The position numbers and the translations under genes are program-made. Below the pieces are notes generated by a model, which was not told the origin of the DNA, did not search any database, and saw only the letters and a program-made list of their open reading frames with translations. Shown here one piece after another: positions 1 through 40,203 of a stretch of DNA of 40,203 bases. The stretch spans positions 1 to 40,203 of the forward strand of contig SYMJ01000191.1 of assembly GCA_005805505.1 (NCBI GenBank), given 5' to 3'. The first letter of the stretch is position 1. Every line of letters starts with the position of its first letter. This DNA is from Verrucomicrobiales bacterium (lineage in GTDB: Bacteria; Verrucomicrobiota; Verrucomicrobiia; Limisphaerales; UBA9464).

Positions 1-864
1 CTTGATGGATCCATCGTCCAGCGTGCGGAAGTAAATCGCCGCATCCGGATCGCGGGCGCACGGCAACGTCGGCAAGGCCCCCTCGATGGGTTCGCTCAAG
101 ACGTAATGGTGTTCCACCGGGTAAAGCGGCAAATCCACACCGATGGCCAAACCGAGTTGACGGGCCCACATGCCGCAGGCGAGCACGACCCATTCAGCGC
201 GGATTTCCTGCCCACTTTCCAAGCGCACCCCGGTGACCCGCTGGCGTCCATGTGGACCGGGCACTTTCAGCAGCGAGGCCACGCGTGTTCGGTCAAAGAG
301 GGCAGCTCCGTGAGCCATGGCGCCTTTGGCGAGAGCCACTGCGCATTCGCCGGGAATCACCCGCCCGTCTCCCGGCAAATACACCGCGCCCAACACATCC
401 TCCACCTGAATGAGCGGCCAGAGATCTTGAGCTTCCTTGGGACCAATGAGATGGGCCTCGACCCCGAACACCTCCGCCATCGCGGCGGTGCGACGGAGCT
501 GGGTCATGCGCTCCGGGTTGGTCCCGAGTGTCAGGCCGGTGGTGCGAACCCATCCCACGTCATGACCCGTCTCCTCGGCCAACTGGGGATACAGCTGGGC
601 CGAGTATTTGTTGATCTGGGTCATGCTGTTGCTGGCGCGCAACTGACCGATCATGCCGGCCGCATGCCAAGTGGTGCCGCCGCTGAGCAGGCCTTGCTCC
701 AACAACACAACATCCTTCCAGCCCGCCTTGGCTAAATGGTAGGCCACCGAACAGCCCACAATGCCCCCTCCGACACTGACCACGCGGGCGGTGGACGGAG
801 GCGCGGCAAGTGGCAGCGAGAAGATGGATTGAACCGGGGTGTTGCCGACGTGGGTGGTCGTCAC
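1..864 (-). CDS. FAD-dependent oxidoreductase, dimethylglycine/sarcosine dehydrogenase type (partial)
   Basis: The minus strand encodes the N-terminal 288 residues of a DAO-superfamily flavoenzyme; the gene continues beyond base 1. The Rossmann dinucleotide motif VGGGIVGCSVAYHLAKAG lies near residue 30, followed by an acidic residue ending the second strand (VVLLEQ) and then GGTTWHAAGMIGQLR. In dimethylglycine and sarcosine dehydrogenases the His of this TWHAAG motif carries covalently bound FAD, so flavinylation is expected. The family oxidatively demethylates N-methyl amino acids, often passing the one-carbon unit to tetrahydrofolate through a C-terminal GcvT domain; whether that domain is present cannot be seen. 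I chose the GTG at 864. In-frame upstream TTG/GTG codons (to about 927) are possible, and no strong ribosome binding site decides. The gene diverges from the prepilin-like gene. Substrate is inferred. Confidence 0.85.
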   Translation of the reverse strand, partial: MTTTHVGNTPVQSIFSLPLAAPPSTARVVSVGGGIVGCSVAYHLAKAGWKDVVLLEQGLLSGGTTWHAAGMIGQLRASNSMTQINKYSAQLYPQLAEETGHDVGWVRTTGLTLGTNPERMTQLRRTAAMAEVFGVEAHLIGPKEAQDLWPLIQVEDVLGAVYLPGDGRVIPGECAVALAKGAMAHGAALFDRTRVASLLKVPGPHGRQRVTGVRLESGQEIRAEWVVLACGMWARQLGLAIGVDLPLYPVEHHYVLSEPIEGALPTLPCARDPDAAIYFRTLDDGSIK

Positions 865-1019
865 GATAGATGAAAGCTTGAGGATGGGGCTGAGGCTCTC
901 AATGCCGAAATTCAATACTCCAGCCACATCCAGCAGACACTCGGCAGACCGAGATTTTCATGGATTCTGATCCGACGGTTGCTAGCGTGTTGTGAGATAC
1001 CCCTCAGAATTGCAGGAAC

Positions 1020-1757
1020 ATGAAGACGACCCATTTCCACCCCGTTGACAGCTCCGGCTCCAGAGCCTTCACCTTGATCGAATTGCTGGTGGTCATCGCC
1101 ATCATCGCCATCTTGGCCGGGATGCTCTTGCCCGCCTTGGCCACCGCCAAGCAAAAGGCCCAGACGGTCAAGTGCATGAGCAACCAAAGCCAAATCGGCA
1201 AGGCCTATTTCATGTACACGGATGACAATCGAGACTCGTATCCGGCGATCAACGACTGGGCCTCGACCGGCGGAAAAAACGGCACCTACGATGTGTTTAC
1301 CGCGGCGACCAATCGCCCCCTGAACAGTTACGTCGGCAATTCCTACGAGGCCTTCCACTGCCCCTCCGACAAGGGGGACTTTTGGTCGCTGGCAGGACGT
1401 GGGGTCAACTGCACCAACGCGTTCATGCAGTACGGTAACAGCTACCTGACTGAGTTCGGCTTCGATTACTACAAGGTCAAGATGGTCTGCGCACCCAAAG
1501 GCAACACGGTGATCGTCCCGATCAAGGGCTCAGAAGTCGCCCGTGCTCCCTCCACCAAGATTATCCAAGGCGACTGGATTTGGCATGCCAACCGAGATGT
1601 CCTCAAGCCCCGCAGCCAGTGGCACAATTACAAAGGAAAGAACCGCATGATGATGCTTTTCGGGGATTCACACGCCGAATTCTTCAAGTTTCTGCCCACC
1701 GCGCAAATGGAAGCACTGGCCAACCAACCTCCCGACCCCAACTTTCTGTGGTGGTAA
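1020..1757 (+). CDS. Prepilin-type N-terminal methylation protein with H-X9-DG-like C-terminus
   Basis: This 245-residue protein has a class III signal peptide: about 17 polar residues, then [17 protein letters not shown], with the +5 Glu of the type IV prepilin/type II pseudopilin leader. Cleavage would fall between Ala and Phe; the usual -1 residue is Gly. The hydrophobic helix runs to about residue 40 and is followed by a Lys/Gln-rich coiled segment and a globular domain. The tail contains a His followed by [13 protein letters not shown], resembling the H-X9-DG processing-associated motif of PVC pseudopilin-like proteins. Such proteins are very numerous in Verrucomicrobia and Planctomycetes; most have unknown roles outside the inner membrane. 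An AGGA lies just before the ATG at 1020. The gene is monocistronic and is followed by a repeat-bearing spacer. It may use a secretion ATPase of the kind encoded at the right end of the window, but this is inference. Confidence 0.88.
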
Positions 1758-1795
1758 AACCCTTGGTCTAAGCCTGCACGCTGCAGCTAGGAAAA

Positions 1796-1925
1796 ACGGG
1801 AGGGCGTGGCGAATTCTTTGGCAGACAAGGTGCAAGCGAGGAGTGCGCCGGTGGGCGGCCCAGAACGAGCGAACAACCGCGCTATTACCTAAAAACAGCA
1901 ATCAGACCGACCAATTTAATAGAAG
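1796..1925. repeat. Degenerate copy of dispersed palindromic repeat
   Basis: The tract shares ordered blocks with the element at 23562-23740: GGCGTGGCGAATTCTTT (one mismatch to the other copy), a GCGAGG block, CGAGCGAACAAC (identical), and GACCGACCAATTTAAT against GACCGATCCAATTGAAT. About 20 bases of the central hairpin are missing and the terminal inverted repeats have decayed, so this looks like an old, deletion-bearing copy. Spurious short reading frames in both copies translate to similar peptides containing RIRHA, which reflects shared DNA rather than protein conservation. Confidence 0.65.
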
Positions 1926-1946
1926 TCGGTCCCAATCAGCGAGTGG

Positions 1947-1974
1947 TTCGTGAGGGGTTAATTAAAAATATAAT
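1947..1974 (+). promoter_or_regulatory. Candidate housekeeping promoter of the K+ channel gene
   Basis: A perfect TATAAT at 1969-1974 sits in the most AT-rich tract of the neighbourhood. A poor -35 candidate (TTCGTG, 1947-1952) lies 16 bases upstream. The next gene start is at 2120. The assignment rests on the -10 match alone. Confidence 0.35.
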
Positions 1975-2106
1975 CTAAAGTGGTAAGAAACGGTTGAACT
2001 TCGACTCATTGAGCGTGTCACTCGGTTCAGAGGGATGCCGTTGGCTGTTTACGTTAATTTCCCTTCGCGGCACCGTTTGTCTCCATCCCGGCATTTATTG
2101 TGCTAC

Positions 2107-2111
2107 GAGGG
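2107..2111 (+). promoter_or_regulatory. Ribosome binding site that fixes the channel start
   Basis: GAGGG lies 8 bases before the ATG at 2120. This supports that ATG over the upstream in-frame TTG at 1994, whose extra 42 codons have no channel-like sequence. Confidence 0.6.
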
Positions 2112-2119
2112 CAATTCCC

Positions 2120-3322
2120 ATGAAAGTCGATCCCAGCCAACATCCTCGCGAAGCCTCCCCATCGCCAGTGGGTCCAGTCTGGCTTTACCGGATGTTTCAT
2201 GAGCCCACGACCACCAGTTATCAGGTCGTTCACACCATCCTGAATCTGGTCATCTTCGTGGCTGCAATCACCGGTGCACTGGAGACCGTGGATTCGATCC
2301 AAGATCGCTTCCAAGGATGGTTCTACATCTGCGAGGTGATCATCACCTTCATCTTCACTTTGGAGTACATCGGTCACGTCATGACGATCCGTCGCAAACG
2401 TGATTACATTTTCAGCTTCTGGGGGATTATCGATCTGTTAGCCATCCTCCCCACCTACTTGCAAATGGCCAACATTACAGCCCTCAAGTCCACCCGAGTG
2501 CTGCGAGTCTTGCGGGTCTTGCGGGTGCTTCGAGTGCTGAAACTGGCCCGCGAGGCCGTGACGCAACTCAAGAGAGACAAGGACGGAAAGCCACGCAGCC
2601 CCATGGTGACCAACCTGGTGATTTACTTCTTGGCCCTCTTCTCCGTGGTTATTATCTCCAGCACGCTCATTTACCACGCCGAGTTTACTCATGGCGAATT
2701 GGACACCGTCCAACGGACGGGCACCAATTCACTTCGGTTCTCCGCCCAAGACCTCAGCGGTGACCTGACCGGGAGTAAGGTCATTATCAGCGGCGAATCC
2801 GGCTTCGACGGCACTTGGGATGTGAAGCTCTGGGATCCGGTAAAAAATATTTTTGAAGTAGCCATTCCGGACGGGGACCTCATTAGCAAAATCCCTGAGA
2901 CAGCCACCCCCATCCACAACGGCACCAACCCTCAGGAAAAAATTCGCTGGGGCAAAGACACCACCGTGAATGGGGGGCTCTCGAGTTTCAATTCGGTGCC
3001 CCAATCCATGTGGTGGTGTGTGGTAACACTCACCACGGTTGGCTACGGGGACATCTACCCAGTCACCTTGGTAGGCCGATTGATCGCGGTCGTCACGATG
3101 TTCTGCGGATTGGTGCTTTTCGGTATGCTAATGAACATTGTCGGCAAAACAATGATGGTGGCGCTCTTTGGTAAAGAGTCGGTGGATGAGGTGCCCTCTG
3201 CCCAACCCAAAACCACCAAAACCGGTGTAGGTCCCGACATGGCTTGGGATGCCAACTGGCGACACTGCCCCACTTGTGGGCGAGCGGCTGCTACCTCGGA
3301 TTCCCCAGATCATTCGCATTAA
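2120..3322 (+). CDS. Voltage-gated potassium channel with large S5-pore insertion
   Basis: A 400-residue six-helix ion channel for K+ flux across the inner membrane. In order from ATG 2120: S1 (about 35-58), S2 (66-88), S3 (97-115), an S4 voltage sensor (about 124-145) with Arg/Lys at every third position in repeated RVL units, S5 (about 163-188), a polar insert of about 100 residues (190-290), pore helix and selectivity filter TTVGYGD (about 305-311), and S6 (to about 345). TVGYGD is diagnostic for K+ selectivity, and four subunits normally form the pore. The insert sits where eukaryotic and bacterial Kv channels have a short turret, so it should face the periplasm. Its segment KVIISGESGFDGTWDV looks like a small beta domain. 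The tail carries a CPTCG Cys pair. Transcription appears independent, with zwf about 80 bp downstream on the same strand. Confidence 0.9.
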   Translation: MKVDPSQHPREASPSPVGPVWLYRMFHEPTTTSYQVVHTILNLVIFVAAITGALETVDSIQDRFQGWFYICEVIITFIFTLEYIGHVMTIRRKRDYIFSFWGIIDLLAILPTYLQMANITALKSTRVLRVLRVLRVLRVLKLAREAVTQLKRDKDGKPRSPMVTNLVIYFLALFSVVIISSTLIYHAEFTHGELDTVQRTGTNSLRFSAQDLSGDLTGSKVIISGESGFDGTWDVKLWDPVKNIFEVAIPDGDLISKIPETATPIHNGTNPQEKIRWGKDTTVNGGLSSFNSVPQSMWWCVVTLTTVGYGDIYPVTLVGRLIAVVTMFCGLVLFGMLMNIVGKTMMVALFGKESVDEVPSAQPKTTKTGVGPDMAWDANWRHCPTCGRAAATSDSPDHSH

Positions 3323-3397
3323 TTACGGGCCTCGCGGTGTCCTGATTTCTAAGAACGGGCCACAGCGGATGGCCTTCGGATTGCTGCTGGAGAATTA

Positions 3398-3415
3398 GGG
3401 GTGCTCACGCACCCC
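3398..3415 (+). promoter_or_regulatory. Hairpin enclosing the proposed zwf start codon
   Basis: GGGGTGC and GCACCCC form a perfect 7-bp stem around a 4-base loop, and the left arm contains the GTG start at 3401. If it forms in mRNA it would hide the start codon. Alternatively, translation begins at ATG 3425, just past the hairpin. No regulatory role has been shown. Confidence 0.35.
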
Positions 3416-4966
3416 TCGTTACTCATGAGCGCAGCCCTACCGAATACTTCCAAACGATTTGTCCATGGAGACAAAGCCCCGCCCTGCAATCTAGTAATCT
3501 TTGGCGCGGGCGGTGATTTGATGCGTCGGTTGCTCGTTCCAGCGCTGTACAACCTCGTTCGCACCGGGCTGCTTCCCGATCAATTCTCGCTGATCGGGGT
3601 GGATCGTCAGGAATTGAGCGACGAATCGTTCAGAGCTCGTTTGGATGAGTCGGTTCGATCCTTTGTCACCGAAAAGACTTCTTCGGTGGAGTTTGACGAA
3701 GCCCATTGGAAAAGCCTGCTCTCCCAAATGAGTTACATCCGTGGAGACTTCGGTGATCCCGGACTTTATAAAACTCTCAAAGATCGGTTGGACGGTGAAA
3801 ATCGTATTCACGGAACCAGCGAAAACGCGGTCTTCTATCTCGCGGTTGCCTCACGCTTCTTCGGAAACGTCATCGAGCATCTGGGTCAATCCGGTCTTGT
3901 GGAAGAGGGCCCGGATAAATACCGCCGAGTGATCATCGAGAAACCCTTCGGCAATGACTACGAATCGGCCCGAGCACTCAACCAGCAGATTTTAAGAACG
4001 CTCCACGAAGACCAAATTTATCGGATGGACCATTTTCTTGGGAAGGAGACGGTCCAAAACATCATGGTCAAGCGGTTCGCCAACGGGATCTTTGAGCCGC
4101 TGTGGAATCGCAATCATATCGACCACGTGCAAATTACGGTGGCCGAGACCGTTGGGGTAGAGAAGCGGGCGGGCTTCTATGAATCCACTGGAGCCATGCG
4201 CGACATGGTGCCTAACCACGTTTTTCAGCTCCTGGCCTTAATTTGCATGGAGCCCCCGAACTCCTTCTGCGCGGATGCCATCCGAACCGAGAAGACCAAA
4301 GTTTTGGATGCAGTTCACCTTATCAATCCCCTGACAGACGTGGTCCGCGGTCAATATCAGGCGGGTAATAGCGACGGAAAGACCCTCAAGGCTTACCGTG
4401 AGGAGGAAGGTATCCACCCGGAGAGTCTCACCGAGACCTATATCGCCATGAAACTCGGCGTAGACACTTGGCGCTGGTCCGGGGTGCCCTTCTATTTGCG
4501 GACAGGCAAACGGATGGCACAGCGGAGCACGGAGATTTCCATCGAGTTCAAACGCCCTCCGTTCTCACTCTTCCGCGAGACCCAGACTCAAGAACTCGAA
4601 CCGAACACTCTCATTCTCAAATTGCAGCCGGATGAGGGGGCCTCTCTGGCCTTTGGCGCAAAGATTCCCGGCCCTGCCATCCAACTGGGTCAGGTCCATA
4701 TGGATTTTCACTACAAGGATTACTTCGAGAATGCTCCGAGCACCGGCTACGAAACCCTGATTTATGACTGCATGATCGGGGATGCGACATTGTTCCAGCG
4801 CGCGGACAGCGTGGAGGCCGGTTGGCGGATCGTTCAACCGTATCTGGACCTCTGCAAAGAGCAGCCTGACGCTCTGCTGGAATCCTACCCTGCGGGCAGC
4901 CAAGGCCCTACAAAAGCCGACGCTCTTCTGGAAACATCGGGACGAAAGTGGCGACGCCTTGCTTGA
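3401..4966 (+). CDS. zwf: Glucose-6-phosphate 1-dehydrogenase
   Basis: Catalyses NADP(+)-linked oxidation of glucose 6-phosphate to 6-phosphogluconolactone, the first step of the oxidative pentose phosphate route, in the cytoplasm. The 521-residue length is close to the family norm (about 490-510). Visible motifs are the nucleotide-binding GAGGDL (residues 35-40, usually GASGDL), EKPFG (180-184) and the substrate-binding/catalytic RMDHFLGKE (208-216), in which the His is the catalytic base and the Lys contacts substrate. The C-terminal beta-plus-alpha domain has the conserved YLRTGKRM. The GTG at 3401 has a GGAG 8 bases upstream; ATG 3425 lacks such a site but is also possible. No pgl or gnd neighbour is present, so the gene is isolated, converging on the DUF1501 gene 31 bp away. 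Confidence 0.96.
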   Translation: MLTHPSLLMSAALPNTSKRFVHGDKAPPCNLVIFGAGGDLMRRLLVPALYNLVRTGLLPDQFSLIGVDRQELSDESFRARLDESVRSFVTEKTSSVEFDEAHWKSLLSQMSYIRGDFGDPGLYKTLKDRLDGENRIHGTSENAVFYLAVASRFFGNVIEHLGQSGLVEEGPDKYRRVIIEKPFGNDYESARALNQQILRTLHEDQIYRMDHFLGKETVQNIMVKRFANGIFEPLWNRNHIDHVQITVAETVGVEKRAGFYESTGAMRDMVPNHVFQLLALICMEPPNSFCADAIRTEKTKVLDAVHLINPLTDVVRGQYQAGNSDGKTLKAYREEEGIHPESLTETYIAMKLGVDTWRWSGVPFYLRTGKRMAQRSTEISIEFKRPPFSLFRETQTQELEPNTLILKLQPDEGASLAFGAKIPGPAIQLGQVHMDFHYKDYFENAPSTGYETLIYDCMIGDATLFQRADSVEAGWRIVQPYLDLCKEQPDALLESYPAGSQGPTKADALLETSGRKWRRLA

Positions 4967-4997
4967 GAGGGCACTCTAAATAATCCGGACTTCAACC

Positions 4998-6470
4998 TCA
5001 GGATTTTAGGATATCCCGGACCACCCGGGCCACTTTGTTGTCGGTGAGGCTGAGCTCGCGGCCGGCCCTCCGATACACCAGTCGGGTGTGATCTAGCCCG
5101 AACAGGTGCAGGAGGGTCGCGTGAAGATCGTGGTGGGTCACAATGTCCTTCACGGCGTGGTGCCCCCATTCGTCGGTCTCGCCATAAGTCATTCCTCCGC
5201 GAACACCGCCGCCGGCGAGCCAATGGGTGAAGCCGTAGGTGTTGTGGTCACGGCCCACCTTCTCCTTCGGGCCATCGTTTTGGATGACCGGCAGACGGCC
5301 CATTTCGCCACCCCAATGCACGAGTGTGGAATCGAGCAAACCGAGCGCCTTGAGGTCTTGAATGAGGGCGGCCACCGGTTGATCGGTCCGCCCACACAAA
5401 TCCGGCAACGCCGTGAAAAGGTTGCTGTGCTGATCCCAACTCTGGCCGTTGTTGACCACCTGCACAAAACGCACGCCCCGCTCGACGAGACGACGAGCAA
5501 TGAGGCATCGGGTGCCGTAGTCGCGGGTGCGTTCTTGGTCGATGCCATACAGGCGACGGGTGGCTTCCGACTCTGAGCGAATGTCCATCGCCTCCTTGGC
5601 CGCAGTCTGCATGCGCGCTGCCAATTGGTAACTGGCGATGCGTGCATCAAGATCTTGTTCACCGGGATGCTCCAGACGGTGGTCTTGGTTGAGTTGCCCC
5701 AGCAATTCCAACTGCCGATCCTGAGGGGCTCCGCGGAGGTAGGGAGCCGGATCTAGGTTGAGTAATCGGGGCTCGGTGGGGCGGACGACGGTCCCCTGGA
5801 AGATCGAGGGCAACCATCCGTTGGACCAATTCGCCTCCGCGAGCAGGGGCAACCCCGAGGGATGGGTCAGCGTGAGGAAGGCTGGCAACTCTTGGCTGGG
5901 GGTGCCGAGGCCGTAGGAGAGCCAACTACCAAGAGTGGGCGCGCCCGAAGTAATGCGGCCATTGGTCAGCGCGTAGAGCGATTGCCCGTGATTGTTCACT
6001 CCCGTTCGCATGGAGCGCACCACACACACTTCATCCACCACACGGGCCAGATGGGGCAACAGCGACGACAACTCCGTGCCGCACTGACCGTGTTTTTGAA
6101 ACTCCCAAAGCCCGGGCATGACCTTGGAACTGGCCTGACCGGCGTTGTCGAACTTCAAGTCTCCCGGGAAGGGTTTTCCGGCCCATTGGTTCAGTAGAGG
6201 CTTGGGGTCGAAGAGATCCATCTGACTCGGGCCACCGATCATCAAGATGGAAATCATGGCCCGAGCGCTGGCCGGATGGTGGCCCGCCTTGGGTTTCAAA
6301 TCATAGGTGCGCTGTTCCAACTCTGGGCGCGCGGGCGCACCCAGAAGACCCTCCTGCTGGAGGAGCCAGGCCAAGGCCGTGGATCCAAGGCCGAAGGCGC
6401 TGCCCGCCTGAAGGAAGTGACGCCGGGAACAGAAGCCCGACGGAGACGGTGTATTGATAAAACGATCCAT
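4998..6470 (-). CDS. Tat-exported DUF1501 protein (copy 1)
   Basis: A 490-residue DUF1501 protein, a family with an alkaline-phosphatase/sulfatase-like fold that is expanded in Planctomycetes and Verrucomicrobia. The N-terminus has a twin-arginine signal (SRRHFLQAGSAFGLG, about residues 16-30), so it should be exported folded. Family blocks follow: MDLFDPKP, a central region with RCLIARRLVERGVRFVQV, then VHWGGEMGR, KVGRDHNTYGF, and the C-terminal TDEWGHHAV...HDLHATLLHLFGLDH. The common WGGEFGRTP is altered here to WGGEMGRLP. Three bases separate it from the upstream cytochrome/DUF1549/DUF1553 gene, which indicates co-transcription and joint function. The substrate is unknown for the family; its domain partners suggest an oxidative or hydrolytic role in processing of extracellular matter, which is inference. 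Confidence 0.92.
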   Translation of the reverse strand: MDRFINTPSPSGFCSRRHFLQAGSAFGLGSTALAWLLQQEGLLGAPARPELEQRTYDLKPKAGHHPASARAMISILMIGGPSQMDLFDPKPLLNQWAGKPFPGDLKFDNAGQASSKVMPGLWEFQKHGQCGTELSSLLPHLARVVDEVCVVRSMRTGVNNHGQSLYALTNGRITSGAPTLGSWLSYGLGTPSQELPAFLTLTHPSGLPLLAEANWSNGWLPSIFQGTVVRPTEPRLLNLDPAPYLRGAPQDRQLELLGQLNQDHRLEHPGEQDLDARIASYQLAARMQTAAKEAMDIRSESEATRRLYGIDQERTRDYGTRCLIARRLVERGVRFVQVVNNGQSWDQHSNLFTALPDLCGRTDQPVAALIQDLKALGLLDSTLVHWGGEMGRLPVIQNDGPKEKVGRDHNTYGFTHWLAGGGVRGGMTYGETDEWGHHAVKDIVTHHDLHATLLHLFGLDHTRLVYRRAGRELSLTDNKVARVVRDILKS

Positions 6471-6473
6471 AAC

Positions 6474-9167
6474 TCAGTCGAGGTAGAGATACCGGTTGGA
6501 TCCCAACAGCACCTGACACAATGCAGCCAGAGAGCGCTCCTCAGGCGAGATCTCAGGTGCTCCCGGAGGCGAGGCTGCGACCGGCTTTCCGGGCACTTTG
6601 GACTCAGACGGTGTCAGCGAACTGCGAAGCTCTTTGAGAAATTGGAGGCTTCGAACCACGTCCGCCGACCTAGGCGATTGGGCGAAGAGCAACTGCCAGA
6701 GCCGGTCAATTTGAGCAGGCTCATCACCCGGATATTCCCGACGGAGGCGCTGGGCCAGGTCGAGCGATCGATCCAGGACAAACCCATCATTGAGGAACAT
6801 CAACGATTGCGGGGCGGCCGTTAAGACCGGTCGAGCTTCGCAGTTGGGATTGACCACCGGAGCATCAAAGGTCTCGAGGACCCCCACGGGCATCGTGCGG
6901 CGCACCATCACATACAGGCTGCGTCGAAAATCAGCAGTGCCTCCGACCTCGACACCCACCGCATCACCGTTGCCATCGCGCTTCTGGCGCCCCACCACGA
7001 ACTGGCCCTGGGCGTTGACCGCAATGGGGACCGGCGGGCCAAAACGACTGGTGTCGAGGCGACCACTCACCGCCAAGAGGCTGTCGCGCACACTTTCGGC
7101 ATCCAAGCGCCGGAGGCGGAATCGACCCAGCAATCGATTGTCCGGATCCTTCCGCTGCGCGGCCGTGTTCACGCTGCTCTGGCGGTAGGCAGCGCTGGTC
7201 ACAATAAGGCGGTGAAACCGCTTGTTCTTCCATCCGTGATCCATGAAGTCCGCAGCCAACCAGTCGAGAAGCTCTGGGTGGCTGGGCCGTTCACCCAGCA
7301 CCCCGAAGTCACCGGGGGTCGCGACCAGTCCCATTCCAAAATGTTGATACCAGAGGCGGTTGACCCACACGCGGGCGGTGAGCGGATTTTTCCGATCGGT
7401 GAGTCGGCGGGCCAGTTCGAGGCGACGACCGCTGGTGCGACGGCCGGGAATGGATTCCGGGATCTCGGTGTCCAAACCACCCAAACCCATGATCGACAAC
7501 AACCCGGGCTTGAGGACTTCCCGAGGTTGCTGGGGATCGCCCCGATGGAAGCGCACCGTGGTCACGGGCTCAGCCGATGCTTCGACCAAGGCTTGCACCA
7601 TGGGATCGGACGGCTTTAGTGCCCGATCCGCCGTGGCGCGCTTGCGAATTTCTTCCACCTTGTTGGCCCCTTCCCGATCTATTTCTCCAAGGATGATGTG
7701 GTCTTGGAACATCGGGAATTCCCGGAGCAACTGGAGCTGTTCCGGGCTGCGCTTGGCAGCGGGAGTCCGTCGCGCACTCATCACGGCGTCTCGACGGGCT
7801 TCCGGGACCAATAGAAGCTGCTTCTGCACGAATTTTTCGATGAGTTCATCGTGCAGCCGGGTGGCTTCGGTATCATGAACCTTGGCCGCCTGTTCGACGC
7901 AGTTGGCAATGGACCGATCTTCTGGCGGCATCAGCGAGACCAAGCGTTGGGCGGGGTTCTTCCAATGTTTCCAGTCAAACCCGGGTTCAAACACGGCACG
8001 CAACCGGTAGTAATCGACCTGCGGAATGGGATCATATCGGTGGTCGTGGCATTGTGCACACTGGACCGTCATACCCAACAACGACGAGGAAACGATTTGA
8101 AGGGTGTCGGCAATGACCTGATGGCGTGCCAACTCGGGCTCTGGCGGACCATCTCCAGTCGGGTCTGGGGCCATGCGCAGAAAACCGGTGGCCACCAACC
8201 GATCGAGATCCCGGCCGGTCAGATCGGCTGAGACGGCGGGCAGGAGTTCATCGCCGGCCAATTGCTCGGTGATGAATTCGTCGAAGGGACGATCCTCATT
8301 AAAAGATCGGATCACGTAATCGCGATAGCGCCAGGCCCAGGGGCGCTCGGAATCGGCCTCCACACCGCCATTGGAATCGGCATAGCCGGCCACATCGAGC
8401 CAGTGACGCCCCCAGCGCTCCCCATAGGCCGGCGATTCGAGAAGCCGATCCACCCACCGTTCGTAACCGGCATCGGAGGTATCTTTGAGGAAGGTGGCTA
8501 CTTCTTCCGGCGTCGGCGGAAGCCCGGTCAGGTCAAAGGTCACCCGGCGGATCCACTGCTCGGGTCGCGCAGGCTTGGCCAGCCCGAGACCTTCCTTCTT
8601 CAAGCGAGCGAGCAGAAAAGCATCGATGGGTGTCCGGGCCGTTTTTGGGGATCGGACTTGAGGCGGCTCCGGATGCCCCACCGGCTGGAACGCCCAGAAC
8701 CCGCGCTCTTCTTCGGTGATGACCCAACGCGGCACCTCCAGCGGTTCGGGACGCAAGGTCGGAGCTCCCTGCGCAATCCACCGCTCGATGAGCATCACTT
8801 GCTCAGGCAACAATGGCTTACCACCCTTGGGCATCTCACCGGATTTCAACACCGTCAAAAGATGGCTCTGAGTGGGCTTGCCTGGCACGAGAACCATTCC
8901 GGATTCCGATCGATTAAGCAGCAATCGCCGCTGCCTCAAATCTACCCCACCCTTGGGTTTATCTTCCTCGCCATGGCATTGAAAACAATGGGCCTTGAAA
9001 ATAGGTCGGATATCGCGCTCAAAAATCGGCCGCTCTGGCGGTTTTGGGTGGCCCGGCGTGGCGGCCATAGCCGACACGACCCAAAGACTCATTCCGACCG
9101 GCAAGCCTGGGAATCCCAACCCTTCGCTCAGACGGCGAACAGCAAACCATAAGAATGCGGGGATCAT
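6474..9167 (-). CDS. Planctomycete cytochrome c / DUF1549 / DUF1553 protein (copy 1)
   Basis: An 897-residue protein with a hydrophobic N-terminus (residues about 5-36), presumably a signal sequence or anchor. The N-terminal PSCyt1 domain carries a heme-binding CFQCH (61-65) and GEMPKGGK, where the Met may be a heme ligand. DUF1549 starts near residue 184 (TPIDAFLLARLKKEGL) and includes FDLTGLPPTPEEV and a second CAQCH followed by DHRYDPIPQ. DUF1553 occupies roughly residues 580-850, with LTARVWVNRLW, GERPSHPELLDWLA and a YRQSS block. These three domains commonly occur together in PVC bacteria next to DUF1501; the function is not established, though heme binding suggests redox activity outside the cytoplasm. 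It is transcribed into the DUF1501 gene (3-base gap). No clear Shine-Dalgarno precedes the ATG at 9167. Confidence 0.92.
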   Translation of the reverse strand: MIPAFLWFAVRRLSEGLGFPGLPVGMSLWVVSAMAATPGHPKPPERPIFERDIRPIFKAHCFQCHGEEDKPKGGVDLRQRRLLLNRSESGMVLVPGKPTQSHLLTVLKSGEMPKGGKPLLPEQVMLIERWIAQGAPTLRPEPLEVPRWVITEEERGFWAFQPVGHPEPPQVRSPKTARTPIDAFLLARLKKEGLGLAKPARPEQWIRRVTFDLTGLPPTPEEVATFLKDTSDAGYERWVDRLLESPAYGERWGRHWLDVAGYADSNGGVEADSERPWAWRYRDYVIRSFNEDRPFDEFITEQLAGDELLPAVSADLTGRDLDRLVATGFLRMAPDPTGDGPPEPELARHQVIADTLQIVSSSLLGMTVQCAQCHDHRYDPIPQVDYYRLRAVFEPGFDWKHWKNPAQRLVSLMPPEDRSIANCVEQAAKVHDTEATRLHDELIEKFVQKQLLLVPEARRDAVMSARRTPAAKRSPEQLQLLREFPMFQDHIILGEIDREGANKVEEIRKRATADRALKPSDPMVQALVEASAEPVTTVRFHRGDPQQPREVLKPGLLSIMGLGGLDTEIPESIPGRRTSGRRLELARRLTDRKNPLTARVWVNRLWYQHFGMGLVATPGDFGVLGERPSHPELLDWLAADFMDHGWKNKRFHRLIVTSAAYRQSSVNTAAQRKDPDNRLLGRFRLRRLDAESVRDSLLAVSGRLDTSRFGPPVPIAVNAQGQFVVGRQKRDGNGDAVGVEVGGTADFRRSLYVMVRRTMPVGVLETFDAPVVNPNCEARPVLTAAPQSLMFLNDGFVLDRSLDLAQRLRREYPGDEPAQIDRLWQLLFAQSPRSADVVRSLQFLKELRSSLTPSESKVPGKPVAASPPGAPEISPEERSLAALCQVLLGSNRYLYLD

Positions 9168-9243
9168 GGTTTAAATCCAACCGCGATCGCGCTGCCAGCG
9201 CAAGCAGGGGTTGAGCTACCGGACAAAACCCAAACAGTGCCGA

Positions 9244-9311
9244 ACCGCTCGGGAGATCGGTCCCTACCTAGGAGCCTGATCGGAACGTCGGTAACGCCAG
9301 ACCGCTCGGAG
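9244..9311. repeat. ~67-bp spacer repeat, copy 1
   Basis: It begins ACCGCTCGGGAGATCGGTCC and ends with a second CCAGACCGCTCGGAG. It matches 9482-9548 at all but about five positions (one inserted G and four substitutions). The GACCG/CGGTC inverted pair in the unit could make small hairpins. Confidence 0.8.
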
Positions 9312-9458
9312 CCGGATCGGACTAGGCGGCTCATCGGGCTATATCGCGGATTACTGCTGCAATCTCAGCCTAACCCATGCACCTCCGAGGTAGGGCGATT
9401 TCTCCGAAAGCGCCACTCCGGCGAACATGAAAAAGAATCGCCACTCTCCCTGTCCAGT

Positions 9459-9478
9459 ACCACAGGGCACCACAGGGA
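9459..9478. repeat. 10-bp tandem duplication
   Basis: Two adjacent ACCACAGGG units, separated by one base, lie just before repeat copy 2. It is a short duplication of unknown significance. Confidence 0.6.
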
Positions 9479-9481
9479 CGG

Positions 9482-9548
9482 ACCGCTCGGAGATCGGTCC
9501 CTACCTCGGAGCCTGATCGGAACGTCGGCAGTGCCAGACCGCTCGGAG
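9482..9548. repeat. ~67-bp spacer repeat, copy 2
   Basis: A near-identical direct repeat of 9244-9311, about 170 bp downstream. Its last bases begin the partial third copy, so unit 2 and unit 3 overlap in one continuous tract. Each unit starts ACCGCTCGGAGATCGGTCC. Confidence 0.8.
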
Positions 9549-9566
9549 ATCGGTCCCTACCTCGGA
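9538..9566. repeat. ~67-bp spacer repeat, partial copy 3
   Basis: About 29 bases identical to the first part of copy 2 (through CTACCTCGGA), after which the similarity stops at AGTCATCGGGC. The truncation suggests a tandem array that has decayed or that the core of the repeat is this half unit. Confidence 0.75.
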
Positions 9567-9703
9567 AGTCATCGGGCGACCTCCGGAGTGCTTTCCAAAA
9601 ACTCTGGCCCGCTAGTCTTCAGCACACGGTAAGAATGCTGGGGTTCCCTCGGTTCCAGCATTGCCGGTGGGAGAGGGTCGATTACCCTGTAGCGCAGATC
9701 CCG

Positions 9704-12223
9704 ATGCTCACCCCACTCCAACAACTGCTCCGTGTCTGGACCACTGTCTGGATTGTGGCCGGAGCGACGACTGCATTGGGTCAAAACCTGCCGTCGGCCC
9801 AGGCACCGATCCGCTTCTCCCGGGAAATCCTGCCGTTGCTCTCCGATTCTTGCTTCGCTTGCCACGGCCCCGATGAAAAGGCCCGCAAGGGAGGCCTTCG
9901 ATTAGACACCCTCTCGGGGGCGCGCGGCTCGGGTAAAAGCGGTAAGATCGCCGTCAACGCTGGAAGCCCCGACCAGAGCGAAATTCTGCGGCGCATCCTC
10001 AGCAGCGATCCGGACGAGGTCATGCCGCCGCCCGAATCCGGCAAGTCCCTCAAGCCCGAGCAGGTAGCCCTCGTGCGCCGATGGGTGGAACAAGGAGCCC
10101 CTTGGGGGCGGCACTGGGCCTTCGAACCGCCCCAACGCTCCGCGATCCCAGTGGTCCCCGGTGTCTCCAATCCTATCGACGCCCTCGTGCGCAGCACCCT
10201 GGCCTCCGACGGACTCCAGCCCGCACCCGAAGCGGCGAGGTCCACGTTAATTCGTCGATGGAGCCTCGACTTGACCGGGCTCCCTCCGACACCAGCCGAG
10301 GTCGACGCCTTCGTATCCGATCCCTCGCCGCAGGCCTATGAGCGGCAGGTGGACCGCCTACTGGCCTCCCCACGATTCGGTGAGCGAATGGCCTGGGAAT
10401 GGATGGAAGCGGCCCGCTATGCCGATTCCAATGGGTACCAGGGTGACGGTGAGCGGACCATGTGGCCCTGGCGGGACTGGGTGACCGACGCCTTCAATCG
10501 CAACCTGCCCTACGATCAATTCACCCTGTGGCAAATCGCCGGAGACCGCCTGCCAGGAGCCACCGAGGAACAACGCCTCGCCACGGGCTTCCTCCGCAAC
10601 CACGCAATTAATGGCGAGGGCGGACGCATCGCTGAGGAAAACCGGATCGATTACCTCTTCGACCAAACAGAAACGGTGGCCACGGTCTGGCTAGGAGCCA
10701 CCTTCAACTGCACCCGCTGCCACGACCACAAGTTCGATCCCTACACCCAGAAGGACTACTTCGGCCTCATGTCGTTCTTCAACCAGACCTCGGTCGATGG
10801 GAGCGGAGGCAACCCCCGAACACCGCCCGTATTGCCCGTCCTCAACCGTGAATTGAGGACCCGCGTGGACGACGCTCAAAGGGGTCTGTCCCAATTTATT
10901 CGCGACACGGAGGCCTTGGAACAAAAGCGCTTCCACCCCGAGGCTGGCCAATCACTCGACCAAACCCCGCTGGCCCAAGATTTTTCGGCAGCCCATCGCG
11001 AACATCTCAAAGTGGCTGCAGCCAATCGGGACGCTGGCCGACTCCAGAAAATGACCGGTCTCTGGCGCGATTTTGACCCGGAGTATGTCGCGGTTTTGGA
11101 GCGCCAGCGGGCTTCGCGAATCCACTGGGATAATGTCCAAAGTCAGATCCCTCAGGTGATGGTCATGAATGATCTACCGAAGGTCCGACCTACCCATCAA
11201 CTGGTGCGTGGTAGCTACGAGAACTTGGGACCTGAAGTGCTCGCATCTCTGCCGGGACACCTGACGCCCGGGCACCGTGTGGCTCGGCCTGACCGTCTCG
11301 AACTGGCCCAGTGGCTCGTTTCACCCACCAATCCCCTGCCCGCCCGGGTGACGGTCAACCGACTGTGGCAGCAGTTCTTCGGCGTTGGCCTGGTGAAGAC
11401 TACCGAAGACTTCGGCCTCCAAGGCGAACGGCCATCGCATCCCGAACTGCTCGACTGGCTGGCCATCGAATTCGTGGAATCGGGCTGGGATGTAAAAGCC
11501 CTCGTCCGCTCCATCGTGATGAGCGGCACCTACCGGCAATCGTCGCAAAGCTCGCCGGAAAACCGGGAGCGGGATCCGGAAAATCGCAGGCTCAGCCGGG
11601 GGCCTCGATTCCGAATGTCCTCGCCGATGATCCGGGACATGGCTCTGGCTTCCGCAGGCTTGCTCACCGAACGGCTCGGCGGCACAGCAGTCAATCCCTA
11701 CCAACCGCCCGGCGTGTGGGAAGAAACCACCTTCGGTAACAAACGCTACACGCAAGACCATGGTGAAGCTCTCTACCGCCGCAGCTTGTATGTGTTCTGG
11801 CGGCGCATCATCGGCCCGACGCTCTTCTTCGATGTGGCCAACCGTCAAACTTGCACGGTCAAGACGCCTCGGACCAACGTCCCCCTGCACGCCCTACTCA
11901 CGCTGAACGACACCGGGTACGTGGAAGCGGCCCGCGTCTTGGCTCAGCAAGTCTTGGCGAGCGAATCCCGCGACTCCGAACGGCTGGCACAGATCTTCCT
12001 AAAAATCCTCGGACGACGCCCCCGCCCTGCCGAAAGCCAGATTCTCCTCGAGGGTCTCCGCCGCCACCGAGCCACCTACGCGCACCAACCCGAGTTGGCG
12101 ACCCAGTGGATCCGAACTGGCGAACACCCCACCCCCTCCAGCCTAAACCCTGTGGAACTGGCCGCTTGGACGGTCACCGCAAGCACGGTGCTGAACCTCG
12201 ATGAAGCCCTGACCAAGGAATAA
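9704..12223 (+). CDS. Planctomycete cytochrome c / DUF1549 / DUF1553 protein (copy 2)
   Basis: A paralogue of the gene at 6474-9167, 839 residues from ATG 9704. That start gives a classical signal peptide (hydrophobic segment VWTTVWIVAGATTALG, then QNLPSAQA). An upstream in-frame ATG at 9635 would add 23 mostly polar residues and is less likely. PSCyt1 has CFACH near residue 50 and VMPPPESGK. DUF1549 has LDLTGLPPTPAEVD and a second CTRCH with DHKFDPYTQKDY. DUF1553 has PARVTVNRLWQQFFG, GERPSHPELLDWLA and YRQSSQSS. It is exported and probably heme-bearing, substrate unknown. It precedes its DUF1501 partner by 5 bases. Compared with copy 1 it is about 60 residues shorter and clearly diverged, so the duplication is old. 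Confidence 0.92.
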   Translation: MLTPLQQLLRVWTTVWIVAGATTALGQNLPSAQAPIRFSREILPLLSDSCFACHGPDEKARKGGLRLDTLSGARGSGKSGKIAVNAGSPDQSEILRRILSSDPDEVMPPPESGKSLKPEQVALVRRWVEQGAPWGRHWAFEPPQRSAIPVVPGVSNPIDALVRSTLASDGLQPAPEAARSTLIRRWSLDLTGLPPTPAEVDAFVSDPSPQAYERQVDRLLASPRFGERMAWEWMEAARYADSNGYQGDGERTMWPWRDWVTDAFNRNLPYDQFTLWQIAGDRLPGATEEQRLATGFLRNHAINGEGGRIAEENRIDYLFDQTETVATVWLGATFNCTRCHDHKFDPYTQKDYFGLMSFFNQTSVDGSGGNPRTPPVLPVLNRELRTRVDDAQRGLSQFIRDTEALEQKRFHPEAGQSLDQTPLAQDFSAAHREHLKVAAANRDAGRLQKMTGLWRDFDPEYVAVLERQRASRIHWDNVQSQIPQVMVMNDLPKVRPTHQLVRGSYENLGPEVLASLPGHLTPGHRVARPDRLELAQWLVSPTNPLPARVTVNRLWQQFFGVGLVKTTEDFGLQGERPSHPELLDWLAIEFVESGWDVKALVRSIVMSGTYRQSSQSSPENRERDPENRRLSRGPRFRMSSPMIRDMALASAGLLTERLGGTAVNPYQPPGVWEETTFGNKRYTQDHGEALYRRSLYVFWRRIIGPTLFFDVANRQTCTVKTPRTNVPLHALLTLNDTGYVEAARVLAQQVLASESRDSERLAQIFLKILGRRPRPAESQILLEGLRRHRATYAHQPELATQWIRTGEHPTPSSLNPVELAAWTVTASTVLNLDEALTKE

Positions 12224-12228
12224 ACCCA

Positions 12229-13695
12229 TTGAGTCCCGCCCACGATTTCCTCCTCCGAGAAACCCGACGCCAATTTCTAGGTCGCTCGGGCACGGGCTTG
12301 GGCCTGGCCGCTCTGAGCCAACTGCTCGGCTCAGGCCAGGCTGCGGCGGCACCCCCTGCTCCTACGCCACCCCTGCAGCTCCGCCCGCACCATCCGGCCC
12401 GTGCCAAGCACGCCATTTATCTGTTTCAAAATGGCGCGCCCACCCATGTCGATCTCTTCGACTACAAACCGGAGCTACTAAAACGCCACGGAAAGCCGCT
12501 GCCCGATTCCTACATCGGCGGCAAACGCTTCAGCACCATGACGGGCAAGGCCGATGGCAAACTCATGCTCGCGCCGGTAGAACCCTTCCGCCAGCACGGA
12601 CAAAGCGGGGCCTGGGTGAGTGATTTTCTGCCCCACACGGGCCGGATCGCTGACGAACTGTGCTTCGTCAAAAGCATGCACACCGACGCCGTGAACCATG
12701 CTCCCGCCATTTCATTAATGCTCAGTGGCGCCCAGATTCCCGGACGTCCCACCCTGGGAGCCTGGTTGACTTACGGCCTCGGCAGCGAGACAGACAATTT
12801 GCCGGCATTCGCCGTGATGACCTCGGTGAGCAAGGGGACCAGCTGTGGCCAGATATTCTACGATTTCTACTGGGGCTCTGGATTTCTGCCCTCCCGCTAT
12901 CAGGGGGTAAAATTTCGGGGCGGCAACGAGCCTGTGCTCTACCTGAGCAATCCAGCCGGACTGCCCTCAGCCACCCGACGTTCCATGCTCGATGACCTCG
13001 GCGCGTTGAACCAACTCAAGTTTGAAGCGCATGGCGACCCAGAGATTGCCACGCGCATCGCTCAGTACGAAATGGCCTTCCGCATGCAAACCAGCGTGCC
13101 GGAACTGGCCGACTTGTCGAAGGAACCGGAGTCGGTCTTAGCCCTCTACGGCCCCAGCGTCCGAGAGCCCGGCACCTTTGCCTACAATTGCCTCATGGCC
13201 CGGCGGCTCATCGAACGAGGCGTCCGCTGTGTGCAGGTGATGCACGCCGGTTGGGATCAGCACAACAGCCTGACCACTGAACTCTACACCCAATGCCGCG
13301 ACACCGACCAACCCTCCGCAGGACTGGTCATCGATCTCAAACAACGGGGGCTGCTCGATGAAACCGTGGTGGTGTGGGGCGGCGAATTCGGCCGAACGCC
13401 GTTCATCCAGGGCAACCTCGATGACCGCAAGCGCTGGGGCCGTGACCACCATCCCTACGCCTTCACCTCGTGGATGGCCGGTGGCGGTGTGCGTCCGGGA
13501 ATTTCATACGGTGAGACCGACGACCTCGGCATGAATGCGGTGCACAACCCAGTTCACGTGCATGATTTCCAGGCCACCCTGCTGCATCAAATGGGCATCC
13601 ATCACGAGCGGCTGACGTACCGATTTCAGGGGCGAGACTTCCGGCTCACCGATGTTCACGGCAAGGTGATTCGCGAGATCCTCAAAGATTCCTGA
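12229..13695 (+). CDS. Tat-exported DUF1501 protein (copy 2)
   Basis: A 488-residue DUF1501 protein starting at TTG 12229. AAGGA at 12215-12219 lies 9 bases upstream, inside the end of the previous gene, which suggests translational coupling. The twin-arginine signal is RRQFLGRSGTGLGLAALSQL (residues about 13-32), followed by an Ala/Pro-rich linker. Family blocks are HVDLFDYKP, CLMARRLIERGVRCVQVMHAG, VVVWGGEFGRTPF, WGRDHHPYAF, WMAGGGVRPG and HDFQATLLHQMGI. Unlike copy 1 it keeps the usual GGEFGRTP. It pairs with the adjacent cytochrome/DUF1549/DUF1553 protein, mirroring the divergent pair at 4998-9167. The biochemical role is not known. It converges on the alcohol dehydrogenase gene with only 19 bp between stops. 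Confidence 0.93.
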   Translation: MSPAHDFLLRETRRQFLGRSGTGLGLAALSQLLGSGQAAAAPPAPTPPLQLRPHHPARAKHAIYLFQNGAPTHVDLFDYKPELLKRHGKPLPDSYIGGKRFSTMTGKADGKLMLAPVEPFRQHGQSGAWVSDFLPHTGRIADELCFVKSMHTDAVNHAPAISLMLSGAQIPGRPTLGAWLTYGLGSETDNLPAFAVMTSVSKGTSCGQIFYDFYWGSGFLPSRYQGVKFRGGNEPVLYLSNPAGLPSATRRSMLDDLGALNQLKFEAHGDPEIATRIAQYEMAFRMQTSVPELADLSKEPESVLALYGPSVREPGTFAYNCLMARRLIERGVRCVQVMHAGWDQHNSLTTELYTQCRDTDQPSAGLVIDLKQRGLLDETVVVWGGEFGRTPFIQGNLDDRKRWGRDHHPYAFTSWMAGGGVRPGISYGETDDLGMNAVHNPVHVHDFQATLLHQMGIHHERLTYRFQGRDFRLTDVHGKVIREILKDS

Positions 13696-13714
13696 AGAGC
13701 CTCTCCGTGCTGGC

Positions 13715-14827
13715 TCAATTTCCGAAGGTAATCACGCCCTTGGCCAACCGCCCGGCCAAGAGGTCGTCAAACGCTTCGGCCAACTCTTCGAGTCGGTAGG
13801 TACGAGTAACCAATTCGTCGAGCATCAACTGCCCGGAGGCGTGCAAGTCGAAGATGCGAGGGAAATCCCGGTTCGGCAGGCAGCCACCGTAGAGCGGAGT
13901 CACATAGGTCTTGTCCCACATGAAAAGGGGCATGGGCACGGTGACCGGATCATTGATTCCACTCACTTGTAAGGCCATGCCACCGTCACGAATGAGCTTG
14001 AGCGGTGCAAACGCTAGCCTCGGGACCGAGGTCGCCTCGAACGCATAGTCGGCCCCGCTCCCGCCGCACCGACGGCGCACTTCGACCGCGGCTGCCTCCA
14101 ACTCCCGGTCTGCGGGATCCACCTGAATCACTTCAGTGGCCCCAAAGCGCAGTGCCCGCTCGAGCGAGGCCGCTTGGAGGTCGAGGGCAATGATCCGGGA
14201 GGCCCCGGCAATGCGCGCACCCTGAATCACGTTAAGCCCCACTCCCCCGCAACCAATCACTGCTACGATACTGCCTGGAGCAACGCGTGCGACATTCACC
14301 GCCGAGCCGAAGCCCGTCATCACCCCGCATCCAACGATGCAGGCCGATTCAAACGAGACACGGGTCTCAAGTCGGGTGACCGCCGCCTGACGCACCAGAG
14401 CCAACCCGCACAAGGTGCCGAGATTGAAGGATCGGTCCACAGGCACCCCCCGAAGCAGGGTCCCCGCGGCATGGGCATGGGCCGCGGAGGGTTCCATTAC
14501 GTGGGCCGGCCGGCTGCTGTGGCAATGAACCGCAGCCCCACGATGGCAGGCCGAACAGGTGCCGCAGGGAATGACCCAATTGAGCACCACTCGATCTCCG
14601 GGACAGACATCGGTGACCTCCGGCCCAACCTCGAGGACCACACCCGCTCCCTCATGACCCATCACCAGCGGACGTTTCCAGTCCAAGGAGGCATGGTCTG
14701 TATGGCAGAGGCCGGAAGCCCGGATCTCAACGAGCACCTCATCACCCTGAGGCGAAGCCACCTCGATGGATTCGATGGCGAAGTGTCCTTGGCCTGAAGC
14801 AATGGCTGCGCGGGTCGTTCGGATCAT
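13715..14827 (-). CDS. Zinc-dependent alcohol dehydrogenase (class III-like MDR)
   Basis: A 370-residue medium-chain dehydrogenase/reductase. Catalytic zinc ligands appear as Cys41 (GLCHTD), His58 (MGHEG) and Cys167 (GCGVMTGFG). The four structural-zinc cysteines are at 88, 91, 94 and 102 (CGTCSACHRG...HC). The nucleotide-binding GCGGVG is at 192-197, with Asp215 at the end of the second strand, favouring NAD(+) over NADP(+). The GCGVMTGFGSAVN segment is typical of the class III/NDMA-dependent group, so alcohol, formaldehyde-adduct or similar oxidation is likely, but the substrate cannot be set from sequence. The gene is 28 bp downstream of the esterase on the same strand, so the two may be co-transcribed. 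No clear Shine-Dalgarno sits before ATG 14827. Confidence 0.9.
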   Translation of the reverse strand: MIRTTRAAIASGQGHFAIESIEVASPQGDEVLVEIRASGLCHTDHASLDWKRPLVMGHEGAGVVLEVGPEVTDVCPGDRVVLNWVIPCGTCSACHRGAAVHCHSSRPAHVMEPSAAHAHAAGTLLRGVPVDRSFNLGTLCGLALVRQAAVTRLETRVSFESACIVGCGVMTGFGSAVNVARVAPGSIVAVIGCGGVGLNVIQGARIAGASRIIALDLQAASLERALRFGATEVIQVDPADRELEAAAVEVRRRCGGSGADYAFEATSVPRLAFAPLKLIRDGGMALQVSGINDPVTVPMPLFMWDKTYVTPLYGGCLPNRDFPRIFDLHASGQLMLDELVTRTYRLEELAEAFDDLLAGRLAKGVITFGN

Positions 14828-14855
14828 GTCAGAGTGGAATTGTTCTGGCTTGGAT

Positions 14856-15611
14856 TCAGCGCGAATGCTGCAACAACCAGTCGAAGAACGCGGGATCGTT
14901 GTAGGCCTGAGTCCAGGAATCGTGCCCAGCCTCGGGATAGACGGTGTGCTTCACCGATTCATTCCCCGCCTTCTTGAATGCCTCCACCATCCGCTCGCTC
15001 TCAGCGGGCACCACCGTCGAGTCCTTCCCACCGTGGAAGGCCCAGACACCCAACGTCTTGAGGGCCTCGCGTCGCGCCGGAAGTAACGTGCGAATGCGTT
15101 CTCCGCCCCCGCAAATCGGAGCCACGGCCGCGAAGCGCTCCGGATGCTTCACCGCCAACTCCCACGTGCCGTAGCCACCCATGCTCAGGCCCGTGACATA
15201 GACACGGCGACCATCCACCGGAAGGCTCGCCTGCAGTTCATCCAGCAGCGCTAGGAGCGTGGTGGGATTCCAAACCTGACCCGACGGGCACTGCGGCGAT
15301 GCGAGAATGAAGGGAAACTCCCGACCGGCGGCCACCAGTTTGGGCGGCCCATGCACCGCAACGGCATTGAGATTGGTCCCGCGCTCTCCGGCTCCATGCA
15401 AGAAAAGCACCAGCGGCCAGCGCTTGGACGGCTCCGCCGCCGCTGCCTTCGGCAGATACAGCAAGTAGTTTAGATGATGCTCGGTGCGAATTTCGCGGCG
15501 GAACTCCTGTGCCGTTTGACGCCCGGGTTCTGCTTGCGGCGGCGCAGCCAAGACGGCGAAGGCCGCGGTGAAAAAAACGGTGCCCAAGAGGCGATTCAAC
15601 CCAGGAGTCAT
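14856..15611 (-). CDS. Secreted alpha/beta-hydrolase esterase
   Basis: A 251-residue alpha/beta-hydrolase of the esterase/PHB-depolymerase-like 'prolyl oligopeptidase' group. Starting at ATG 15611 gives a signal peptide (LLGTVFFTAAFAVLAAP). An upstream TTG at 15647 would add 12 residues with no signal character. The oxyanion block LVLFLHGAGERG is followed by the nucleophile elbow GLSMGGYG (Ser about 143); Asp of GGKDS (about 197) and His of AGHDSW (about 230) complete the triad. It likely cleaves esters in the periplasm or outside the cell; the substrate is unknown. It is followed by the alcohol dehydrogenase gene. It lies 83 bp downstream of the flagellar flhB stop, so read-through from that operon is possible. 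Confidence 0.88.
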   Translation of the reverse strand: MTPGLNRLLGTVFFTAAFAVLAAPPQAEPGRQTAQEFRREIRTEHHLNYLLYLPKAAAAEPSKRWPLVLFLHGAGERGTNLNAVAVHGPPKLVAAGREFPFILASPQCPSGQVWNPTTLLALLDELQASLPVDGRRVYVTGLSMGGYGTWELAVKHPERFAAVAPICGGGERIRTLLPARREALKTLGVWAFHGGKDSTVVPAESERMVEAFKKAGNESVKHTVYPEAGHDSWTQAYNDPAFFDWLLQHSR

Positions 15612-15694
15612 CGACGAAACCTGCCCCAGAGAAATGGCCGCGAGCAATGCTGAACGCGGCGGTTAGCATCTCAGCGAACTGCGTGTGTGCGTCT

Positions 15695-16810
15695 CTACCG
15701 GGAACTCTGGGAAACGGTGCTCCCTTGAGTCTGCGTTCGTGAATAATAGCGAAACCGGTTCACCCGATACACATAGGCCAGAATCTCCGCCACCGCGGTG
15801 TACAACTGGAGGGGAATATCGCCGTCCACCTTGCCGTACTTGAAGAGCATGCGCGCCAGCGGTTTATTCTCCATCACCGGAATTTGAAGCTTTTCGGCCA
15901 ATTCACGGATACGCAACGCATTGAAATCTTTGGCCATGGCAATGATTCGCGGCGCTGCCATCGTGTCCCGATCATAGCGCAGTGCCACCGCGATGTGGGT
16001 CGGATTAGCGATGACCACGTCGGCATTCGGGAGATCTTCCAACTGCGCCTTGAAGGATTTTCGGCGCATCCGTCGTTTGCGCATCTCCCCCTTCACATGG
16101 GGGTTTCCCTCGCTCTGCTTGCCCTCGTCCTTAACCTCCTGCTTGGTCATCATGAGGTCGCGCTGCGTCTTCCAGAGCTGATAGGCATAGTCGATGGCTG
16201 CTATCAAAATCATCGCCAAGAGCACCCGACTGCCGATGCGCATCGTCGTCTCGGAGAGGAATGTGCCCACCCGGGAAATGTCCACTGGTGCATTAAAGAT
16301 CGGATCGTCGAGTACCGAGCGCACCTGATTCCAGGAGAACCAGCTAATCGCACCGAGCTTCACGAGATTCACCGCTGCCGGAAATAGGGCCTGAAAGGAA
16401 AAGATTCGTTTGAATCCCGCCATGGGATTCAAACGCTCCCAATTGAAGCTAATGGGGTCGCTCAACATCCGGAAGCGGCTTTGCACCAGACCCGCCACCA
16501 ACCCGCCCACTCCCGTGGCGATCACCGGTGGGGCCACGCAACCGACCAGAGTCATGGCCGATTCGGAGGCTTTGTCTTGGAGGTTGTTGACGTCGATCGC
16601 CGTGTCGTGGAGGTGAAAAAAAACCGTCTGGAACACGCCGGTCAAATCCTTGAGCAACTGCCCGCCATAAGATTGAAGTGCCCACACGCCGGCCATGAGT
16701 ACGAACGCGGTCTGAATCTCCTGGGACTTGGCGAACTGCCCCTTGCCCAAGGCATCGCTCAACCGCCTGTCTGTCGGTTGCTCTGTCTTATCGCCACTCT
16801 CTTCGGACAT
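15695..16810 (-). CDS. flhB: Flagellar export gate protein FlhB
   Basis: A 371-residue switch protein of the flagellar type III export apparatus. The N-terminus (EQPTDRRLSDALGKGQFAKS) is typical, followed by four transmembrane segments. The cytoplasmic linker has QEVKDEGKQSEG, and the autocleavage motif NPTHIAVALRYD is intact, so the protein should self-cleave between Asn and Pro to change export from rod/hook to filament substrates. A short C-terminal tail rich in Ser/Gln follows. It is the last gene of fliO-fliP-fliQ-fliR-flhB, 6 bp after fliR. Non-flagellar T3SS homologues (SctU) exist, but the presence of FliO and a signal-peptide FliP favours a flagellum. flhA is not in the window. Confidence 0.95.
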   Translation of the reverse strand: MSEESGDKTEQPTDRRLSDALGKGQFAKSQEIQTAFVLMAGVWALQSYGGQLLKDLTGVFQTVFFHLHDTAIDVNNLQDKASESAMTLVGCVAPPVIATGVGGLVAGLVQSRFRMLSDPISFNWERLNPMAGFKRIFSFQALFPAAVNLVKLGAISWFSWNQVRSVLDDPIFNAPVDISRVGTFLSETTMRIGSRVLLAMILIAAIDYAYQLWKTQRDLMMTKQEVKDEGKQSEGNPHVKGEMRKRRMRRKSFKAQLEDLPNADVVIANPTHIAVALRYDRDTMAAPRIIAMAKDFNALRIRELAEKLQIPVMENKPLARMLFKYGKVDGDIPLQLYTAVAEILAYVYRVNRFRYYSRTQTQGSTVSQSSR

Positions 16811-16816
16811 ACGCGT

Positions 16817-17599
16817 TCAGGGGTTCGAAGGGGTGTTTCCAAGAATTTGAGCAATGCGGACGAAATCGTCCGGAATCCGTCGCAGGAAATTGGCCGTGTG
16901 ATCGCCAATAAAGCGCATGCTCATGGCTAAGACGAACAGCCCGGACAGCACTCGGATCGGCATGCTTTCCGAGAACACGTTCATCTGAGGTACCGCTCGT
17001 CCGAGCATCGAGAACACCCAGGTAACCAAGAAGGCTACGGCCATAATGGGTGCCGCCACCTGAATCCCCGCCGAGAGGATCCACCCTGTGTGGACGAGGA
17101 CATTGCGCATCAGGTCCTCGCTGCCATGGGCCGCCCCCATGGGAAGCACGGAATAGGTCCGGCTAAAAAACACCAGAATCCAGTGATGGATGTCCAAACC
17201 GAAGAAAGTGATCACCCCCAGCCAGTACAGCAGCGTCGAAGTAATGGGCGCAGCGGCATTGGATCCCGGGTTCAGAATTGTGGACATGGTGAGACCTAGG
17301 TCGTTGGCGATGAGGGAGCCCGCGACATCCAGCGCAAAAAATGCGAAGCGGCAGATGAAGCCCAATACGACTCCGGCGGTCATCTCCACAAAAATCACCT
17401 GGATGAGCCACCACAGCGAATCGACCTTCAATTCAATGGGCGGCAACAGCGGCGTGGCCAAGGTGGCGAGCATGACTCCCAAGGCAACCTTTAGGGGGCG
17501 GGGCACCTGGTTTCCGGAAAAAACCGGCATCGTGAGGATGAGGCCGCTCGCTCTCACCATCACCAACACCCAGACCGAAATGGATTGGGTCGCCGTCAT
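16817..17599 (-). CDS. fliR: Flagellar export gate protein FliR
   Basis: A 260-residue polytopic membrane protein, the usual FliR length. It starts with a hydrophobic helix containing LVMVRASGLILTMPVF and has further helices through MRFIGDHTANFL near the end. FliR assembles with FliP and FliQ into the helical core of the export gate that passes flagellar subunits across the inner membrane. The order fliQ, fliR, flhB and the 3-bp gap to fliQ support the call over a type III secretion SctT protein. The stop is 6 bp before flhB, suggesting close coupling. Confidence 0.94.
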   Translation of the reverse strand: MTATQSISVWVLVMVRASGLILTMPVFSGNQVPRPLKVALGVMLATLATPLLPPIELKVDSLWWLIQVIFVEMTAGVVLGFICRFAFFALDVAGSLIANDLGLTMSTILNPGSNAAAPITSTLLYWLGVITFFGLDIHHWILVFFSRTYSVLPMGAAHGSEDLMRNVLVHTGWILSAGIQVAAPIMAVAFLVTWVFSMLGRAVPQMNVFSESMPIRVLSGLFVLAMSMRFIGDHTANFLRRIPDDFVRIAQILGNTPSNP

Positions 17600-17602
17600 C
17601 GC

Positions 17603-17872
17603 TCAACCAACCATCTGGGGCATCTGCTCAATGACCGAGCGGGTGAACTCGATCATGGTTCGAACCATCCAGGGCAGCATCACCACGATGAGCGAGAGCA
17701 CCGCCAAGGCCTTAGGAACAAACGACAGCGTCTGCTCGTGGATCGACGTGACCGCTTGGAAAACGCTCACACCGAGGCCGATAACCAGGGCCGTCATCAG
17801 GATCGGCGAGGCCAACGTCACGGAGTTGAGAATTAGCGACTTGATGATTTCAACAGCGGTTTCAGGGTTCAT
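17603..17872 (-). CDS. fliQ: Flagellar export gate protein FliQ
   Basis: An 89-residue protein with two transmembrane helices (SVTLASPILMTALVIGLGVSV and LSFVPKALAVLSLIVVMLP) joined by a loop, the standard FliQ plan. Starting at ATG 17872 (MNPETAVEIIKS) gives exactly the family length and the usual N-terminus; the longer frame from TTG 17899 would add nine atypical residues. FliQ packs around the FliP-FliR core in the export gate. It is followed 3 bp later by fliR and preceded by a 49-bp gap after fliP. Confidence 0.94.
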   Translation of the reverse strand: MNPETAVEIIKSLILNSVTLASPILMTALVIGLGVSVFQAVTSIHEQTLSFVPKALAVLSLIVVMLPWMVRTMIEFTRSVIEQMPQMVG

Positions 17873-17921
17873 GAATCGGGTCGGAAAGTTAGGGAGCAAC
17901 TGAGAGAATACCGGTGGGCTT

Positions 17922-18755
17922 TCAGACCCCGAAACTCATCAGCAACGAACGGACGATGAGGGACCATCCGTCCACCAAGACGAAGAGCAGGATCTTCAGC
18001 GGCAAGGCAATGGTCGCGGGCGGCATCATCATCATGCCCATGCTCATCAGGATGGTGGCGACCACGATGTCGATGAGGATGAAGGGCACGAAAATCAGGA
18101 ATCCCATCTGAAAGGCCGTCCGAAGCTCGCTAATGATGTAGGCCGGAATGACCACTCGCAGGGGTAGGGCCTCGGGTGTGGTCGGCGGGATCTTGGCCAA
18201 TTCCACGAACAACTCGACATCCTTGGGGCGCGTTTGTCGCAGCATGAAGGACCGGATGGGCTTCGACGCTTCCTCCATGGCCTGGGTCGAGGTGATCTTC
18301 TTCTCCATGTAGGGCTGAAGGGCGTTGGTCTGAACCTTGGACCACACCGGTTCCATGACGAAATAGGTGAGAAAGAGCGATAACCCAATGATGACCTGGT
18401 TGGCCGGAGCGCCCTGAAGAGTCAAGGCGTTGCGAACGAAGGACAGCACGATGACGATACGGCTGAAGCAAGTCATCAGCAGCACGATGGACGGGGCCAT
18501 CGACAACAGCGTGAAGGCAAAAAGCACCTGGATGGCGACATCCGCATCTTTTGGCTGCCCAACGCCATCCATGCCGATGTTCAAGGTCAAGGGAGGCAGG
18601 CCCCCCACCGAAGTGCCCGTCGTTGTCGGGGCTTGCGCCACGGCCGCCAGCGGCGCCAGCAAGAGCAGCAAAAAACCAAAGAGAAACCCGGTGATTCCCC
18701 ATCCCATCCGCCGGACGGAGCCAAGGCTTCGGCATGCTTGGATCGAAGTGCTCAT
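17922..18755 (-). CDS. fliP: Flagellar export gate protein FliP
   Basis: A 277-residue protein with a cleavable signal peptide (FLFGFLLLLLAPLAAVAQ, about residues 23-40), as is characteristic of flagellar FliP. Family sequence follows: LLMTCFSRIVIVLSFVRNAL, QVIIGLSLFLTYFVM, a periplasmic region with IRSFMLRQ, and the C-terminal LRTAFQMGFLIFVPFILIDI and SMGMMMMPP. FliP forms the pentameric core of the export pore. Its ATG overlaps the fliO stop codon by ATGA (18752-18755), which indicates translational coupling. Confidence 0.96.
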   Translation of the reverse strand: MSTSIQACRSLGSVRRMGWGITGFLFGFLLLLLAPLAAVAQAPTTTGTSVGGLPPLTLNIGMDGVGQPKDADVAIQVLFAFTLLSMAPSIVLLMTCFSRIVIVLSFVRNALTLQGAPANQVIIGLSLFLTYFVMEPVWSKVQTNALQPYMEKKITSTQAMEEASKPIRSFMLRQTRPKDVELFVELAKIPPTTPEALPLRVVIPAYIISELRTAFQMGFLIFVPFILIDIVVATILMSMGMMMMPPATIALPLKILLFVLVDGWSLIVRSLLMSFGV

Positions 18756-19210
18756 GCTGAAGGTGTCGAAGCCTTCTCTAGGACACTCCGGAACGAGCCC
18801 TCGGAGGCCGGGTTCACAGATAGGTTTACAGCCGGAGGGCCGGGATCCGACGATGAAGAGCTGCCCGATACGGACGGATCAGCATCCAACGGCGACAGCA
18901 GCGATAACCCGTTGGGAGAACCCCCGATGAGAAACTGTTGATGCCGGTAGGCCACCACGTACACAGACAACCGCTGTCCCAAGCTCTTCACATCGACGAC
19001 CCTCAAACCGCTGACAGGAGTCCGCTGCAGAAGGAATTGCTGCCAGTGCCGGTAAATCCAGAGGGCGCCGATGAGCACGGCAAACACCAGAGCGAGCGCT
19101 CCAAGCATGCGCCCCAGCGTTCCAGCTGTGCTGCTCAAATCGGGCGCAGCCAGCGCATTGGTTAGAGAACCTGGCGGCAGAATCGAAGAAATGGAATTGG
19201 TGGAGCCCAC
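18752..19210 (-). CDS. fliO: Flagellar biosynthesis protein FliO
   Basis: A 152-residue protein with one transmembrane helix (LGALALVFAVLIGALWIYRHW) and a cytoplasmic part containing LRVVDVKSLGQRLSVYVV and HQQFLIGGSPNGLSLLSPL, the FliO signature. FliO is an assembly chaperone for the FliP ring. I start at GTG 19210, because GGAGGGG at 19217-19223 lies 6 bases before it; the longer TTG 19225 start would place this site inside the gene. The C-terminal region is a Ser/Gly/Pro-rich, poorly conserved tail. It is the first gene of the operon; the 178-bp gap to priA should hold the promoter. Confidence 0.88.
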   Translation of the reverse strand: MGSTNSISSILPPGSLTNALAAPDLSSTAGTLGRMLGALALVFAVLIGALWIYRHWQQFLLQRTPVSGLRVVDVKSLGQRLSVYVVAYRHQQFLIGGSPNGLSLLSPLDADPSVSGSSSSSDPGPPAVNLSVNPASEGSFRSVLEKASTPSA

Positions 19211-19216
19211 GCGACT

Positions 19217-19223
19217 CCCCTCC
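19217..19223 (-). promoter_or_regulatory. Ribosome binding site of fliO
   Basis: GGAGGGG on the minus strand, 6 bases before GTG 19210. It is among the strongest Shine-Dalgarno matches in the window and decides the fliO start. Confidence 0.6.
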
Positions 19224-19388
19224 AAGCAGCGGGTGTGCCGAAGCTATTTCTGGCCTGAAAATTGGGCTTTTACGGAGTTTTAGTCTCCCACCGGCACCGA
19301 TTGCCGAACGGGAGAAGCCAACCTCCTCGGCAAAAACATCCACTACCCATCCACCCACCTCCCGGCATTCCCGAGAGATCCCCGCCGG

Positions 19389-21623
19389 TCATCCCAAATT
19401 CACCGGATCGATGTCGATGATCAGGGTCAGGTCGGCGGGCAATGCGAAGGTCTGTTCGATTTTCCCCAACTCGATGGACAAGCGACTCATCGCCGAGGTG
19501 CGCAGCATGATCTGATGCCTAAAGAAACTCTCAGCCTTCAGCAACGGGGCCGGGGCCGGGCCGGCCAGAATCAGGTCCTTCCAATCCTTGAAGGCTGCGT
19601 CGAGCGCCTTGCGCAAGTGTTCAGCAAAGAGCTTCACCTTGTCTTCGTTGCGTCCCTTCAACGTCAGCAAGGCCACCCGAGCGACCGGCGGGTACCGCAA
19701 CTGCTCCCGGAACTCCACCTCCTGCTCGTAAAATCCCAGATAGTCATGCCGGCGGGCATACTGGATGGCCGGGTGGAACGGAGTGAAACTCTGGACGAAC
19801 ACCTCGCCCTCGACATCACCTCTCCCGGCCCGGCCGCTGACCTGGGTGAGCAACTGAAAGGTGCGCTCACCCGCGCGGAAATCCGCCTGATGCAGACTTA
19901 GGTCGGCATGAACGATGCCCACCAGGGTGACATTCGGGAAATGCAGTCCCTTGGCGATCATCTGGGTGCCCACCAAGATGTCGATTTTGCCAACCCGAAA
20001 GTCAGTGAGGATGCGCCGATAATCCTCCTTCCGCTTCAGGGTATCCGAATCCATGCGTTCGATCCGAGCGTGCGGGAACCCCTTACGCAGGGCGTCCTCG
20101 ACACGCTCGGTGCCAATCCCCGCGAACCGGATGGCCGGATTACCACAACCCGGGGCCGGGCAATGTTCCGGAACCGGTTCTTCATGGCCGCAAATATGGC
20201 AGAGCAACCGTCGGGAGGCCCGGTGATAGGTCAGCGAAACCGAACAATTGGGGCATCCGGCCACATGACCGCACTGGGGGCATTGCAGCGAAGTCGAAAA
20301 GCCCCGCCGATTGAGGAACAGCATGGTCTGCTCGCGGCGCTCCAGACGTTGGGTGATCGCCTCCCGGAGGCGTTGGGTGAACACCGGAGGAGCCCCGCTC
20401 TTGGACTTACGAGATTCTTCGCGCAAATCCACCACGCGCACCACCGGCAGTCGCTTGTCGTCCACCCGCTTGGCCATCTCGAGAAGGGTGTATTTTCCGC
20501 GGCGTGCATTGTGGAAACTCTCCATCGAGGGCGTCGCCGATCCCAACATCACCAACGCCCCCTCGCGCTGAGCGCGCACCACTGCCACGTCTCGGGCATG
20601 GTAGCGGGGAGTCTCCTCCTGTTTGTAGGAATGCTCGTGTTCCTCGTCGACGATGATCAACCCCAGCGAGTGCACCGGAGCAAACACCGCCGAACGGGCC
20701 CCGATGACGATCCGAGCACGCCCCTGCCGGATCTTGTGCCACTCGTCATGACGTTCCCCGGCTGAGAGATGCGAATGCAGCACGGCCACAAGGGTCCGAT
20801 GGGGGCCCGACGAAAATCGGGCCTTGAAGCGCTCCACCGTCTGTGGGGTCAGTGAGATTTCGGGCACCAGCACGATCGCTCCGCGTCCCTGCACCAGCGC
20901 ATGTTGAATGGCCTGCAAGTACACCTCGGTCTTGCCCGAACCGGTCACACCAAAGAGCAGGAACGGCTTAGCCGGTTCGCCCCGCACGAGTCCGTCATGG
21001 GCCTTCACCAACGCCTGGAATGCCACCAGTTGCTCGTCATTAAGAGTCAATGGCGTGGTCGGGACGATGAGTTCCCGAGCATACGGGTCCCGCTCATCGA
21101 TCTTCGGGGCGATGCACACCAACCCCTTGTCTTCGAGTTTGCGCACCGTTTCGGCCGTCGTCTCACCAAGCCGGAGCAACTCCTGCAGCGGCAACTCCCG
21201 CCATTCGTCGATGATGCGCCAGATCGTTTCCTGTCTCGGCGTGAGCTTGGGCATTTCGCCAACAACCGTCAGCGCATGCACATGAAGTCGTTCACGCCAA
21301 CCGGCTTCCTCCTTTCGGACGGCCTCCGGCAATACGCTCTTGAGGGCCGTCTCGACGGCGCAGCAATAGTAAGAGGCGATCCAACGGGCCAACTCCAACA
21401 CCTGTGGTGTGACCAGAGTTTGTGCTCCGAGCACATTCAGGATCGGCTTGAGATGGGTCTGCGGCGACGACTCCGCCAACTCGGTCACCACCCCCAGCAC
21501 CTGACGATGCCCAAAGGGCACCTTGACCCGGGAGCCCACGGCCACCCGATCCGAGAACTCCTCCGGAATGGAATAGTCGAACTCCTTGCGGAGGGCTATT
21601 TCGAGAGTGACGCGTGCGACCAC
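19389..21623 (-). CDS. priA: Primosomal replication restart helicase PriA
   Basis: A 744-residue superfamily 2 helicase that reloads the replisome at collapsed forks. The N-terminal 3'-end-binding domain is followed by Walker A GVTGSGKTEVY, EISLTPQT, DEEHEHSYKQEE (Walker B/aromatic-rich loop) and LGSATPS. The eight-Cys zinc-binding region runs from CPQCGHVAGCPNC to CHICGHEE and CPAPGC. Motifs V-VI appear as GTQMIAKGLHFPNV and QVSGRAGRGD. I start at GTG 21623, where the protein reads VVARVTLEIALRKEFDYS like the usual PriA N-terminus, with GGGGA upstream. The longer frame to 21710 would overlap the glycosyltransferase gene by about 70 bp. It is 16 bp downstream of that gene, so the two are probably co-transcribed. 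Confidence 0.95.
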   Translation of the reverse strand: MVARVTLEIALRKEFDYSIPEEFSDRVAVGSRVKVPFGHRQVLGVVTELAESSPQTHLKPILNVLGAQTLVTPQVLELARWIASYYCCAVETALKSVLPEAVRKEEAGWRERLHVHALTVVGEMPKLTPRQETIWRIIDEWRELPLQELLRLGETTAETVRKLEDKGLVCIAPKIDERDPYARELIVPTTPLTLNDEQLVAFQALVKAHDGLVRGEPAKPFLLFGVTGSGKTEVYLQAIQHALVQGRGAIVLVPEISLTPQTVERFKARFSSGPHRTLVAVLHSHLSAGERHDEWHKIRQGRARIVIGARSAVFAPVHSLGLIIVDEEHEHSYKQEETPRYHARDVAVVRAQREGALVMLGSATPSMESFHNARRGKYTLLEMAKRVDDKRLPVVRVVDLREESRKSKSGAPPVFTQRLREAITQRLERREQTMLFLNRRGFSTSLQCPQCGHVAGCPNCSVSLTYHRASRRLLCHICGHEEPVPEHCPAPGCGNPAIRFAGIGTERVEDALRKGFPHARIERMDSDTLKRKEDYRRILTDFRVGKIDILVGTQMIAKGLHFPNVTLVGIVHADLSLHQADFRAGERTFQLLTQVSGRAGRGDVEGEVFVQSFTPFHPAIQYARRHDYLGFYEQEVEFREQLRYPPVARVALLTLKGRNEDKVKLFAEHLRKALDAAFKDWKDLILAGPAPAPLLKAESFFRHQIMLRTSAMSRLSIELGKIEQTFALPADLTLIIDIDPVNLG

Positions 21624-21639
21624 GGGTTTGATTCCCCGA

Positions 21640-23487
21640 TCATTTGCGACTCTCGCGCCAGTAGGGGCGATCGGCGACGAAGAGATATCCGTTCTCGGGA
21701 TACCGATCACCGAAGGCGAACTTCAGAGGGAAACCCGACGGGATGTTTCCCTGGCGGAGCAGGTAATCCATGTAGAAACGCCCCCAGACGGCATCGGAGT
21801 CGTTCATCAATTTGGAATGCCACAACTGGTCACACGTAATCGAGGTGAGCAGCAGCGCGTTGAACGGACGCTGGAAGTCGTGGATTTGGTAGAAGTCTTC
21901 CTTGGGATCTTGTCCGGCCCGCAAGGTCAACGGCATGGAGTCAAGGTGGCCGTACCAGGCGACAGCCGCCGGCATATCGCTCAAGACCATGGCTCCCGGA
22001 GGGAGGTATCCCAGCAATTGTCGAATGACCGGCAGGTAATAAGGCGGATTGGACATGACCGGTTGGCGGGGCGGCAACAGCGAGATCACGAAGGGCATAA
22101 GGCACAGGGCCAGAGGCACCGCCATCGCCATCCACCGCGCCAACGGAAAAGGAAAGTCGAACGTATCGAGTGCCCACCGGAAGACCACCGCAGCGTAGAG
22201 CCCGGCCAGCGGGACAAACCACGCCAGGAGATTCTCGGAGTTTAGGAATGGGGACTGAGTGGACAAGTGCGTCTGGATCAAGGCCTGTCCCAGCACCAAC
22301 GCCAACAGCAAGGCCAAGAGCAACCAGCGGAACCGGTTCATTCGCGCATCTCCCATGGGCAACAGGAGCCCTACCAGCAGGAAGGCCCCGAACCAATTGC
22401 CGAACATTCGGGGGACGTCGTTGGCGAGGATCGACTGGGAATTGCTCAGGACCTTGGCCAACACCTCGGTCAGGCGCACCCGCGAGAGTTCTGGGTTCTG
22501 GGAACGCTCCAATCGGTCCTCAACAAAACCAAGAGTCCCGGACAGCGGTGCAAGGGTAGCAATGCCCATGGGCAATCCGCTGCGGAGGTAATTGCGGGTC
22601 ATCCAGGGAGCCGTCAGCAGCAGGAACGCCAGCAGGAGGCAACCCACCGTTCGAAGGCGAGCTTCGGCCGGAGCCCACCACCCCACACAAATGCCAATCG
22701 GCAGAACTAGGAATCCGAAGGAGTACGAGATGAGGAATCCGAGCCCGATCAACGCTCCGAGCACGGCCGACCAAAGCGCATATCGAAATGTCACGACCCG
22801 TGGGCGACCGTCTTCGTCCGGGTCGGCGGCCCCGCCGATGCGCAGGGCAACCACGCTGACCGCCACGCACAGCAACCCCAACCACACGGTGGGCAGTCCC
22901 GAGAAGGCGAAATCCCAGTTGAGCTTGGACCCCAAGAACACCACCACCGCCATCACTCCGATGGAGAGTTCAAACCATCGCCGACCCACTTGGAACAGCA
23001 CGAAGGCCAACCCACAAAAACCAATGAAATTGAGGCATCCCACCGCCACCTCGGCCGGCGGCCTGCGACGGGGTCCCGACTCCACACCATAGACCCAACG
23101 GTCTGGCAGCACTTTAAAAAGCACTCCCAACGCGACCGGGTACAGAGGTGGGTGAGAGATGTCGGGATGGGCCGCAGTGATGAGTTGACGCGGATTAACC
23201 CCCTGCTCCACCGCTCGGGGCGACTGGAGATGAAGGCTCAGCGGGCGGATCAACTGAGTGGTGAACCCCCGGCCCTCGGAGAGGTTGCGACCCAACTGAG
23301 CCAGGTCCATGGCCTCGACCGTGCTGAAATTTTTTACTCCATCAAAGTGGTAAAGTCCCAAGGCAATGAGGGTCAGCAGCAGCAAGATGAACCGCTGAAG
23401 CCAAACCCGACCTTCACCTTCTTCAAGGCTGTGGATGAGTTCTTGAATGCCCTTGGGCGGTTCGTTGTACTGCATGTGAGCGGCCAT
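21640..23487 (-). CDS. Polytopic membrane protein, glycosyltransferase family 39-like
   Basis: A 615-residue protein with an N-terminal cytoplasmic stretch, then roughly eleven hydrophobic helices (for example ILLLLTLIALGLYHF and VGCLLLAFLLLTAPWM) and a soluble C-terminal part of about 140 residues. The first periplasmic loop, with STVEAMDLAQLGRNLSEG, resembles the acidic-residue loop of GT-C enzymes (ArnT/PMT type), which use lipid-linked sugars. HPPLYP in the same loop is also typical. The acceptor is unknown. It is followed by priA (16 bp). The start at 23487 has a nearby in-frame alternative (Met5). Family membership is moderately secure; catalytic activity is inferred. Confidence 0.72.
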   Translation of the reverse strand: MAAHMQYNEPPKGIQELIHSLEEGEGRVWLQRFILLLLTLIALGLYHFDGVKNFSTVEAMDLAQLGRNLSEGRGFTTQLIRPLSLHLQSPRAVEQGVNPRQLITAAHPDISHPPLYPVALGVLFKVLPDRWVYGVESGPRRRPPAEVAVGCLNFIGFCGLAFVLFQVGRRWFELSIGVMAVVVFLGSKLNWDFAFSGLPTVWLGLLCVAVSVVALRIGGAADPDEDGRPRVVTFRYALWSAVLGALIGLGFLISYSFGFLVLPIGICVGWWAPAEARLRTVGCLLLAFLLLTAPWMTRNYLRSGLPMGIATLAPLSGTLGFVEDRLERSQNPELSRVRLTEVLAKVLSNSQSILANDVPRMFGNWFGAFLLVGLLLPMGDARMNRFRWLLLALLLALVLGQALIQTHLSTQSPFLNSENLLAWFVPLAGLYAAVVFRWALDTFDFPFPLARWMAMAVPLALCLMPFVISLLPPRQPVMSNPPYYLPVIRQLLGYLPPGAMVLSDMPAAVAWYGHLDSMPLTLRAGQDPKEDFYQIHDFQRPFNALLLTSITCDQLWHSKLMNDSDAVWGRFYMDYLLRQGNIPSGFPLKFAFGDRYPENGYLFVADRPYWRESRK

Positions 23488-23561
23488 TGGACAACAACCC
23501 CACCGGCTTGAAAAGGGGCGTCACGGCAAGTTTGGGAAGTTTATCTGGGGCTGGACGCTCG

Positions 23562-23740
23562 GCCGGAACGATTCAGTTGGGCGGAAAGGGATGGCGTGGC
23601 GGATTCTTTCGCAAGACGAGGCGAGAGCGAGGCGCGGGCCGATAGAAGGCCCAATGGTTGAGACCCGGATCGAGCGAACAACGAAGCTCTTGCGGAAGAA
23701 GACGTAGCCAGCACGACCGATCCAATTGAATCGTTCCGGC
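23562..23740. repeat. 179-bp palindromic MITE-like element
   Basis: The outer arms GCCGGAACGATTCAGTTGG (23562-23580) and CCAATTGAATCGTTCCGGC (23722-23740) are inverted repeats differing at one of 19 positions. Further in, TCTTTCGCAAGA and TCTTGCGGAAGA pair (one mismatch), and the centre is GGGCC-gatagaa-GGCCC. The whole tract is thus one long imperfect hairpin. A diverged relative lies at 1796-1925. It fills most of the gap between the glycosyltransferase and the ABC ATPase, its right arm ending against the latter's stop codon. No coding capacity is credible. It could be a non-autonomous mobile element, a structured RNA, or a transcription-ending hairpin. Confidence 0.75.
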
Positions 23741-24721
23741 TCAACGCCTCTCGAACACCTGCCGGATGATGTCCTCAATAGGGACCTCTTCGACGGCAAA
23801 ATCCTTCACCGGCAGTCGGTCCAGCAGCACCTTGCAAGTGGCGATGACTGATTCCCGGGGCACCTTCAGCCGGGCCAGCGCCGAGCTCTGTTCCAGCACC
23901 TCTCCCAATTCTGCCAAGGGCACCGAAGCGAACCCGGAAGCCTGCTCCAGAGTGACCGTGATAATCTTGAAGCCCGCAAAACGGTCGAGAATCTCGGCCA
24001 AACGCCCGTCAAAGAACACCGTACCCCGATCGATGATGATGACCCGGTCGCACAACTCCTGAATGTCGGCCATGTAGTGACTCGTGAGCAGGATGGTCGT
24101 CTTGCGTTGCCGGTTGTGCTCGCGCAAGAACTCCCGAACCACCTTCTGGGAGACCACATCGAGCCCAATGGTCGGTTCGTCGAGGAAGAGCACCTTCGGC
24201 TGATGAAGCAGCGCGGCGATTAATTCGCACTTCATCCGCTCGCCCAGGGACAGCTCGCGGACCGCGGTGGAGAGCTTGTCGCGCACCCCGAGCAATTCAC
24301 TCATCTCATCGACCGTTCGCCGGAAGGCCTCGGGGGCTAGACCGTAAATGCGCCCATTCAGTTCGAGCGAATCCCGAGCCGGAAGATCCCACCAGAGCTG
24401 GTTTTTCTGTCCGAGCAGGAGGGCGAACTGCCGACGGTAACCATCGGCCCGTTCCCACGGCACGTAGCCCAGCACCGAAGCGGTGCCCGAAGTCGGGTAC
24501 AACAAACCTGCCAGCATCTTGAGTGTGGTGGTCTTGCCGGCACCATTGGGCCCGAGGAACCCCACGAACTCCCCCTCCTCGACCTGGAACGACACATCCT
24601 TCACCGCAAACACCGTCTCGTACTCGCGATGAAACAATCCCTTGAGCGCCCCGGAGAACCCCGGAGCCTTTTTGTAGGTACGGAACGACCGCGTCAGTCT
24701 CTGAACATCGATGAGCGCCAC
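23741..24721 (-). CDS. ABC-2 type transporter ATP-binding protein
   Basis: A 326-residue ABC ATPase. From GTG 24721 the protein begins with a family-like N-terminus (ALIDVQRLTRSFRTYKKAPG). Walker A is GPNGAGKT (57-64), the Q-loop is LLGQKNQLWWDLP, the signature is LSLGERMKCE, and Walker B is VLFLDEPTIGLD, followed by the H-loop LLTSHYM. The LSLG signature and EPTIGLD are typical of the uncharacterised ABC-2 group (COG4586) that usually sits with two permease genes. Here no permease follows: the stop codon directly meets the palindromic repeat. A C-terminal domain of about 85 residues follows the nucleotide-binding domain. The longer frame to 24871 would extend 50 residues without similarity. 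It diverges from the sialidase-like gene. Confidence 0.88.
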   Translation of the reverse strand: MALIDVQRLTRSFRTYKKAPGFSGALKGLFHREYETVFAVKDVSFQVEEGEFVGFLGPNGAGKTTTLKMLAGLLYPTSGTASVLGYVPWERADGYRRQFALLLGQKNQLWWDLPARDSLELNGRIYGLAPEAFRRTVDEMSELLGVRDKLSTAVRELSLGERMKCELIAALLHQPKVLFLDEPTIGLDVVSQKVVREFLREHNRQRKTTILLTSHYMADIQELCDRVIIIDRGTVFFDGRLAEILDRFAGFKIITVTLEQASGFASVPLAELGEVLEQSSALARLKVPRESVIATCKVLLDRLPVKDFAVEEVPIEDIIRQVFERR

Positions 24722-24880
24722 GCCAATGATACTGCAACAGCCCTCACCCCGAGGCGAACCGGGATTCACAGGGAGTCCGCCGTAGAAAACAGAAGATTCC
24801 ACCCGGGGTGGGTCAGCGATCTTGAGCGTTGGATCCATTTTATGACTGAAACTCCGGGAGTTCGCCTCCATGGTTCACCC

Positions 24881-25930
24881 ATGCCCCGCCGGTTTTTGAG
24901 TCTTTTTGCCGTCATCGGATGCGCCTTGGGGGCGCAGAATTTTCCGGTGATCAAGTTGCAGTACTTGGCCGACAAGCCGCCCACGCTGTCCTCCCACGCT
25001 TCGACCATCGAAGAGACACCCCAGGGGATGGCCGCAGCCTGGTTCGGGGGCACCGCCGAACGGGCCAAAGACGTGGTGATCTGGTTCTCCAAGAAACCGC
25101 AGCATCAGTGGCTCAAGCCCGTCGAAGTGGCCCGAGGCACCGAAGACGCGGGCGCCCCGCAATACGCCTGCTGGAACCCAGTGCTCTGGCAGCAACCTGG
25201 CGGTAGCCTGTGGCTCTTCTACAAGGTCGGCCCGAGTCCGGACACGTGGTGGGGACGGGTCCAGGAATCCCAGGACGGCGGGCGCACCTGGAGCAAGTCG
25301 CGCCGATTGCCCGACGGACAAGTCGGGCCCGTGCGCAACAAACCGGTGCTGCTGGCCGACGGCACCCTTCTCTGCGGCGCCAGCTCCGAGGATGCTGGCT
25401 GGCGGCTCCACATGGAGTGGTCCAAACCTCCCTTCACCGAGTGGCATCGAACCGGCGCACTGAATACCGCCGATCAATGGGGCGCGATTCAACCCACCGT
25501 GCTGGTCTGGGACGGCGGAAGCCGCATCCAAAGCCTGGTTCGCACCCGACAAAAGGTGATCGCCGAGCACTGGAGCAGCGATCAGGGCCGCACCTGGACT
25601 CCGCTGGCCAAGACCAGCCTACCCAACCCGAACAGCGGCATTGATGCGGTGCGCCTGCGCGATGGCCGAGCGCTACTGGTCTACAACCCGCTGGCCGAGA
25701 ACCGCAGTGTGATCGGGCTGGCTATTTCGTCGGACGGCAAGTCCTGGAAGCATTTCGCCGACCTTGAAAGCACTCAGGAACCGGGCAAAGCCGACCTCGC
25801 CCACAACCCGGGCGAACTGAGCTATCCGGCGGTGGTGCAGGCCCGCGATGGCAAGGTGCACATCACCTACACTTGGAAGCGCGAAAAGATCCGCCACGTG
25901 ATCGTGGATCCAGCCCGGATCGGGAACTGA
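24881..25930 (+). CDS. Secreted sialidase-like (BNR/Asp-box) glycosidase
   Basis: A 349-residue protein from ATG 24881 with a signal peptide (RRFLSLFAVIGCALGAQ). The body fits the exo-alpha-sialidase six-bladed propeller family: an early Arg-containing strand, Asp-box repeats SQDGGRTWSKSR, SSDQGRTWTPL and SSDGKSWKHF, and the C-terminal YPAVVQARDGKVHITYTW. This subfamily is common in Verrucomicrobia and Planctomycetes and is annotated as exo-alpha-sialidase, though many members may act on other sugars. It probably acts in the periplasm or outside the cell on glycans. An in-frame ATG at 24842 is the main alternative start; the longest frame from 24629 overlaps the divergent ABC gene and is unlikely. 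It stands alone, converging on rpoN. Confidence 0.85.
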   Translation: MPRRFLSLFAVIGCALGAQNFPVIKLQYLADKPPTLSSHASTIEETPQGMAAAWFGGTAERAKDVVIWFSKKPQHQWLKPVEVARGTEDAGAPQYACWNPVLWQQPGGSLWLFYKVGPSPDTWWGRVQESQDGGRTWSKSRRLPDGQVGPVRNKPVLLADGTLLCGASSEDAGWRLHMEWSKPPFTEWHRTGALNTADQWGAIQPTVLVWDGGSRIQSLVRTRQKVIAEHWSSDQGRTWTPLAKTSLPNPNSGIDAVRLRDGRALLVYNPLAENRSVIGLAISSDGKSWKHFADLESTQEPGKADLAHNPGELSYPAVVQARDGKVHITYTWKREKIRHVIVDPARIGN

Positions 25931-25967
25931 CGTCAGAACACTTCAGAATCGAAGTCCCTCTTTTAGT

Positions 25968-25992
25968 CGACGTTCAGCCCTCGGAAACGTCG
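25968..25992. terminator. Possible bidirectional terminator hairpin
   Basis: CGACGTT and AACGTCG form a perfect 7-bp stem with an 11-base loop between the converging sialidase-like and rpoN genes. There is no clean T-run, so factor-independent termination is uncertain. Confidence 0.3.
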
Positions 25993-25996
25993 TGCC

Positions 25997-27922
25997 TCAC
26001 TGATAGGTGCGCCGCAGGTGGCTAGGCAACACGTTCAGCTCAGCTCGGTATTTGGCGACCGTGCGCCGGGCGATCATGACGTTCTTCTCCTTGAGCTTGT
26101 TGACCAACTGATCGTCGGAGAGAGGCTTGGCCGGGTTTTCACCGGCGATGATCTCGGCCAGGATGTTCTTCACCGAAGTGTTGGACACCGTTTGACCGTC
26201 GGCCGTCGCCACACCGGAGGTGAAGAAGAACTTCATCTCGAAGATCCCTTGGGGCGTGCGCATAAACTTGCCGGAAACGGCACGGCTTACGGTTGTCTCA
26301 TGAACACCCACTACCTCGGCCACCATTACCATGGTCATGGGCTTGAGGTGCTCAACTCCTTTTTCCATGAAATCCCGCTGACGCTTCACGATCTCGCGGC
26401 CGATGCTCAAAATGGTGCTCTGGCGCTGGTTCAGACTCTTGATCAGAAACTTGCCGGCCTTGATCTTGTCGCGCACGTATTCCCGGACCTCGGCTGAAGT
26501 TTCCGACTGAGCCAGCAAATCCTTGTAGGTGCTGCTAATGCGCAGCTGGGGCATGAACTCATCCTTGCCAGCCACGTCGTACTCCACTTTTTGGCGCTTC
26601 TCGGTGATCGGTAAAAAATCGCACAGAAAGATTCGGTTGAGATCGGCCACCAAGGCCTCAGTCGCACCGCCACCAACCTTCATTTCTTCGGACGACAACT
26701 GCTCGGCACAGGCCTTGAGGCGTTTGTCGGCGGCCGTGCTGAACGAGGCCTTCCCCAAGAACCGATGGTAGAGGCGTTCTTCACCCCGCACGATGCGAGT
26801 AAGGTCTTCGCTCAGGGCGTTTAGAAGGACCTCTGAAACCGAATCCTGATCAGTGAATCGCCACTGACGAAGTCCCTCGCGAGTTTGCATCGAGAGGCGG
26901 TAACGCAGGTGAGTAATCACCTCATCGTCTTCGTCGGGGTCACTCAGGATCTCCATCAGCGACGGCGGATCTTCGATGTCCGTCGCCTTGATGTCCGGGC
27001 TGGGATCATCGACCACGCGCCGGATGACCTCCAACTCCGGCACCACGTACTGTTCAGGATCGCGGGAAAAATCAGAACCCGGCCTCGGATCGAGCCGGGC
27101 GATCCGTCCCGCGGCCTCCTGGGCCTCGGACGGGGTGATGCCCAACTGGCGGGCGATCTCGGGGAACCGCCGTTTACCCAACTCCTCCATGTAGTCGCGG
27201 AGAATGAGGTATTCCAGATCATTGGTCCGGCCTGCTCGCTCCATCTGAAGCATCAGGCACTCCCGAAGGTCTCGAGCCCCCACACCGGGGGGTTCGAAGG
27301 ATTGGAGAACCGACAGCACTTCCAAAATTCGCTCGGTCGAGAAGCCTGTGGAGAAGGTGAGTTCTTCGGGTTGGGCCGTCAGATAACCTCGGTCGTCGAT
27401 GTTTCCGATGAGTAATTCGGAGACTTCACGCTGTTCAGGGGTCAACTCGGTGAAGCGCACCTGCTCCAGCAAGTACTCCTGCAAGGATTGGCCCGTGGTC
27501 AGGGAATCAAAGAGGTGCTGACGGCGCTCTTCATCCTCCTGGGTGACCTTGTTGACCGTGTTGTTCTGGGCGAAAACCTCGCGCCATTCCTCGTCCAGCT
27601 TCAGGAGCTTCTGGAGATCTTCAGAAAAACGATCAACCGGCTCGTCGTCGTGCTTTTCAACCGCCGGATCAAACTGGACATCGAGCGGGGGCTCCGCGGG
27701 ATCAGCGGCGGCTGCCTCGGCCTCGGCCCTAGCTTCCCGGGCCTCGGCATCGATCTCCAGGGATCCGATCTCTTCCAAAACCGGGTTCAACTGGAGCTCT
27801 TGCTCCACCATCGCCTTGAGCTCCAACACGGGTGCCTGCAGAAGCGCCAGCGAATGCTGGAGCTGCGGCGACAGCACCATCTGCTGGGAAAGCCGTTGGC
27901 TGAGTTGAAGTCCCGCGGACAT
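25997..27922 (-). CDS. rpoN: RNA polymerase sigma-54 factor with enlarged core-binding domain
   Basis: A 641-residue sigma-54, against about 480-500 residues normally. From ATG 27922 it starts with the activator-interaction region (LQLSQRLSQQMVLSPQLQHS), then an acidic Ala-rich linker (about 52-95). The core-binding domain opens with LEEQVRF-like and GYLT and is interrupted after YVVPELEVIRRVVDD by about 145 extra residues (305-451) before PQLRISSTYKDLL. The helix-turn-helix VAEVVGVHETTVSRAVSGKF and the RpoN box ARRTVAKYRAEL recognise the -12/-24 promoter. RpoN directs transcription dependent on enhancer-binding ATPases. The TTG-started extension to 28003 is not sigma-54 like. It follows mazG/proB but has its own 140-bp leader region. 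Confidence 0.96.
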   Translation of the reverse strand: MSAGLQLSQRLSQQMVLSPQLQHSLALLQAPVLELKAMVEQELQLNPVLEEIGSLEIDAEAREARAEAEAAAADPAEPPLDVQFDPAVEKHDDEPVDRFSEDLQKLLKLDEEWREVFAQNNTVNKVTQEDEERRQHLFDSLTTGQSLQEYLLEQVRFTELTPEQREVSELLIGNIDDRGYLTAQPEELTFSTGFSTERILEVLSVLQSFEPPGVGARDLRECLMLQMERAGRTNDLEYLILRDYMEELGKRRFPEIARQLGITPSEAQEAAGRIARLDPRPGSDFSRDPEQYVVPELEVIRRVVDDPSPDIKATDIEDPPSLMEILSDPDEDDEVITHLRYRLSMQTREGLRQWRFTDQDSVSEVLLNALSEDLTRIVRGEERLYHRFLGKASFSTAADKRLKACAEQLSSEEMKVGGGATEALVADLNRIFLCDFLPITEKRQKVEYDVAGKDEFMPQLRISSTYKDLLAQSETSAEVREYVRDKIKAGKFLIKSLNQRQSTILSIGREIVKRQRDFMEKGVEHLKPMTMVMVAEVVGVHETTVSRAVSGKFMRTPQGIFEMKFFFTSGVATADGQTVSNTSVKNILAEIIAGENPAKPLSDDQLVNKLKEKNVMIARRTVAKYRAELNVLPSHLRRTYQ

Positions 27923-28063
27923 CGACCTGCAAGGTACCGCAAGAATCTTGCCAATCAAAGAAAGAACCGAAACCACGGCCCTAAAATCTACTTTCAGCGC
28001 CAAAAATCACGCGCTGGCCCTGCAATCTTGCCTCTGACGATCTAATGTTCTTTAACGATTCAG

Positions 28064-28747
28064 TTACGCGGTTTTTGGGGTCACTTGACGTCGCTCCTGC
28101 TGACGCCAAGCCAACTCCCGACGCCGCAATTCGGCGCGCAACAACTCCTCGGCCGACCAACCGGCCGCCTGGCACTGGGCTGACAAGTCGAACAACGCCT
28201 CAGCCATGGCCTTGCGATCGCCTGCCTTGGGTTTCAGGGGGACCGATGCCAACCCAGCCTTGGCTGCTTTTTTGAGCAGTTTCTGGGAACGCATTAATGC
28301 GGGCAGATGTCGCGGGATCCCATCCAGGGCCGATTTCCGCTCATGCTTAGAACCCGCCTTTTCGGCCTTCTTAATGGATTCCCAATTGGCCCAAACCTGA
28401 TCGATATTCTTCACCGTCACCGATCCGAAGACATGCGGATGGCGGCGAATGAGTTTGTCTACTAAGTGCTGGCAAACCGCATCAAAATCAAACACCCCAC
28501 GCTCCCGCGCCAACTGGGCATGGAATACCACCTGAAGGAGCAGGTCCCCCAACTCCTCGGCCATCTCCACATCATCGCCGGCCTCGATCGCATCCATCAA
28601 TTCATACACCTCCTCCACGGCATGGGAGCGGAGGGATCGATGGTCTTGCTCGCGGTCCCAAGGGCATCCGTCCGGAGCGCGAAGGGCGGCCATCACCTCG
28701 AGCAGTTGTCGGATGGGGGCAAGTCGTCGGGAAGGAGCTTTGGGCAT
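28064..28747 (-). CDS. mazG: Nucleoside triphosphate pyrophosphohydrolase MazG
   Basis: A 227-residue all-alpha NTP pyrophosphohydrolase that converts nucleoside triphosphates to monophosphates. The N-terminal MazG domain shows CPWDREQDHRSLRSHAVEEVYEL and AEELGDLLLQVVFHA, which supply the Glu/Asp ligands for Mg2+ (EExxE and ExxD). A second, more degenerate half has VWANWESIKKAEK and GIPRHLPALMRSQKL. Typical two-domain MazG proteins run to about 260 residues, so the C-terminus is short, ending after a basic stretch. It is 27 bp after proB, and rpoN follows 141 bp later. Confidence 0.92.
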   Translation of the reverse strand: MPKAPSRRLAPIRQLLEVMAALRAPDGCPWDREQDHRSLRSHAVEEVYELMDAIEAGDDVEMAEELGDLLLQVVFHAQLARERGVFDFDAVCQHLVDKLIRRHPHVFGSVTVKNIDQVWANWESIKKAEKAGSKHERKSALDGIPRHLPALMRSQKLLKKAAKAGLASVPLKPKAGDRKAMAEALFDLSAQCQAAGWSAEELLRAELRRRELAWRQQERRQVTPKTA

Positions 28748-28774
28748 GGGATTCGTGTTCGATGAGCTAACGAT

Positions 28775-29905
28775 TCAGAGCACCACAAGATCATCTCGAT
28801 GGATAATCTCCGCCTGCTTTTGAGATCGTTCGCGAACCTCGGTCGCAGAGGCACCGGCCAGACCCCGAGCCAATTCCCGACCTTCCGGATCGCAAATTCG
28901 AACCACATCACCCGCCTGAAACTCTCCCTCGCAGCGAATAATTCCTGGAGCGAGCAGGCTGCGCCCGTGATCCCTCAGCGCCACCACGGCTCCAGCGTCC
29001 ACCGTCAGGGTTCCTTCGGCATGGTGGTAGAAGGCGATCCAACGCTTGCGACTCGAGAGGCGGCCAGAGCCGGCCAAGAAACGGGTGCCGACGGACTCGC
29101 CATTCACGATCTTCTCCAAGGCGTCATGCCGGTGCCCTGGAGCAATGACCAAGGGAATGCCCGAGCGGACGACGATCTTCGCGGCCAAAATCTTGGTGGT
29201 CATGCCACCGGTAGCGGTTTCGCTCGAGGTCCCACCGGCCATGGCTTCGATCCGCGCATCGACCGCTTCCACCGTCTCCAGCAAACGGGCCTCCGGCTTT
29301 CCGAAGTTCTCAATCAAACCGTCGGCCGTCGTCAAAATGACGAGTAAATCGGCCGGCAAGAGGCTGGCTACCAGTGCAGACAACCGATCGTTGTCTCCGA
29401 ACTTCAACTCTGTCACCGACACCACATCGTTCTCGTTGATGATGGGCAGGACCTTGTGCTTGAGCAGGGTCAGTAGGGTATTGCGCGCATTGAGGTGCCG
29501 GGTGTGGTCGGCCAGGTCGTCGTGGGTCAAAAGCACTTGAGCCACAGGTTGGTCGTAGTGGCGGAAAAGCGACTCGTACAAAGCCATGAGCCGCGATTGC
29601 CCGACCGCGGCACAAGCCTGTCGTTCGGCCAGACTCCCTGGCCGCCGATCATAACCGAGCACTCCCATGCCGGCCCCGACGGCTCCCGAGGTCACTACGA
29701 CAACCTCGTGGCCCGCCGACCGGAGTCGGGCGATTTGCGCCACCAGTTGAGCAAACTGAACCAAGTCGAGCCGCTTGGAGACATCGGTAAGGACACCGGT
29801 TCCTAGCTTAACGACCACACGACGGGCAGATGGAGGCGCAGACGAACGCACGCCGAATAGTTTGCTGATCCAACGCGTTGGCTCAATCCGCAAGTCACGC
29901 CTCAT
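28775..29905 (-). CDS. proB: Glutamate 5-kinase with PUA domain
   Basis: A 376-residue amino acid kinase that phosphorylates glutamate at the gamma-carboxylate, the first step of proline synthesis. Motifs are VVVKLGTGVL (nucleotide binding), VVVTSGAVGAG, INENDVVS, FGDNDRLSALVA and GGMTTKILAAKI, followed by a C-terminal PUA domain (TLTVDAGAVVALRDHGRSLL). ATG 29905 was chosen; the frame continues to 30100 but the added 65 residues have no kinase similarity and would overlap the divergent helicase. A GTG a little farther in is possible. mazG follows closely. proA is not in the window. Confidence 0.94.
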   Translation of the reverse strand: MRRDLRIEPTRWISKLFGVRSSAPPSARRVVVKLGTGVLTDVSKRLDLVQFAQLVAQIARLRSAGHEVVVVTSGAVGAGMGVLGYDRRPGSLAERQACAAVGQSRLMALYESLFRHYDQPVAQVLLTHDDLADHTRHLNARNTLLTLLKHKVLPIINENDVVSVTELKFGDNDRLSALVASLLPADLLVILTTADGLIENFGKPEARLLETVEAVDARIEAMAGGTSSETATGGMTTKILAAKIVVRSGIPLVIAPGHRHDALEKIVNGESVGTRFLAGSGRLSSRKRWIAFYHHAEGTLTVDAGAVVALRDHGRSLLAPGIIRCEGEFQAGDVVRICDPEGRELARGLAGASATEVRERSQKQAEIIHRDDLVVL

Positions 29906-30000
29906 CAGGCACAAAACACCGCGATCCCGAACTCCGCTCCATTCAAACCAGAGTCTTCGAAGCTGTTGGTGCTTTTGGCAGTCGATCGTAGTGTTCAGGC

Positions 30001-32541
30001 GTGCCGCCGTTCGCTGCCCCACCGGAAACCCCTGATCCACCTGCGGGCCTGCAACAGTTCGTTGTTCCTGACCTGTGGCAGCAGCAGGCCGTGTCGGCAT
30101 TGAGAGCGGGCAAGGACGTGGTCATCCATGCGCCCACAGGCGCCGGCAAGACGCTGGTGTTCGAATTGTGGTCGAAGTCGGGCAGAAACCGGGGTCAGGC
30201 CATTTACACAGTGCCCACTCGGGCGTTGGCCAATGACAAACTGGCTGAATGGCGAGCCCGGGGCTGGAACGTGGGCATCGCCACCGGCGACCTGGCCGAG
30301 AACCTCGACGCCCCAATTCTTGTAGCCACCCTCGAAACACAGAAAAACAGGCTCATCCGAGGCGATGGCCCCACACTGCTCATCGTCGACGAGTACCAGA
30401 TGCTCGGCGATGAAGACCGAGGACTGAACTACGAACTGGCACTGGCACTGGCTCCACCGCAAACGCAGCTGCTGCTTCTGAGCGGCTCGGTGGCCAACCC
30501 TGATCAGGTGGCCAACTGGCTGCGCCGTCTGGGTCGTGCCGTCGAAGTGGTCAAACACACCGTCCGTCCCGTGCCGCTGGACGAGGTCTTCGCCAACGAA
30601 CTCAACTGGCGATTGCCGCCGGAGATCCGCAGCTACTGGCCACGCCTGTGCGCCAAGGCCTTGGCCGAGGGATTGGGGCCGGTGCTGCTCTTCGCCCCCC
30701 GACGAGCCCACGCCGAAGAACTCGCCTCAGACATAGCCCGACAACTGCCCTGTCCGCATCCGCTGCAACTGACCGAAGCCCAGAAACGGCTCGTCGGCGA
30801 ACCCCTGGCCAAGATGCTCAAATCCCGAGTGGCCTATCACCACAGTGGTTTGAGCTACGCGGTGCGCGCCGGAGTCATTGAGCCCCTCACCAAGGCGGGC
30901 CAACTTCGAGTCGTCGTGGCCACGATGGGGTTGGCCGCCGGTATTAACTTTAGCCTGCGATCGGTGGCCATCACGGCCGCGCAGTACAAGCGGGACGGAC
31001 GCGAGATTCCTCTGAGGGGTGACGAGATCCTGCAAATGTTCGGACGCGCCGGACGCCGCGGGCTCGACGAGATGGGTTACGTGCTCGTCAGTGCCAATGA
31101 GTTGCGGATGCGCGATGGACACCCCTGCGCTCTCGCCCGATCCGGCATGGTCGATTGGAGCGCCCTACTGGGTCTCATGGCGGTCGCCGCCGACGCGGGT
31201 AAATCTCCCTTTGTCGAGGCCGTGCGAGTGCAAGAGCGCTTATTCACCACCAAGCCCATCATTCTTGGCGTCGAAGAATCTCTGAAACGGCCGAATGCTC
31301 CGTGCGGCTGGATGACCGACGCCGAGCGAGCGCGCCAGGTCCGGAAGAAAAACAGGGAACTGCTCAACTCAGCCGGTGAATGGGAGCCCTACCCCTTCTG
31401 GCAGGAACGTCCGCTGGGTAAAATCTGGGTCATCGCGGCCACCACAGCGCTGCCAATACCCTCGGAGAATGGCTCCGAAACGGCAACCATCCCATCGCTC
31501 CCACTCAAGTCGGCGTTGACGGTTCAAGAGGCCCTAGAAAAAGTGGGTCAAGGCGGACTCACCGCCTTAGAAGAAACGCCCGAGGGCACCCTCTATGGCC
31601 GCTCGATGATTGCGGCCGACCGAATGGCGGATGGTCGCCTGATCTTAGCCAAGTGGGTCCGACGCTTGACCCAGTGGCACGGACGCGAAGTCAGCCAAGA
31701 CATCTTCAGCGAGACCCTCAAGCCGGCCCTCGAAAAGAACCTGCTGCAACAGCGGCTCCCCGTGGTCCGCTGGGTCGAACACGATCAATCCATCACCGTG
31801 CTGGTCAGCCTAGAACTCCAGACTATTAAGGTGCCCGTGGATCGTCATGGAGTGGCGCTGTGGCGCCCAAAAGAACGCGAGGTACTTTCGGCCGTCTGCG
31901 CGCGCTGCGAATGGACCGAGATCTGCCGCGGGCTTTCGGCCGCCCCAGGCACCGCACTCACCTGGCGACGCCTCGGGTTGGTCGATGCCCAGGGCAATCC
32001 GACCCGGCGCGGACGCGTGGTGAGTTTCTTCTCCGGCGGCGATGGCTTAGCGATCGCAGCTGCTCTCGAAGACGCCACCTACCCGTTGGAGGAATTGGTC
32101 TACGACTTGGCCAACCTCGACGCGGGGTTCCGCTTCTGTGCCGACGGAGACCGCTATGGCGGTCAACTGGCCTTTGCCTGCCGCAAGGCCTATGGCCCCG
32201 CATCGATCGATGGATACCTGGAGACCGGGCTACCCCTCAAGTATGGCACCGGAGCCGAAACGGTGGTCCGCAGGATCCATCAAGACCCGGCCTGCAAGGT
32301 GCGCTTTGTCACCGAAGTGCTCGGTACCGGCGACATCGATCGCATGATCATCGAGTGGCGAAGCCTGCTGCGACAAATCGCCCATGCGGCACCGCTAGAA
32401 TGGCCTCGGTGGACGGAGCTTCAGGCCATGGCCAGACCCCTCTTGCATGAGGTGCGCTCCCCTACCGAGACCAGCCTACCCCCGCTGGAATACGCACAAA
32501 CCAAACGCATCGACCATCGCTTGATTCTGAGGAGATCCTGA
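30001..32541 (+). CDS. Ski2-like DEAD/DEAH-box helicase with Cys cluster
   Basis: An 846-residue SF2 helicase starting at GTG 30001. Motif I is APTGAGKT (44-51), motif II is DEYQ (130-133, a variant of DExH), and motif III is LSGSVANPD. Motif IV-VI features are YHHSGL, ATMGLAAGINF and QMFGRAGRRGLDEMGYVL, the last being typical of Ski2/Mtr4/Hel308-type enzymes. Past about residue 380 lies a long C-terminal half of unclear fold with CARCEWTEIC (about 632-642), a compact C-x2-C-x5-C arrangement reminiscent of the iron-sulphur or zinc clusters in other nucleic-acid enzymes, though with only three Cys. Function could be RNA or DNA remodelling. It heads a plus-strand run with two unrelated-looking genes (31- and 10-bp gaps). 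Confidence 0.85.
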   Translation: MPPFAAPPETPDPPAGLQQFVVPDLWQQQAVSALRAGKDVVIHAPTGAGKTLVFELWSKSGRNRGQAIYTVPTRALANDKLAEWRARGWNVGIATGDLAENLDAPILVATLETQKNRLIRGDGPTLLIVDEYQMLGDEDRGLNYELALALAPPQTQLLLLSGSVANPDQVANWLRRLGRAVEVVKHTVRPVPLDEVFANELNWRLPPEIRSYWPRLCAKALAEGLGPVLLFAPRRAHAEELASDIARQLPCPHPLQLTEAQKRLVGEPLAKMLKSRVAYHHSGLSYAVRAGVIEPLTKAGQLRVVVATMGLAAGINFSLRSVAITAAQYKRDGREIPLRGDEILQMFGRAGRRGLDEMGYVLVSANELRMRDGHPCALARSGMVDWSALLGLMAVAADAGKSPFVEAVRVQERLFTTKPIILGVEESLKRPNAPCGWMTDAERARQVRKKNRELLNSAGEWEPYPFWQERPLGKIWVIAATTALPIPSENGSETATIPSLPLKSALTVQEALEKVGQGGLTALEETPEGTLYGRSMIAADRMADGRLILAKWVRRLTQWHGREVSQDIFSETLKPALEKNLLQQRLPVVRWVEHDQSITVLVSLELQTIKVPVDRHGVALWRPKEREVLSAVCARCEWTEICRGLSAAPGTALTWRRLGLVDAQGNPTRRGRVVSFFSGGDGLAIAAALEDATYPLEELVYDLANLDAGFRFCADGDRYGGQLAFACRKAYGPASIDGYLETGLPLKYGTGAETVVRRIHQDPACKVRFVTEVLGTGDIDRMIIEWRSLLRQIAHAAPLEWPRWTELQAMARPLLHEVRSPTETSLPPLEYAQTKRIDHRLILRRS

Positions 32542-32572
32542 AAACCCATTTTCTGGACCCCAAACCAACGCC

Positions 32573-33568
32573 ATGATTCACGTCCCCCCTCTCCGACCTG
32601 GGCGATCCATCGACGGTATTTCCGCGGTGCTTCTGCCCTTCCATCCCGACGGCCGCCCCGACCGGGAAACCTGGGCCACGCTCGTCGAGCGAACCTGGGC
32701 GGCCGGACTCACTCCCGCCGTCAACATGGACACCGGCTACGCCAACTTGTTGAGCCCGTCCGAGCGAGCCGAGTTCCTCGCCGAAACCAGTCAAATGGCC
32801 CGGGGTCGACGCTTCATCGCCGGCACTTATATTGAGGGCCTCGCCGGAGACCCAGCCACCGTGTACGCCCGTGAGGCCTCGGTCATCCACTCGGTCGGGG
32901 GCACCCCCATCCTATTTCCCTGCTCAGCCACCCAGCACTGGGATCGAGAGCAAACCGTGTCGCTGTTCCGATCCGTCGGACAGGCCGTGCCGCAATTTCT
33001 TGGATTCGAGCTCGGCACGATGTTCGTCCCCTTTGGCCGGATCTGGGACTTGGACACCTTCCGGGCCTTGCTCGACATTCCTGAATTGGTGGGTGCCAAG
33101 CACAGTTCCCTCAGCCGAGACCTGGAGTGGCAACGGCTGGCGGTACGCGATGCCGTTCGCCCCGAGTTCCGTGTGTATACGGGCAACGACTTGGCCATCG
33201 ACCTCATCCAGTGGGGCAGCGACTACCTGTTGGGTTTGTCGGCCTTCCATGTCGAAGCCTTCGCAGCCCGAGACCGCGCCTGGGCCTTGGGCGACGGGCG
33301 TTTCTTCGAATTGAACGACTGGCTGCAATACTTGGGCATGATCGCCTTCCGCGCCCCAGTGCCCGCCTACAAACACACCTGCGCCCAGTTCCTCAAGTTG
33401 CGAGGAGTCATTCCGTGCGACGCCCCTCACCCACGCGGCGCCCGGCGTCCCGACACGGACCTCCCACTCCTCGCCGACCTCGCGGCGCGCCTGGAAGCCC
33501 TGACGACCGAGTTCGCCCACAGTTCAAACTCGTCAGCATCGGGAGACATCCACCAGAAAACCCGATAA
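32573..33568 (+). CDS. Dihydrodipicolinate synthase superfamily protein
   Basis: A 331-residue protein with a DapA/N-acetylneuraminate lyase type TIM barrel: GISAVLLPFHPDGRPD at the start, a GAKHSS block carrying the Schiff-base Lys (Lys176), and TGNDLAIDLIQWGSDYLL later. Family members perform pyruvate aldol addition or cleavage. The Tyr of the usual PYY motif in the middle strands is not evident; the equivalent segment reads LFPCSATQHWD. The protein therefore seems not to be the lysine-pathway enzyme; a sugar-acid or related aldolase is more likely. It lies between the helicase and the radical SAM gene in a possible operon. The C-terminal ~25 residues are polar and unlike the family. Confidence 0.85.
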   Translation: MIHVPPLRPGRSIDGISAVLLPFHPDGRPDRETWATLVERTWAAGLTPAVNMDTGYANLLSPSERAEFLAETSQMARGRRFIAGTYIEGLAGDPATVYAREASVIHSVGGTPILFPCSATQHWDREQTVSLFRSVGQAVPQFLGFELGTMFVPFGRIWDLDTFRALLDIPELVGAKHSSLSRDLEWQRLAVRDAVRPEFRVYTGNDLAIDLIQWGSDYLLGLSAFHVEAFAARDRAWALGDGRFFELNDWLQYLGMIAFRAPVPAYKHTCAQFLKLRGVIPCDAPHPRGARRPDTDLPLLADLAARLEALTTEFAHSSNSSASGDIHQKTR

Positions 33569-33578
33569 GGTCTCCCGC

Positions 33579-35258
33579 GTGCCGGACATTGTTCTGTCCA
33601 CCCTCAACGCGAAGTACCTCCACGCCTCCTTCGGGCTGCGCTGCCTCATGGCCAATTTGGGGGAACTGCAGTCGCGGGCAAAAATACTGGAGTTCGACAT
33701 TAACCAGCGTCCGTTGGAAATCGCAGAAACCCTGCTGGAGGCTGCCCCAAAAATCCTCGGATTGGGCGTCTATGTCTGGAACGCCGGCCCCACACTCGAA
33801 CTGCTCGGCATCCTCCGCCGCCTGCGCCCCGACCTCAAGGTCGTGCTCGGAGGGCCCGAGGTGAGCTATGAATGGGACCAGCAGCCGATCATCGGCCTGG
33901 CCGATCATGTGATCACCGGTGAGGCCGACCTCGCCTTCGCGTCGCTCTGCCAGAACCTGCTGTCAGCAACCGACCCGCGACCTCCCAAGCTCATCGCCGC
34001 ACCCGTGCCCGATGTGGCGGCCTTGGCGCTGCCCTACGATCTCTACGACGCACCGGACATCGAGCACCGGGTGGTTTACGTCGAGGCTTCTCGAGGCTGC
34101 CCCTTCACTTGCGAGTTCTGCCTCAGCTCCCTGGAGATCCCCGTGCGGCAATTCCCATTGGATCCCTTTCTGGTTGCGATGCAGCAACTCCACGATCGAG
34201 GCCTGCGCCGCTTCAAATTCGTCGACCGAACCTTCAACCTGAACCTCGCCACCAGTCGGCGGATCCTTCAATTCTTCCTCGACCGATTGAGCCCCGAACT
34301 CTTTGTTCACTTTGAGATGATTCCGGACCGCCTTCCGGCAGAATTACGCGAGTTGATCGCCCGATTCCCGGCGGGCACGCTGCAGTTTGAAGTGGGAATC
34401 CAAACCTTCGATCGCGAGGTCGAGGCCCGAATCAGCCGACGCCAGAACCACGATCGACTCGCCGACAATTTCCAGTGGCTCCGTCAGCACAGCGGCGTGC
34501 ATTTGCATGCCGACCTGATCGTGGGTCTACCCGGCGAAACCCTAGAATCGTTCGGACAAGGCTTTGATCGATTGATCGGACTCGGGCCTCAGGAAATTCA
34601 GGTTGGTATTCTCAAACGCCTGCGTGGGACCCCCATCATCCGGCACGATGCGGAGTGGCAGATGATTTACAATCCCCATCCGCCCTACGAGGTGCTCTCC
34701 ACCCGGACCATGAACTTCGGCACGCTGGCTCGCCTGCGTCGCTTCGCCAAGTTTTGGGACATTTTCGGCAACAGCGGCAATTTCGTGGAGAGCCTTCCCC
34801 TGCTGTGGGCGACCCTTCGCAGGCCCGCTCCAGCCAACGGCGGATTAAACCCGGAGCAATCCCCAGTCGGTGATGCGCTCACAGTCGATGTGCTTCCGAC
34901 GGGTTTATCCGTAAGAAATTCCGAAGCTGAATCTCCAACCCACGAGAACTCTGCAACAGCGGGCTCGGCCTTTGGAGCCATCCTCGCCTGGAGCGATGGG
35001 CTCCATGCCCAGGGTGTGAAGGGCCACGGTATCGCCTTGCCCCGGCAATACGAACTGCTGTGGCGCTGGTCCGTGGAAGTGTCTGGGATTTCCGCAGAAG
35101 TGTTCGGGCCCGCACTAGCGCGCGACTACCGACGGCCGGGTCGAACCGATCTACCCACTTGGTTGATCCCATTTGCCGGCTCCGAAGCAACCCTTCGCCG
35201 CCCTGCCCGGCTACCCCGCCGACAGTCGCGGCACCTTGGGGCTGCGATCGAATCCTAG
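33579..35258 (+). CDS. B12-binding radical SAM protein (DUF4080-type)
   Basis: A 559-residue protein starting at GTG 33579, with AAGG 8 bases upstream overlapping the previous stop codon. An N-terminal cobalamin-binding Rossmann-like domain (LGLGVYVWNAGPTLELL, VVLGGPEVSYEW) precedes the radical SAM domain, whose cluster motif is CPFTCEFC (Cys174, Cys178, Cys181). Family landmarks are RFKFVDRTFNLNL, FEVGIQTFDREVEARI and HLHADLIVGLPGE. The C-terminal region (from about residue 390), with RLRRFAKFWDIFGNSGNF, fits DUF4080. Substrate is unknown; these proteins often carry out methylation or rearrangement chemistry. It follows the DapA-like gene by 10 bp. Confidence 0.9.
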   Translation: MPDIVLSTLNAKYLHASFGLRCLMANLGELQSRAKILEFDINQRPLEIAETLLEAAPKILGLGVYVWNAGPTLELLGILRRLRPDLKVVLGGPEVSYEWDQQPIIGLADHVITGEADLAFASLCQNLLSATDPRPPKLIAAPVPDVAALALPYDLYDAPDIEHRVVYVEASRGCPFTCEFCLSSLEIPVRQFPLDPFLVAMQQLHDRGLRRFKFVDRTFNLNLATSRRILQFFLDRLSPELFVHFEMIPDRLPAELRELIARFPAGTLQFEVGIQTFDREVEARISRRQNHDRLADNFQWLRQHSGVHLHADLIVGLPGETLESFGQGFDRLIGLGPQEIQVGILKRLRGTPIIRHDAEWQMIYNPHPPYEVLSTRTMNFGTLARLRRFAKFWDIFGNSGNFVESLPLLWATLRRPAPANGGLNPEQSPVGDALTVDVLPTGLSVRNSEAESPTHENSATAGSAFGAILAWSDGLHAQGVKGHGIALPRQYELLWRWSVEVSGISAEVFGPALARDYRRPGRTDLPTWLIPFAGSEATLRRPARLPRRQSRHLGAAIES

Positions 35259-35281
35259 CACTGGGAGTGTAGCGACCCAGC

Positions 35282-35312
35282 CTCGGGCTATTTCTGATCT
35301 GGCCTGCCCGAG
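35282..35312. terminator. Possible terminator hairpin between converging genes
   Basis: CTCGGGC and GCCCGAG form a 7-bp perfect stem with a 17-base loop, placed immediately before the mqnC stop codon and 23 bp after the radical SAM stop. No T-tract follows, so the assignment is weak. Confidence 0.28.
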
Positions 35313-36515
35313 TTAACCGAGCGGGACCACCGGACGGTACCAGTTGTCGCGCTGAACGGGCTCGAAACCCAATTCCGAGATTAACCGCTTCATGTCGGAA
35401 ACTCCCATGCGGAAAGTCGTGCCGGCCGAGCTGACCACGTTTTCCTCGATCATAATCGACCCTAAATCATTGGCACCATGGAGCAAGGCCACCTGCCCTA
35501 CCTCGGGTCCCTGGGTCACCCAGGAGCTCTGCACACTAGGAATATTATCGAGGTAAATCCGGGCCAGCGCCTGCATGCGCAGGTATTCATGGGAACCCAC
35601 GGTCGTGGCCTTCAGGACGGTGTTCTCTGGCTGGAACGTCCAAGCGATGAACGCCGTGAACGCTCCGCCATTGATCCGCCCCTGCTCCAGCGCCTCAGCA
35701 TAAGCAACCGACCGTTCTGAGGGATTCGCTCCGGCGCTCAGGCGCCCCGAGTCTACCAAGCGCTGCAGGGACACATCCTGCTGAGCGCGAACCACCTCCA
35801 AGTGCTCGATACGCTCTTCGACCGTCTCCACATGGCCAAACATCATGGTCGCCGAACTGGCCAGCCCCATGCTGTGGGCGACATCCATGACCCCCATCCA
35901 CTGGGCGGTGTTGGCCTTGAGTGGCGCGATGCGCTGACGAACGCGATCCACGAGGATCTCCCCGCCACCCCCGGGCAGGCTCCCCAGACCGGCCGCGACG
36001 AAGTCTCGAAGAACGGTCTCGACCGGTTCATTGAAAAACTCTGAGAAAGCCACAAACTCGCTCGGACTAAACCCGTGAACATTAAATCCGGGGAACTTCG
36101 TTCGAACGTGGTGCAGTAAATCCAGATACCATTGCTTGGTCAGTTTCGGATGGTGACCGCCCTGCATGAGCATTTGTGTCCCACCCAGCGCCAAGGTTTC
36201 CTCGATCTTCCGGTCGAGTTCGTCGAGTGTGATGACGTAGGAATCGGCATCTTTCTCAGTCCTCCAGAAGGCGCAAAACTTGCAGTAGACGTTGCAAACG
36301 TTGGTGTAATTGACGTTGCGATCCACGATGTAGGACACGGTCTCCGCCCCACGCCCAGCCAACGCACGACCACGGGCCAACCGACGACGACGATCCGCCA
36401 AAGCGCCCAACTCCGACAAGGGCAGCGAGTACAGAGCCAGTGCCTCCTGAGCATCGATCCGTCCCCCTTCCCAAACCCGCTGAAGCAGAGCATCCCGTGA
36501 AGAATCCAACACCAT
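35313..36515 (-). CDS. mqnC: Cyclic dehypoxanthinyl futalosine synthase (MqnC), with internal insert
   Basis: A 400-residue radical SAM enzyme that closes dehypoxanthine futalosine into its cyclic form in the futalosine route to menaquinone. The cluster motif is CNVYCKFC (Cys74, Cys78, Cys81). Family landmarks are QGGHHPKL, GFSPSEF, LPGGGGEILVD, TMMFGHVET and FTAFIAWTFQPENT. Between HLEVVRAQQD and NGGAFTAFI lie about 35 extra residues (247-283), where the family has a short turn, which explains the extra length. The C-terminal LHGANDLGSIMIEENV is typical. mqnA, mqnB and mqnD are not nearby. The ATG at 36515 is used; the gene diverges from the DUF3616 gene. Confidence 0.93.
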   Translation of the reverse strand: MVLDSSRDALLQRVWEGGRIDAQEALALYSLPLSELGALADRRRRLARGRALAGRGAETVSYIVDRNVNYTNVCNVYCKFCAFWRTEKDADSYVITLDELDRKIEETLALGGTQMLMQGGHHPKLTKQWYLDLLHHVRTKFPGFNVHGFSPSEFVAFSEFFNEPVETVLRDFVAAGLGSLPGGGGEILVDRVRQRIAPLKANTAQWMGVMDVAHSMGLASSATMMFGHVETVEERIEHLEVVRAQQDVSLQRLVDSGRLSAGANPSERSVAYAEALEQGRINGGAFTAFIAWTFQPENTVLKATTVGSHEYLRMQALARIYLDNIPSVQSSWVTQGPEVGQVALLHGANDLGSIMIEENVVSSAGTTFRMGVSDMKRLISELGFEPVQRDNWYRPVVPLG

Positions 36516-36641
36516 GGCCGAAGCCTACGCCCGAACCGCCCGAGGACAAGCAAACCCAGTTTTCTTAAGGAACTCCGGAACTCTGGGGAAGTGGCAGTTG
36601 GCGGCTTTACCCGGCAGAGGCTTCCGCTACGATCTGTATTG

Positions 36642-37637
36642 ATGCCCTTGCCCCCATTGCTGATCACCGCTTTGTTGATGGGCCTCCTTGCCCAGACCGG
36701 TTCAGCCAAGGAGGAAATACCCTCCGGGAATCGGCACCCCGGCATGAGCGGTGCCTCGGCCGCCATTTTCCTCGATGCCGGTCGTGTGGTGGTTGCCAGC
36801 GATGAGGACAATCGGTTGCGCGTGTACGACCCATCGGCCAGTCAGCCGGCGATGACGGCGTGGGATGCCTCGCCTTGGCTGCACCTCAGCGGCCGCAATC
36901 TGGAATGTGACTTGGAGGGGGCTGCTCGGGTGGGGAATCGCATCTATTGGGTCGGCTCCCATGGACGCAACAAGGACGGTAAGTACCGCTCCAACCGGCA
37001 CCGCTTTTTCGCCACCGACGTGACGGAGACGCCGCAAGGTCCCCAACTGCGCAGCATTGGGACTCCGTGCTCTACCTTGGTCACCGCCCTGCTGACCAAC
37101 GCCGCGTTGGCTTCGCTCCACCTGGACACCGCGGCGGCGCTGCCTCCGGATTCCAAAGGAGGGCTCAGCATCGAAGCGCTCGCAGCCCGACCCGACGGCT
37201 CCCTATGGATTGGATTCCGCGGTCCGCTCGCCAAGGGAAAAGCCTTACTTATACCCTTGTTGAACCCCGATGCGGTCCTAGAAGGACATGCCCCGCATTT
37301 CGGCCCTCCGACCCGCCTGGATCTAGGCGGTCGCGGCCTTCGAGACATGGCTTGGACGGGCTCCGAATGGATCCTGGTTGCCGGAGCTACCGGGGGGGAG
37401 CAGAAGGGAACGCGGATCTTCCGATGGAATGGCGAGAGCCGTTCACCCAGCACTTTGGACCTACCCGGCCTCAAGAACCTGCACATCGAAGCCGTCGCCG
37501 TGCCCCGAGAACAACCGGTTCGCCGACTGCTCCTGTGCAGCGACGACAGCCACCTCTCCTCCATCGGCACCCCGTCATTCCGCAGCTACTGGATTGATCT
37601 GCCATCCGCCCCCGCAGCAGGCGCCTCGGGGCACTAA
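36642..37637 (+). CDS. Secreted DUF3616 protein
   Basis: A 331-residue protein from ATG 36642 with a signal peptide (LLITALLMGLLAQTGSAKEE). The longer frame from 36591 adds 17 residues ahead of the signal and is unlikely. The sequence NRLRVYD, ECDLEGAARVGNRIYWVGSHGRNKDGKYRSN and SIEALAARPDGSLWIGFRGPL matches the DUF3616 family, a beta-rich, probably propeller-like, exported group with unknown function. It is monocistronic, between divergent mqnC and convergent ruvB. Confidence 0.82.
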   Translation: MPLPPLLITALLMGLLAQTGSAKEEIPSGNRHPGMSGASAAIFLDAGRVVVASDEDNRLRVYDPSASQPAMTAWDASPWLHLSGRNLECDLEGAARVGNRIYWVGSHGRNKDGKYRSNRHRFFATDVTETPQGPQLRSIGTPCSTLVTALLTNAALASLHLDTAAALPPDSKGGLSIEALAARPDGSLWIGFRGPLAKGKALLIPLLNPDAVLEGHAPHFGPPTRLDLGGRGLRDMAWTGSEWILVAGATGGEQKGTRIFRWNGESRSPSTLDLPGLKNLHIEAVAVPREQPVRRLLLCSDDSHLSSIGTPSFRSYWIDLPSAPAAGASGH

Positions 37638-37703
37638 TGACTTGACTGGGATTCATCCAAGGAGGGCTGGCCCCTTTGGCCATGGATTGGGAGAAAACCT
37701 CCG

Positions 37704-38720
37704 CTAAAGCAACCGACCCTGGCCGGTTCGAGCCATGGTAAGCCCTAGCTTGCGGTAGGCCTTTTCGGTGCAAATACGGCCTTGGGGGGTGCGCTGGATG
37801 TAGCCTTCGAGAATCAGGTAAGGTTCATACACCTCTTCGATGGTGTCGGGCTCTTCACCGACCGCCACCGCCAAAGAACTCACCCCGACAGGGCCACCGG
37901 CAAACTTCACGATCACCGACTCGAGGATGCGCGTGTCCATCTCGTCGAGACCGTCCTTGTCGATCTCCAAGATCTCGAGGGCCTTGTTGGCAATCTCTTC
38001 GGTGATCCGACCATCGGCGCGGACCTGCGCATAATCACGCACCCGCCGCAGCAGGTTCCCTGCAATACGAGGCGTGCCCCGGCTGCGGCGGGCAATCTCC
38101 ATGGCACCCTGTGGCTCGGTGTCCACGCGCATTAGGCCAGCACACCGTTGCACAATTCCCTGCAACTGTTCGGCCGTGTAGTAGTCGAGGCGTTCCCGGA
38201 TGCCGAAGCGGGTCAGCAGCGGAGCACTGAGCAAGCCACTGCGCGTGGTGGCTCCGATGAGCGTGAAGCGCGGGAGGCTCAAGCGAACGCTGCGGGCGTT
38301 GGGCCCTTGGTCGATGATGATGTCGAGTTTGAAGTCCTCCATCGCCGGATAAAGGTACTCCTCGATGGTCTTCTGAAGACGATGAATCTCATCAATGAAG
38401 AGCACATCCCCTTCGGAAAGATTGGTGAGCAGACCCGCCAGGTCAGCGGCTTTTTCAATGGTCGGACCGCTTGTGGTACGCAGGGTTCCCCCCATGGCGC
38501 CGGCCAAGATGTTGGCAATGGTCGTCTTTCCCAGACCCGGGGGGCCGCTCAAGAGGATATGATCCAGCGGCTCTTTACGGCGCAGCGCCGCCTCAACAGC
38601 GATCTCAAGCCGTTCCTTCACCTTGGCTTGGCCGGTGAAATCGGCAAAAGCAGCCGGCCGCAGCGCCACCTCCAGGGTGACATCCGCCTTGTTCAATGAA
38701 GTCAGCGCGCGCTCGGCCAT
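37704..38720 (-). CDS. ruvB: Holliday junction branch migration helicase RuvB
   Basis: A 338-residue AAA+ motor that with RuvA drives branch migration at Holliday junctions during recombination repair. Walker A is GPPGLGKT (about residues 59-66), Walker B is DEIH, and sensor 1 is IGATTRSG. The Arg finger region [10 protein letters not shown] follows, and the C-terminal winged helix contains [12 protein letters not shown]. Length matches the family (about 340). ruvA and ruvC are not adjacent in the window, so the gene is separated from its usual partners. It diverges from the GspE/PilB-type gene across 232 bp. Confidence 0.97.
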
Positions 38721-38867
38721 TCGCCTTCAAGTGTGGGACTCCCGGCACTCCGGGCGAGGAGTTTTGCAGGAATCATCCGCCTTTTCCTGAAAGGGCAGTT
38801 TAATGAACGACCACCGAACCCCAGAAAGCCTACGGATTGCGCTGAACACCCACCACCCTTCGTACGT

Positions 38868-38884
38868 CCGATACGGGTATCCGG
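38868..38884. promoter_or_regulatory. Small inverted repeat in the ruvB/gspE divergent region
   Basis: CCGATACGGGTATCCGG is a near-palindrome (CCGATAC against GTATCCGG, one bulged base) in the 232-bp divergent spacer. It could be an operator. It does not fit the LexA boxes of E. coli or Bacillus. No function is shown. Confidence 0.3.
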
Positions 38885-38952
38885 GATTGTCCGAAACACT
38901 GCTTCATGGCAGGAATACGGGTGGAGTAGCATTTCGATAGGATTTGGTTGCC

Positions 38953-40203
38953 GTGACGTTTGAACACCTACTGCGGAAGAACGCCCTTCTTCCCGAAGAC
39001 AAGATTGCCGAAGCCAAACACCTGGAGGCCACGGAAGGGCTGCGCCTAGACCGGGCGGTCGTTCAGCTCGGCTTGCTGACCGAGCGAGCGGTCCTAACCC
39101 TGATGGCCGAGCAGCTTCAGTTGCCGCTGCTCGATTTGTCGGCCACGGAAATCCCTTCTGACATCCTCCAGTCACTGACGACCAAGGTGGTGTTCCGGAA
39201 GCGCATCGTCCCCATCGCCCGCGAAGGCAACACCCTGCGGGTGGCTACTTGCGATCCCTTCGACCTCTACGCGATGGACGATGTCCGGATGACGACCGGG
39301 CTTCAAATCGACACCGTCTTGGCCACCAAGGACGACATCGAGAAGCTCATCAAGACCCACTATGGTCTGGGCGGCGACACCTTGGACGAGCTGGCAGCCA
39401 ACGACGACGAACCCAGCGGCCCCGTGTCCAGCGGCGGTGACGATTTGCTGGAGATGGCCCAAGAGGCGTCGGTCATCCGACTGGTCAACGAGATCATCGT
39501 CGAGGCGGTGAACGAACGGGCCAGCGATATCCATATCGAGCCCTACGAGCACCAGATGGCCATTCGCTACCGCATCGACGGTATCTTGCACGAGGCCTCG
39601 GTACCGCCGCAAATGAACCGCTTCCAAGCGGCGATCATTTCGCGCATCAAGATCCTCGCAAATCTGAACATCGCTGAGCGGCGAATCCCCCAGGACGGCC
39701 GAATCAAGTTCAACGTGGGCGGGCGGCAAATCGACGTCCGCGTCTCGGTCATCCCCATGCTGTTCGGTGAGGGCGTCGTCATGCGTCTGCTCGACAAAGC
39801 CAACGTCCTTTTCACCCTGCCCCAGCTCGGCATGGATCAGGAGACTTACGGCCGATTCCGAGGCCTGATCGAACGCCCTCACGGGATCGTTCTGGTGACC
39901 GGCCCTACTGGCTCCGGCAAGACCACTACACTCTACGCGTCGCTCAACGAAATCGTGGGCCCGACACTCAAGGTGCTGACCGTCGAGGACCCGGTTGAAT
40001 ACCACCTCCAGGGCGTCAACCAGATCCCCGTCGATCACAAGGTGGGCATGACCTTCGAGGCCGGGTTGCGGGCCATCCTGCGGCACGACCCGGATGTGGT
40101 GATGATTGGCGAAATCCGCGACGTCGAGACGGCCCGGGCCGCCATCCAGGCATCGCTCACGGGTCACCTCGTGCTGTCCACTCTGCACACCAACGACTCC
40201 GCC
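38953..40203 (+). CDS. Type II secretion / type IV pilus assembly ATPase, GspE/PilB family (partial)
   Basis: The first 417 residues of a secretion ATPase; the gene runs off the right edge. GTG 38953 follows an in-frame stop at 38938, so few other starts are possible (TTG 38944). An N-terminal MshEN-like domain (HLLRKNALLPEDKIAEA) and linker are followed by ASDIHIEPYE, RYRIDG, RIPQDGRIKF and RVSVIPMLFGEGVVMRLL. The Walker A is GPTGSGKTTTLYA, the Asp box includes VEDPVEY, Walker B is VMIGEIRD and the His box STLHTND. The family hydrolyses ATP in a hexamer to drive pseudopilus or pilus assembly at the inner membrane. Because the C-terminal Cys-rich region is missing, GspE and PilB cannot be told apart. 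It may serve the window's prepilin-like protein. Confidence 0.94.
   Translation, partial: MTFEHLLRKNALLPEDKIAEAKHLEATEGLRLDRAVVQLGLLTERAVLTLMAEQLQLPLLDLSATEIPSDILQSLTTKVVFRKRIVPIAREGNTLRVATCDPFDLYAMDDVRMTTGLQIDTVLATKDDIEKLIKTHYGLGGDTLDELAANDDEPSGPVSSGGDDLLEMAQEASVIRLVNEIIVEAVNERASDIHIEPYEHQMAIRYRIDGILHEASVPPQMNRFQAAIISRIKILANLNIAERRIPQDGRIKFNVGGRQIDVRVSVIPMLFGEGVVMRLLDKANVLFTLPQLGMDQETYGRFRGLIERPHGIVLVTGPTGSGKTTTLYASLNEIVGPTLKVLTVEDPVEYHLQGVNQIPVDHKVGMTFEAGLRAILRHDPDVVMIGEIRDVETARAAIQASLTGHLVLSTLHTNDSA

Follow-up and report, generated by a model that had tools for sequence, protein, structure and literature searches.

The window analysed here, the whole 40,203-bp stretch of contig SYMJ01000191.1 (assembly GCA_005805505.1, Verrucomicrobiales bacterium), carries on its minus strand a gene for an ABC transporter ATP-binding protein (PF00005; positions 23741–24871) and a co-directional downstream gene with no Pfam match (21640–23487). 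Between the two lies a 177-bp imperfect palindrome (23563–23739, plus strand), and its insertion lengthens the spacer between these genes. With the CCGGAACGATTCAGTTGGGMGGAAAG end taken as the left one, its termini read CCGGAACGATTCAGTTGG... and ...CCAATTGAATCGTTCCGG, forming 18-bp inverted repeats with one mismatch (left, 23563–23580, plus strand; right, 23722–23739, minus strand). An inner 13-bp block pairs TTCTTTCGCAAGA with TCTTGCGGAAGAA, and the centre reads GGGCC...GGCCC. On the opposite strand, an ORF with BNR repeats (sialidase-like; 24629–25930, plus strand) overlaps the 5′ end of the ABC ATPase ORF.

A family profile built from a 32-row alignment, of which the window copy is one row, matched positions 23563–23739 (nhmmer, E 3.5e-49), and a covariance model matched the same copy with 178.9 bits; together with BLAST copies found genome-wide, these matches identify it as a full copy of a 176/177-bp subfamily. 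The preliminary description of a long palindromic dispersed element is thereby confirmed by the inverted ends, the inner pairing, the fold reported below and the profile match. Its single mismatch in the outer repeats also holds, whereas the length of 19 bp is reached only by counting the flanking G/C, and the interval 23562–23740 overshoots the element by one base on either side. The degraded relative placed 22 kb away is real as well: an old copy left out of the profile lies at 1773–1933 (plus strand; right end uncertain, 1929–1933), matched by the profile at 1774–1924 (nhmmer, E 1.5e-18) and by the covariance model at 1773–1929 (59.5 bits). Its left target repeat is CTAAG (1768–1772), and the right partner is not recognisable.

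As RNA, the region of the window copy folds at −93.6 kcal/mol, compared with −68.2 ± 4.2 kcal/mol for shuffled sequences (z = −6.1), a value that none of 200 shuffles reached. Such a fold might belong to a structured RNA or a regulatory hairpin kept by selection, for example an operon attenuator or an mRNA 3′ protector. The location between two co-directional genes agrees with this, as do the paired positions that change on both sides (covariation of 0.156, against 0.096 when shuffled and at most 0.052 when slid). However, the outer arms should be coupled anyway, since both must fit one transposase, and the inner helix alone is at chance on two stricter measures (reached by 149/500 and 121/500 shuffles). 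No Rfam family scored above its gathering threshold within the window. Close relatives lack an element at this site, and copies have decayed as far as 67% identity. It is therefore very unlikely that selection for an RNA accounts for the element; a conserved RNA role of the MITE hairpin is at most possible.

The palindrome is far from unique in the 3.62-Mb MAG to which the window belongs. BLAST matched 43 places and the covariance model gave 42 matches at ~38 distinct places, with a few places matched on either strand; the genome carries about 40 copies, with identities from 95% down to 67%. The family here is mostly old and decayed. Two copies stand head to tail on contig C92, and deletion derivatives retaining only the outer arms occur on C31 and C41. 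Counting the kin of the window's genome as listed, 16 of 59 relatives carry the family, which was found in 11 of 18 further members of the genus that were sampled, in both sampled genomes of the sister genus g7 and in a few other relatives. A lake MAG from a sister genus (LaPlata-a_bin-0377, G030) holds at least 96 matches, with 40 of 587 first-look candidates scored; the copies sampled there match their consensus at 96% identity and, judged from these sequences, the family has recently amplified there in a burst. In a phylum-wide sample of 387 genomes, matches outside the window's own genome were short and weak, which indicates a narrow spread. Among the matches listed in a scan of named genomes, almost all were in Verrucomicrobiota MAGs, many of them from lakes, and a plasmid collection contained no match to the element. 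On one contig of the lake MAG (G030:C31, L094, positions 1–620), tandem MITEs lie beside a truncated, unrelated DDE_Tnp_1 transposase.

We looked for target-site duplications and found one of 5 bp. The flanks of 99 copies, a set in which orthologous insertions are counted separately, form direct repeats with the consensus CTNAG. The middle base agrees at both ends in 63 of the 99 copies (mean of 26.9 and maximum of 40 in 2000 shuffles), and the flanking 5-mers are identical in 34 of the 99 (shuffle mean of 11.5), with direct-repeat identity peaking sharply at length 5 (0.77, against 0.26 or less at other lengths). Flank pairs that depart from the consensus match too (CTAAA/CTAAA, CTAAT/CTAAT and CAGAG/CAGAG). 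CTNAG as a mere part of a longer inverted repeat was ruled out, because the flanks agree as 5-bp direct repeats, off-consensus pairs included. At the window copy, the left repeat is a decayed CTCGG (23558–23562; CTCAG in the ortholog of G004), and the right repeat is CTCAA (23740–23744), whose minus strand holds the TGA stop codon of the ABC ATPase gene (23741–23743). The divergence of these two repeats counts against an origin by transposition.

The ABC ATPase gene is found across most of the genus. The window's genome and three others (G000, G004, G010 and G014) carry the element at the orthologous site, immediately after the TGA of the ABC gene; the site is empty in seven (G017, G006, G015, G018, G011, G016 and G009), where the next gene follows directly. 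Among the latter, identity of the ABC gene reaches 98% in G017 and 97% in G006. The far-side repeat of G004, read in the direction of the gene, is CTGAG, from which the original target follows as (C/T)TGAG, with the ABC gene's own stop inside it. Two tandem MITEs stand at this gene end in G014 (C182, 26048–26399; L047, L132), compared with one in the window's genome and in G010. A position directly after a stop codon, together with the strong hairpin that would form there, suits a transcription terminator of the ABC ATPase gene, but the element is absent behind a 98%-identical gene in relatives, copies occur in all gene-pair orientations (8 of 39 are divergent), and no U-tract was seen after the hairpin in the window sequence. 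We regard a terminator as extremely unlikely, and the earlier suggestion of a structured RNA or transcription-end hairpin gained no independent support, having neither an Rfam match nor an inner stem above chance on the stricter measures.

We also looked for a transposase with matching terminal repeats. Searching the carriers for DDE transposases revealed a 463-aa protein in G030, flanked by the same ends as the MITE and assigned to the IS1380 family by NF033539 (242 bits; cut-off 180) and PF13701 (131.7 bits; cut-off 34.7). ISs of this family that share the 17-bp ends and the CTNAG duplication occur in G030 and also in less closely related genomes. They include a complete 1.5-kb IS in G053, with CCGGAACGATTCAGTTG ends and CTGAG on both sides, and further IS ends (L102–L104 and L121) flanked by CTTAG or CTAAG. 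The first 17 bp of the window copy's left terminal repeat are this IS end. Among several other DDE transposases retrieved from G030, G047, G010 and G006, matching ends were seen for the L089 element alone; in G030, the motif of a terminal-pattern search was too strict for pairing IS ends. In the window's genome, contigs C237 and C109 break ~130 bp inside the left and the right IS end, respectively, and both ends are flanked by CTTAG, the pattern that a single IS copy would give if assembly had split it. The assembly of this genome contains no complete IS, and most genus-level MITE carriers contain at most IS remnants, both of which weaken the case for current mobility there. A mini-derivative of ~49 bp, little beyond two MITE ends, was observed on C109 (L125, ~1376–1424), arranged head to tail with the right end of the IS, the two having one CTAAG in common; it is an insertion nested in a target repeat that was already present.

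Taken together, a gene-less, non-autonomous MITE mobilised by an IS1380-family element is the best explanation of the palindrome, with a probability of about 0.93. The element is short and multicopy, has terminal inverted repeats and no transposase coding capacity, duplicates its target site, shares its ends with an autonomous element and is polymorphic for presence at an orthologous site (4 occupied, 7 empty). Movement in trans of a MITE-like element, as first proposed, is supported by the copies, the 5-bp duplications, the empty sites and the IS with identical ends. Considering the common ends and target, it is very probably the IS1380 DDE transposase that moves the MITE. This enzyme would recognise CCGGAACGATTCAGTTG at both MITE ends and join them to target DNA cut in a staggered manner around CTNAG, steps whose biochemistry we infer, and gap filling would then copy the 5 bp, the duplication itself being observed. 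Insertion at a gene end would leave the gene with an intact stop on its own side and also duplicate that stop. Being dispersed, palindromic and extragenic, the copies also recall REP/REPIN palindromes moved by a Y1 (RAYT) transposase, and the verrucomicrobium O. terrae is reported to carry GTAG-type REPs (PMC3733652). REP/REPIN sequences are, however, shorter, tagged with GTAG/CGTC and free of target duplications, whereas the family here ranges from 163 to 177 bp, ends in CCGGAACG without a GTAG or CGTC tag and is contradicted as a REP by its clear 5-bp duplications and IS1380 ends, so that this origin is barely conceivable.

The internal sequence of the MITE bears on how the palindrome arose. 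Beyond the 17-bp ends, the left half of the MITE and the left end of the IS agree at ~21 of 28 aligned positions (shuffle p = 0.0005), and the resemblance of the right half to the IS left end is marginal (p = 0.05); the right half shows no resemblance to the IS right end beyond the common 17 bp. Since the left half resembles the IS left end, with marginal evidence for the right half, the palindrome probably arose from the left end of the IS by inverted duplication, with both halves joined tail to tail.

Whatever its middle base, CTNAG holds TAA or TGA on one strand, and thus an insertion at a gene end re-creates a stop. Of the 50 extragenic copies, 14 coincide exactly with a stop, compared with 40 of the 244 unoccupied CTNAG sites outside genes (OR 2.0, p = 0.07). 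Copies are much rarer inside genes than such sites (21/71 versus 1112/1356, p ~1e-20), although these counts use crude longest-ORF gene calls that probably overstate the 'inside' class. A first count made without gene calls (stop in the duplication of 30 of 98 copies) gave way to these figures, chance ORFs having inflated it. The preliminary description had the element fixed flush against a stop codon: flush it is at the window copy, but fixed it is not. CTNAG target choice and selection against in-gene insertions largely explain the stop-flush position. A more adaptive scenario seems unlikely: the transposase family would have settled on CTNAG with the result that insertions at gene ends do no harm, selection or arm-to-arm correction would also keep the inner stem paired, and hosts would gain hundreds of portable gene-end hairpins that tune operon expression.

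Small mobile palindromes of this kind have precedents. RUP, NEMIS, ERIC/RU-1 and Nezha are likewise intergenic, 70–300 bp long, bounded by terminal inverted repeats and mobilised in trans, but differ in being of unrelated sequence and tied to other IS families and targets. Like the MITE, IS1380 ISs such as IS1247 (IR 16/13, DR 5; PMC3281130) have short terminal inverted repeats and a 5-bp duplication, and their transposase is of the DDE type (NF033539/PF13701); unlike them, the MITE has no gene, and its ends and CTNAG target are those of the verrucomicrobial group. MITEPye1 of Paracoccus yeei is also gene-less, hairpin-forming, bounded by direct repeats and shares its ends with a resident IS, but it is linked to IS1182 and present in 1–3 copies (PMC11578231), whereas the present family is linked to IS1380 and numbers tens, probably up to hundreds, of copies. 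MITEs with ends common to an IS are well known, and the family described here is new. The literature searched contained no IS1380-derived MITE, which is weak evidence of absence given that most subscription journals lie outside its coverage. A previously unannotated high-copy palindrome of freshwater Verrucomicrobiota is tied to a likely transposase source, and a stop-containing target offers a simple reason why such elements end flush with stop codons.

Copies of the MITE can also serve as presence/absence markers between close genomes. In these MAGs, contigs break or fold back at such palindromes, and the family probably explains many of the contig breaks. One copy with perfect 52-bp arms (L195) had seemed to reflect arm-to-arm conversion and was rejected, as the start of its contig (CAIRNV010000492.1, positions 1–301) mirrors the flank completely and is an assembly fold-back around the MITE.
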